DNA of 33,627 bases from Cryptosporangium phraense. GTDB lineage: Bacteria > Actinomycetota > Actinomycetes > Mycobacteriales > Cryptosporangiaceae. Under the pieces are notes generated by a model that saw only the letters and a program-made list of their open reading frames with translations, had not been told where the DNA came from and searched no databases. A program made the translations under genes and the position numbers. Positions 1 through 33,627 of this stretch are shown in pieces. The stretch's first letter is position 1. Each line of letters opens with the position of its first letter. Location of the stretch: positions 1-33,627 of the forward strand of contig NZ_VIRS01000054.1 in assembly GCF_006912135.1 (NCBI RefSeq), in the 5' to 3' direction.

Positions 1-1
1 C

Positions 2-937
2 GATGCGGCACCTCTGGGGCACGCGCAGCGCGGCGGCGCGCAGCTCGGAGCGGCGCAGCACGGCGGCGCGCAGCGCGGTGGGGCGCCGGCGCGCGGGGTC
101 GCGCCCCCGGGCCTGCCCCGGCAGGTCGCACCGGGTGCATCCCGGCCGGCACCAGCAGGCATGCCTCGACCGGCCGCCGCGGGCGGCTACCGGCCAGGAG
201 CCCCAGCCGGCGCCGGAGCACCAGGCCGCCCGGGAACACCGGCCGGCGCCGGAACACCAGGCCGCGCGGGAACACCGGCCGGCGCGGGAACGCCGGGCGG
301 CGCGGGAGCGGTGTCGGCTCAGCGCCCGTGGGGGCCGCCGGGCGGGCGGCCGATCCCCAGCGCCGGAGTGCAAGCCCCCCGGGCCCCTGGAGGAACCCGA
401 CACATCCCCTGGGACCGCCTCCAGTGCCCACCGATCGCCAGCCGAACCGGACGGCGCATCTGGAGCAACATCGTCCTGGTCCTCGTCGTGCTCGGGCTGA
501 TCGACGCGATCGCCCAGACCCCGAGCGTCCGCTCGTTCCTGGTCGGCGGCCCACTGACCCAACCGCCCTGGCTCGGCGGCGCCTTCGACGCCAGCACCCG
601 CCTGACCCGGGCCACCGCCGGGCTACCCGACCCGCTCACCACCTGGGTCACCGCGAACGGCGCGGCCGCCGTCGCCGGGCGCCTGGCCGCGGTCCCGCTG
701 CTGCTGCTGGCCTGCGTCGCGCTGGTCCGCCGCGGCGGCACCGCTTCCTGGGCGATGGCCGCCAAGACCGCCGCGGGCTGGGTCGGCACGCTGGTGGCCG
801 TCCTGCTGGCGGCCCGCTACCTGGCCACCGGTTTCCAGTCACTGCTGTGGGCCGTGTCCGCCCTCAGCTGGTGGCTTGTACTTTTCCTACCCGTATTGGT
901 CGTGCTCACCAAGCGAGCTGCGGGCCCGAATCACTAA
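2..937 (+). CDS. Low-complexity multipass membrane protein (5' truncated by window edge)
   Basis: The frame is open from the first bases of the window, so the true start probably lies upstream; an internal ATG at 161 is possible but sits inside the repetitive region. The first ~140 residues are Ala/Gly/Pro/Gln-rich, with GGAQ-like units followed by GTPAGAGTPG-like units. The C-terminal ~180 residues hold about four hydrophobic segments: NIVLVLVVLGLI, a Leu-rich stretch with LLLLACVALV, a Val/Leu-rich stretch, and a last one near WWLVLFLPVLVVL. This looks like a proline-rich cytoplasmic tail followed by a small integral membrane domain. I do not recognise a family. High GC at third codon positions marks it as native, unlike the next three genes. 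Confidence 0.6.
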   Translation, partial: DAAPLGHAQRGGAQLGAAQHGGAQRGGAPARGVAPPGLPRQVAPGASRPAPAGMPRPAAAGGYRPGAPAGAGAPGRPGTPAGAGTPGRAGTPAGAGTPGGAGAVSAQRPWGPPGGRPIPSAGVQAPRAPGGTRHIPWDRLQCPPIASRTGRRIWSNIVLVLVVLGLIDAIAQTPSVRSFLVGGPLTQPPWLGGAFDASTRLTRATAGLPDPLTTWVTANGAAAVAGRLAAVPLLLLACVALVRRGGTASWAMAAKTAAGWVGTLVAVLLAARYLATGFQSLLWAVSALSWWLVLFLPVLVVLTKRAAGPNH

Positions 938-1081
938 TTCCAGAAAATCGATGTCTGCTGTGGAATCCGCGGCGGCCACTTACGCGATCGGCCAGGCCGT
1001 CTGAACCGACCGTGGATAACTATCGTCCAAACTCGCGTGTGGGCGATACTCTGTCCCCACGGCTAATTCCTGGGGGGAAGA
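938..1081 (+). promoter_or_regulatory. Promoter region of the viperin cassette
   Basis: This is the only non-coding DNA ahead of the three-gene cassette. Two -10-like hexamers are visible, GATAAC at 1015-1020 and GATACT at 1045-1050, but neither has a convincing -35 partner. The region is more AT-rich than the flanks. The sequence GGGGGGAAG at 1072-1080 is a strong ribosome binding site and decides the TTG start at 1082. Assignment of the exact promoter is inference. Confidence 0.4.
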
Positions 1082-2905
1082 TTGTCGACGCGTAGCTCAT
1101 CCAGCTCCGCGCTCGCTCTGTCGCGCGCGGCGACCGGGGGTGGGCGGGTCGAGTTGATCCTGTTGACCGATTCAGTCGATCCACAATTCATCGTCCTCAT
1201 GGCCAAACAGGTTGGGAGTTCACTCTCCATCGAGTTGCCAACCGCCTCAAGCGCACCCAAGCGACTTGCACAGGTCATCGAGGAAGAGGCAAGGGGGCAA
1301 CTCGGATTACAGATCCGCTTTCTCGGGTTCGTTGAGTTTTCCGTCGAGGCGGACTGCCGCATCGTGGCGGCTGTAGTCCTCACCGACCCCGCTGTGCCCA
1401 AGGCGACAAAGCTCGGTCAAGACCTACGCATCCTCTCGGAAGCCGATATACGCGACGAGCATATTACCGATCTGGCACTCTACGATGCCGCGCGCGAGTG
1501 GTGCATCACCGAGATCGAATCACACACGCTTAACGAGCGTATCAGTAGTGCGGTTGAGTCCTCTATCGCCTATTTGAGTCGTAACCTCTCCCACGAGCGC
1601 CCAGACGACGCTCCGCTGGAGAGAGAGACTAGTATCCCTTACAACGGCCTGTGGGGCTGGTCGATGTTGATGGATCAGACCGATGTCGGTGTGTTGTCCA
1701 CCGCTCAGGGCATCCTGGCTTACCGGCATGCTGATCGCCAGCCCAGCGATACTATAGGCAGCGCGGTAGAGTCGCTCGAGCGTCTCCAGAACACTGATGG
1801 CGGTTGGCGGGTACGGCGGGCACTCACTGGCAATCCGAGCGACAAGTCAGTGACAGAGAGCACTTGCTACTGCGTTTGGGCGCTATTGGAGATTGGCCGC
1901 CCTCACACCGATCCAGTAGTTAGTAAGGCCGTTACCTGGCTGCGCGAGCACGTCCAGCAGGATGGTGGCTGGGCCTCCACCGCAGACGGCACCGAGTCGC
2001 ACCTCTATCCAACCGCCCTCGCCGTCCGTGTCCTGGCGCGTTGCGAACACAGTGAGGAACTCGCGCAGGGCCTATGGTGGCTGCGCCAGGCACAGGATCC
2101 AGACTCTGGCGCCTTCTTCGCACCCAAGCGTCCCCAGGGTTGGGATGCCGATGACCGGCGTTTCGCATATACCGCTCATGCTGTGCTGAGCCTCCTCGCC
2201 GCCGGCGTGCCGGAGGACGACGATGTGATCCGATCGGCCTGCGGGTTCTTATCGCTCGAGTTCGACGAGGACGGACCCGAGCCTTGGCCGTCACGGGCGA
2301 CGACCACTCGGATCGACCGAGCCACGGCGTCGAACATGGAATTCAAGCATTTTGCCACCCCTTGGGTGATCGCGGCCTTGATTACGGCTGGCCACGGCGT
2401 CGATGACATGGTTGTCCTCCGCGCAGTCGAGAAGCTTCTCAAACGCCAGCTATCCGATGGCCGTTGGCGCTGCGAACTCGCCGACAACGATCGAACTACG
2501 CTCTGGGCATTACATGATGCCCTCTTCGCACTACGCACGATCCGCGAATCCACCCGCAGCCGCTTGCCGATGATTGCGTTGAGCCGACAACGGGACGATG
2601 AGCGCAAGCGTATATCCGAAGCGCTTACCCGGCTATTGGCGGCTACCGCACCGCAGCCAGCTCCCCAGAACGGCATCGCCTGGCGGCGCTTCCTGTACGG
2701 CTGGCTCGCCGCCCTCACCGTTTTTGTTCTATTGTTACTCCTGGCTCAACTCGGGTTCGACCTATTCGGCCCCGGATCCGCATTGCGCAAGGTTCTCGGG
2801 ACTGTCGGCGCCTTCATACTCGCAGTCGCTACTGCAACCGTCCCTCAAGTCGTCACTGAGGAGCACAAGCGACGCCGCGGCAGGGAGGAACGGCACCAAA
2901 CGTGA
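1082..2905 (+). CDS. QW-repeat (terpene cyclase/prenyltransferase-like) membrane protein, first gene of viperin cassette
   Basis: 607 residues from a TTG start chosen for the strong GGGGGGAAG site just upstream. Residues ~20-120 form an alpha/beta-looking domain; ELPTASSAPKRL followed by IEEEARGQLGL faintly recalls a degenerate Nudix box. Residues ~150-490 are helical repeats with QW-type motifs of the squalene-cyclase/prenyltransferase alpha-toroid: QNTDGGW (236-242), QQDGGW (292-297), QDPDSGAFF (338-346) and QLSDGRW (456-462). A DxDD sequence (DADD, 355-358), the catalytic signature of class II terpene cyclases, precedes an Ala/Leu helix. Two membrane helices follow, ~538-557 and ~571-588, with a basic tail. 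Four TTA leucine codons (76, 390, 477, 552) and low GC set it apart from neighbours. Role unknown: it could be a membrane sensor or effector of the viperin system, or a true cyclase. Confidence 0.8.
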   Translation: MSTRSSSSSALALSRAATGGGRVELILLTDSVDPQFIVLMAKQVGSSLSIELPTASSAPKRLAQVIEEEARGQLGLQIRFLGFVEFSVEADCRIVAAVVLTDPAVPKATKLGQDLRILSEADIRDEHITDLALYDAAREWCITEIESHTLNERISSAVESSIAYLSRNLSHERPDDAPLERETSIPYNGLWGWSMLMDQTDVGVLSTAQGILAYRHADRQPSDTIGSAVESLERLQNTDGGWRVRRALTGNPSDKSVTESTCYCVWALLEIGRPHTDPVVSKAVTWLREHVQQDGGWASTADGTESHLYPTALAVRVLARCEHSEELAQGLWWLRQAQDPDSGAFFAPKRPQGWDADDRRFAYTAHAVLSLLAAGVPEDDDVIRSACGFLSLEFDEDGPEPWPSRATTTRIDRATASNMEFKHFATPWVIAALITAGHGVDDMVVLRAVEKLLKRQLSDGRWRCELADNDRTTLWALHDALFALRTIRESTRSRLPMIALSRQRDDERKRISEALTRLLAATAPQPAPQNGIAWRRFLYGWLAALTVFVLLLLLAQLGFDLFGPGSALRKVLGTVGAFILAVATATVPQVVTEEHKRRRGREERHQT

Positions 2906-2919
2906 GGAGTTGACCGCAC

Positions 2920-3750
2920 ATGCGCGTGCAGTGGAAGACAGCCGTCGATTGGCATCAGCACCTGACCGTAGCGAAGGAGTGTGCAGAAGCTGCCGCTCAA
3001 CGCATCTCTGATGAGTTCGGCCATCGTCATATCACCGGCGAGAAGGGGCCGTACGACGTTCAACTACGCGCCGATTTGGTATCGGAAGACACGATCGTTT
3101 CAGGGATCCATCAGGCATATCCTGACCATCGAATAATTTCCGAAGAGCACACCCTCAAGTGGTTGAATGACGAGCACACATGGTTTGTCGACCCGCTCGA
3201 TGGAACCAATAATTTCGGCTACGGAGTCGCTCACTGCGCAGTTGCGATCACCCTCTTCCACCGCGACGAACCCGTGGTGGCCGTCGTCCATGACCCGGTC
3301 GTCAAACGTCGCTATTACGCGCAGGCTGACGCAAAGCAGGCTCTAAGGCCAGCGCCACTTCGTAGCGAACCCGTACCACTTCGGCGGGCTTCAATCTCCT
3401 ACGTCACGAATTACACGCCAGAGGCCCGACGCTACGGACTTGCGCTCGAACGGCGCCTCCGCGACGAGTGCAAGCGCGTGTTCACGCTCTGGGCACCGTC
3501 TCTCGATCTAGCGCTTATATCCGCAGGTGGTCTCGACGCCATGGTGTGTGTCGACGCGAACTTCCTCGACGTCTGCGCCGGCCTCTTCCTACTCGAGCAG
3601 AACGGTGGCTGCGTGCTCGGCCTCGGTGGAGAACGCCTTCCCCTCACCAAGTCTCTTGCGGACGCTCCAGTATCGTTCGTTGCCGCCCGTGACGGACACC
3701 TGGCTCAAGATCTCTTCCAACATGTTCGGGAAGCGATACACGGCGTATGA
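2920..3750 (+). CDS. Inositol-monophosphatase/CysQ-family phosphatase, second gene of viperin cassette
   Basis: 276 residues, close to the usual IMPase length. The metal-binding signatures are present: the EE pair at 75-76, DPLDGTNNF at 91-99, and a second site with D196, AGG 202-204, D206 and D217 (LDVCAG in place of the usual WDxxAG). The family uses Mg2+ to remove phosphate from inositol phosphates, 3'-phosphoadenosine 5'-phosphate or related small phosphates, in the cytoplasm. Start ATG 2920 has GAGGAG 9 bases upstream, and that site overlaps the stop of the preceding gene. The stop overlaps the viperin start (ATGA at 3747-3750), so the two are probably translationally coupled. Inference: the substrate may be a nucleotide, perhaps a viperin substrate, product or by-product. 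A housekeeping inositol or PAP phosphatase is less likely given the operon. Confidence 0.88.
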   Translation: MRVQWKTAVDWHQHLTVAKECAEAAAQRISDEFGHRHITGEKGPYDVQLRADLVSEDTIVSGIHQAYPDHRIISEEHTLKWLNDEHTWFVDPLDGTNNFGYGVAHCAVAITLFHRDEPVVAVVHDPVVKRRYYAQADAKQALRPAPLRSEPVPLRRASISYVTNYTPEARRYGLALERRLRDECKRVFTLWAPSLDLALISAGGLDAMVCVDANFLDVCAGLFLLEQNGGCVLGLGGERLPLTKSLADAPVSFVAARDGHLAQDLFQHVREAIHGV

Positions 3751-4637
3751 CCTCGTCAGCGCGAAGCTCTAGACTTCCGATTTCGACTGTCAACTTTCAC
3801 GTGTGGCAGCCGTGTAACATGCACTGCCATTTCTGTTTTGCTACTTTTCGTGACGTCCGATCGGACGTTCTGCCCGCTGGGCACCTAGAGCGCTCCGAAG
3901 CCCGAATGGTCATCGCCGCGCTAGGCCGCTACGGGTTCGAGAAGATCACGTTTGCAGGTGGGGAGCCGCTACTTTGCCCGTGGTTACCCGACCTCCTGCG
4001 TGAAGCGAAAGCTCACGGGATGGCCACCTCCATAGTTACCAACGGAAGCCTTCTCGACGAGGAGTATCTGGCGCGTACCCACACCGACCTCGACTGGCTC
4101 GCCCTAAGTATCGATAGCGTGGACCCTACGGTTCTACGCCTCACTGGCCGTCAGACGCGCGGACGCCCGCTATCGGAGGTCGACTACCTCCATCTGTGCG
4201 CGACCGCTGCCTCACTGGGTATCGCCATCAAGATCAATACAGTTGTCACGGCCGCCAATTGGCACGAGGATCTCACTGGTTTTCTCGCTGACGCCCGGCC
4301 ACATCGGTGGAAGGCGATGCGCGTGCTCCCGATGGCGGACCAGAATAGCGGCGCGGTAGAGGCCTTCCTGATTAGCAGCGAGCAGTTCTGGACGTACGTC
4401 GACCGTCACCGGGCGCTGCGATGTCTAGGCATTGACATAGTGGCAGAAGACAACAACGACATGCTCGGCACTTACGTCATGGTCGACCCGGCCGGCCGCT
4501 TCGTTGACAACCTCGACGGTCGGTACCGTTACAGCGCCCCGATCCTCCAGGTGGGAGCTGAGAAGGCGCTCGGCCAGATACGCCTCGACCGCAGTGGCTT
4601 CCTACGCCGCGGAGGCGAATACCAATGGGTCCGCTGA
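3747..4637 (+). CDS. Prokaryotic viperin (pVip), antiviral radical SAM enzyme
   Basis: 296 residues that can be aligned by eye to animal viperin nearly end to end. The radical SAM cluster motif is CNMHCHFC (C23, C27, C30), after the VNFH strand typical of viperin. Next come GGEP (71-74), TNGS (98-101), KIN (162-164), RWK (187-189) and the viperin C-terminal signature FLRRGGEYQW (285-294). The amphipathic membrane helix of animal viperin is absent, as in bacterial forms. Known chemistry: viperins use SAM to convert CTP, and in bacteria also UTP or GTP, to 3'-deoxy-3',4'-didehydro nucleotides that block phage transcription. Where vertebrates have KINFSGGEP this protein has KITFAGGEP, so nucleotide preference may differ. 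Start ATG 3747 overlaps the phosphatase stop. It has a TTA codon at L80, and GC is lower than in hem genes. A role in nucleoside natural-product synthesis is the main alternative. Confidence 0.94.
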   Translation: MTSSARSSRLPISTVNFHVWQPCNMHCHFCFATFRDVRSDVLPAGHLERSEARMVIAALGRYGFEKITFAGGEPLLCPWLPDLLREAKAHGMATSIVTNGSLLDEEYLARTHTDLDWLALSIDSVDPTVLRLTGRQTRGRPLSEVDYLHLCATAASLGIAIKINTVVTAANWHEDLTGFLADARPHRWKAMRVLPMADQNSGAVEAFLISSEQFWTYVDRHRALRCLGIDIVAEDNNDMLGTYVMVDPAGRFVDNLDGRYRYSAPILQVGAEKALGQIRLDRSGFLRRGGEYQWVR

Positions 4638-4644
4638 GCGTCTC

Positions 4645-5703
4645 CTACTGGCGTGCGAGCAGCCCCGCGGCCTCGGTGGCCCAGTACGTCAGCACGAAGT
4701 CGGCCCCGGCCCGCCGGGCCCCGACCAACGTCTCGAGCATGACCTGCTCCCGGTTGATCCACCCGTTGGCCGCCGCCGCCTCGACCATCGCGTACTCACC
4801 CGACACCTGGTACGCCGCCACCGGCACGTCGACCGCGTCCGCGACCTGACGCAGCACGTCGAGGTACGGCAGCGCGGGCTTGACCATGATGATGTCGGCG
4901 CCCTCGGCGATGTCGAGCGCGACCTCGCGCAGCGCCTCGGCCGCGTTCGCCGGGTCCTGCTGGTAGGTCTTGCGGTCGCCCTTGAGCTGCGACTCCACCG
5001 CGTCGCGGAACGGCCCGTAGAACCCGGACGCGTACTTCGCCGCGTAGGCCAGGATCACCGTGTTCGTGTGCCCGGCCGCGTCGAGCGCCGCCCGGACGAC
5101 GCCGACCTGGCCGTCCATCATCCCGGACAGCCCGAGCACGTGCGCACCGGCGTCGGCCTGCGCGACCGCCATCTCGGCGTAGCGCAGCAGCGTCGCGTCG
5201 TTGTCGACCGAGCCGTCGGCGGCCAGGACTCCGCAGTGCCCGTGGTCGGTGAACTCGTCCAGGCAGAGGTCGCTCATCACGACCGTGTCGGCGCCGACCT
5301 CGGCGATCACGTCCGCGATCGCGTCGTTGAGCACCGCGTCGGTGGTGCCGCAGTGGTCGCGCTCGGTCGGCACGCCGAACAGCATGATGCCGCCGACGCC
5401 GGCCGCGACCGACTCGGCCGCGGCCCGGCGAAGCGAGTCCCGCGAGTGCTGGAAAACGCCCGGCAGCGACCGGATCGGCCGCGCCTCCGGGATGCCTTCC
5501 TTGACGAAGAGCGGGAGGACGAGGTCGGCCGGGTTCACCCGGATCTCCGACACGAGCCGACGCATGGCCGGGCTCTGCCGCAGCCGCCGCGGACGAACGC
5601 TCGGGAACCCGCCACCGCCGCCGCTACTGCCCGGGGTCAGCCCGGGGCAGAGCTTCTCGAGTGACGGCGCACCGGCCGTGGCCCGCCGCAACGTCCCGCT
5701 CAT
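4645..5703 (-). CDS. hemB: Delta-aminolevulinic acid dehydratase (porphobilinogen synthase)
   Basis: 352 residues. It condenses two 5-aminolevulinate molecules to porphobilinogen in the cytoplasm, the second common step of haem and cobamide synthesis. The two Schiff-base lysines are visible as AYAAKYAS (K223) and MVKPALPY (K275). The cysteine metal site reads DLCLDEFTDHGHCG (145-158). An unusual Gly-rich stretch near residues 24-33 precedes the conserved barrel. Start ATG 5701-5703 follows an AGGGAGAG site. It is last in the rex-hemACDB operon, 60 bases after hemD, and its stop lies only 7 bases from the convergent viperin stop with no clear terminator between. Confidence 0.97.
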   Translation of the reverse strand: MSGTLRRATAGAPSLEKLCPGLTPGSSGGGGGFPSVRPRRLRQSPAMRRLVSEIRVNPADLVLPLFVKEGIPEARPIRSLPGVFQHSRDSLRRAAAESVAAGVGGIMLFGVPTERDHCGTTDAVLNDAIADVIAEVGADTVVMSDLCLDEFTDHGHCGVLAADGSVDNDATLLRYAEMAVAQADAGAHVLGLSGMMDGQVGVVRAALDAAGHTNTVILAYAAKYASGFYGPFRDAVESQLKGDRKTYQQDPANAAEALREVALDIAEGADIIMVKPALPYLDVLRQVADAVDVPVAAYQVSGEYAMVEAAAANGWINREQVMLETLVGARRAGADFVLTYWATEAAGLLARQ

Positions 5704-5763
5704 CGTCTCTCCCTCACTCGTCGCCGCCTGTACCCGAAAGTACGCCGGGAGACAGGCAATCGT

Positions 5764-7338
5764 TCAGCGTGCCAGCCGACCGGCCGTCGGCCCCTGGGCC
5801 TTGGCGCCCCGGCGCGGCTTGGCCGGCAGCGACGCCAGCTTCTCCCGCAGCTCGAGCGCGTACTCGGCCAGCGACTCGACCAGCGACGGCACGTTCGCGG
5901 TCTCCGGCTGCACGTCGACGCGCAGCCCGAGCTCGCGGGCGGTGTCGGCGGTCTTCGGCCCGATGCAGGCCACGACCGTGCGGGCGTGCGGCTTGCCGGC
6001 GATGCCGACCAGGTTCCGCACCGTGGACGACGACGTGAACAGCACGGCGTCGAACCCGCCTGACTTGATCGCGTCCCGGATCGGCGCGGGCGGCGGGGCG
6101 GCCCGAACGGTGCGGTAGGCCGTGACGTCGTCGACCTCCCAGCCGCGCTCGATCAGGCCGGCGGCCAGCGTCTCGGTCGCGATGTCGGCCCGCGGCAGCA
6201 GGATCCGGTCGATCGGGTCGAGCACCTCGTCGTAGGGCGGGAAGTCTGCCAGCAGGCCGTCGCTGGACTGCTCACCGCTGGGCAGCAGCTCGGCCTTGAC
6301 GCCGAACGCCTCCACCGCGGCCGCGGTCGCGTCGCCGACGCAGGCGATCTTGACGCCGGCGAACGCCCGCGCGTCGAGCCCGAACTCGGCGAACTTCTCC
6401 CAGACCGCCTTCACCGCGTTGGTCGAGGTGAAGATGACCCACTCGTACCGGCCGGTGACCAGGCCCTTGATCGCGCGCTCCATCTGGGCCGGCGTCCGGG
6501 GCGGCTCGACGGCGATCGTCGGCACCTCCTCCGGGATCGCGCCCCAGCCGCGGAGCTGGGCGCTCATCGCACCGGCCTGCTCCTTGGTGCGGGGCACCAG
6601 CACCTTCCAGCCGTACAGCGGACGCGACTCCCACCAGGAGAGCTTGTCGCGCAGGCCCACGCCGGCCCCGATCGAGACGACCAGCGTTCCGTAGAGCCCG
6701 ATCGCCGCGTCGACGATGCCGTCCAGCGTCGCCACCGACGTCGACTGGGTGTCGGTGGTGCCGTCGCCGGTGACCAGCACCGTCGCCTGGCCGCTCATCC
6801 CGGCCGAGAGCAGCCCGTCGCGGACGGCCGGCAGGTCACCGGCGTCCAGAGTGAGCGTCAGCGTGCCCGGGACCGCGACCATCGCGTCGAAGTCGAGCGC
6901 GGTGACGTCACGGACCTCGACCGTCGTCCGCAGACCGCCGGCCGGCGCACCGGCGTAGCCGGTGACCCCCTCGGCGAGCGGAACACCGGGAACCACCTCG
7001 AACGGGACCGACGTCCGGGCGACGGCCTGCACCTCGCGGACGATCGACTCCGACGTCAGCGGGTCGCCGGCCACCAGGCGGGCCACCGTGCGTCCGGAGC
7101 GGGCCCCGGAGAGCAGTACCTTCGCGACGTCCCCGGCTGCGCCCTCGGCGACGCTGACCTCGACCGACTCCGGCGCGGAGGCGACCACCGCGGCGAGGAG
7201 CGTGGGCGGCAGCGACCGGTCGTGCAGGATGTGGTCGGCGTCGGCGACGGCCTCGAGCGCACGTCGGGTGAGCAGCCCCGGGTCGCCGGGGCCTGCCCCG
7301 ACGAACGTGATCCGGCCGGTCGTGGAGCGACGGGTCAT
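5764..7338 (-). CDS. hemD: Uroporphyrinogen-III methyltransferase-like / uroporphyrinogen-III synthase fusion
   Basis: 524 residues from the ATG at 7338, which overlaps the hemC stop by four bases (ATGA). A longer open frame continues upstream but only as a shadow of hemC. Residues ~1-245 form a CobA/SUMT-like SAM-binding domain (VGAGPGDPGLLT at 13-24, then VAGDP and VVPGVP), somewhat degenerate in its catalytic part. Residues ~255-505 form the HemD domain, which cyclises hydroxymethylbilane to uroporphyrinogen III (VIFTSTNAV and VLFTSSSTVR segments). The basic C-terminal tail with PAKPRRGAK is low complexity. This two-domain form is usual in actinobacteria; whether the N-terminal half is still an active methyltransferase is uncertain. 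Confidence 0.95.
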   Translation of the reverse strand: MTRRSTTGRITFVGAGPGDPGLLTRRALEAVADADHILHDRSLPPTLLAAVVASAPESVEVSVAEGAAGDVAKVLLSGARSGRTVARLVAGDPLTSESIVREVQAVARTSVPFEVVPGVPLAEGVTGYAGAPAGGLRTTVEVRDVTALDFDAMVAVPGTLTLTLDAGDLPAVRDGLLSAGMSGQATVLVTGDGTTDTQSTSVATLDGIVDAAIGLYGTLVVSIGAGVGLRDKLSWWESRPLYGWKVLVPRTKEQAGAMSAQLRGWGAIPEEVPTIAVEPPRTPAQMERAIKGLVTGRYEWVIFTSTNAVKAVWEKFAEFGLDARAFAGVKIACVGDATAAAVEAFGVKAELLPSGEQSSDGLLADFPPYDEVLDPIDRILLPRADIATETLAAGLIERGWEVDDVTAYRTVRAAPPPAPIRDAIKSGGFDAVLFTSSSTVRNLVGIAGKPHARTVVACIGPKTADTARELGLRVDVQPETANVPSLVESLAEYALELREKLASLPAKPRRGAKAQGPTAGRLAR

Positions 7339-8276
7339 GCGGTTCTCCCCATCAGGGTGTCGGCGCCTGCGGCGAGGAGGTCGGCAGCGAGCTGCCTCCC
7401 GACCGCTCCGGCGTCGGTGTGCAAACTGTCGTACGTAGCGGGGACGGGGATCGTCCGTGCGTCGGTCAGCACGGACGTTCCGTCCAGGGCCGCGACCCGG
7501 GCCCGCAGGGTGAGCTGGTCGGCGTCGATCGAGGCCCAGGCGGCGACCGGGGCACTGCACCCGGCCTCGAGTGCGGCCAGCAGCGCGCGCTCGGCGGTCA
7601 CCTCGGCCCGGGCCGTCGGCGCCTCGATCGCGCCGAGCAGCGCAACCAGTTCGGCGTCGTCGGCGCGGCACTCGACCGCGAGCGCACCCTGGGCCGGCGC
7701 GGGCACCAGGACGTCGGGGTGGAGCGCTTCAGTGATCTCGGTGGCCCGTCCGAGACGGGCCAGGCCGGCGACGGCCAGCACGACCGCGTCCAGCTCACCG
7801 CTGCTGACTTTGTTCATCCTGGTGTCAACGTTCCCGCGAATCGGCACGCAGACCAAATCCGGCCGGGCGATGAGCACCTGCGCGACCCGCCGGGGCGCCC
7901 CGGTGCCCACCCGGGCGCCGGACGGCAGCTTCTCCAGCGTCAGCCCGTCGCGCGAGATCAGCGCGTCGCGGGGGTCGGCCCGGAACGGGACGGCGGCGAT
8001 CGTCAGGCCGTCGGCGGGCGCGGTCGGGAGGTCTTTGTACGAGTGCACGGCGAAGTCGATCTGGTCGGCGAGCAGCGCGTCGCGCAGTGCGGACACGAAC
8101 ACGCCGGTGCCGCCGATCTGGGTCAGCAGCGTGGTGCGGTCGCGGTCGCCCTCGGTGCTGATGTGCACCAGCTCGACCTCGCGCCCGGTGGCCGCGGTGA
8201 GCGTGTCGGCGACGTCACCGGACTGAGCCAGCGCGAGCTTGGAGGCCCGCGTGCCCAGCCGCAGGGGGCGACTCAT
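7335..8276 (-). CDS. hemC: Porphobilinogen deaminase (hydroxymethylbilane synthase)
   Basis: 313 residues. It polymerises four porphobilinogens to hydroxymethylbilane on a covalently held dipyrromethane cofactor. The start LRLGTRASKLALAQ, the segment HSYKDLPT (78-85) and the cofactor-binding cysteine in EAGCSAPVA (C240) are visible. Start ATG 8274-8276 overlaps the hemA stop, and the stop overlaps the hemD start; both are four-base overlaps showing tight translational coupling within the hem operon. Confidence 0.97.
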   Translation of the reverse strand: MSRPLRLGTRASKLALAQSGDVADTLTAATGREVELVHISTEGDRDRTTLLTQIGGTGVFVSALRDALLADQIDFAVHSYKDLPTAPADGLTIAAVPFRADPRDALISRDGLTLEKLPSGARVGTGAPRRVAQVLIARPDLVCVPIRGNVDTRMNKVSSGELDAVVLAVAGLARLGRATEITEALHPDVLVPAPAQGALAVECRADDAELVALLGAIEAPTARAEVTAERALLAALEAGCSAPVAAWASIDADQLTLRARVAALDGTSVLTDARTIPVPATYDSLHTDAGAVGRQLAADLLAAGADTLMGRTA

Positions 8277-9619
8277 CCGTGCACCTCGCTCTCGGCGATG
8301 ACCCAGGGGTTGGCACCGTCCGGTTCGACGGTCACGGCCGCGGCCGGCCGCGCGTGCCCGTCGAGGAGGAACAATTCCCGGACCGCCGCAGCGTAGCGGT
8401 CTCCGCCAGGGGCGGTGGCCAGCTCTTTCATCCGGACCGTCGGCGTGTGCAGCAACGTCGAGACGACCCGGCGGACGGTCTTCTCCACCTCCCGGCGGGA
8501 GGCGTCGTCGAGGTCGGGCAACCGGGAGTGCAACTTCTCCAGCTCGCCCGCGACCACCTGGTCGGCCCGCGCGCGCAGCGCGACCACGGTCGGCGCGACC
8601 TCGGTCGACCGCTGCCAGGCGGCGAACGCCTCGACCTCGGTCTCGACGATGGTCCGCGCGCCCTCGACCGCGGCCGACGCCGGTTCGTCGGCCAGCGCCG
8701 CGGTCAGCGCCTCGATGTCGAGCACGACGACGCCCGGCAGCGCGTCGACCGCCCGTTCGGTGTCGCGGGGCACGGCGAGGTCGAGAATCGCCAGGTCGGG
8801 CGCGTTCGGACCGCGGGCGGCGATGGCGGCCGAGACGTCCTGGTAGGTGAGCACGGCCTCGGTCGCGCCGGTGGCGGTGACCACGATGTCGGCCTCGGAG
8901 AGCGCGGCCCGCAGCTCGGTCAGGTCGCCGCCGCGCCCGCCGACGTTCGCGGCCACCCGGCGGGCGGTATCGGCGGTGCGGTTGAGCACCGTGATCGGGC
9001 CGACGCCCTCGCGCCGGAGCGTGGCCGCGGCCAGCGCTCCGAGCGAACCGGCCCCGACGACCAGCGCCCGGCGGCCGGCCAGCGACCCGACCCGCTCGGC
9101 GCTCACCCGCAGGGCGGCGGTGACGACCGACTGGCCGGCGTGGTCGATGTCGGTGTCGGTGTGGACGCGCTTGCCGACCCGCAGCGCCTGCTGCATGACC
9201 TCGTGCAGGACGCGGCCCGGCGCACCGTGCCCGTCGGCCGCGTTGTACGCGTCGCGCACCTGGCCGAGGATCTGCGGCTCGCCGACGACCAGCGAGTCCA
9301 GGCCCGAGACGACCGAGAAGACGTGCCGCACCGCGGCGTCCGAATAATGGACGTAGAGGTGATCGGCGAGCTCGGCGATGTGGACGCCGGTGCGGGCCGA
9401 CAGGACCTGACCGATCTCGTGCAGCGCACCGTGGAACGTGTTGACCGCGGCGTACACCTCGACCCGGTTGCACGTGGAGAGCAGGACGGCCTCGGCCACG
9501 TGCGTGCCGCTGATCAGCTCGGCGAGCACCCCGGAGAGCTCGGTGGACGGCACGGACGCGCGCTCGAGCAGGCGTACCGGTGCGGTGCGGTGGTTGAGAC
9601 CGACGACGACAACGCTCAT
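8273..9619 (-). CDS. hemA: Glutamyl-tRNA reductase
   Basis: 448 residues. It reduces Glu-tRNA to glutamate-1-semialdehyde, the first committed step of C5-pathway tetrapyrrole synthesis. The N-terminus VGLNHRTAPV and the catalytic cysteine in STCNRVEVYA (C50) are intact. A Rossmann NADPH domain (VVGAGSLGALAAATL) and a C-terminal helical dimerisation domain follow. It lies 43 bases after rex in the same operon. No glutamate-1-semialdehyde aminotransferase gene is in this window. Confidence 0.97.
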   Translation of the reverse strand: MSVVVVGLNHRTAPVRLLERASVPSTELSGVLAELISGTHVAEAVLLSTCNRVEVYAAVNTFHGALHEIGQVLSARTGVHIAELADHLYVHYSDAAVRHVFSVVSGLDSLVVGEPQILGQVRDAYNAADGHGAPGRVLHEVMQQALRVGKRVHTDTDIDHAGQSVVTAALRVSAERVGSLAGRRALVVGAGSLGALAAATLRREGVGPITVLNRTADTARRVAANVGGRGGDLTELRAALSEADIVVTATGATEAVLTYQDVSAAIAARGPNAPDLAILDLAVPRDTERAVDALPGVVVLDIEALTAALADEPASAAVEGARTIVETEVEAFAAWQRSTEVAPTVVALRARADQVVAGELEKLHSRLPDLDDASRREVEKTVRRVVSTLLHTPTVRMKELATAPGGDRYAAAVRELFLLDGHARPAAAVTVEPDGANPWVIAESEVHG

Positions 9620-9662
9620 GCCTGGTGCACGCTCCGCTCGAGGGGCTCGGTTCGATACACGC

Positions 9663-10445
9663 TCACTGACCGACGACCTCCCGGGCGTCGTCGACTCGCG
9701 GAGCCGGCAGGGGGGTCACGGCGCCGCCTTTCATGGTGCCGTTGATCGCGGTGCCGTTGACACCGTGCGGGCCCTTAGCGATGTCGGCCTTCCGCTGTTC
9801 GTGGAACGACAGGATCTGCAGCTCGAGCGCGAGATCGACCTTGCGGACGTCGACGCCGTCGGGCACCTGCAGTACGCACGGCGCGAAGTTCAGGATGCTG
9901 GTGACGCCGGCCTCGACCAGCCGGTCGGCCACCTCCTGGGCGGCGGCGGACGGCGTCGAGATCACGCCGATCGACACCTGCTCCTCCTCGACGACGCGAT
10001 CCAGGTCGTCGATGTGCCGGATGTCGAGCCCGGCGATGCGTTCGCCGACCCGCTCGGCGTCCGCATCGAAGAGGGCCGCGATGCGGAACCCGCGGGAGGC
10101 GAAGCCGGCGTAGCCGGCCAGGGCGTGGCCCAGATTTCCGACCCCGACCAGGACGACGGCCCACCGCTGGGTCAGGCCCAGCGCGCGGGAGATCTGGTCG
10201 ACCAGCAGCGAGACCTCGTAGCCGACGCCGCGGGTGCCGTAGGAACCGAGGTGGGACAGGTCCTTGCGGAGCTTGGCCGAGTTGACGCCGGCGGCGACCG
10301 CGAGTTCCTCGGACGAGACCGTGTCGCAGCCGGTGTCGGCGAGCGCGTGCAGCGCGCGCAGGTAGACGGGGAGCCGGGCGACCGTCGCTTCGGGCACACC
10401 GCGGGTGCGACCCGCGGCGCGGATGCGCGGACGATCTCCGGACAT
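9663..10445 (-). CDS. rex: Redox-sensing transcriptional repressor Rex
   Basis: 260 residues from ATG 10443-10445, chosen because GAGGAG stands 5 bases upstream; a GTG 36 bases earlier has no such site. Residues ~18-75 form the winged-helix DNA-binding domain (NSAKLRKDLSHLG), followed by a Rossmann domain (VLVGVGNLGHALA) that senses the NADH/NAD+ ratio. In Streptomyces, Rex represses respiration genes and its own rex-hemACD operon when NADH is high; the same gene order here and an operator in the promoter (10519-10536) support the same autoregulation. Confidence 0.95.
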   Translation of the reverse strand: MSGDRPRIRAAGRTRGVPEATVARLPVYLRALHALADTGCDTVSSEELAVAAGVNSAKLRKDLSHLGSYGTRGVGYEVSLLVDQISRALGLTQRWAVVLVGVGNLGHALAGYAGFASRGFRIAALFDADAERVGERIAGLDIRHIDDLDRVVEEEQVSIGVISTPSAAAQEVADRLVEAGVTSILNFAPCVLQVPDGVDVRKVDLALELQILSFHEQRKADIAKGPHGVNGTAINGTMKGGAVTPLPAPRVDDAREVVGQ

Positions 10446-10518
10446 CGGTCTCCTCGACAGTGTGGGACCGCTGTTTTGCACCAGTTACGGGAACAGCGCC
10501 TAGCTTCACGTTAGCCGC

Positions 10519-10536
10519 TTGTGAACGCCTGCACAA
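10519..10536. promoter_or_regulatory. Rex operator (ROP) upstream of rex-hem operon
   Basis: TTGTGAACGCCTGCACAA is an imperfect inverted repeat matching 14 of 16 positions of the Streptomyces Rex operator core TGTGAACGCGTTCACA, as I recall it. It lies 74 bases upstream of the rex start. On the minus strand TTGTGC within it could act as a -35 element, with TAACGT 17 bases further on as the -10, so a bound repressor would block the promoter. Confidence 0.75.
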
Positions 10537-10601
10537 AGTCGACGGCGCAGGCCAGAGACGTGGTGACGAGCACCACAGGCACTGTGCGCGGTCGGAACGA
10601 T

Positions 10602-10850
10602 TCAGCGCGTGAGGTCGCGGCGCAGGCGCTCTTCCTCGACCCGCCAGAAGCCGTGCTCCCGGCCGTCGAGCAGCACGACCGGCACCCGGTCGCCGTACTC
10701 GTAGGCGAGCTCCGGGTCGGCGTCGACGTCGACCTCGGTCCAGGTCAGGCCGGTGTCACGGGCGACCGACTCGATCACGCCCTTGGCGTCGTCGCAGAGA
10801 TGGCACCCGACCCGGGTCAACAGGGTCACCGTGTGGTCCGTCGCCGCCAT
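10602..10850 (-). CDS. Glutaredoxin-like thioredoxin-fold protein
   Basis: 82 residues from ATG 10848-10850 with GGTGGGG just upstream; a GTG at 10877 is an alternative start. The sequence TRVGCHLCDDAK carries the CxxC redox pair near the N-terminus, followed by EVDVDADPELAYEYGDRVPVVLLDG, the cis-proline region of DUF836-type glutaredoxins. It probably acts as a small cytoplasmic thiol-disulfide protein. The same gene precedes hemA in mycobacteria. Here it is oriented with rex but lies beyond the rex operator, so it is transcribed towards rex. Confidence 0.9.
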   Translation of the reverse strand: MAATDHTVTLLTRVGCHLCDDAKGVIESVARDTGLTWTEVDVDADPELAYEYGDRVPVVLLDGREHGFWRVEEERLRRDLTR

Positions 10851-11226
10851 GGCCCCACCGTAGACCGCGTCCGTCACTGGAGATTGTTCCGGCAGCGACG
10901 GACGAGCCTCTTGTGACGTTCAGGGGGCATTCCCTTCACACCGGACACCACACTGCCCCCAGTCCGGGGGCGGTACCGGGTTTTTGCAACTCTCTGTGGC
11001 GCAGCAATGCCAGGATGTGCCGCAGTGCACGACTTGGGGGCCGGAATGGAAGAAATGTCGTGGTATGTGCGTCCCCGACGCGGCGGCAGCCTTGGGGAAA
11101 GTATGATCTCTCCGTTATCAGTCATGTACATGCTGTAGTTGGTCCGCCCGGGCACCCAACCGTTCGGCCGAAGTCGTTGCTCGCGACTTCCCCGACGGGC
11201 GCGGTGGGCCACGTGGGGGGACGAGC
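10851..11226. other. Divergent intergenic region ahead of sigma factor gene
   Basis: 376 bases without a convincing gene. It holds short GC-rich inverted repeats (GGGGGCA at 10923-10929 with TGCCCCC at 10954-10960). A weak promoter candidate for the sigma gene is TTGGGG (11092-11097), 17 bases, then TTATCA (11115-11120). The part from about 11030 to 11150 is less GC-rich than average, as expected of a promoter. A GTGGGGGGACGAGC ribosome binding site directly precedes the sigma factor ATG. Confidence 0.5.
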
Positions 11227-12309
11227 ATGATCGGCGGAACGGCGGGATACGGCACGATGCCCCTGGGCACCGAGCTCGATCTTTCCGATCTCCGGTCGGC
11301 TCTGACCGATCTCCGTAACCGGACCGGCCTGCGAAGCGCCGGGCTCGGCCTCGGCCTGCGCTGTCTGGCCGGTCGGCACGGTGGGTCCGCCCTGCCGTGG
11401 TCTCGCAGTGCCGGCGGTGCGCACGCGGCTCCCAGCGGTGCGCACGCGCTGCCGGACCTGCCCGCGCAGCCCGACACCGAGGCGCCGGCTCCCGAGCCGG
11501 AACCCCACCCGGCCGACCCGCGCCGTCCGGCCCGGCCGTCCTCGCGCGCGCTGCGCAACCCGGCGCCGCGTCGGCCGGCCGACGACGACGAGACGACCGG
11601 CAGCACGACGGTCGTCGGTCACCCGCCGGTCCACGGTCACGCGGCCGGGAACGCGCCGCCGGGCCACGTCCCGGCGCCGACCCGCGGCCACCGCGGACGG
11701 GCACCCGACCGCGACACCGAGCGGGACACCGACCGGCCCTCGGACGACGGCGAAGACGTCTGGCGGCTGGTGCGGCTGGCCCAGGCCGGAGACACCGAGG
11801 CGTTCGCGCGGATCTACGACCGGTACTTCGACACGGTCTACCGGTACATCTCGTACCGGATCGGATCCCGCTCGGTCGCGGAAGACCTCACCAGCGAGGT
11901 CTGGCTCCGCGCGCTCCGGCGCATCGGCAGCGTGACCTGGCAGGGCCGTGATCTCGGCGCCTGGCTGGTCACGATCGCCCGGAACCTGATCGCCGACCAC
12001 TACAAGTCGGCTCGGGCCCGTCTCGAGGTCACCACCGCCGACATGCGCGACGCCGACGACGAGGACCACGGTCCCGAAGGGCGTCCGGAGGCGGAGGTGC
12101 TGGCCCGGCTGGACAACGCGACGCTGCTGGAAGCGGTCCGCCGGCTCAACCCCGAGCAGCAGGAGTGCATCACGCTGCGCTTCCTGCAGGGCCTCTCGGT
12201 CACCGAGACGGCCCAGATCATGGGAAAGAACGACGGCGCGATCAAGGCACTCCAGTACCGGGCGGTGCGGACGCTCGGACGATTGCTCCCGGAGGGATTC
12301 ACTCTGTGA
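11227..12309 (+). CDS. BldN-like ECF RNA polymerase sigma factor with long N-terminal extension
   Basis: 360 residues. Region 2 spans ~183-262 (AFARIYDRYFDTVYRYISYR, then AEDLTSEVWLRALRRI and WQGRDLGAWLVTIARNLIADHYKS). Region 4 spans ~297-352 (LNPEQQECITLRFLQGLSV, MGKNDGAIKALQYRAVRTL). These segments closely resemble Streptomyces BldN, an ECF sigma factor needed for aerial development. The first ~175 residues are Pro/Ala/Arg-rich and disordered-looking, longer than the BldN pro-sequence that is proteolytically removed in Streptomyces; a similar pro-sigma form is plausible. The next gene looks like its membrane partner RsbN. Start ATG has a strong GGGGGGA site. Confidence 0.92.
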   Translation: MIGGTAGYGTMPLGTELDLSDLRSALTDLRNRTGLRSAGLGLGLRCLAGRHGGSALPWSRSAGGAHAAPSGAHALPDLPAQPDTEAPAPEPEPHPADPRRPARPSSRALRNPAPRRPADDDETTGSTTVVGHPPVHGHAAGNAPPGHVPAPTRGHRGRAPDRDTERDTDRPSDDGEDVWRLVRLAQAGDTEAFARIYDRYFDTVYRYISYRIGSRSVAEDLTSEVWLRALRRIGSVTWQGRDLGAWLVTIARNLIADHYKSARARLEVTTADMRDADDEDHGPEGRPEAEVLARLDNATLLEAVRRLNPEQQECITLRFLQGLSVTETAQIMGKNDGAIKALQYRAVRTLGRLLPEGFTL

Positions 12310-12439
12310 CGGTTCTCCTCTCGGAACGACGCGCACCCGTAACCCGCGGACGGCGCGGCGCGTTAACCGGGGTGCCGAGCAGACGGTCTGCTCGGCACCG
12401 GGACGCCGGTACCGAGGGGGCGGAGAGGAGGTGCCCACG

Positions 12440-13633
12440 GTGATGTTGAGTCCTGCGGAACGCCGACGAGCACGGGACTTCAACGCGCGGGTATCCGGCC
12501 GTCGAGGCGCCGAGCGCCGGCATCCGGATCGGGCCCAGCACGTCGCAGGCGCCCATCGGGCGCCGTCGGACGGAATCGACGAACTGGTTCATCTCACCGA
12601 ACGGCTCGGACGGGCCGGCTCGCAGGTCCGCGCCGACGACGAGTTCCGCGACCGGCTCCGGCAACGGCTCATCGCGGTGGCCTCGGTGCACGGCATCAAC
12701 GCCGAGCCGGGCTTCAACCCGCCTCCGGCTTCGGTCCCCCGGGCGCTGCCCGACTTCCGCCGCCGCATTCCCCGCCGGGTCACGGTGGTCAGCGGCACGC
12801 TCGCCGGCCTGGTGGCCCTCTCCGGCGTCGGGTTCGCCAGCGGTGGCGCCAACCCCGGGGACGCGCTCTACGGCGTCAAGCGCAGCCGGGAGGCGGCCCA
12901 GCTGACGCTGGCCCGCTCGTCGGTGGCCCGCGGTCAGCTCCACCTCGACTTCGCGCGCAACCGCCTGGCCGAGGCCGCGGCCGCGATCAACGACCTGCGC
13001 CAGCTCACCCGGCTGTTCGACGACATGGACAGCGACACCCGGCTCGGTATGGCCGACCTGGGCAGCGCCGCGGTGACCCAGCACCACCCGGCCCCGCTCG
13101 ACCTCGTCGACGAGTTCACGCTGGTTCAACAGCGCGAGCTGGCCCACCTGGAGGGCACGACCCGCTCGGACCCCGCCGTCCGCCGGATCCGCGTTTCGCT
13201 GGCCCTACTCGACCGGATCAGCGGTCGGTCGGCCGACCTCCGCGCGGTCGTGCGCTGCGCGCCCCCCACCACCAGCGACGAGCTGGGCCCCATCGCCGGA
13301 GAGTGTTCTCCGCTCGAGGACGAGGAAACCTCGCTACGCTCGAGCGAGCCGGCGCCGCCGCCGAGCGACTGGTCCACCCCCACCCGGCGGCAGAACTCGG
13401 ATCGCTCGTCCGGGTCGCCGTCCGCGTCACCGACCGGCAGCGCCGCCGGGAGCACGGCCGAGGGCCAGGCCTCCTCCTCCCCCACCGACGAGGGCAGCTG
13501 GGGAGCCAGCCCGTCGAGTTTCGGGGAGAGCATGGTGGTTCCGCAGTCCGGGACCGTCCTGCCGTCACCGCTGACCGGTTCTCCCGAGGACTTCGTCGAC
13601 AGCGTCGTCGAGAGCGCGCGTCCGACGGACTAA
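12440..13633 (+). CDS. DUF5667-type membrane protein, probable RsbN-like anti-sigma factor
   Basis: 397 residues from GTG 12440, placed 8 bases after AGGAGG; GTG 12431 would touch that site and ATG 12443 is also possible. The N-terminal ~110 residues are cytoplasmic, with an ELVHLTERL helix and [15 protein letters not shown]. One membrane helix lies at ~113-133 ([21 protein letters not shown]), followed by the DUF5667 signature [18 protein letters not shown]. The extracytoplasmic part ends in a Ser/Pro/Gly-rich low-complexity tail. In Streptomyces, RsbN downstream of bldN holds BldN inactive through its cytoplasmic N-terminus; position and topology here fit the same role, but sequence recognition of the anti-sigma domain is weak. 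Confidence 0.8.
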
Positions 13634-13794
13634 GGCGTCCGCTCCGGACGTTCATGCAGTGGGTGCGTACGTCTCACGTTCTGTTGCCCCGGGCGGCACA
13701 GAGCGCGGTAGGCGGCCGACCGTACACTCAGGGCGGGCCGCTTTACGGCGACAACGCGCGTTTCTGCACGTCAGGGTGTTTCGGAGGGAGCAGC

Positions 13795-14679
13795 GTGAAG
13801 ACGCTCACTAACCGACGCGGCCGTCCCCGCGAGGATGCTCTCGCGGTCGTGGCCGGAGCCGCCAGCGCGGCTGCCGCCGAGGTCGCGTCGCCGCCGCTCG
13901 TCGTGCCGGACTCGACCGCGGCCGCGTTCTTCGACGTCGACAACACGATGATGATGGGCGCGTCGATCTTCCACTTCGCCCGCGGCCTGGCCGCGCGCAA
14001 GTACTTCCGCAGCCGCGACCTGTTCGGCTTCGCCGTCCAGCAGGCCAAGTTCCGGATGTCCGGCGTCGAGGACGCGGCCGGGATGACCACGGCCCGCGAG
14101 GCCGCGCTGGCGTTCGTCGCCGGCCGCGACGTCTGCGATCTCCTCGGCCACGCCGAGGAGATCTACGACGAGGTCATGGCCAAGCGGATCTGGTCCGGCA
14201 CCCGGGCGCTGGCCCAGATGCATCTGGACGCCGGGCAGCGGGTCTGGCTCGTCACGGCGACGCCGGTGGAGCTGGCGAACATCATCGCCCACCGGCTGGG
14301 GCTGACCGGGGCGCTCGGCACGGTGTCGGAGATCGTCGACGGGAAGTACACCGGCCGCCTGGTCGGTGAGCCGCTGCACGGGCCGGCCAAGGCCGAGGCG
14401 GTGCTGTCGCTCGCCCGCCGCGAGGGGCTCGACCTCGACCGGTGCACCGCGTACAGCGACTCGGTGAACGACGTCCCGATGCTCTCGACGGTCGGTACCG
14501 GGGTGGCGATCAACCCTGACACGGCGCTGCGGAAGGTCGCGCGGGAGCGGGGCTGGCAGGTGCGTGACTACCGCACGGCCCGCAAGGCCGCCAAGCTCGG
14601 CGGCCCCGCGGTGGCGGCAGCCGGCCTGGTCGCGGGCGGAGTGGCCGGCACGTTGGCCGTGAGGAAGCGGATCGCCTAG
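13795..14679 (+). CDS. HAD-superfamily IB phosphatase (SerB1-like)
   Basis: 294 residues from GTG 13795, preceded by GGAGGGAG; the longer open frame upstream is a shadow of the previous gene. Motif I is FFDVDNT (D47, D49, T51), motif II is in VTATP, and motif IV is [12 protein letters not shown] cap region sits between motifs I and II. A C-terminal glycine/alanine-rich hydrophobic segment ([18 protein letters not shown]) could be a membrane anchor. Family members remove phosphate from phosphoserine or other small phosphates, or from lysophospholipids; the substrate here is unknown. The SerB1-like gene has the same neighbourhood in mycobacteria. Confidence 0.88.
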
Positions 14680-14781
14680 GACGCCGGATCGCACGCCGAT
14701 CGACAGGAAATCGGGGTTATCCGGCGCGTTTTAGCCCCGTTTTGTCGTCGAAGCGTGCCGGCACGCGGACGCGGGCTAGTT

Positions 14782-14940
14782 CTAATTCTCGACGTCGCGC
14801 TCGGGGCGCTCTTCGTCCGGGCGGTCGGCGCCCTCGGCGCGCCACACCTCGGCGAGTGCGTCGCCGCCGGTCTTGTCGGGGTTGGCGCTCTCGCCGGCGT
14901 AGATGTCGGTTGTCGGTTCGTCTGAGGTCGGCTCGGTCAT
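14782..14940 (-). CDS. Small acidic protein of unknown function
   Basis: 52 residues, very acidic and hydrophilic (TSDEPTTDIYAGESANPDKTGGD, ending RPDEERPERDVEN). Codon third positions are GC-rich, supporting translation. ATG 14938-14940 is the natural start but has no clear ribosome binding site, so it may be leaderless; a GTG at 14973 is the alternative. It lies after the acyltransferase gene on the same strand. No family recognised. Confidence 0.45.
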   Translation of the reverse strand: MTEPTSDEPTTDIYAGESANPDKTGGDALAEVWRAEGADRPDEERPERDVEN

Positions 14941-14985
14941 GGCAGCCGAATACCCCGGACCGGTCACCCACACACCGCTCGCCGC

Positions 14986-15012
14986 GCGGCGTCGTCCTGG
15001 GCGGGCCGCCCA
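14986..15012 (-). repeat. Half copy (D) of dispersed palindromic repeat
   Basis: On the plus strand this reads GCGGCGTCGTCCTGGGC followed by GGGCCGCCCA, the right arm of the repeat seen in full at 18833, 26839 and 30475. No left arm is visible. Its outer end is one base from the stop codon (15014-15016) of the minus-strand acyltransferase gene, as in copies B and C, which sit next to minus-strand stops. Confidence 0.75.
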
Positions 15013-15013
15013 C

Positions 15014-16504
15014 TCACCCGAACACGGACTTCCGGCGCATCAGCAGCTGGTAGAGCATCTGCTGGATGGTCTCCCGGACCTGGTCGGTCAGGTTGAAGAC
15101 CTGCATCGGGTCGTCGGCCCCGGCGGCCAGGGCGGACGTCTCGATCGGCTCGCCGAACTCGATGTACCACTTCGACGGCAACGGCACCGCGCCGAGCGGA
15201 CCGAGCCACGGGAACGTCGGCGTGAGCGGGAAGTACGGCAGCCCGAACATCCGGGCGATGATCTTCGCGTCGCCGAGCTTCGGGTAGATCTCCTCGGCCC
15301 CGACGATCGCGCACGGGATGATCGGCGCCTTGGTGGCCAGCGCGGCGGACACGAAACCGCCCCGGCCGAACCGCTGCAGCTTGTACCGCTCGCTGAACGG
15401 CTTCCCGACGCCCTTGAAGCCCTCCGGGAACACACCCACGAGCTCGCCGTTCTCCAGCAGCCGTTCGGCGTCCGGCTGGCAGGCCAGAGTGCTGCCGGAC
15501 TTGCGCGCGATCTCCCCGACGAACGGCAGCTGGAACACCAGGTCGGCGGCGAGCAGGCGGAGCTTGCGCGAGGCCGGGTGGTGGTCGAGGAGGCCGAGCT
15601 GGAGCATGGCCGCGTCGAGCGGGATCGTGCCGGAGTGGTTCGCGACGACGAGCGCGCCGCCGGTGTCGCTGACGTTCTCGAGGCCGGAGATCTCTACCCG
15701 GAACCATTTGTCGTAGACCGGGCGGAGGGCTGGGGCGAGGATCGAGGAGGAGAACTCGGGGTCGAAGCCGAACTCGTCGGTCTCGTATTCGCCGGTGAGG
15801 CGTCGACGGGCGAACGCGAGCGCGCTCGCGACCCGCCGATCCCACACGTCCGGCTCCCGAGCCGCCGCGGGCGCGCCGGCCGCATCGGCCGCGCCGGCCG
15901 CATCGGCCGCATCGGCCGCGTCGGCCGCGGAGGTCGGGGTGGGCGCTCCAGCGCCGCGCACGGCCTTCTTCGCAACCCGGCCGGCACCAACCGCCGGAGC
16001 CCGCCCCGCCGGTGCGGCCGAGACCGGGTTCGCCGTGGCCGCGCCGGTTGCGGCCGAGCCCGCCGGGGCCGAGCCCACTGCGGCCGAATTCACCGGGGTT
16101 GGGCCCACCGGGGCCGAGCCCGCCGGGGTTGGGCCCACCGGGGTTGGGCCCACCGGGGTTGGGGGGCCGGCAGTGCGGCCCGGCGTAGCACGGGCCGCAG
16201 CAGCCGGATCCGCCGTAGCTGGGCGCGCGGGTGCCTTGGCGGCGACTTTCTTGGTCGCGACCTTCTTCGCGGCGACCTTTCGGGGCGTCTCCGCCCCGTC
16301 GGCACCCGAAGTCCCTACCGGCCTGGCCTTCTTGGCCGGCGCCTTCTTAGCGGGGACCTTCTTCACCGGAGCCGAAGCCGAAGCTGGAGCCGGAGCCGCG
16401 GCCCCCGAGTCGTTCGAGACCGGGGCCGAAGCGTTCTCCGGCTTCTCGGTGCGTGAGGCACGGGCGGCGCCGCTGTCGAAGGGAATGATCTGGGCGTCGG
16501 GCAT
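15014..16504 (-). CDS. Lysophospholipid acyltransferase-family protein with lysine/alanine-rich tail
   Basis: 496 residues from ATG 16504, 8 bases after AAGGAG. The acyltransferase domain occupies ~250-496, with NHSGTIPLD (289-297) and FPEGFKG (359-365), as in the mycobacterial Rv0502 type; it likely transfers acyl chains to a glycerophospholipid at the membrane. Residues 1-220 are low complexity: a histone-H1-like KKVPAKKAPAKKA stretch (48-60), AAKKVATKKVAAK (78-90), PTPVGPTPVG repeats (116-137) and AADAADAADAAG repeats (193-207). The repeats reflect tandem DNA units (16092-16163) and probably vary in number between strains. It is downstream of the epimerase gene in the same order as Rv0501-Rv0502. 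Confidence 0.9.
   Translation of the reverse strand: MPDAQIIPFDSGAARASRTEKPENASAPVSNDSGAAAPAPASASAPVKKVPAKKAPAKKARPVGTSGADGAETPRKVAAKKVATKKVAAKAPARPATADPAAAARATPGRTAGPPTPVGPTPVGPTPAGSAPVGPTPVNSAAVGSAPAGSAATGAATANPVSAAPAGRAPAVGAGRVAKKAVRGAGAPTPTSAADAADAADAAGAADAAGAPAAAREPDVWDRRVASALAFARRRLTGEYETDEFGFDPEFSSSILAPALRPVYDKWFRVEISGLENVSDTGGALVVANHSGTIPLDAAMLQLGLLDHHPASRKLRLLAADLVFQLPFVGEIARKSGSTLACQPDAERLLENGELVGVFPEGFKGVGKPFSERYKLQRFGRGGFVSAALATKAPIIPCAIVGAEEIYPKLGDAKIIARMFGLPYFPLTPTFPWLGPLGAVPLPSKWYIEFGEPIETSALAAGADDPMQVFNLTDQVRETIQQMLYQLLMRRKSVFG
16092..16163. repeat. 15-bp minisatellite inside acyltransferase gene
   Basis: Units of the form GGGGTTGGGCCCACC recur about four times, with diverged GGGGCCGAGCCCGCC units between and beside them. 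The 15-base period keeps frame and encodes the PTPVG repeats. Such tracts change length by slippage or recombination. Confidence 0.8.
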
Positions 16505-16537
16505 GTGCGGCACTCCTTGCCAACCGGGGGTCTCGCC

Positions 16538-17629
16538 CTACCGGGTTCCTCGAACCGACTCCACCAAGCGTCTCGCCGCCGACCAGCGCGCGGTCAGCGT
16601 CCGCTCGACCGCACCCAGATTCTCCGACGACAGCACCGACGCGAGATCGCTCCCGCGGACGAAATCGTCGAAAGCGCCCGCGGTGGTGTACGCGGGGGTG
16701 AAGCCGAACTCCTGCTGGAGACGGGTGATGTCGACGACCCGGCCGTACGTGAGCAGCCGGGTCTGTTCGGCGGAGAAGTCGATGGCGCCGGCCTGCCGCA
16801 CCACCATCCCGAGGTACGGGGCGGTGAACGACGGAACCGGCAGCGGGACACGCCCGGCCCGCCGGATCGCCTGCGACAGCAGCAGCGAACCCGGGCCTGC
16901 GACGTTGTAGGTACCGGGGTGGTCCTCGAGTACGGACCGGCAGAGGACGTCCAGGCCGTCCTCGGCGTGCAGGAACTGCAGCCGGGCGTCGTAGCCCAGC
17001 ACGGTCGGGACGACCGGCAGCGCGAAGTACCGGGCCAGCGGCGTGTCGATGCGCGGGCTGAGCATGTTCGCCAGCCGCAGCGTCGTCACGATGACGTCCG
17101 GGCGCCGCCGGGCGAAGCCCCGGACGTAGCCCTCGACCTCGGTGGCGTCCTTCGCGTACCCGCTCGGCGGGTTCTGCTTGGCCTGGATGTTCTCGGTGAA
17201 CACCGCCGGGTCGCGGGGCGAGGCCCCGTAGACCGCCGTCGAGCTCCGGACGACCAGCTTGCGGACCGTGGGCGCCTTCTGGCACGCCGCGAGCAGCTGC
17301 ATCGTGCCGATGACGTTGAGCTCTTTCATCGACGCCCGGCCACCGAGGCCGGCCGGGGTCGCGAGCACGCTCATGTGCACGACGGTGTCGACGCCGGAGT
17401 CGGCGATGACCTTCGCGATCAGCGGGTTACGGATGTCGGCGCGCACGAATTCCGTGCGGCCGATCCGTTCGGCTGTTTCCGCGTCCGGGGCCACCGTGTC
17501 GACGCCGAGTATCCGCTCGATACTCGGGTCGGCGGCGAGGCGAGCAGCCAGGCGTCCGCCGAAGTACCGGCTGACGCCGGTGACCAGGACGACCCGGGGC
17601 GCACCGGAGCGTGATTCATCTGCCGACAT
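16538..17629 (-). CDS. NAD-dependent epimerase/dehydratase-family (SDR) protein, GalE2-like
   Basis: 363 residues from ATG 17627-17629. The Rossmann nucleotide-binding segment is VVLVTGVSRYFGGRLAARL, with D after ILGV as the expected NAD contact. VVHMSVLATP and VRSSTAVYG are typical extended-SDR segments. The active-site region reads SGYAKDATEVEGY; the canonical YxxxK pair is not obvious, so catalysis on a nucleotide sugar is uncertain. It follows the bS22 gene as Rv0501 follows Rv0500B in M. tuberculosis. Confidence 0.9.
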   Translation of the reverse strand: MSADESRSGAPRVVLVTGVSRYFGGRLAARLAADPSIERILGVDTVAPDAETAERIGRTEFVRADIRNPLIAKVIADSGVDTVVHMSVLATPAGLGGRASMKELNVIGTMQLLAACQKAPTVRKLVVRSSTAVYGASPRDPAVFTENIQAKQNPPSGYAKDATEVEGYVRGFARRRPDVIVTTLRLANMLSPRIDTPLARYFALPVVPTVLGYDARLQFLHAEDGLDVLCRSVLEDHPGTYNVAGPGSLLLSQAIRRAGRVPLPVPSFTAPYLGMVVRQAGAIDFSAEQTRLLTYGRVVDITRLQQEFGFTPAYTTAGAFDDFVRGSDLASVLSSENLGAVERTLTARWSAARRLVESVRGTR

Positions 17630-17664
17630 GGGCCCTCCCGTATCCGGTTGCCCCCGGCGGCGGC

Positions 17665-17763
17665 TTATTTCTTGTTGCGACGCTGGACGCGGGTCCGCTT
17701 CAGGAGCTTGCGGTGCTTCTTCTTCGCCATCCGCTTGCGGCGCTTCTTGATGACCGAACCCAT
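17665..17763 (-). CDS. Small ribosomal protein bS22 (AURKAIP1/COX24-like)
   Basis: 32 residues: [16 protein letters not shown], then [16 protein letters not shown]. This is the tiny, extremely basic 30S-associated protein found in actinobacteria. Start ATG 17761-17763 follows GAGGAAG by 5 bases. The gene is missed by length-filtered gene finders. Its place between the HTH gene and the epimerase gene is the same as in mycobacteria (Rv0500B). Confidence 0.93.
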
Positions 17764-18832
17764 ACGACTTCCTCAACGATCTTCGACTGGATTGAGCAGA
17801 GCAGAAGTACACCCTATCCGATCCCCCGGACCCACCCGCGCGCCGAGCGTCCCCCTGAGCGCTCCCACGGCAAGACACCGCCGGGCGCGAGCGCCCGACC
17901 CAGCGCTCACCAAGACCGGCGCCCCCGCCCAGGACCCTTCAACCGTGACCGCCACCACCCTGCCCACCCCACCGCTACCGCCGCCGCCCCCACCCCGCCG
18001 CTGCGACCGCCGCCGCCCCCACTCGGCGGCCACACCTGATCACGCGGCACGACGGGCTTCCGCCCGAGAATGCACCCGCGAGCTGAGCATCCGCCGGTCC
18101 ATACTCGCCGAACGCCCCCAGCCGTGAATGCTCGACCTGGTACCTGCCCTGAGCGGCGGCAAGGTCGCGGTCGCTCAATTCACGGCACTCGACCTCGACC
18201 CGCAGGTTTCGACCGAGTTCGGCTGGGAGGTCGAGCTGGACGTGGTGATCGGCCCGGGCGTCCCGAGAGCACCCCATCCTCACCCGCGGCCGCCATCCGA
18301 GCGCGCCCCCTGCGCCGTGGCCGGCGCCCCAACGCACCCACCGCAGTCGCACTCCATCGCACTGCGCCTCCTGGCTCGGGCGCAACCGGGCGCGCCACCC
18401 AGAGCCCCCTAAAGCGGTGCTACAACAAGTAGGCCCCAACCAACCGCAGCGTCACCACCATGAACGGCCCAGAAGCCGCACCTCCGACCGCGGCACCGAA
18501 GGGTCCGCCACCGCGCCGGGCATCTTGCGGGCCATCCATCCCTCACCGCGCAGCGCACTCCCTCGTCGGGGTAATCGCGAGCGCGCATGACCCGAATACA
18601 CCCCAGAGCGGCGCCCGTCCCCACCAACCTGAGCCGCTGCCACCATGGCTTCCGACACAGAAATCGCGTCGATCGCCAGGAACCGCGAGCGCTCCAGCCT
18701 CGACCCCGCTCAGACTGGCGCCGCCACACCCCGGTTGTCGCGCCCGGAGGGTTCCGCCCAGAAGAAAGCCTCGCGAACCCGCGCAGCAGTCCTGGCTAGA
18801 TCGAGCGCCGCCAGGCGCGAGCGCACTGACCT
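17764..18832. other. About 1.07 kb without a recognisable gene
   Basis: Open frames occur on both strands, but none has a family resemblance, good start site and consistent codon pattern together. The DNA is very C-rich on the plus strand in its first 300 bases. Two loosely similar stretches (around 18433-18463 and 18615-18646, both CCCCA.CCAACC followed by CCACCATG) suggest decayed duplicated sequence. It separates the bS22 gene from the HTH gene; most likely it is decayed or accessory DNA. Confidence 0.5.
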
Positions 18833-18940
18833 GGAGCCCGTCCAGGGCGGCGCTGCCGATCGGGCGCGACGACGCCGCGTATGTACTGATACTCAAGTCG
18901 TCGCGCCCGCTCGGCAGCGTCGTTCTGGGCGGGCCGCCCA
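18833..18940 (-). repeat. Palindromic repeat, copy A
   Basis: Left arm GGAGCCCGTCCAGGGCGGCG and right arm GTCGTTCTGGGCGGGCCGCC share their ends with copies B and C. The arms pair through CCCGTCCAG.GC with GC.CTGGGCGGG and continue as GGCGCTGCCGATCGGGCGCG with CGCGCCCGCTCGGCAGCG, closing near CGACGAC/GTCGTCG. The loop holds GTATGTACTGATAC. It lies just beyond the terminator of the HTH gene on the minus strand. Confidence 0.85.
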
Positions 18941-18996
18941 CAAACAGAAAAGCCGTGGTCGGGAACCGGCAGGGGGGCCGGCGCCGAGCCACGGCT
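18941..18996 (-). terminator. Intrinsic terminator downstream of HTH gene
   Basis: On the minus strand AGCCGTGG-CTCGG pairs with CCG-ACCACGGCT, with an internal CCGG/CCGG stem, followed by TTTTCTGTTTG. The stem arms are 18984-18996 and 18951-18962. The strong GC stem and T-rich tail fit a rho-independent terminator ending minus-strand transcription about 110 bases after the HTH stop. Confidence 0.75.
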
Positions 18997-19106
18997 GTCC
19001 TGTTGGGCGCTGAGCGCCCGATCAGGTCAGGTTCCCCTACCCGGGGTGGAGAATGCAGCGGACTCCCCGGCCGCTACCTACTCGAACCCGAGTCGGAGCC
19101 GTCACT
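18997..19106 (-). ncRNA. Possible structured 3' UTR or small RNA between HTH gene and terminator
   Basis: Read on the minus strand, this stretch has several local hairpins in tandem: ACTCGGGTTCGAGT, AGCGG/CCGCT, CCGGGG/CCCCGG and GGGCGCTGAGCGCCC-type (19005-19019). A strong terminator follows. I compared it with tRNA, SRP RNA, tmRNA and common riboswitches from memory and found no match. It could be a long 3' UTR processed into a small RNA, or simply GC-rich spacer. Confidence 0.35.
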
Positions 19107-19313
19107 TCAGGCGGTGTCGGTGAACGCGTCGCGAAGATACTCGTGAACCGCACGCTCGGGCACTCGGAACGAGCGACCGACCCGTACGGCGTTCAACTCT
19201 CCTGAATGGACGAGCCGGTACACGGTCATCTTCGAGACTCGCATCAACGTCGCCACCTCAGCGACGGTGAGGAACCTAACGTCGGACAGATTGGACGGTC
19301 CTACTACTGCCAT
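19107..19313 (-). CDS. Small helix-turn-helix DNA-binding protein (excisionase/MerR-like fold)
   Basis: 68 residues from ATG 19311-19313, after GTGAGGTGGG. The core VRFLTVAEVATLMRVSKMTVYRLVHSG, then NAVRVGRSFRVPERAVHEYL, is the excisionase-family winged helix that binds DNA. It corresponds to Rv0500A of M. tuberculosis by position between proC and the bS22 gene. It is probably a chromosomal regulator and not a phage excisionase, since no integrase or attachment site is nearby. Its target is not evident from the sequence. Confidence 0.92.
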   Translation of the reverse strand: MAVVGPSNLSDVRFLTVAEVATLMRVSKMTVYRLVHSGELNAVRVGRSFRVPERAVHEYLRDAFTDTA

Positions 19314-19616
19314 ACGACCCACCTCACCCGGGCACGTATCGGGTGCCGGCTTCCCCTCCGGCACGGTGGTCACGCACGTGCTCTTAGTAGAGTAACGGTG
19401 CAAGTGGGAGCGAGCGATACCCTCCGCAACTCTGTCCTGGCTTATCGCGACGGACGCCACCCTTTCAACCGGGTTTGCCCCACTTTGGACCGACGCGATT
19501 CATGTTTTGTCACGTCCCGGACAGCTCGCGCGTCCCACTATTTGCACGCGGAGCCCACCACGCGGCCCGCCAACCACCCCACCGACCACAGTGGGCCCAC
19601 CCGCGCCAGCGCAGAA
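19314..19616 (-). promoter_or_regulatory. Intergenic region between proC and the HTH gene
   Basis: 303 bases with no supported gene. Part of it is AT-richer than the genome (around 19385-19400, 19440-19515), suggesting a separate promoter for the HTH gene on the minus strand; TTGCAC followed by TACTCTACTAAG lies near 19386-19404, but spacing is poor. I assign no exact promoter. Confidence 0.35.
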
Positions 19617-20420
19617 TTAGTACAGTTTGCCCAGTTCCACCGAACGGTCCCGGGCGGCCTCGATCGCATCGAGAAGCGCCGAGCGAACCCCGTGCCGCTC
19701 CAGTTCCCGGATCGCCGCGATCGTCGTCCCGCCCGGGGACGTGACCGCCTCGCGCAGCTGCACCGGATGCGTCCCGGTGTCGCGGAGCATCGTCGCGGCG
19801 CCGAGCGCGCTCTGCACGATCAGGTCGGCCGCGACCTCCCGGGAGATCCCGAGCAGGATCCCGGCGTCGATCATCGCCTCGACGAGGAAGAAGAAGTACG
19901 CCGGCCCGGACCCGGACAGCGCGGTCACCGCGTCCTGCTGTGACTCCGGCAGCCGCCGGACCTTCCCCACCGGCGACAGCAGCGCCTCGGCCGCGGCCAG
20001 GTGCTTCTCTTCCGCGTGCGCCCCGGCCGAGATGACGCTCATCGCCTCGTCGACCAGCGCGGGCGTGTTCGGCATCACCCGGATCACCGCGACGCCGTCG
20101 GCCAGCCGCTGCTCGTAGTACTTCGTCGGGATCCCGGCCGCGACCGACACCACCAACTGGTCGGCGCTCACCAGGGGGGCCAGCGCGTCCAGCAGCGTGC
20201 CGACGTCCTGCGGCTTCACCGCGACGATCAGGGTCCGCGCGTGCGCCACCGCCTCGGCCGCGGAGACGACCCGGACGCCGTACCGCGAAGTGAGAAACGC
20301 GCCCCGCTCCGACGACCGCTCGACGACGACGATGTCCTCCGCCGCCGCACCGGCCCGGCGGAGACCCGAGAGCAGCGCCTCGCCCAGCTTGCCGCCACCG
20401 AACAGCGCCAACGTATCCAC
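19617..20420 (-). CDS. proC: Pyrroline-5-carboxylate reductase
   Basis: 267 residues from GTG 20418-20420, nine bases after AGGAG. It reduces 1-pyrroline-5-carboxylate to proline with NAD(P)H. The N-terminal Rossmann motif is LFGGGKLGEALLSGL; the C-terminal dimerisation and active-site region carries ALSGSGPAYFFFLVEAM and the conserved TSPGGTTIAAI. It begins 12 bases after the proline dehydrogenase stop, which is curious because the neighbour degrades proline to the very intermediate this enzyme reduces. Confidence 0.96.
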   Translation of the reverse strand: MDTLALFGGGKLGEALLSGLRRAGAAAEDIVVVERSSERGAFLTSRYGVRVVSAAEAVAHARTLIVAVKPQDVGTLLDALAPLVSADQLVVSVAAGIPTKYYEQRLADGVAVIRVMPNTPALVDEAMSVISAGAHAEEKHLAAAEALLSPVGKVRRLPESQQDAVTALSGSGPAYFFFLVEAMIDAGILLGISREVAADLIVQSALGAATMLRDTGTHPVQLREAVTSPGGTTIAAIRELERHGVRSALLDAIEAARDRSVELGKLY

Positions 20421-20432
20421 GACGAGAATCTC

Positions 20433-21353
20433 CTAGCGGCTAGAAACCAGCGACCGCGCGAACAGCGCCACGTACGCCGGACGCTCGGCCAGCCGTCGCA
20501 TCAGGTACGGGTACCAGTCCGGCCCGAACGGCAGGTAGATCCGGACGGTGTAGCCCTCCCGGGCCAGCCGGCGCTGCTCGTCCGGGCGCACCCCGTGCAG
20601 CATCTGGAACTCGAACGAGTCCGGCGTGCGGTCGTACCAACGGGCCCGCTCCTCGCCGATCGCGATCAGCCGGGGGTCGTGGGTGGCCAGCATCGGGTAG
20701 CCGTCGCCGGCCATCAGCACGTTCAGGCAGCGGACGTACGAACGGTCGACGTCCAGCGCGGTCTCGAAACCGACCGACTCCGGCTCCGCGTACGCGCCCT
20801 TGCACAGCCGCACCCGCGACCCGGCCACGGCCAGGTCGCGGCAGTCGGTCTCGGTGCGGCGCAGGTAGGCCTGCAGCACGGCGCCGGTCTGCGGGTAGTC
20901 GGCCCGCAGCGCGGTCAGCGTGTCGAGCGTCAGGTCGGTGGTGGTGTGATCCTCCATGTCGAGGGTCACGGTCGTGCCGATCGCGGCCGCCGCCTGGCAG
21001 ATCTTGCGGGCGTTCTCGGTCGCGAGCTTCGGGTCGAGCCGCTGGCCCACCGCCGACAGCTTCACGCTCACCTCGGCCGGCGGCGCGACCCCGGCCGCGG
21101 CCAGCGCCTCGAGCAGCCCGGTGTACCCGGCGGTGGTCGCGGCCGCGGCGGCCTCGTCGGTGGTGTCTTCACCGAGCCGGTCGAGCGTGACGGTCAGGCC
21201 GTCGGCGATGAGGTCGCGGGTGACGCGGACCGCGTCCTCCACCTGGTCGCCGGCGACATAGCGCGCGACCAGGTTCTGCGCGACCGACGCCGTGGTTACC
21301 AGGCGCTCGACGGTCGGGTGGCCGGCCGCCGCGAGGATCGCCGTTCGAAGCAT
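20433..21353 (-). CDS. Proline dehydrogenase
   Basis: 306 residues, the length of stand-alone bacterial PRODH. It oxidises proline to 1-pyrroline-5-carboxylate with FAD, usually at the membrane. TIM-barrel signatures include VTLDMEDHT, YLRRTETDCRDL, RLCKGAYAEPES, YPMLATHDPRLI, FEFQMLHGVRPDE and the substrate-binding RIYLPFGPDWYPYLMRRLAERP. Start ATG 21351-21353 lies 6 bases after TAGGCT, so the transcript may be leaderless. The partner P5C dehydrogenase is not in this window. Confidence 0.95.
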   Translation of the reverse strand: MLRTAILAAAGHPTVERLVTTASVAQNLVARYVAGDQVEDAVRVTRDLIADGLTVTLDRLGEDTTDEAAAAATTAGYTGLLEALAAAGVAPPAEVSVKLSAVGQRLDPKLATENARKICQAAAAIGTTVTLDMEDHTTTDLTLDTLTALRADYPQTGAVLQAYLRRTETDCRDLAVAGSRVRLCKGAYAEPESVGFETALDVDRSYVRCLNVLMAGDGYPMLATHDPRLIAIGEERARWYDRTPDSFEFQMLHGVRPDEQRRLAREGYTVRIYLPFGPDWYPYLMRRLAERPAYVALFARSLVSSR

Positions 21354-21516
21354 GACGCGAGCCTAACCGCCCCCAATGAACGCAACGCCTCCGGACGGGT
21401 TGGTGTCCCGGTCCGAAGGCGCGCTCGGGGCGCCTTGGTGGGGCGTCCTCGGAAAGAGTACGAGCGTCCTACGAAATCAGCACGACATCGGGGTGTATCC
21501 GTCGCAACATGTGGGA

Positions 21517-22344
21517 TCAGACCGCGGCCGGCGCGGCCAGGTGCAGGCGCGCGAACGCCAGCGATTCGGCCAGGTCGGCCTCCCGCTGCTCGCGGTCCAT
21601 CCCCCGCGTCGACACCTCGACGACGACCGACCCGTCGAACCCGCGGGCGGCCAGCCGCTCGAGCACGGTGCCGCAGGGCTGGTCACCACGGCCGGGCACC
21701 ATGTGCTCGTCCTTGAACAGCCCGCTGCCGTCGGCCAGGTGCAGGTGCGCGAGGCGGTCACCCATCCGGTCGAGCAGCGCGAGCGCGTCGGTGCGGGCCA
21801 CCGCGGTGTGCGACGTGTCGAGCGTGAAGTGCCGGTACGGGCCGGACGTCGGGTCCCAGTGCGGCGCGTACGGGACGAACGCCCGCCCCCGCGCCCGCAG
21901 CGGGAACATGTTCTCCACCGCGAACTTCACCGACGTGTCCTGCCCCAGCTTGTCGATGCCCTCGACGAAGTTGCGCGCGTACTCCCGCTGCCAGCGGAAC
22001 GGCGGATGGACGACGACGGTGTCCGCGCCCAGCGTCTCGGCGGCCTCCCGCGACCGCCGCAGTCGTTCCCACGGGTCGGGGCTCCAGACGCGCTGGGTGA
22101 TGATGAGGCAGGGCGCGTGGACGGACAGCACCGCCAGGCCGTACTTCTGCTGCAGGTCGCGGAGCTGGTTCAGGTCCTGGCTGATCGGATCGTTCCAGAC
22201 CATGACCTCGACACCGTCATAGCCCAGCGCAGCGGCGATCTCGAACGCCGCCGGGGCTGTCTCTGGGTACACCGAGGCAGTGGAGAGCCCGACTTTCGCG
22301 GCCGGAACCCGAACCGTCTGCGGTGTGTCGCCTTCCCTGGTCAC
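21517..22344 (-). CDS. Sugar phosphate isomerase/epimerase-family (AP-endonuclease-2 fold) protein
   Basis: 275 residues from GTG 22342-22344. Metal-binding positions of the xylose-isomerase-like TIM barrel are visible: H in LSVHAPCL, H in VVVHPPF, E in [10 protein letters not shown] in TLDTSHTA, H in AHLHLADG and E in VVVEVST. The true substrate is unknown. It occupies the place of Rv0498 between the ppx gene and proC, 48 bases after ppx. The 163 bases between it and the dehydrogenase gene contain GGCGC/GCGCC and other short inverted repeats that may act as a terminator. Confidence 0.9.
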
Positions 22345-22392
22345 TCCATCCAGAGTAGCCCCCGGCGGTTTCCGTCAACCGCCCCCAGTCGC

Positions 22393-23379
22393 TCAGGCGT
22401 TCGCGGGTACGCGATCGGTGACGACCTCGGGCAGCGACGGGTCCTGGATCCCGCTGTCCAGCCAGTCCAGCCGCTGCAGGATGACGCCTTCGCGCAGCGC
22501 CCACGGGCAGAGCTCGACCTCGGTCAGGTCCAGCCGGCGCATCGCCGCCTCGGCAACGACCGCACCGGCCAGCAGCTGGTGCGCCCGGCCCGAGCTCACG
22601 CCCTCCAGCTCGGCCAGGTCGGACGAGGAGATCCGGGAGATGAACTCGGTGATCTGACGCAGCCCGTCCACGGTCAGCGTCCGCCGGACCCGCGCACCCG
22701 CCGCCGAGGGCGCCGCGCCGGCCAGCCGGGCCAGCGTCCGGAACGTCTTGGACGTCACGACCGCGCGGTCGATCGGGCCGGCCTGGCCCACGGCCGCGGC
22801 GACCGAGTCGAGCGTGCTGTCGACGTATTCACGCAGGTCGGCGATCTCGCGCCGGCTGGGCGGGTCGTTCGACAGGCGCTCCCGGGTCAGCCGTCCGGCG
22901 CCCAGCGGCACCGACAGCGCCAGGTCGGGGCTCTCGTCGACGCCGACCGCGATCTCCAGCGAGCCGCCGCCGATGTCGAGGCAGAGCAGCCGCCCGGCCG
23001 ACCAGCCGAACCAGCGGCGGACCGCGAGGAACGTCAGCCGGGCCTCGTCCTCGCCGGACAGCACGGCCAGCGCGACGCCGGTCTCCTTCCGGACCTTCTC
23101 CAGCACCTTCTCGCCGTTGCGCGCCTCGCGGATCGCCGACGTGGCGAACGCGAGCAGGTGATCGACGTCGAGCCGGCGAGCGGCGTCCTTGGCCGAGGCC
23201 ACCGCGTCGAGCAGCGAGTGCGCGCCCTTGTCGGAGAGCTTGCCCGAGTTGTTCACGGCTTCGGCCAGCCGCAGCACCGACTTCTCGGAGTACGCCGGGG
23301 TCGGGTGCCCGCCCCGCCGGGCGTCGACCACCAGCAGGTGCACCGTGTTGGATCCGACGTCCAGAACCCCCAACCGCAT
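22393..23379 (-). CDS. Exopolyphosphatase / guanosine pentaphosphatase (Ppx/GppA family)
   Basis: 328 residues from ATG 23377-23379 (MRLGVLDVGSNTVHLLVVDA), the start that matches mycobacterial Ppx1; an upstream GTG at 23424 is possible. The actin-like ATPase fold shows DVGSNTVHL (phosphate 1), ATSAIREARN, and LDIGGGSLEI (phosphate 2). The family hydrolyses polyphosphate or pppGpp terminal phosphates. It is the first gene of a long minus-strand series. Co-location with phoU and the SenX3-RegX3 phosphate sensor nearby fits a phosphate-stress theme. Confidence 0.93.
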   Translation of the reverse strand: MRLGVLDVGSNTVHLLVVDARRGGHPTPAYSEKSVLRLAEAVNNSGKLSDKGAHSLLDAVASAKDAARRLDVDHLLAFATSAIREARNGEKVLEKVRKETGVALAVLSGEDEARLTFLAVRRWFGWSAGRLLCLDIGGGSLEIAVGVDESPDLALSVPLGAGRLTRERLSNDPPSRREIADLREYVDSTLDSVAAAVGQAGPIDRAVVTSKTFRTLARLAGAAPSAAGARVRRTLTVDGLRQITEFISRISSSDLAELEGVSSGRAHQLLAGAVVAEAAMRRLDLTEVELCPWALREGVILQRLDWLDSGIQDPSLPEVVTDRVPANA

Positions 23380-23442
23380 TCCTCGACGGTACGCCCTGAT
23401 TCGTGCCTCATCCTCCCTGGTCACTCACTGTTCATTCAGGCC

Positions 23443-23457
23443 GTAGGCTTGGTTGCG
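23443..23457 (+). promoter_or_regulatory. Leaderless -10 promoter element for the Cys-rich protein gene
   Basis: TAGGCT (23444-23449) is followed by seven bases and the GTG start codon. This TAnnnT-N7-start spacing is the hallmark of leaderless actinobacterial transcripts, and no Shine-Dalgarno site is present. The same hexamer stands 6 bases from the proline dehydrogenase ATG. Confidence 0.55.
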
Positions 23458-24269
23458 TGGCGCGTACCGTCCAGCTTCCGATGCCCCGTCCCCGCGATGC
23501 CGAGGTGTCCCTCGACTTCACTCGTGAGTGGTTGGAGCTGATCGACCCGGCCGACCCCGAGCACGTGGTGAAGGCCGACCTCACCTGGTTGCTGTCCCGC
23601 TGGACCTGCATCTACGGCGTGGGCTGCCACGGCGTCGTCGAGGGCCGGGCCGAGACCGGCTGCTGCAGCCACGGGGCCTTCTTCACCGACGACGACGACG
23701 TCGAGCGGGTCGCGAAGTTCGTGAAGCGGCTCGGGCCGGCCGACTGGCAGTTCTACCGCAAGGGGAACTGGAAGGCCTGGACCGAGCGCGACTCGGTCGG
23801 CGACGAGGAAGACCGGCTACGGACCGCGGTCGTCGACGGCGCCTGCCTGTTCCACAACCGCGAGGGGTTCCCGGGCGGGGCCGGGTGCGCGCTGCACGCG
23901 CTGGCGCTGCGCGAGGGACTGCACCCGCTCGAGACCAAGCCCGACGTCTGCTGGCAACTGCCGGTCCGTCGCGAGCAGGACTGGGTGACGCGCACCGACG
24001 GCACGCAGGTACTCGTCGACACGTTGGGCGAGTTCGACCGGCGGGGCTGGGGCGAGGGCGGGCACGACCTGCACTGGTGGTGCACGTCGGCGCCGGAGGC
24101 GCACGTCGGCGCGGAGCCGCTGTACCTCACCTACGGGCCGGAGCTGACCGCGCTGATCGGCGAGTCCGCGTACGCGGAGCTCAAGCGCCTCTGCGAGGCG
24201 CGCGAGGCCCGAGGCCTCATCGCGCCGCACCCGGCGACGGTCGAGGCCTCCCGCGCGGCCGGCGCCTAG
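23457..24269 (+). CDS. Conserved cysteine-rich protein of unknown function
   Basis: 270 residues from GTG 23457, chosen because a leaderless -10 element precedes it. Cysteines cluster as CIYGVGC (51-57), TGCC (69-70), then C130, C144 and C165, each near Gly/His residues, suggesting metal or Fe-S binding as in DUF3109-like or YkgJ-like proteins. Its stop shares the sequence CTAG with the convergent GlxA-type gene, so the two genes overlap by four bases. Function is not known. Confidence 0.8.
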
Positions 24270-25243
24270 GCAGCACCTTCTTCCTCAGGGCATTCGGACG
24301 CGCTGCGGAAAGCGCGGCGGTAGTCACGCGGGGGGACGCCCCGGCGGCGGACGAACTGGTCGCGCAGGGCGGCCGCGGTGCCGAACCCGACCCGGCGGGC
24401 CACCTCCTCGACCGGCAGGTCGCCGCCCTCCAGGAGTTCCTCGGCGCGGTGCAGGCGCTGCTGCAGGAGCCAGGCCCGCGGGGTCGTCCCGGTCGTCGCG
24501 CGGAAGTGCCTGGCGAAGCTGCGCGGGCTCATCAGCGCCTTCGCCGCGAGCACCTCGACGGTGAGCGCCTCGTGCAGGTTCATCCGCATCCAGGCGAGCA
24601 CGTCGACGAGGCGGTCGGAGTCACCGACCTCGGGCAGTGGCGACACGATGTACTGGGCCTGCCCGCCGTCCCGGTGCGGCGGCACGACGACGGACCGGGC
24701 CAGCGCGTTCGCCACCCGGGCGCCGTACTCGCGGCGGACCCAGTGCAGGCAGAGGTCGAGCCCGGCCGCGCTGCCCGCCCCGGTGAGCACCCGGCCCTCG
24801 TCGACGTAGAGCACGTCGGCGTCGATCGTCACGTCGGGGAATTGGCTCGCGATGTACACCGAGTTCTGCCAGTGGGTGGTGGCCTTGCGTCCGGCCAGGA
24901 GGCCGGCCCGGCCGAGCACGAACGTGCCCGAGCAGAACCCCATCAGCGTGGCCCCGCGGTCGTAGGCCCGGCGGAGCGCTTCGAGGTAGCGCTCGGGCGG
25001 CGGGCTGTCGAAGTCTTCCCAGGGCAGGACGAGCACGAGGTCGGACTCGTCGATGCGGCTGACGTCGCCGTCGAGGTTGATCGTCGCCCCGTAGCGGGTG
25101 CGGATCGGGCCGTCCTCGGCCGGGACGATCCGGAAGTCGAACGGCGGGAGGCCGATCGCGGTGCGGTCATAGCCGAAGACCTCGGTCGCGATGCCGAAGC
25201 TGAGCGCGCCGATCATGTTGGGGGTCACGCCGGTGACGATCAT
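24266..25243 (-). CDS. GlxA-type AraC-family transcriptional regulator
   Basis: 325 residues. Residues ~1-190 form a DJ-1/PfpI-like amidase-fold sensor with the nucleophile-elbow cysteine in [16 protein letters not shown] (C104) followed by ATTHW. Residues ~215-312 form an AraC DNA-binding domain with two helix-turn-helices ([20 protein letters not shown] and [20 protein letters not shown]). Such regulators usually control a neighbouring or divergent gene; here the divergent gene is the small CxC protein at 25361. Ligand unknown. Confidence 0.93.
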
Positions 25244-25360
25244 GCGCCCATCATGGCAGCTTTCTTGCGATCAGCGATACACCGACGTTGGCAGACTTCT
25301 TTCGAGCGTGGGCGTTCCGGTCACTCACGCCGTCACACGGTCCGGCGGGACCCTGATTGC

Positions 25361-25543
25361 ATGTTCGCAATCGACTGCCCCCACCACGGGGCGCGCACCC
25401 TGGCCAGCACCGACGACATCCGCAGCTACTCCAACACCGACCACGGAATCGTGATGGAGGTCGAGTGCCACTGCGGCGGCATCGTCACCGTCACCATGGG
25501 GCGCACCGCGCGCGAGCTCGACGCCTGCGGCGCAGCCGCTTGA
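25361..25543 (+). CDS. Small Cys/His protein divergent from GlxA-type regulator
   Basis: 60 residues starting MFAIDCPHHGARTLAS, with VECHCGGIVTVTMG and a C-terminal DACG. C6, H8, H9, C36, C38 and C56 could bind one zinc. Codon third positions are overwhelmingly G or C, which strongly supports coding. It is divergent from, and possibly controlled by, the AraC-type regulator 117 bases away. No characterised family recognised. Confidence 0.7.
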   Translation: MFAIDCPHHGARTLASTDDIRSYSNTDHGIVMEVECHCGGIVTVTMGRTARELDACGAAA

Positions 25544-25559
25544 GCGCCCCCAGGCGCGT

Positions 25560-25768
25560 TTGCTCTGACTGTGAGGCTGGTGGTGTCGGCTCGCGTAATG
25601 ATGAGCTGGCGGCTGGCAGCGGCGGGTGTGACTCGTGTTCTGACTGACTGTGTGTCTTGGCCAGGACTTGTCCGCCTGCTGCTGCCTGGCACCGGCCCGG
25701 CCGGAGAGGATGGCCTGATCAGGAGCTTGACCGCCAGTTAACGGCTGGCGCGTCCCATCACAGTCCGC
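25560..25768 (+). ncRNA. Candidate IS110 bridge RNA region
   Basis: IS110-group elements carry a bridge RNA, which pairs with donor and target DNA, in the non-coding left end upstream of the transposase. This stretch has that position and size and has hairpin potential near its 3' end (25714-25723, 25732-25750). Guide loops were not identified by eye. The 5' boundary is a guess. Confidence 0.4.
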
Positions 25769-26818
25769 ATGACCATGCTGACAGAGATCGCCGAGGTCGT
25801 CATCGGCGTCGATACCCATAAAGACACCCACACCGCCGCGGTCCTCGACACCCGCACCGGCGGGGTCTTAGCCCGGATCAGCATCACCGCGGACCCCGAC
25901 GGCTACACCCAGCTCATGGTCCTGGCCGACCAGCACTCCGGGCTGCGCGCCTGGGCCCTGGAAGGCTCCAGCGGATACGGCGCCGGACTGACCCGCCACC
26001 TGACCGCCGCAGGAGAACTGGTCGTCGAACTCGACCGGCCACAGCGCCCGGCCCGGCGAGCCGGAGCAAAGTCCGACCCGATCGACGCCGAACGCGCCGC
26101 CCGAGACGCCCTGGCCCGACCTCGGCTGGCACAACCCACAACCGGCGGCCAACGCGCAGCGTGACAACTGCGCCTGACCGCCCGCCGCGCCGCGGTCGAA
26201 GCCAGCGCCGAAGCCCAGCAGCAACTCCACGCCCTGGTCATCACCGCACCCGAGCCGGTCCGCGCCCGCTTCCGCGGGCAGAGCACCCGGACCATGCTGG
26301 CCACCGCGACCCGGCTGCGCCCGGCCACCACCCGCGACGTCGAGGTCTTCACCAGCCTGACCGTGCTGCGCGAGCTGGCCCGCCGGGTCAGCTTCCTCGA
26401 AACCGAAGCCACCGGACACGAACACGCGATCCGCGCGATCGTCCGGTCCTGGCGCCCGGACCTGCTCACCCTCACCGGCGTCGGACCCATCGTCGCCGCC
26501 ACCGTGCTCACCGCCTGGTCCCACCCCGGCCGCTGCCGCAACGACGCCGCGTTCGCCATGCTCGCCGGCGTCGCACCCATCCCGGCATCCTCGGGAAAAA
26601 CCGTGCGTTACCGGCTCAACCGCTCCGGCGACCGCCAACTCAACCGGGCCCTGCACACCATCGTGCTCACCCGCCTCCGGCTCGACGAAACAACTCAGGC
26701 CTACGCCGACCGACGTCGCGCTCAAGGCAAAACCGACCGAGAAATCAAACGCTGCCTCAAACGCTACGTCGCCCGAGAGCTCTACCGACTCCTCGAAAAC
26801 GGACCCTCAACCACTTGA
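25769..26818 (+). pseudogene. IS110-family transposase interrupted by an in-frame TGA
   Basis: Residues 1-131 carry the RuvC-like DEDD domain (D15, E65, D103, D106; GVDTHKDTHTAAVLD, KSDPIDAERAARDALAR). A TGA at 26162-26164 then stops the frame, but the same frame continues without a shift to 26818 and encodes the rest of the protein. This includes the Transposase_20 part LTGVGPIVAATVLTAW and the catalytic-serine region APIPASSGKTVRYRL. Around the stop the protein reads GGQRAA-stop-QLRL where intact relatives have an Arg before QLRL, so a CGA-to-TGA transition explains it. The DEDD and serine domains act together, so the enzyme is probably dead unless the stop is read through. Confidence 0.88.
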
Positions 26819-26838
26819 CGCGTCATAGGAGCGTCCTT

Positions 26839-26948
26839 GAGCCCGCCCAGGGCGACGCTGGCGCTCGAGCGCGCTGACGCCGTGGCATCAGCGGAGCGCC
26901 ATAAGGAAGCGCGCTCGCGCGTCAGCGTCGTTCTGGGCGGGCCGCCCA
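26839..26948 (-). repeat. Palindromic repeat, copy B
   Basis: Left arm GAGCCCGCCCAGGGCGACGC, right arm GCGTCGTTCTGGGCGGGCC with GCCCA at the end. Inner arms GACGCTGGCGCTCGAGCGCG and CGCGCTCGCGCGTCAGCGTC pair almost fully. It fills the space between the IS110 right end and the regX3 stop; on the minus strand it starts two bases after the stop codon. Confidence 0.88.
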
Positions 26949-26950
26949 AA

Positions 26951-27631
26951 TTAAGCCTCGAACTTGTAGCCCAGGCCTCGGACCGTGACGAGGTACTGCG
27001 GGTTCGACGGCGACGGCTCGATCTTGGCGCGGAGACGCTTGACGTGGACGTCGAGCGTCTTCGTGTCACCGACGTAGTCCGCACCCCAGATCCGGTCGAT
27101 CAGCTGCCCCCGGGTGAGCACCCGACCAGCGTTGCGCAGCAGCATCTCCAGCAGCTCGAACTCCTTGAGCGGCAGCGAGATCCCGTCCCCGTTGACCGTG
27201 ACCGTGTGCCGGTCGACGTCCATCCGCACCGGGCCGGCCTCCAGCGTGGCCGGGGTCAGCTCCTCGGGCTCGGTCCGGCGGCGCAGCACGGCCCGGATCC
27301 GGGCGACGAGCTCCCGCGGCGAGTACGGCTTGGTGACGTAGTCGTCGGCCCCGATCTCGAGCCCGACGACCTTGTCGATCTCGCCGTCCCGAGCCGTCAC
27401 CATGATGATCGGCACGGTCGAGCGCGCGCGCAGCGTGCGGCAGACCTCGGTGCCGGACAGACCCGGCAGCATCACGTCGAGCAGAACGATGTCGGCACCG
27501 GCTCGATCGAACTCGGTCAGCGCGTCCGGCCCGGTGGCGGCGAGCCCGACTTCGAAACCCTCCTTGCGGAGCATGTAGGACAAGGCGTCCGAGAACGACT
27601 CCTCGTCTTCGACCACCAGGACTCGGGTCAC
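26951..27631 (-). CDS. regX3: Response regulator RegX3
   Basis: 226 residues, OmpR/PhoB family. The receiver domain has the acidic pair in VVEDEE, phospho-acceptor D52 in LLDVMLPG, and K101 in YVTKPYSPREL. The winged-helix effector domain at ~130-226 ends in VRGLGYKFEA. It is the partner of the overlapping SenX3 kinase and, by family knowledge, activates phosphate-starvation genes. Its start overlaps the senX3 stop by four bases. Its stop is followed directly by repeat copy B. Confidence 0.96.
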   Translation of the reverse strand: MTRVLVVEDEESFSDALSYMLRKEGFEVGLAATGPDALTEFDRAGADIVLLDVMLPGLSGTEVCRTLRARSTVPIIMVTARDGEIDKVVGLEIGADDYVTKPYSPRELVARIRAVLRRRTEPEELTPATLEAGPVRMDVDRHTVTVNGDGISLPLKEFELLEMLLRNAGRVLTRGQLIDRIWGADYVGDTKTLDVHVKRLRAKIEPSPSNPQYLVTVRGLGYKFEA

Positions 27632-28902
27632 GCGTCACCTCTCGTTACTGCTGTGGGGTGTTCGGGCGGCTGTTCAACGGCGCCCGGATCTAAGTTCGGT
27701 TGGTTGTCGCCGCCGGAGAACTCGGCCAGCCCGTCAAGGTCTTCGAGCGCGTCGAAATCCTCGAACGGCGAGTCGCAGCCGGGGTCGGGCAGGCGGATCG
27801 TGAACGTCGAGCCGGATCCCTCCACGCTCCAGACGTCCACGCTGCCGCCGTGGTTGGTGGCGATGTGCTTGACGATGGCCAGGCCGAGCCCGGTGCCACC
27901 GGTCGCGCGGGACCGGGCCGGGTCGGCCCGGTAGAAGCGCTCGAAGATCCGGTCGAGGTCGGCCTCGGCGATGCCCATGCCCTGGTCGGAGACCGAGATC
28001 TCGATCAGGTGCCCGCGACGGCGGGTGCCGATCGCGACCCGGGTGCGCTCGGGGCTGTAGGTCACCGCGTTCTCGACCAGGTTGACCAGCGCGGTGATCA
28101 GCTGGTTCTCGTTGCCCTCGACGACGAGCCCGCGCTCGCCGCCGGAGACCACCGAGATCGACTTGCCCTCGGAGACGGTCTTCGTCCGGTCGACGACCTC
28201 GGAGACGACCTCGTCGACCGGAACCGCGACCGGCTCGGGCAGCGGGTCGGCGCCCTGCAGCCGGGACAGCTCGATCAGCTCCTGGACCAGCCGGCCCAGG
28301 CGGCCGGACTCGTGCCGCATCCGCGAGGCGAACCGCTGGACCGCAGCCGGGTCGTCCACCGCGTCGAGCATGGCCTCGGCCAGCAGCGAGAGCGCTCCGA
28401 CCGGCGTCTTGAGCTCGTGGCTGACGTTGGCGACGAAGTCGCGGCGGACGTTGGCCAGCCGGTGCGCCTCGGTGACGTCTTCCACCTGCATCACGGCGTG
28501 GCCGCCGACGCCGAGCGGGGCGGCCCGGACCCGAACCCCCAACGGTTCCAGGCCGCGCCCGCGCGGCAGCTCAACCTCGGTTTCCCGCACCTCACCGATC
28601 TGCCGGACCTGCCGGCTGAAGGCGCGGAGCACCGAATGTCCGATCCGACCGTCCCGGACAACCCCTAGCCTACGTGCCGCGGGGTTCGCGAGCACGACTT
28701 CGTCGCGGGGATCCAGAACAACGACGCCAACTCCCAGTCCGTCCAGGCTCCGGCGGACCAGATCGAGGTCCATCTCGGTGGTCGGCGGAGGGGTCGCCTC
28801 GACCCGCGGCGAGCGCCGCGAGAAGGCGTGCACCGCGACCCCGACAGCGACTCCGAGGAGTACGGCCGGGACGCCGATGAGCAGCGCCGATACGAGATCC
28901 AC
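27628..28902 (-). CDS. senX3: Sensor histidine kinase SenX3
   Basis: 424 residues from GTG 28900-28902; an upstream GTG at 28923 is the alternative. One or two N-terminal membrane helices (LVSALLIGVPAVLLGVAVGVAV) are followed by a PAS-like domain (LGVGVVVLDPRDEVVLANPAARRLG). The HisKA box is VANVSHELKTPVGAL, the N box NLVENAVTYS, and the G box GGTGLGLAIVKHIATNHGG. It phosphorylates RegX3 in response to low phosphate, with PhoU as a usual negative partner; phoU is divergent here. TACGAT stands seven bases before the GTG, so the mRNA is probably leaderless. Confidence 0.95.
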   Translation of the reverse strand: MDLVSALLIGVPAVLLGVAVGVAVHAFSRRSPRVEATPPPTTEMDLDLVRRSLDGLGVGVVVLDPRDEVVLANPAARRLGVVRDGRIGHSVLRAFSRQVRQIGEVRETEVELPRGRGLEPLGVRVRAAPLGVGGHAVMQVEDVTEAHRLANVRRDFVANVSHELKTPVGALSLLAEAMLDAVDDPAAVQRFASRMRHESGRLGRLVQELIELSRLQGADPLPEPVAVPVDEVVSEVVDRTKTVSEGKSISVVSGGERGLVVEGNENQLITALVNLVENAVTYSPERTRVAIGTRRRGHLIEISVSDQGMGIAEADLDRIFERFYRADPARSRATGGTGLGLAIVKHIATNHGGSVDVWSVEGSGSTFTIRLPDPGCDSPFEDFDALEDLDGLAEFSGGDNQPNLDPGAVEQPPEHPTAVTRGDA

Positions 28903-28915
28903 GACAATGATCGTA
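28903..28915 (-). promoter_or_regulatory. Leaderless -10 element for senX3
   Basis: On the minus strand TACGAT is followed by CATTGTC and the GTG start. The seven-base distance places the transcription start at or next to the first codon. This spacing also supports the chosen start over the upstream GTG. Confidence 0.5.
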
Positions 28916-28932
28916 TGAGGCACTCGGAGTGC

Positions 28933-28958
28933 CGTGACCCTAACGTGACCGCTTGACC
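28933..28958. promoter_or_regulatory. Candidate PHO/RegX3 box between senX3 and phoU
   Basis: CGTGACC occurs at 28933 and again at 28944, exactly 11 bases apart, with a related CTTGACC at 28952. On the minus strand these read GGTCACG, resembling the 11-base direct repeats (G-G/T-TCA) bound by PhoP/RegX3-type regulators. The position in the divergent promoter region is right for autoregulation of senX3-regX3 and control of phoU. The match is partial. Confidence 0.45.
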
Positions 28959-29084
28959 GAAATCTGCGGCAGCTGTTCACCGGATGGCTGCTCAACTTTC
29001 AGTGGATCGACACCGATGGGGACAGCTGGATCGACGCAAAGCCCACTAGCGTCGAGAAAACTGCCGAAACTCTGCGGGGAGTAC

Positions 29085-29735
29085 ATGCGCGACTCGTTCC
29101 ACGGCGAGCTCTCCAAGATCAACGAGATCCTCGTCCGGATGACCGACCTCGCCCAGCTGGCGATGGATTCGGCGACGAAAGCGCTGCTCACGTCCGACCT
29201 GACGCTGGCCGAGGCGGTCATCTCGGGCGACGCCCAGATCGACGCGCTCCACCGGGAACTCGAAGAGCGGTCGATGGACCTGCTGGCCAGGCAGCAGCCG
29301 GTCGCGGTCGACCTGCGGACGATCATCGGCGGGCTGCGGATGGTCTCGTCGCTCGAGCGGATGGGCGACCTGGCCCGGCACATCGCGACCATCGCCCGGA
29401 TGCGGTACCCGGACTGCGCGGTTCCGGACGAACTGAAGCCGATCTTCGCCGAGGCCGCCCAGGTGGCCGACAAGATCATCGCCAAGACCCGCGACGTTTT
29501 AGTGGAACGAGACGTATCTCTCGCCTCGGAGATCGCCAAGGACGACGACCGGATGGACGCGCTCCATCGGGAACTGTTTGCCCGGGTTTTGGACGACAAC
29601 TGGGCCCACGGAATGGAGGCCGCGATCGACGTGACGCTGCTCGGGCGGTTCTACGAGCGTTACGCGGATCACGCGGTGTCGCTGGCCAGGCGGATGGTCC
29701 AACTCGTGACGGGTGTGCTGCCGGCGAGCGCCTGA
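29085..29735 (+). CDS. phoU: Phosphate transport/signalling regulator PhoU
   Basis: 216 residues from ATG 29085, with GGGGAG upstream; the open frame continues upstream without a better start. Two PhoU three-helix bundles are visible, each with the metal-site E/D pattern (DAQIDALHRELEERSMDL, then DDRMDALHRELFARVLDD) and ERMGDLARHIATIA / ERYADHAVSLARRM. It damps SenX3-type kinase signalling and phosphate uptake when phosphate is plentiful. It is divergent from senX3 and followed after 14 bases by a HAD phosphatase gene, probably co-transcribed. Confidence 0.95.
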   Translation: MRDSFHGELSKINEILVRMTDLAQLAMDSATKALLTSDLTLAEAVISGDAQIDALHRELEERSMDLLARQQPVAVDLRTIIGGLRMVSSLERMGDLARHIATIARMRYPDCAVPDELKPIFAEAAQVADKIIAKTRDVLVERDVSLASEIAKDDDRMDALHRELFARVLDDNWAHGMEAAIDVTLLGRFYERYADHAVSLARRMVQLVTGVLPASA

Positions 29736-29749
29736 GGAAGAATGCGGTC

Positions 29750-30445
29750 GTGATGGCCGCGCAAACGCACCGACTCGCCCACCCCGAGACGTGGTCGACC
29801 ACGCTCGCCGGGATCCTCTTCGATCTCGACGGGACGCTGGTCGACTCCACCGGGGTCGTGGAGCGGCAGTGGGCGACGTTCCTCGGGTGGTACGGGTTGC
29901 CGCCCGAGGCGCTCCCGAAGCAGCTGCACGGCAAGCGGGCCGAGGAGCACATCCGGGAGATGCTCCCGGCCGACCAGGTCGCCGGTGCGGCCGCGCGTCT
30001 GGCCGCGCTCGAGGCCGGCGACATCGCCGGCCTGACCGCGGTCACCGGCGCCCACCAGCTCGTCGACGCCGTGGACGGGGTCGTGCCGTGGGGAATCGTC
30101 ACCAGCGGCACGCTCGCGGTCGCCACGGCCCGGCTGGCCGCGGTCGGCCTGCCGACGCCGAGCGTGCTGGTGACCGCGGAAGACGTCCGGGCCGGCAAGC
30201 CCGACCCGGAGCCCTACCTGATCGGGATGGAACGGCTCGGCGCCGGCGGTGCGGTCGTCGTGTTCGAGGACGCACCGGCCGGCATCCGGTCGGGCCGCGA
30301 CGCCGGCTGCCCGGTCGTCGCGGTGACGACGTCCCACCCCGCCGAAGACCTCACCGAAGCGGACGTCGTCGTCCCCGACCTGACCGCGATCACACTGCGC
30401 GCTCCCGCACGAGACGACGCGGCTGTCCTCACCGCCGCAAGCTGA
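29750..30445 (+). CDS. HAD-superfamily sugar-phosphatase-like hydrolase
   Basis: 231 residues from GTG 29750 (or ATG 29753), about nine bases after GAGGAAG. Motif I is LFDLDGTLVDST, motif II is in GIVTSGTLAVA, the conserved lysine is in RAGKPDPEPYLIGMERLG and motif IV is VVFEDAPAGIRSG. This pattern matches beta-phosphoglucomutase/2-deoxyglucose-6-phosphatase-type HADs that dephosphorylate small sugar phosphates. A clean intrinsic terminator follows the stop. Confidence 0.92.
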   Translation: MMAAQTHRLAHPETWSTTLAGILFDLDGTLVDSTGVVERQWATFLGWYGLPPEALPKQLHGKRAEEHIREMLPADQVAGAAARLAALEAGDIAGLTAVTGAHQLVDAVDGVVPWGIVTSGTLAVATARLAAVGLPTPSVLVTAEDVRAGKPDPEPYLIGMERLGAGGAVVVFEDAPAGIRSGRDAGCPVVAVTTSHPAEDLTEADVVVPDLTAITLRAPARDDAAVLTAAS

Positions 30446-30467
30446 AAGCGCCGAAGGCGCTTTCGTT
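30445..30467 (+). terminator. Intrinsic terminator of phoU-HAD unit
   Basis: AAAGCGCC-GAA-GGCGCTTT is a perfect eight-base-pair hairpin with a three-base loop starting at the last base of the stop codon, followed by CGTTCT. The stem is strong and the tail only moderately T-rich, as in many actinobacterial terminators. Confidence 0.75.
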
Positions 30468-30474
30468 CTGACGT

Positions 30475-30586
30475 GGAGCCCGCCCAGGGCGGCGCCGGCA
30501 GTCGAGCGGGCCGACGCCGTGGCCCTTGGCTTGCCGCCTCAAGGAGGCCCGCTCGCCTGTCGGCGTCGTTCTGGGCGGGCCGCCCA
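30475..30586 (-). repeat. Palindromic repeat, copy C
   Basis: Left arm GGAGCCCGCCCAGGGCGGCG, right arm GGCGTCGTTCTGGGCGGGCC with GCCCA end. Inner arms GTCGAGCGGGCC and GGCCCGCTCGCC pair, differing from copy B in both arms so that pairing is kept. On the minus strand it begins one base after the stop codon of the phosphoglycerate mutase gene. The loop contains CCTTGG/CCTCAAGG-like sequence. Confidence 0.88.
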
Positions 30587-30587
30587 C

Positions 30588-31337
30588 CTAGCGGCCCTGG
30601 TTGGCTACGGCGGCGACGGCTTCCTTGGCCGCCTCCGGGTCCAGGTAGGTACCCCCGGGATTGGTGGGACGAAGATCCTCGTCCAGGTCGTAGCGGAGCG
30701 GAATGCCGGTCGGGATGTTCAGGCCGGCGATCGCCTCGTCGCTGACGCCGTCGAGGTGCTTCACGACCGCGCGCAGCGAGTTGCCGTGGGCCGCCACCAG
30801 CACGGTCTTGCCCGCCTGCAGGTCCGGGACGATCGAGTCGTACCAGTACGGCAGCGCCCGGGCCAGGACGTCCTTGAGGCACTCGGTCTGCGGACGCAGC
30901 TCCGGCGGCAGCGATGCGTACCGCGGGTCGGCGAACTGCGACCACTCGGCGTCCCGCTCCAGCGGCGGCGGCGGGGTGTCGTAAGAGCGGCGCCAGAGCA
31001 TGAACTGCTCCTCGCCGAACTCGTCGAGCGTCTGCTTCTTGTTCTTCCCCTGCAGCGCGCCGTAGTGCCGCTCGTTCAGGCGCCAGCTCCGGGTGACCGG
31101 GATCCACAGCCGGTCGAGCGCGTCCAGCGCGATCACCGACGTCCGGATCGCCCGACGCAGCACCGACGTGTGCAGGACGTCCGGCAGGAGGCCGGCCTCC
31201 TTGAGCAGTTCGCCGCCGCGGCGCGCCTCGTCCTCACCCTTGGCGTTGAGGTCGACGTCGACCCACCCCGTGAACAGGTTCTTCGCGTTCCACTCGCTCT
31301 CGCCGTGGCGGAGCAAAACCAGGGTTCCGATCGTCAT
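30588..31337 (-). CDS. gpm: 2,3-bisphosphoglycerate-dependent phosphoglycerate mutase
   Basis: 249 residues from ATG 31335-31337. It interconverts 3- and 2-phosphoglycerate in glycolysis. The catalytic histidine lies in [19 protein letters not shown] (H11) and the second in [25 protein letters not shown] and [12 protein letters not shown] are typical dPGM segments. It lies 13 bases after the glycoside-hydrolase-like gene on the same strand. The gpm-senX3-regX3 linkage is the same as in M. tuberculosis. Confidence 0.96.
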
Positions 31338-31350
31338 GCCGTACAGCCTG

Positions 31351-33624
31351 TCACACGTCGATGTGCACGACGGAGAGCGAGTAGGGCGGGAGCGTGACCT
31401 TGGGGGAACGGGGACTGGTCTTGGCCGGCGGATGGCTCTTCGCCGGTTTCCCGCCGTTGTCCTCGGTCTTGCCGGGCTCCCAGTCGTACTGCTCGCTCGA
31501 GTACTGGTACATCCGGACGTCACCGTCGAGGTCACCCCCGGACGCGGCGATGTCGACCGTGACCTCCTTCTTCGGGTCCTTGTTGATCAGCAGCACCGAC
31601 ACCTTGCCGTCGGGACGCCGGACGCCGTACGCGGTGACCTGCGGGTTCCCGTCCGGGTAGGTGAGGTTGCTGGTGGTCTCGAGCACCTGGTGCTCGTCGT
31701 TGCCCGGCTCCACCCAGTGCCGGGTCACCAGCTGGGCCGCGTAGTACCCGACGACCGGCCGGATCTGGAAGTCGTCGTAGAACTGCAGCATCATCAGGTT
31801 GCCGTACGTGTCGCACGGCTTGCCCTCTTCCTCCTGGAACACCCAGTTGGGTTCGAGCCCGTAGAAGTAGCTGGTGTGGCCGCCGCGGGCCAGGAACCGG
31901 GCCGCGGTCTCGGCGTTGACGATCGCGCCCGGGAACTCCAGCTCGACCTGGCCGGCGAACGACGAGTAGCCGTACTCGGTGATCACCATCGGGATGTCCC
32001 GGGGCAGGCCGTTCTGGTACTGCTTCTCGATGATCGCGTCGAACAGCACCGGGTGCTGGGCGATCTGCTTCGCGTGGTTCCCGCACACGTCGTCGAACGG
32101 GTACCACTCGAACGAGAAGAAGTCGAAGTCCTCCATCCGGTCCCGGCCCTTGAGGTACTTCACGAACCGGCTGGTCCAGGAGCGGTCGCCGCTGGCGTCG
32201 GCCCAGTGGATCCAGTCCGGGAGCACGGTCTGGTAGCCGGGCCCGCCCAGCTGGACGTCGGGGGCGACCTTCTTGATCGCGTCGGCGACCTGGAGGTAGA
32301 GCGCGCCGTAGTCCTCCGGCGTCGCCATCTGACCGTCGGGCTCCTCGCCCATCTCGACCTGGGTGAACGGGTACTTCTTCTGCTTGAGGTACGAGATCAG
32401 CGCGGCCGCGTCCTCGGGGATTCCATAGAGGACCGGGACCGGGATCATCATCGGCTCGTCGTTCGTCAGGCCGCTGGCGTAGGTGCGCTCGAAGCTCGCG
32501 TGCTCGTAGTCCTTGTCCAGGTCGGCAGCGCTGTGCCAGGGGTCGGTCGACGACACCCAGGTCGGCGACTGCTGCTGGTCCTTGCGGTGGACGATGTGGT
32601 CGACGAACGACCCGTCCTTCGTGTACCCGATCGAGAGCTCGCGGACCGCGTAGCCGAGCCGGTCGCGGATGTCGGTCGAGCCTTCCGGGGCGGTGTTCGA
32701 GTCGGCGGTGAGCACGATCCGGACGAACTGCGCGTTCACCGGGGCGTCGGCTACCGTGACGGTCTGTTTCCCCCCACTGCCTTCGAACGACGCGGACGGG
32801 AAGTCCTTCCAGTTCGCGGTCGGGTGCGACGGGTGGATCGCGTCGTTGCTGCCCGACCAGTACTGGACCTTGAACCGGGTCGCGTACGGCGTGCCCCAGT
32901 TGATCGTGACGTCCTGGACGGGCTTCGCGTAGCCGAGGCTGATCATGATCCACTGCGCGTGCTCGGCGTCGGGCTCGCCGGTGAAATGCGAGTCCAGGTA
33001 CGGGTTGCTCTTCCAGAAGGTGTTCGGGTCGCCGTCGGTGAGCTTGGCGAACGCGTCGTTGTTGGCCTGGTCGATCGTGTTGCCGCGGCGCGGTAGGTGG
33101 TAGCCGTAGGAGACGCCCGCGTCCTTGGTGATCGTGTCACTGGAGGTCCAGTAGCCCTCTTTTTTGGACGCGTTGGACCAGGTGCCGGTGGGGTTCCAGT
33201 GCCAGGCCTTGACGCCGAGTTCGGTGCGGAGGCGGTAGCTGATCGCGCCCCAGCCGGCCGACTTCATCGCGCCGATGTTCTTGTCGGTCCAGACCTTGGC
33301 GATCTCGCCGCCCTCGAGGCCGTCGACGCCCGCGCCGAGCTGCTTGTGCGGCTGGAACTTGTTGACGACCTTGTCCAGCGCGACCGTGACCAGGCCGTCG
33401 GCCGGGCCGCTGAGCAGGTGGAACGGAATGAAGCGGAGCTTGCCGTCGGCCGCCATCACCGCGGTCGCGACGAGGGCGGCGGCGAGCGAGATCAGCTTCG
33501 GGCGCTGCCAGAGCGGCCGCTGGTCCAGTACCTTTCGCTGCCCGTTGCGCCCCCGCCGGTGGGCGCCGCCCCGCGTCGGCGGCCCGGCGACCGCGGTGGC
33601 GTACGGCCCGGTCTGCGAAGCCAC
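31351..33624 (-). CDS. Membrane-anchored discoidin-domain glycoside-hydrolase-like protein
   Basis: 757 residues if GTG 33622-33624 is the start; it lies three bases from the window edge, so the gene may begin outside. A basic N-terminus precedes one hydrophobic segment (~43-59), suggesting a signal anchor or signal peptide. Residues ~165-335 resemble an F5/8 type C (discoidin) carbohydrate-binding domain ([30 protein letters not shown]). Residues ~385-660 look like a clan GH-A TIM barrel, with acid/base E428 in MGEEPDG and nucleophile E550 in [10 protein letters not shown]. The last ~100 residues form a beta domain with a Pro/Lys-rich insert. It probably acts on an extracellular glycan; the substrate is unknown. 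Confidence 0.82.
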
Positions 33625-33627
33625 GTC

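Follow-up and report, generated by a model that had tools for sequence, protein, structure and literature searches.

A gene for a prokaryotic viperin in Cryptosporangium phraense is closely preceded by genes for a toroid-type membrane protein and for a phosphatase of the inositol monophosphatase (IMPase) family, and the same three genes stand together at four other loci; the linkage of this trio is well supported. The whole stretch of DNA that was analysed, 33,627 nucleotides long, is called the window below. Our favoured reading, held tentatively and with slightly less than even confidence, is that the trio is an extended viperin defence cassette gained by horizontal transfer. The viperin product or its precursors would be under the control of the two partners, a membrane protein that binds nucleotides and a phosphatase. 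The trio points to an undescribed form of viperin defence under tighter control, and searches of the open literature returned no paper that pairs a viperin with a toroid protein and a phosphatase. To our knowledge, it is an open question how bacteria control an enzyme making RNA chain terminators without poisoning themselves. Concrete candidates are the viperin-linked phosphatase for the off-switch and, for the sensor, the membrane protein whose head resembles a nucleotide-binding domain. With its changed pocket, the phosphatase might also provide a specific means to handle 3'-deoxy-3',4'-didehydro (ddh) nucleotides, which are of antiviral interest.

The viperin locus and its insertion site

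All three genes lie on the plus strand. Gene 1 (1082..2905, with a TTG start, 607 aa) is separated by 14 bases from gene 2 (2920..3750, 276 aa), which overlaps gene 3 (3747..4637, 296 aa) by 4 bases. The sequence-only reading had described three closely spaced plus-strand genes for a toroid/transmembrane protein, an IMPase-family protein and a viperin; coordinates, spacing and family matches all agree with this description. From the sequence by eye, a leader of 144 bases (938..1081, plus strand) extends from the stop of the upstream gene to gene 1, and the ribosome-binding site could plausibly be the purine-rich GGGGGGAAGA directly 5' of the TTG at 1082.

By its sequence, gene 3 is a true prokaryotic viperin, related to the antiviral enzyme viperin of humans. 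It scores 298.3 bits against NF038283 ("viperin family antiviral radical SAM protein"), whose curated cut-off is 180, and matches Radical_SAM of Pfam at 8.8e-18. It also matches three pVip models of PADLOC 2.0.0 at 2.4e-78 to 4.3e-93, which by description are not kinase-associated, kinase-associated and kinase-fused; the best of them is the kinase fusion, covering model positions 180-460 only. Among PDB chains, 7n7h (viperin-like enzyme) is matched at 5e-41 and 6q2p (RSAD2) at 1.3e-40, and the alignment with viperins of known structure runs up to residue 295, C-terminal extension included. Every motif on which the earlier identification as a viperin homologue had been based is present in the translation, namely CNMHCHFC (the CX3CX2C motif), GGEP, KIN, RWK and FLRRGGEYQW. 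A nucleotide kinase adjoining or fused to the viperin, by which kinase-associated pVips are recognized, is absent from the window locus: Pfam assigned none of the three genes, nor the gene upstream, to a kinase family, and the downstream gene is, judged by eye, hemB.

The left flank gene (161..937, plus strand) encodes a predicted membrane protein with no Pfam match, which is conserved in three congeners at 59-64% identity over 175-178 aa. The right flank gene (4645..5703, minus strand), which we take to be hemB (delta-aminolevulinate dehydratase) by recognition from its sequence rather than by a family search, is 92-93% identical in three congeners. The insertion site is vacant in all three congeners, where both flanking genes are directly adjacent. 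Because the site is vacant there and the GC content of the trio is low (60.6% against 71.1%), we conclude that the trio arrived as a cassette. No viperin over the cut-off was found in the three other genomes of the genus. A phage-borne origin of the cassette was rejected: the viperin had no match at E<=1e-10 in 50,697 phage records, and neither the viperin alignment nor the gene 1 alignment had a match in IMG/VR, where both scans were limited by peptide patterns.

Recurrence of the trio

The four other complete loci (L045, L050, L051 and L053) belong to two Thermomonospora species, Streptomyces carminius and a Candidatus Thiodictyon plasmid, the last from another phylum. What had been read from a single genome is thus found in two phyla. 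The order toroid-IMPase-viperin is common to the window, L045 and L053, and the order viperin-toroid-IMPase is found at L050 and L051. On the Thiodictyon plasmid (L045), identity to the window is 44% for the viperin, 39% for the IMPase and 33% for the toroid protein. Two further actinobacterial loci (L059 and L070) carry gene 1 and viperin without the phosphatase, and neither partner is present at two of the eight actinobacterial viperin loci (L052 and L103). Since the trio recurs at four loci and the gene 1-viperin pair at two more, the arrangement is not due to chance. For the pair L050 and L051, a simple method gave dN/dS values of 0.53 (gene 1), 0.46 (gene 2) and 0.28 (gene 3).

The partners are rare elsewhere. 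In a one-phylum census of Actinomycetota, in which the highest-ranked first-look candidates were scored per genome (in the rows listed, at most six for viperin, three for gene 1 and eight for gene 2), gene 1 (E<=1e-15) was found in its own genome only, 1 of 396 sampled (0/395 others), as was the viperin (E<=1e-35; 1/396) and gene 2 (E<=1e-30; 1/296). The 72,556 plasmids searched contain one place matched by gene 1 (E<=1e-8) and one matched by gene 2 (E<=1e-15), in both cases the Thiodictyon viperin locus. In eight genomes or records that contain a viperin locus, the only matches of gene 1 (E<=1e-8) were at that locus (6/8), and IMPase matches of 2.3e-50 or better (38-53% identity) were found only beside viperin (4/8); the remaining 25 of 29 IMPase matches were all 7.8e-26 or weaker. 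Within what was searched, gene 1 relatives and close gene 2 relatives occur only next to viperins.

The genome-contig scan for viperins used two peptide patterns, so that not all viperins are counted, and neighbour clusters are undercounts because the gene caller missed the viperin in 10 of 71 sequences (L049, L050, L062, L075, L086, L087, L098, L099, L111 and the window). In a tree of 61 of the 71 viperins, the Thiodictyon viperin falls outside the actinobacterial group; either the placement of its long branch is wrong, or the partners are able to team up with more than one kind of viperin. Ten rows had been dropped from this tree: L098, L099, L103, L108, L110, L111 and L112 (broken or partial), L047 (short), L104 (duplicate of the L046 record) and L079 (length/internal-stop filter).

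Two partner proteins

Gene 1 combines a Nudix-like N-terminal domain of about 130 aa (1139..1531), to which the sequence-only reading had not referred, an alpha-alpha toroid with QW-type repeats of the SQHop/prenyltransferase type (1640..2551) and a predicted two-helix membrane hairpin (2690..2854) followed by a basic C-terminal tail, all on the plus strand. The toroid is matched by SQHop_cyclase_C (1.4e-17) and Prenyltrans (4.1e-10) of Pfam, and Kyte-Doolittle peaks give two membrane-spanning-like segments from about residues 537 and 573. Squalene/hopene cyclases have a conserved DXDD acid motif. The candidate role of terpene cyclase was rejected, since gene 1 scores far below cyclase cut-offs (49.5 against 431 bits for squalene/hopene cyclase) and its DXDD-like DADD is missing in 5/5 aligned homologues.

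The likeness of the head to a degenerate, non-catalytic Nudix fold is new here and comes from one profile-profile comparison only: hhalign scored the Nudix profile at 29.7, with a probability of 40% over 114 columns, against at most 13.1 in 100 column shuffles and at most 18.2 for nine other families. Omitting the Thiodictyon row lowers the probability to 5.7%, four of eight leave-one-out runs align no more than 60-61 columns, and profile searches of Pfam and PDB gave no Nudix match in the head. Active Nudix hydrolases carry the catalytic motif REXXEE. When the hhalign register was carried by eye onto the eight-row alignment A5, the EE pair was seen to be replaced in all eight rows (GQ in the window; NQ, RH, GQ, GT, SA, SA and DQ in the others). 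In this comparison the head resembles a dead Nudix fold, and the degenerate Nudix-like domain is a possible nucleotide-binding part of gene 1.

Gene 2 is, as judged from its sequence, a phosphatase whose metal site is kept and whose substrate pocket is altered. It matches Inositol_P of Pfam at 1.4e-39 and keeps the metal-site residues EE, DPLDGT and D217. EE, DPxDGT and the D of the WD motif, which we take to be the IMPase metal ligands, are present in all five trio phosphatases; the W of WD is not conserved. In an alignment with 6ib7 (an inositol-1-monophosphatase, presumably SuhB), the changed residues are W191-A192-P193 and C210, both found in 5/5 trio phosphatases and assumed by us to line the substrate pocket. 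At the W-A-P position, 6 of 11 other compared phosphatases have G-(S/T)-A-A. The change to C210 is less telling, because position 210 is variable among these 11 (Cys in none, Glu in only two). W-A-P is not exclusive to the trio, being present in a Nonomuraea phosphatase relative encoded in a viperin-less operon. The five trio IMPases cluster together (92/89), and gene 2 falls below the equivalog cut-offs of HisN (111.7 against 275), CysQ (68.7 against 229) and IMPase (65.7 against 332). A housekeeping IMPase is disfavoured, since gene 2 stands apart from the five other IMPase-family proteins of its own genome (28-36% identity).

Possible roles of the trio

A defence role and all of the chemistry are what we infer for the trio. 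As a member of its family, the viperin would convert a ribonucleoside triphosphate into its ddh form, which would act as a chain terminator for phage RNA polymerase. Gene 1 would face the cytoplasm, anchored to the membrane by its C-terminal hairpin. Its dead-Nudix-like head may bind a nucleotide, for which the likeliest choices are a ddh-nucleotide, a precursor of it and a nucleotide tied to infection, while the toroid may offer a surface for docking; gene 1 could thereby sense and gate the system. Gene 2 would be a metal-dependent phosphomonoesterase whose pocket no longer suits inositol phosphates, and it most likely dephosphorylates ddh-nucleotides or their precursors, keeping the toxic product low before infection or disposing of it afterwards. 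The phosphatase and the membrane anchor are not needed everywhere, because L052, L103, L059 and L070 lack partners or tail. The claim of the sequence-only reading that both partners are dedicated parts of the viperin system holds in part: they are recurring companions in two phyla and two gene orders, but the membrane tail is not universal.

An unlikely alternative is that the phosphatase, as counterpart of the kinases found next to other prokaryotic viperins, and gene 1, as a passive membrane scaffold, shape the nucleotide pool for viperin instead of damping its product. The IMPase metal site is complete, and other viperin clades do have an adjoining partner of nucleotide metabolism: thymidylate/deoxynucleoside-kinase-like proteins in Cyanobacteria and Poribacteria and a deoxynucleotide monophosphate kinase in Myxococcota, where partner families of other clades were mostly named from one Pfam-scanned member each (two for the thymidylate-kinase-like). 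However, a phosphomonoesterase strips phosphate, the opposite of what a kinase does, with no evident route to the triphosphate, and the Nudix-like domain suggests ligand binding over mere scaffolding.

It is also conceivable, if decidedly unlikely, that viperin is a messenger synthase, gene 1 a membrane opener or disruptor gated by its head, and gene 2 the eraser of the messenger; viperin would then be a second-messenger enzyme too, beyond polymerase poisoning. The architecture of gene 1 would fit, with a head resembling a nucleotide-binding domain, followed by a large toroid and the two-helix hairpin, and the hairpin form pairs with the phosphatase (five loci with both, two with neither). The two hairpin-less homologues (L059 and L070), which are also the phosphatase-less ones, would nevertheless have no effector, and viperin products block RNA synthesis directly.

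We regard as improbable a function outside defence, in which the trio makes a diffusible ddh-nucleoside as a secondary metabolite and the phosphatase takes off the last phosphate. Most of the hosts belong to the actinomycetes, the free nucleoside could be released by an enzyme of IMPase type, and viperin has relatives among the radical SAM enzymes of nucleoside-antibiotic pathways (gene 3 matches BlsE at 5.7e-11). Against this, gene 3 exceeds the viperin equivalog cut-off and does not reach that of BlsE. Because the flanking genes adjoin each other in congeners, the cassette consists of three genes only and lacks genes for transport, resistance or additional tailoring steps. Nor was a biosynthetic cluster seen among ten neighbouring proteins of L051 and L053, a part of the called neighbours at these two loci (L045, L050, L059 and L070 not included), which belong to ordinary Pfam families (GDSL lipase, pirin, regulators, sodium:solute symporter, solute-binding proteins and similar). 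A tie to a nucleoside-antibiotic cluster, against which the original proposal was to be judged, is therefore not what these neighbours indicate. They gave no sign of a defence island either: nine matched nothing in PADLOC, and the one that did had just weak helix-turn-helix matches.

That genes 1 and 2 are passengers beside viperin by happenstance is strongly disfavoured and hardly credible. In its favour, one or both partners are missing beside some viperins of this clade. Against it stand the five complete loci (two from a single genus), which span two phyla and two gene orders, the rarity of the partners elsewhere and their presence with viperin as one block where the congeners have a vacant site.

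Comparison with known systems

Gene 1 has toroid repeats and QW motifs in common with squalene-hopene cyclases and SQHop-type proteins, but it has in addition a Nudix-like head and a predicted membrane tail, and the DXDD-like motif is not conserved. A precedent for its proposed logic, with no claim of homology to this unrelated channel, is NUDT9-H of TRPM2, a non-catalytic Nudix domain on a membrane protein that senses a nucleotide derivative. Gene 2 shares overall family and metal-site residues with the inositol monophosphatase superfamily (SuhB, HisN, CysQ), from which it differs in W-A-P and Cys210 and in scoring under the equivalog cut-offs.

Prokaryotic viperins (pVips) were reportedly described by Bernheim and colleagues in 2021. 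Gene 3 resembles them in its score above the family cut-off, in its CX3CX2C cluster motif and in its viperin motifs, whereas genes 1 and 2 have no PADLOC match at E<=1. As in the kinase-linked viperins of cyanobacteria and myxobacteria, a nucleotide-type enzyme is encoded beside viperin, but in the window it is a phosphatase, not a kinase, and a membrane toroid protein is added. Animal viperin with CMPK2 shows a comparable kinase linkage. Lineage-specific partners are likewise found in the accessible parts of two papers, HicA or RelE in PMC10865869 and a TPR protein in PMC12988326; those partner families differ from those of the trio, and no phosphatase appears in those parts. Regulatory partners in our survey also vary with the viperin clade, comprising a sigma-factor membrane protein, a LytTR two-component pair, an HTH-TPR protein and the toroid protein. 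The pattern suggests stable regulatory partners that differ from clade to clade, and regulation may thus be what evolves in the viperin system.

Identity and recurrence of the trio

The linkage of a viperin gene with genes for a toroid/membrane protein and an inositol-monophosphatase (IMPase)-family phosphatase is genuine, and the searches made turned up no earlier report of it. In the window, the three genes lie on the plus strand at 1082-2905 (gene 1), 2920-3750 (gene 2) and 3747-4637 (gene 3), separated by a gap of 14 bases and then an overlap of 4 bases, exactly as the sequence-only reading had placed them. The identities that it proposed also held. Gene 3 encodes a true viperin of the prokaryotic type: it scores 298 bits where the cut-off is 180 and matches pVip models, and the nearest chains of known structure are those of a viperin-like enzyme (7n7h) and of RSAD2 (6q2p). 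Gene 2 was assigned to the IMPase family by family search, and gene 1 encodes a toroid protein with repeats like those of squalene-hopene cyclases and prenyltransferases; near its C-terminus are two segments that resemble membrane spans.

The trio recurs beyond the genome of C. phraense. A viperin search (E<=1e-20) of 72,556 plasmid records returned 13 records, and 63 viperin loci were collected from genome contigs (one genome per species) by a scan restricted by two peptide patterns. When window genes 1 and 2 were matched by tblastn to the 63 genome loci and seven plasmid loci, gene 1 adjoined viperin in 6 of the 70 and gene 2 in four. All three genes occur at L045 (Candidatus Thiodictyon), L050 and L051 (two Thermomonospora species) and L053 (Streptomyces carminius); L059 and L070 have viperin with gene 1 only. 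By their titles, seven of the 63 loci from genome contigs are actinobacterial; gene 1 is found in five of these, gene 2 in three and neither in two, L052 (Nonomuraea) and L103 (Streptosporangium). A search of the genomes behind these last two found no relative of gene 1 at E<=1e-8. One of the 13 plasmid records, pTs485 of the gammaproteobacterium Candidatus Thiodictyon syntrophicum, has prenyltransferase/squalene-oxidase-repeat, inositol-monophosphatase and viperin genes in the order of the window. Their products are 33, 39 and 44% identical to those of the window, and an IS630 element interrupts gene 1. The order toroid-phosphatase-viperin is found in the window, L053 and L045; both Thermomonospora species have viperin-toroid-phosphatase.

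Some loci have peculiarities of their own. In L059 the toroid is encoded in two regions, of which the first reads as two frames that overlap. L059 (labelled Rhodococcus rhodnii) and L070 (labelled Kibdelosporangium aridum) have much of the viperin neighbourhood in common, and the 'Rhodococcus' record has a genome of about 12.4 Mb; either a mobile element is present in both or one record is mislabelled. Viperin matches are split into two pieces at L103, L108, L110, L111 and L112, reflecting broken genes or assembly errors.

Confinement, probable acquisition and signs of upkeep

The genome of C. phraense was the only one of 396 from Actinomycetota to give matches to viperin (at E<=1e-35) and to gene 1 (at E<=1e-15), and the only one of 296 to match gene 2 (at E<=1e-30). 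Among the plasmids, one place matched gene 1 at E<=1e-8 and one matched gene 2 at E<=1e-15, in both cases the Thiodictyon trio. Eight genomes or records underlie the actinobacterial and Thiodictyon loci; six of them have gene 1 matches, all confined to viperin loci. The phosphatase has 29 matches in the eight: four at 2.3e-50 or better (38-53% identity), all at viperin loci, and 25 at 7.8e-26 or weaker. As deep as the searches went, gene 1 and the trio phosphatase subfamily are therefore companions of viperin. One weaker phosphatase relative, L149, is an exception, lying apart from the viperin in the Nonomuraea genome.

In all three other genomes of the genus, the genes flanking the trio in the window, an upstream membrane-protein gene (161-937, plus strand) and hemB (4645-5703, minus strand), are convergent neighbours, and 22, 40 and 143 bases separate the ends of the two protein matches. 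Between the same two genes the window has 3.7 kb, which contains the trio. The trio has a GC content of 60.6% against 71.1% downstream, and a third-position GC of 63-70% against 95.8% in hemB. Among the 298 genomes sampled from the order, no other viperin exceeded the cut-off. On the simplest reading, the cassette arrived as a unit. Between the two Thermomonospora copies, a codon comparison gave dN/dS values of 0.53 (gene 1), 0.46 (gene 2) and 0.28 (gene 3), which, for one pair and a simple counting method on GC-rich codons, are consistent with all three genes being kept.

Nine of ten proteins neighbouring the L051 and L053 trios have no PADLOC match, and the tenth has weak helix-turn-helix matches. 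Pfam places these neighbours in ordinary families: GDSL lipase, mycothiol-type isomerase, pirin, two regulators, sodium:solute symporter, universal stress protein, ChaB and solute-binding proteins. Thus no defence island is seen among these ten proteins. Linkage to a nucleoside-antibiotic cluster, which the sequence-only reading had named as counting against its proposal, was not seen among the same ten neighbours.

The phosphatase pocket

The catalytic metal ligands of the IMPase family are kept in all five trio phosphatases, as EE, DPLDGT and the Asp in WD. At positions reading G-S-A-A in the inositol-1-monophosphatase structure 6ib7, all five have W-A-P-(A/S), and six of 11 other phosphatases compared have G-(S/T)-A-A. 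Where 6ib7 has the Glu of FFE, 5/5 trio phosphatases and 0/11 others have Cys; among the others the site is variable (Glu in two). With the metal residues kept and the pocket altered, gene 2 is predicted to encode a phosphatase that is active on a different substrate. The five form one group (92/89), recovered in 93% of bootstrap trees.

The nearest relative of this group in the tree is the L149 phosphatase (84/96), in which the W-A-P motif is also present. In the Nonomuraea genome, a W-A-P-type IMPase lies on the minus strand of L155 (C28:70000-85000) at about 7081-7881, in a separate operon, beside genes for a membrane protein and a protein resembling cupins, both identified by eye. Its presence in another operon suggests that the altered pocket may be the mark of a broader family of clusters in actinobacteria.

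The toroid protein

Six gene 1 homologues can be aligned over most of their length, and residues from about 20 to 150, the head, form a domain with no Pfam match. In hhalign, a head profile built from an 8-row alignment was compared with 13 Nudix proteins from the same genome and scored 29.7 over 114 columns. The highest scores of the controls were 13.1 for 100 column shuffles, 8.7 for the reversed profile and 18.2 for nine other families. Leaving out single rows gave scores from 21.8 to 32.3 over 60 to 115 columns. However, the hhalign probability was only 40%, and 5.7% without the Thiodictyon row. In this register, the Nudix helix falls on the right stretch of the head, and the catalytic Glu pair is missing. 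A PDB profile search with the head returned no Nudix protein, its matches being mostly designed repeat proteins. Judged from these profiles, the head is probably a dead Nudix-like domain.

The window, L050, L051, L053 and the Thiodictyon piece all have the membrane hairpin; it is absent from gene 1 of L059 and L070, the two loci without the phosphatase. Seven cases are too few for this co-occurrence to be a firm correlation.

Proposed function and partners in other clades

In the best-supported reading, gene 1 would be a membrane-anchored nucleotide-binding regulator of the viperin system, and the gene 2 phosphatase would act on viperin's product or precursor. In the open-access library searched, no paper was found with both 'viperin' and 'inositol monophosphatase', and among the matches listed no title or abstract start concerned such a pairing; the founding pVip papers or their supplements might mention it. 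The viperin partners named in passages of two articles are HicA and RelE (PMC10865869) and a TPR protein (PMC12988326), not the trio families.

In a tree of 61 of the 71 viperins, the six actinobacterial toroid-linked viperins and that of L052 form one group (99/94). The Thiodictyon viperin sits outside it on a long branch; either it is misplaced, or the partners moved between viperin lineages, which would make a stronger case for a functional unit.

At the actinobacterial loci L052 (8846-10683) and L103 (8851-10676), which lack both toroid and phosphatase, the same two convergent genes lie at the viperin 3' end, AIR-synthase/ThiL-type-like and membrane-anchored phosphoribosyltransferase-like (names by eye), possibly another partner pair. 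Partner families of other clades were taken from neighbour clusters, for most of which one member was scanned with Pfam. A family of about 580 amino acids lies upstream of viperin at L057, L081, L095, L096 and L097 (Poribacteria, Planctomycetota and a deltaproteobacterium); its one scanned member, from L096, has no Pfam match at E<=0.01. Recurring neighbours are thymidylate/deoxynucleoside-kinase-like proteins in Cyanobacteria and Poribacteria, a response regulator with LytTR plus a histidine kinase in Bacteroidota, and an HTH-TPR protein in Chloroflexota. In Myxococcota, they are a sigma-70-region protein with a hydrophobic N-terminal half (by eye) and a deoxynucleotide monophosphate kinase. 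The sigma-70 family gene precedes viperin at L060 (the scanned member), L063, L067, L068, L072, L076, L080 and L082, and the kinase-like family gene (scanned member L063) follows viperin at all of these except L060. The window trio fits a pattern in which a control protein is paired with a nucleotide-type enzyme, the enzyme here being replaced by a phosphatase.
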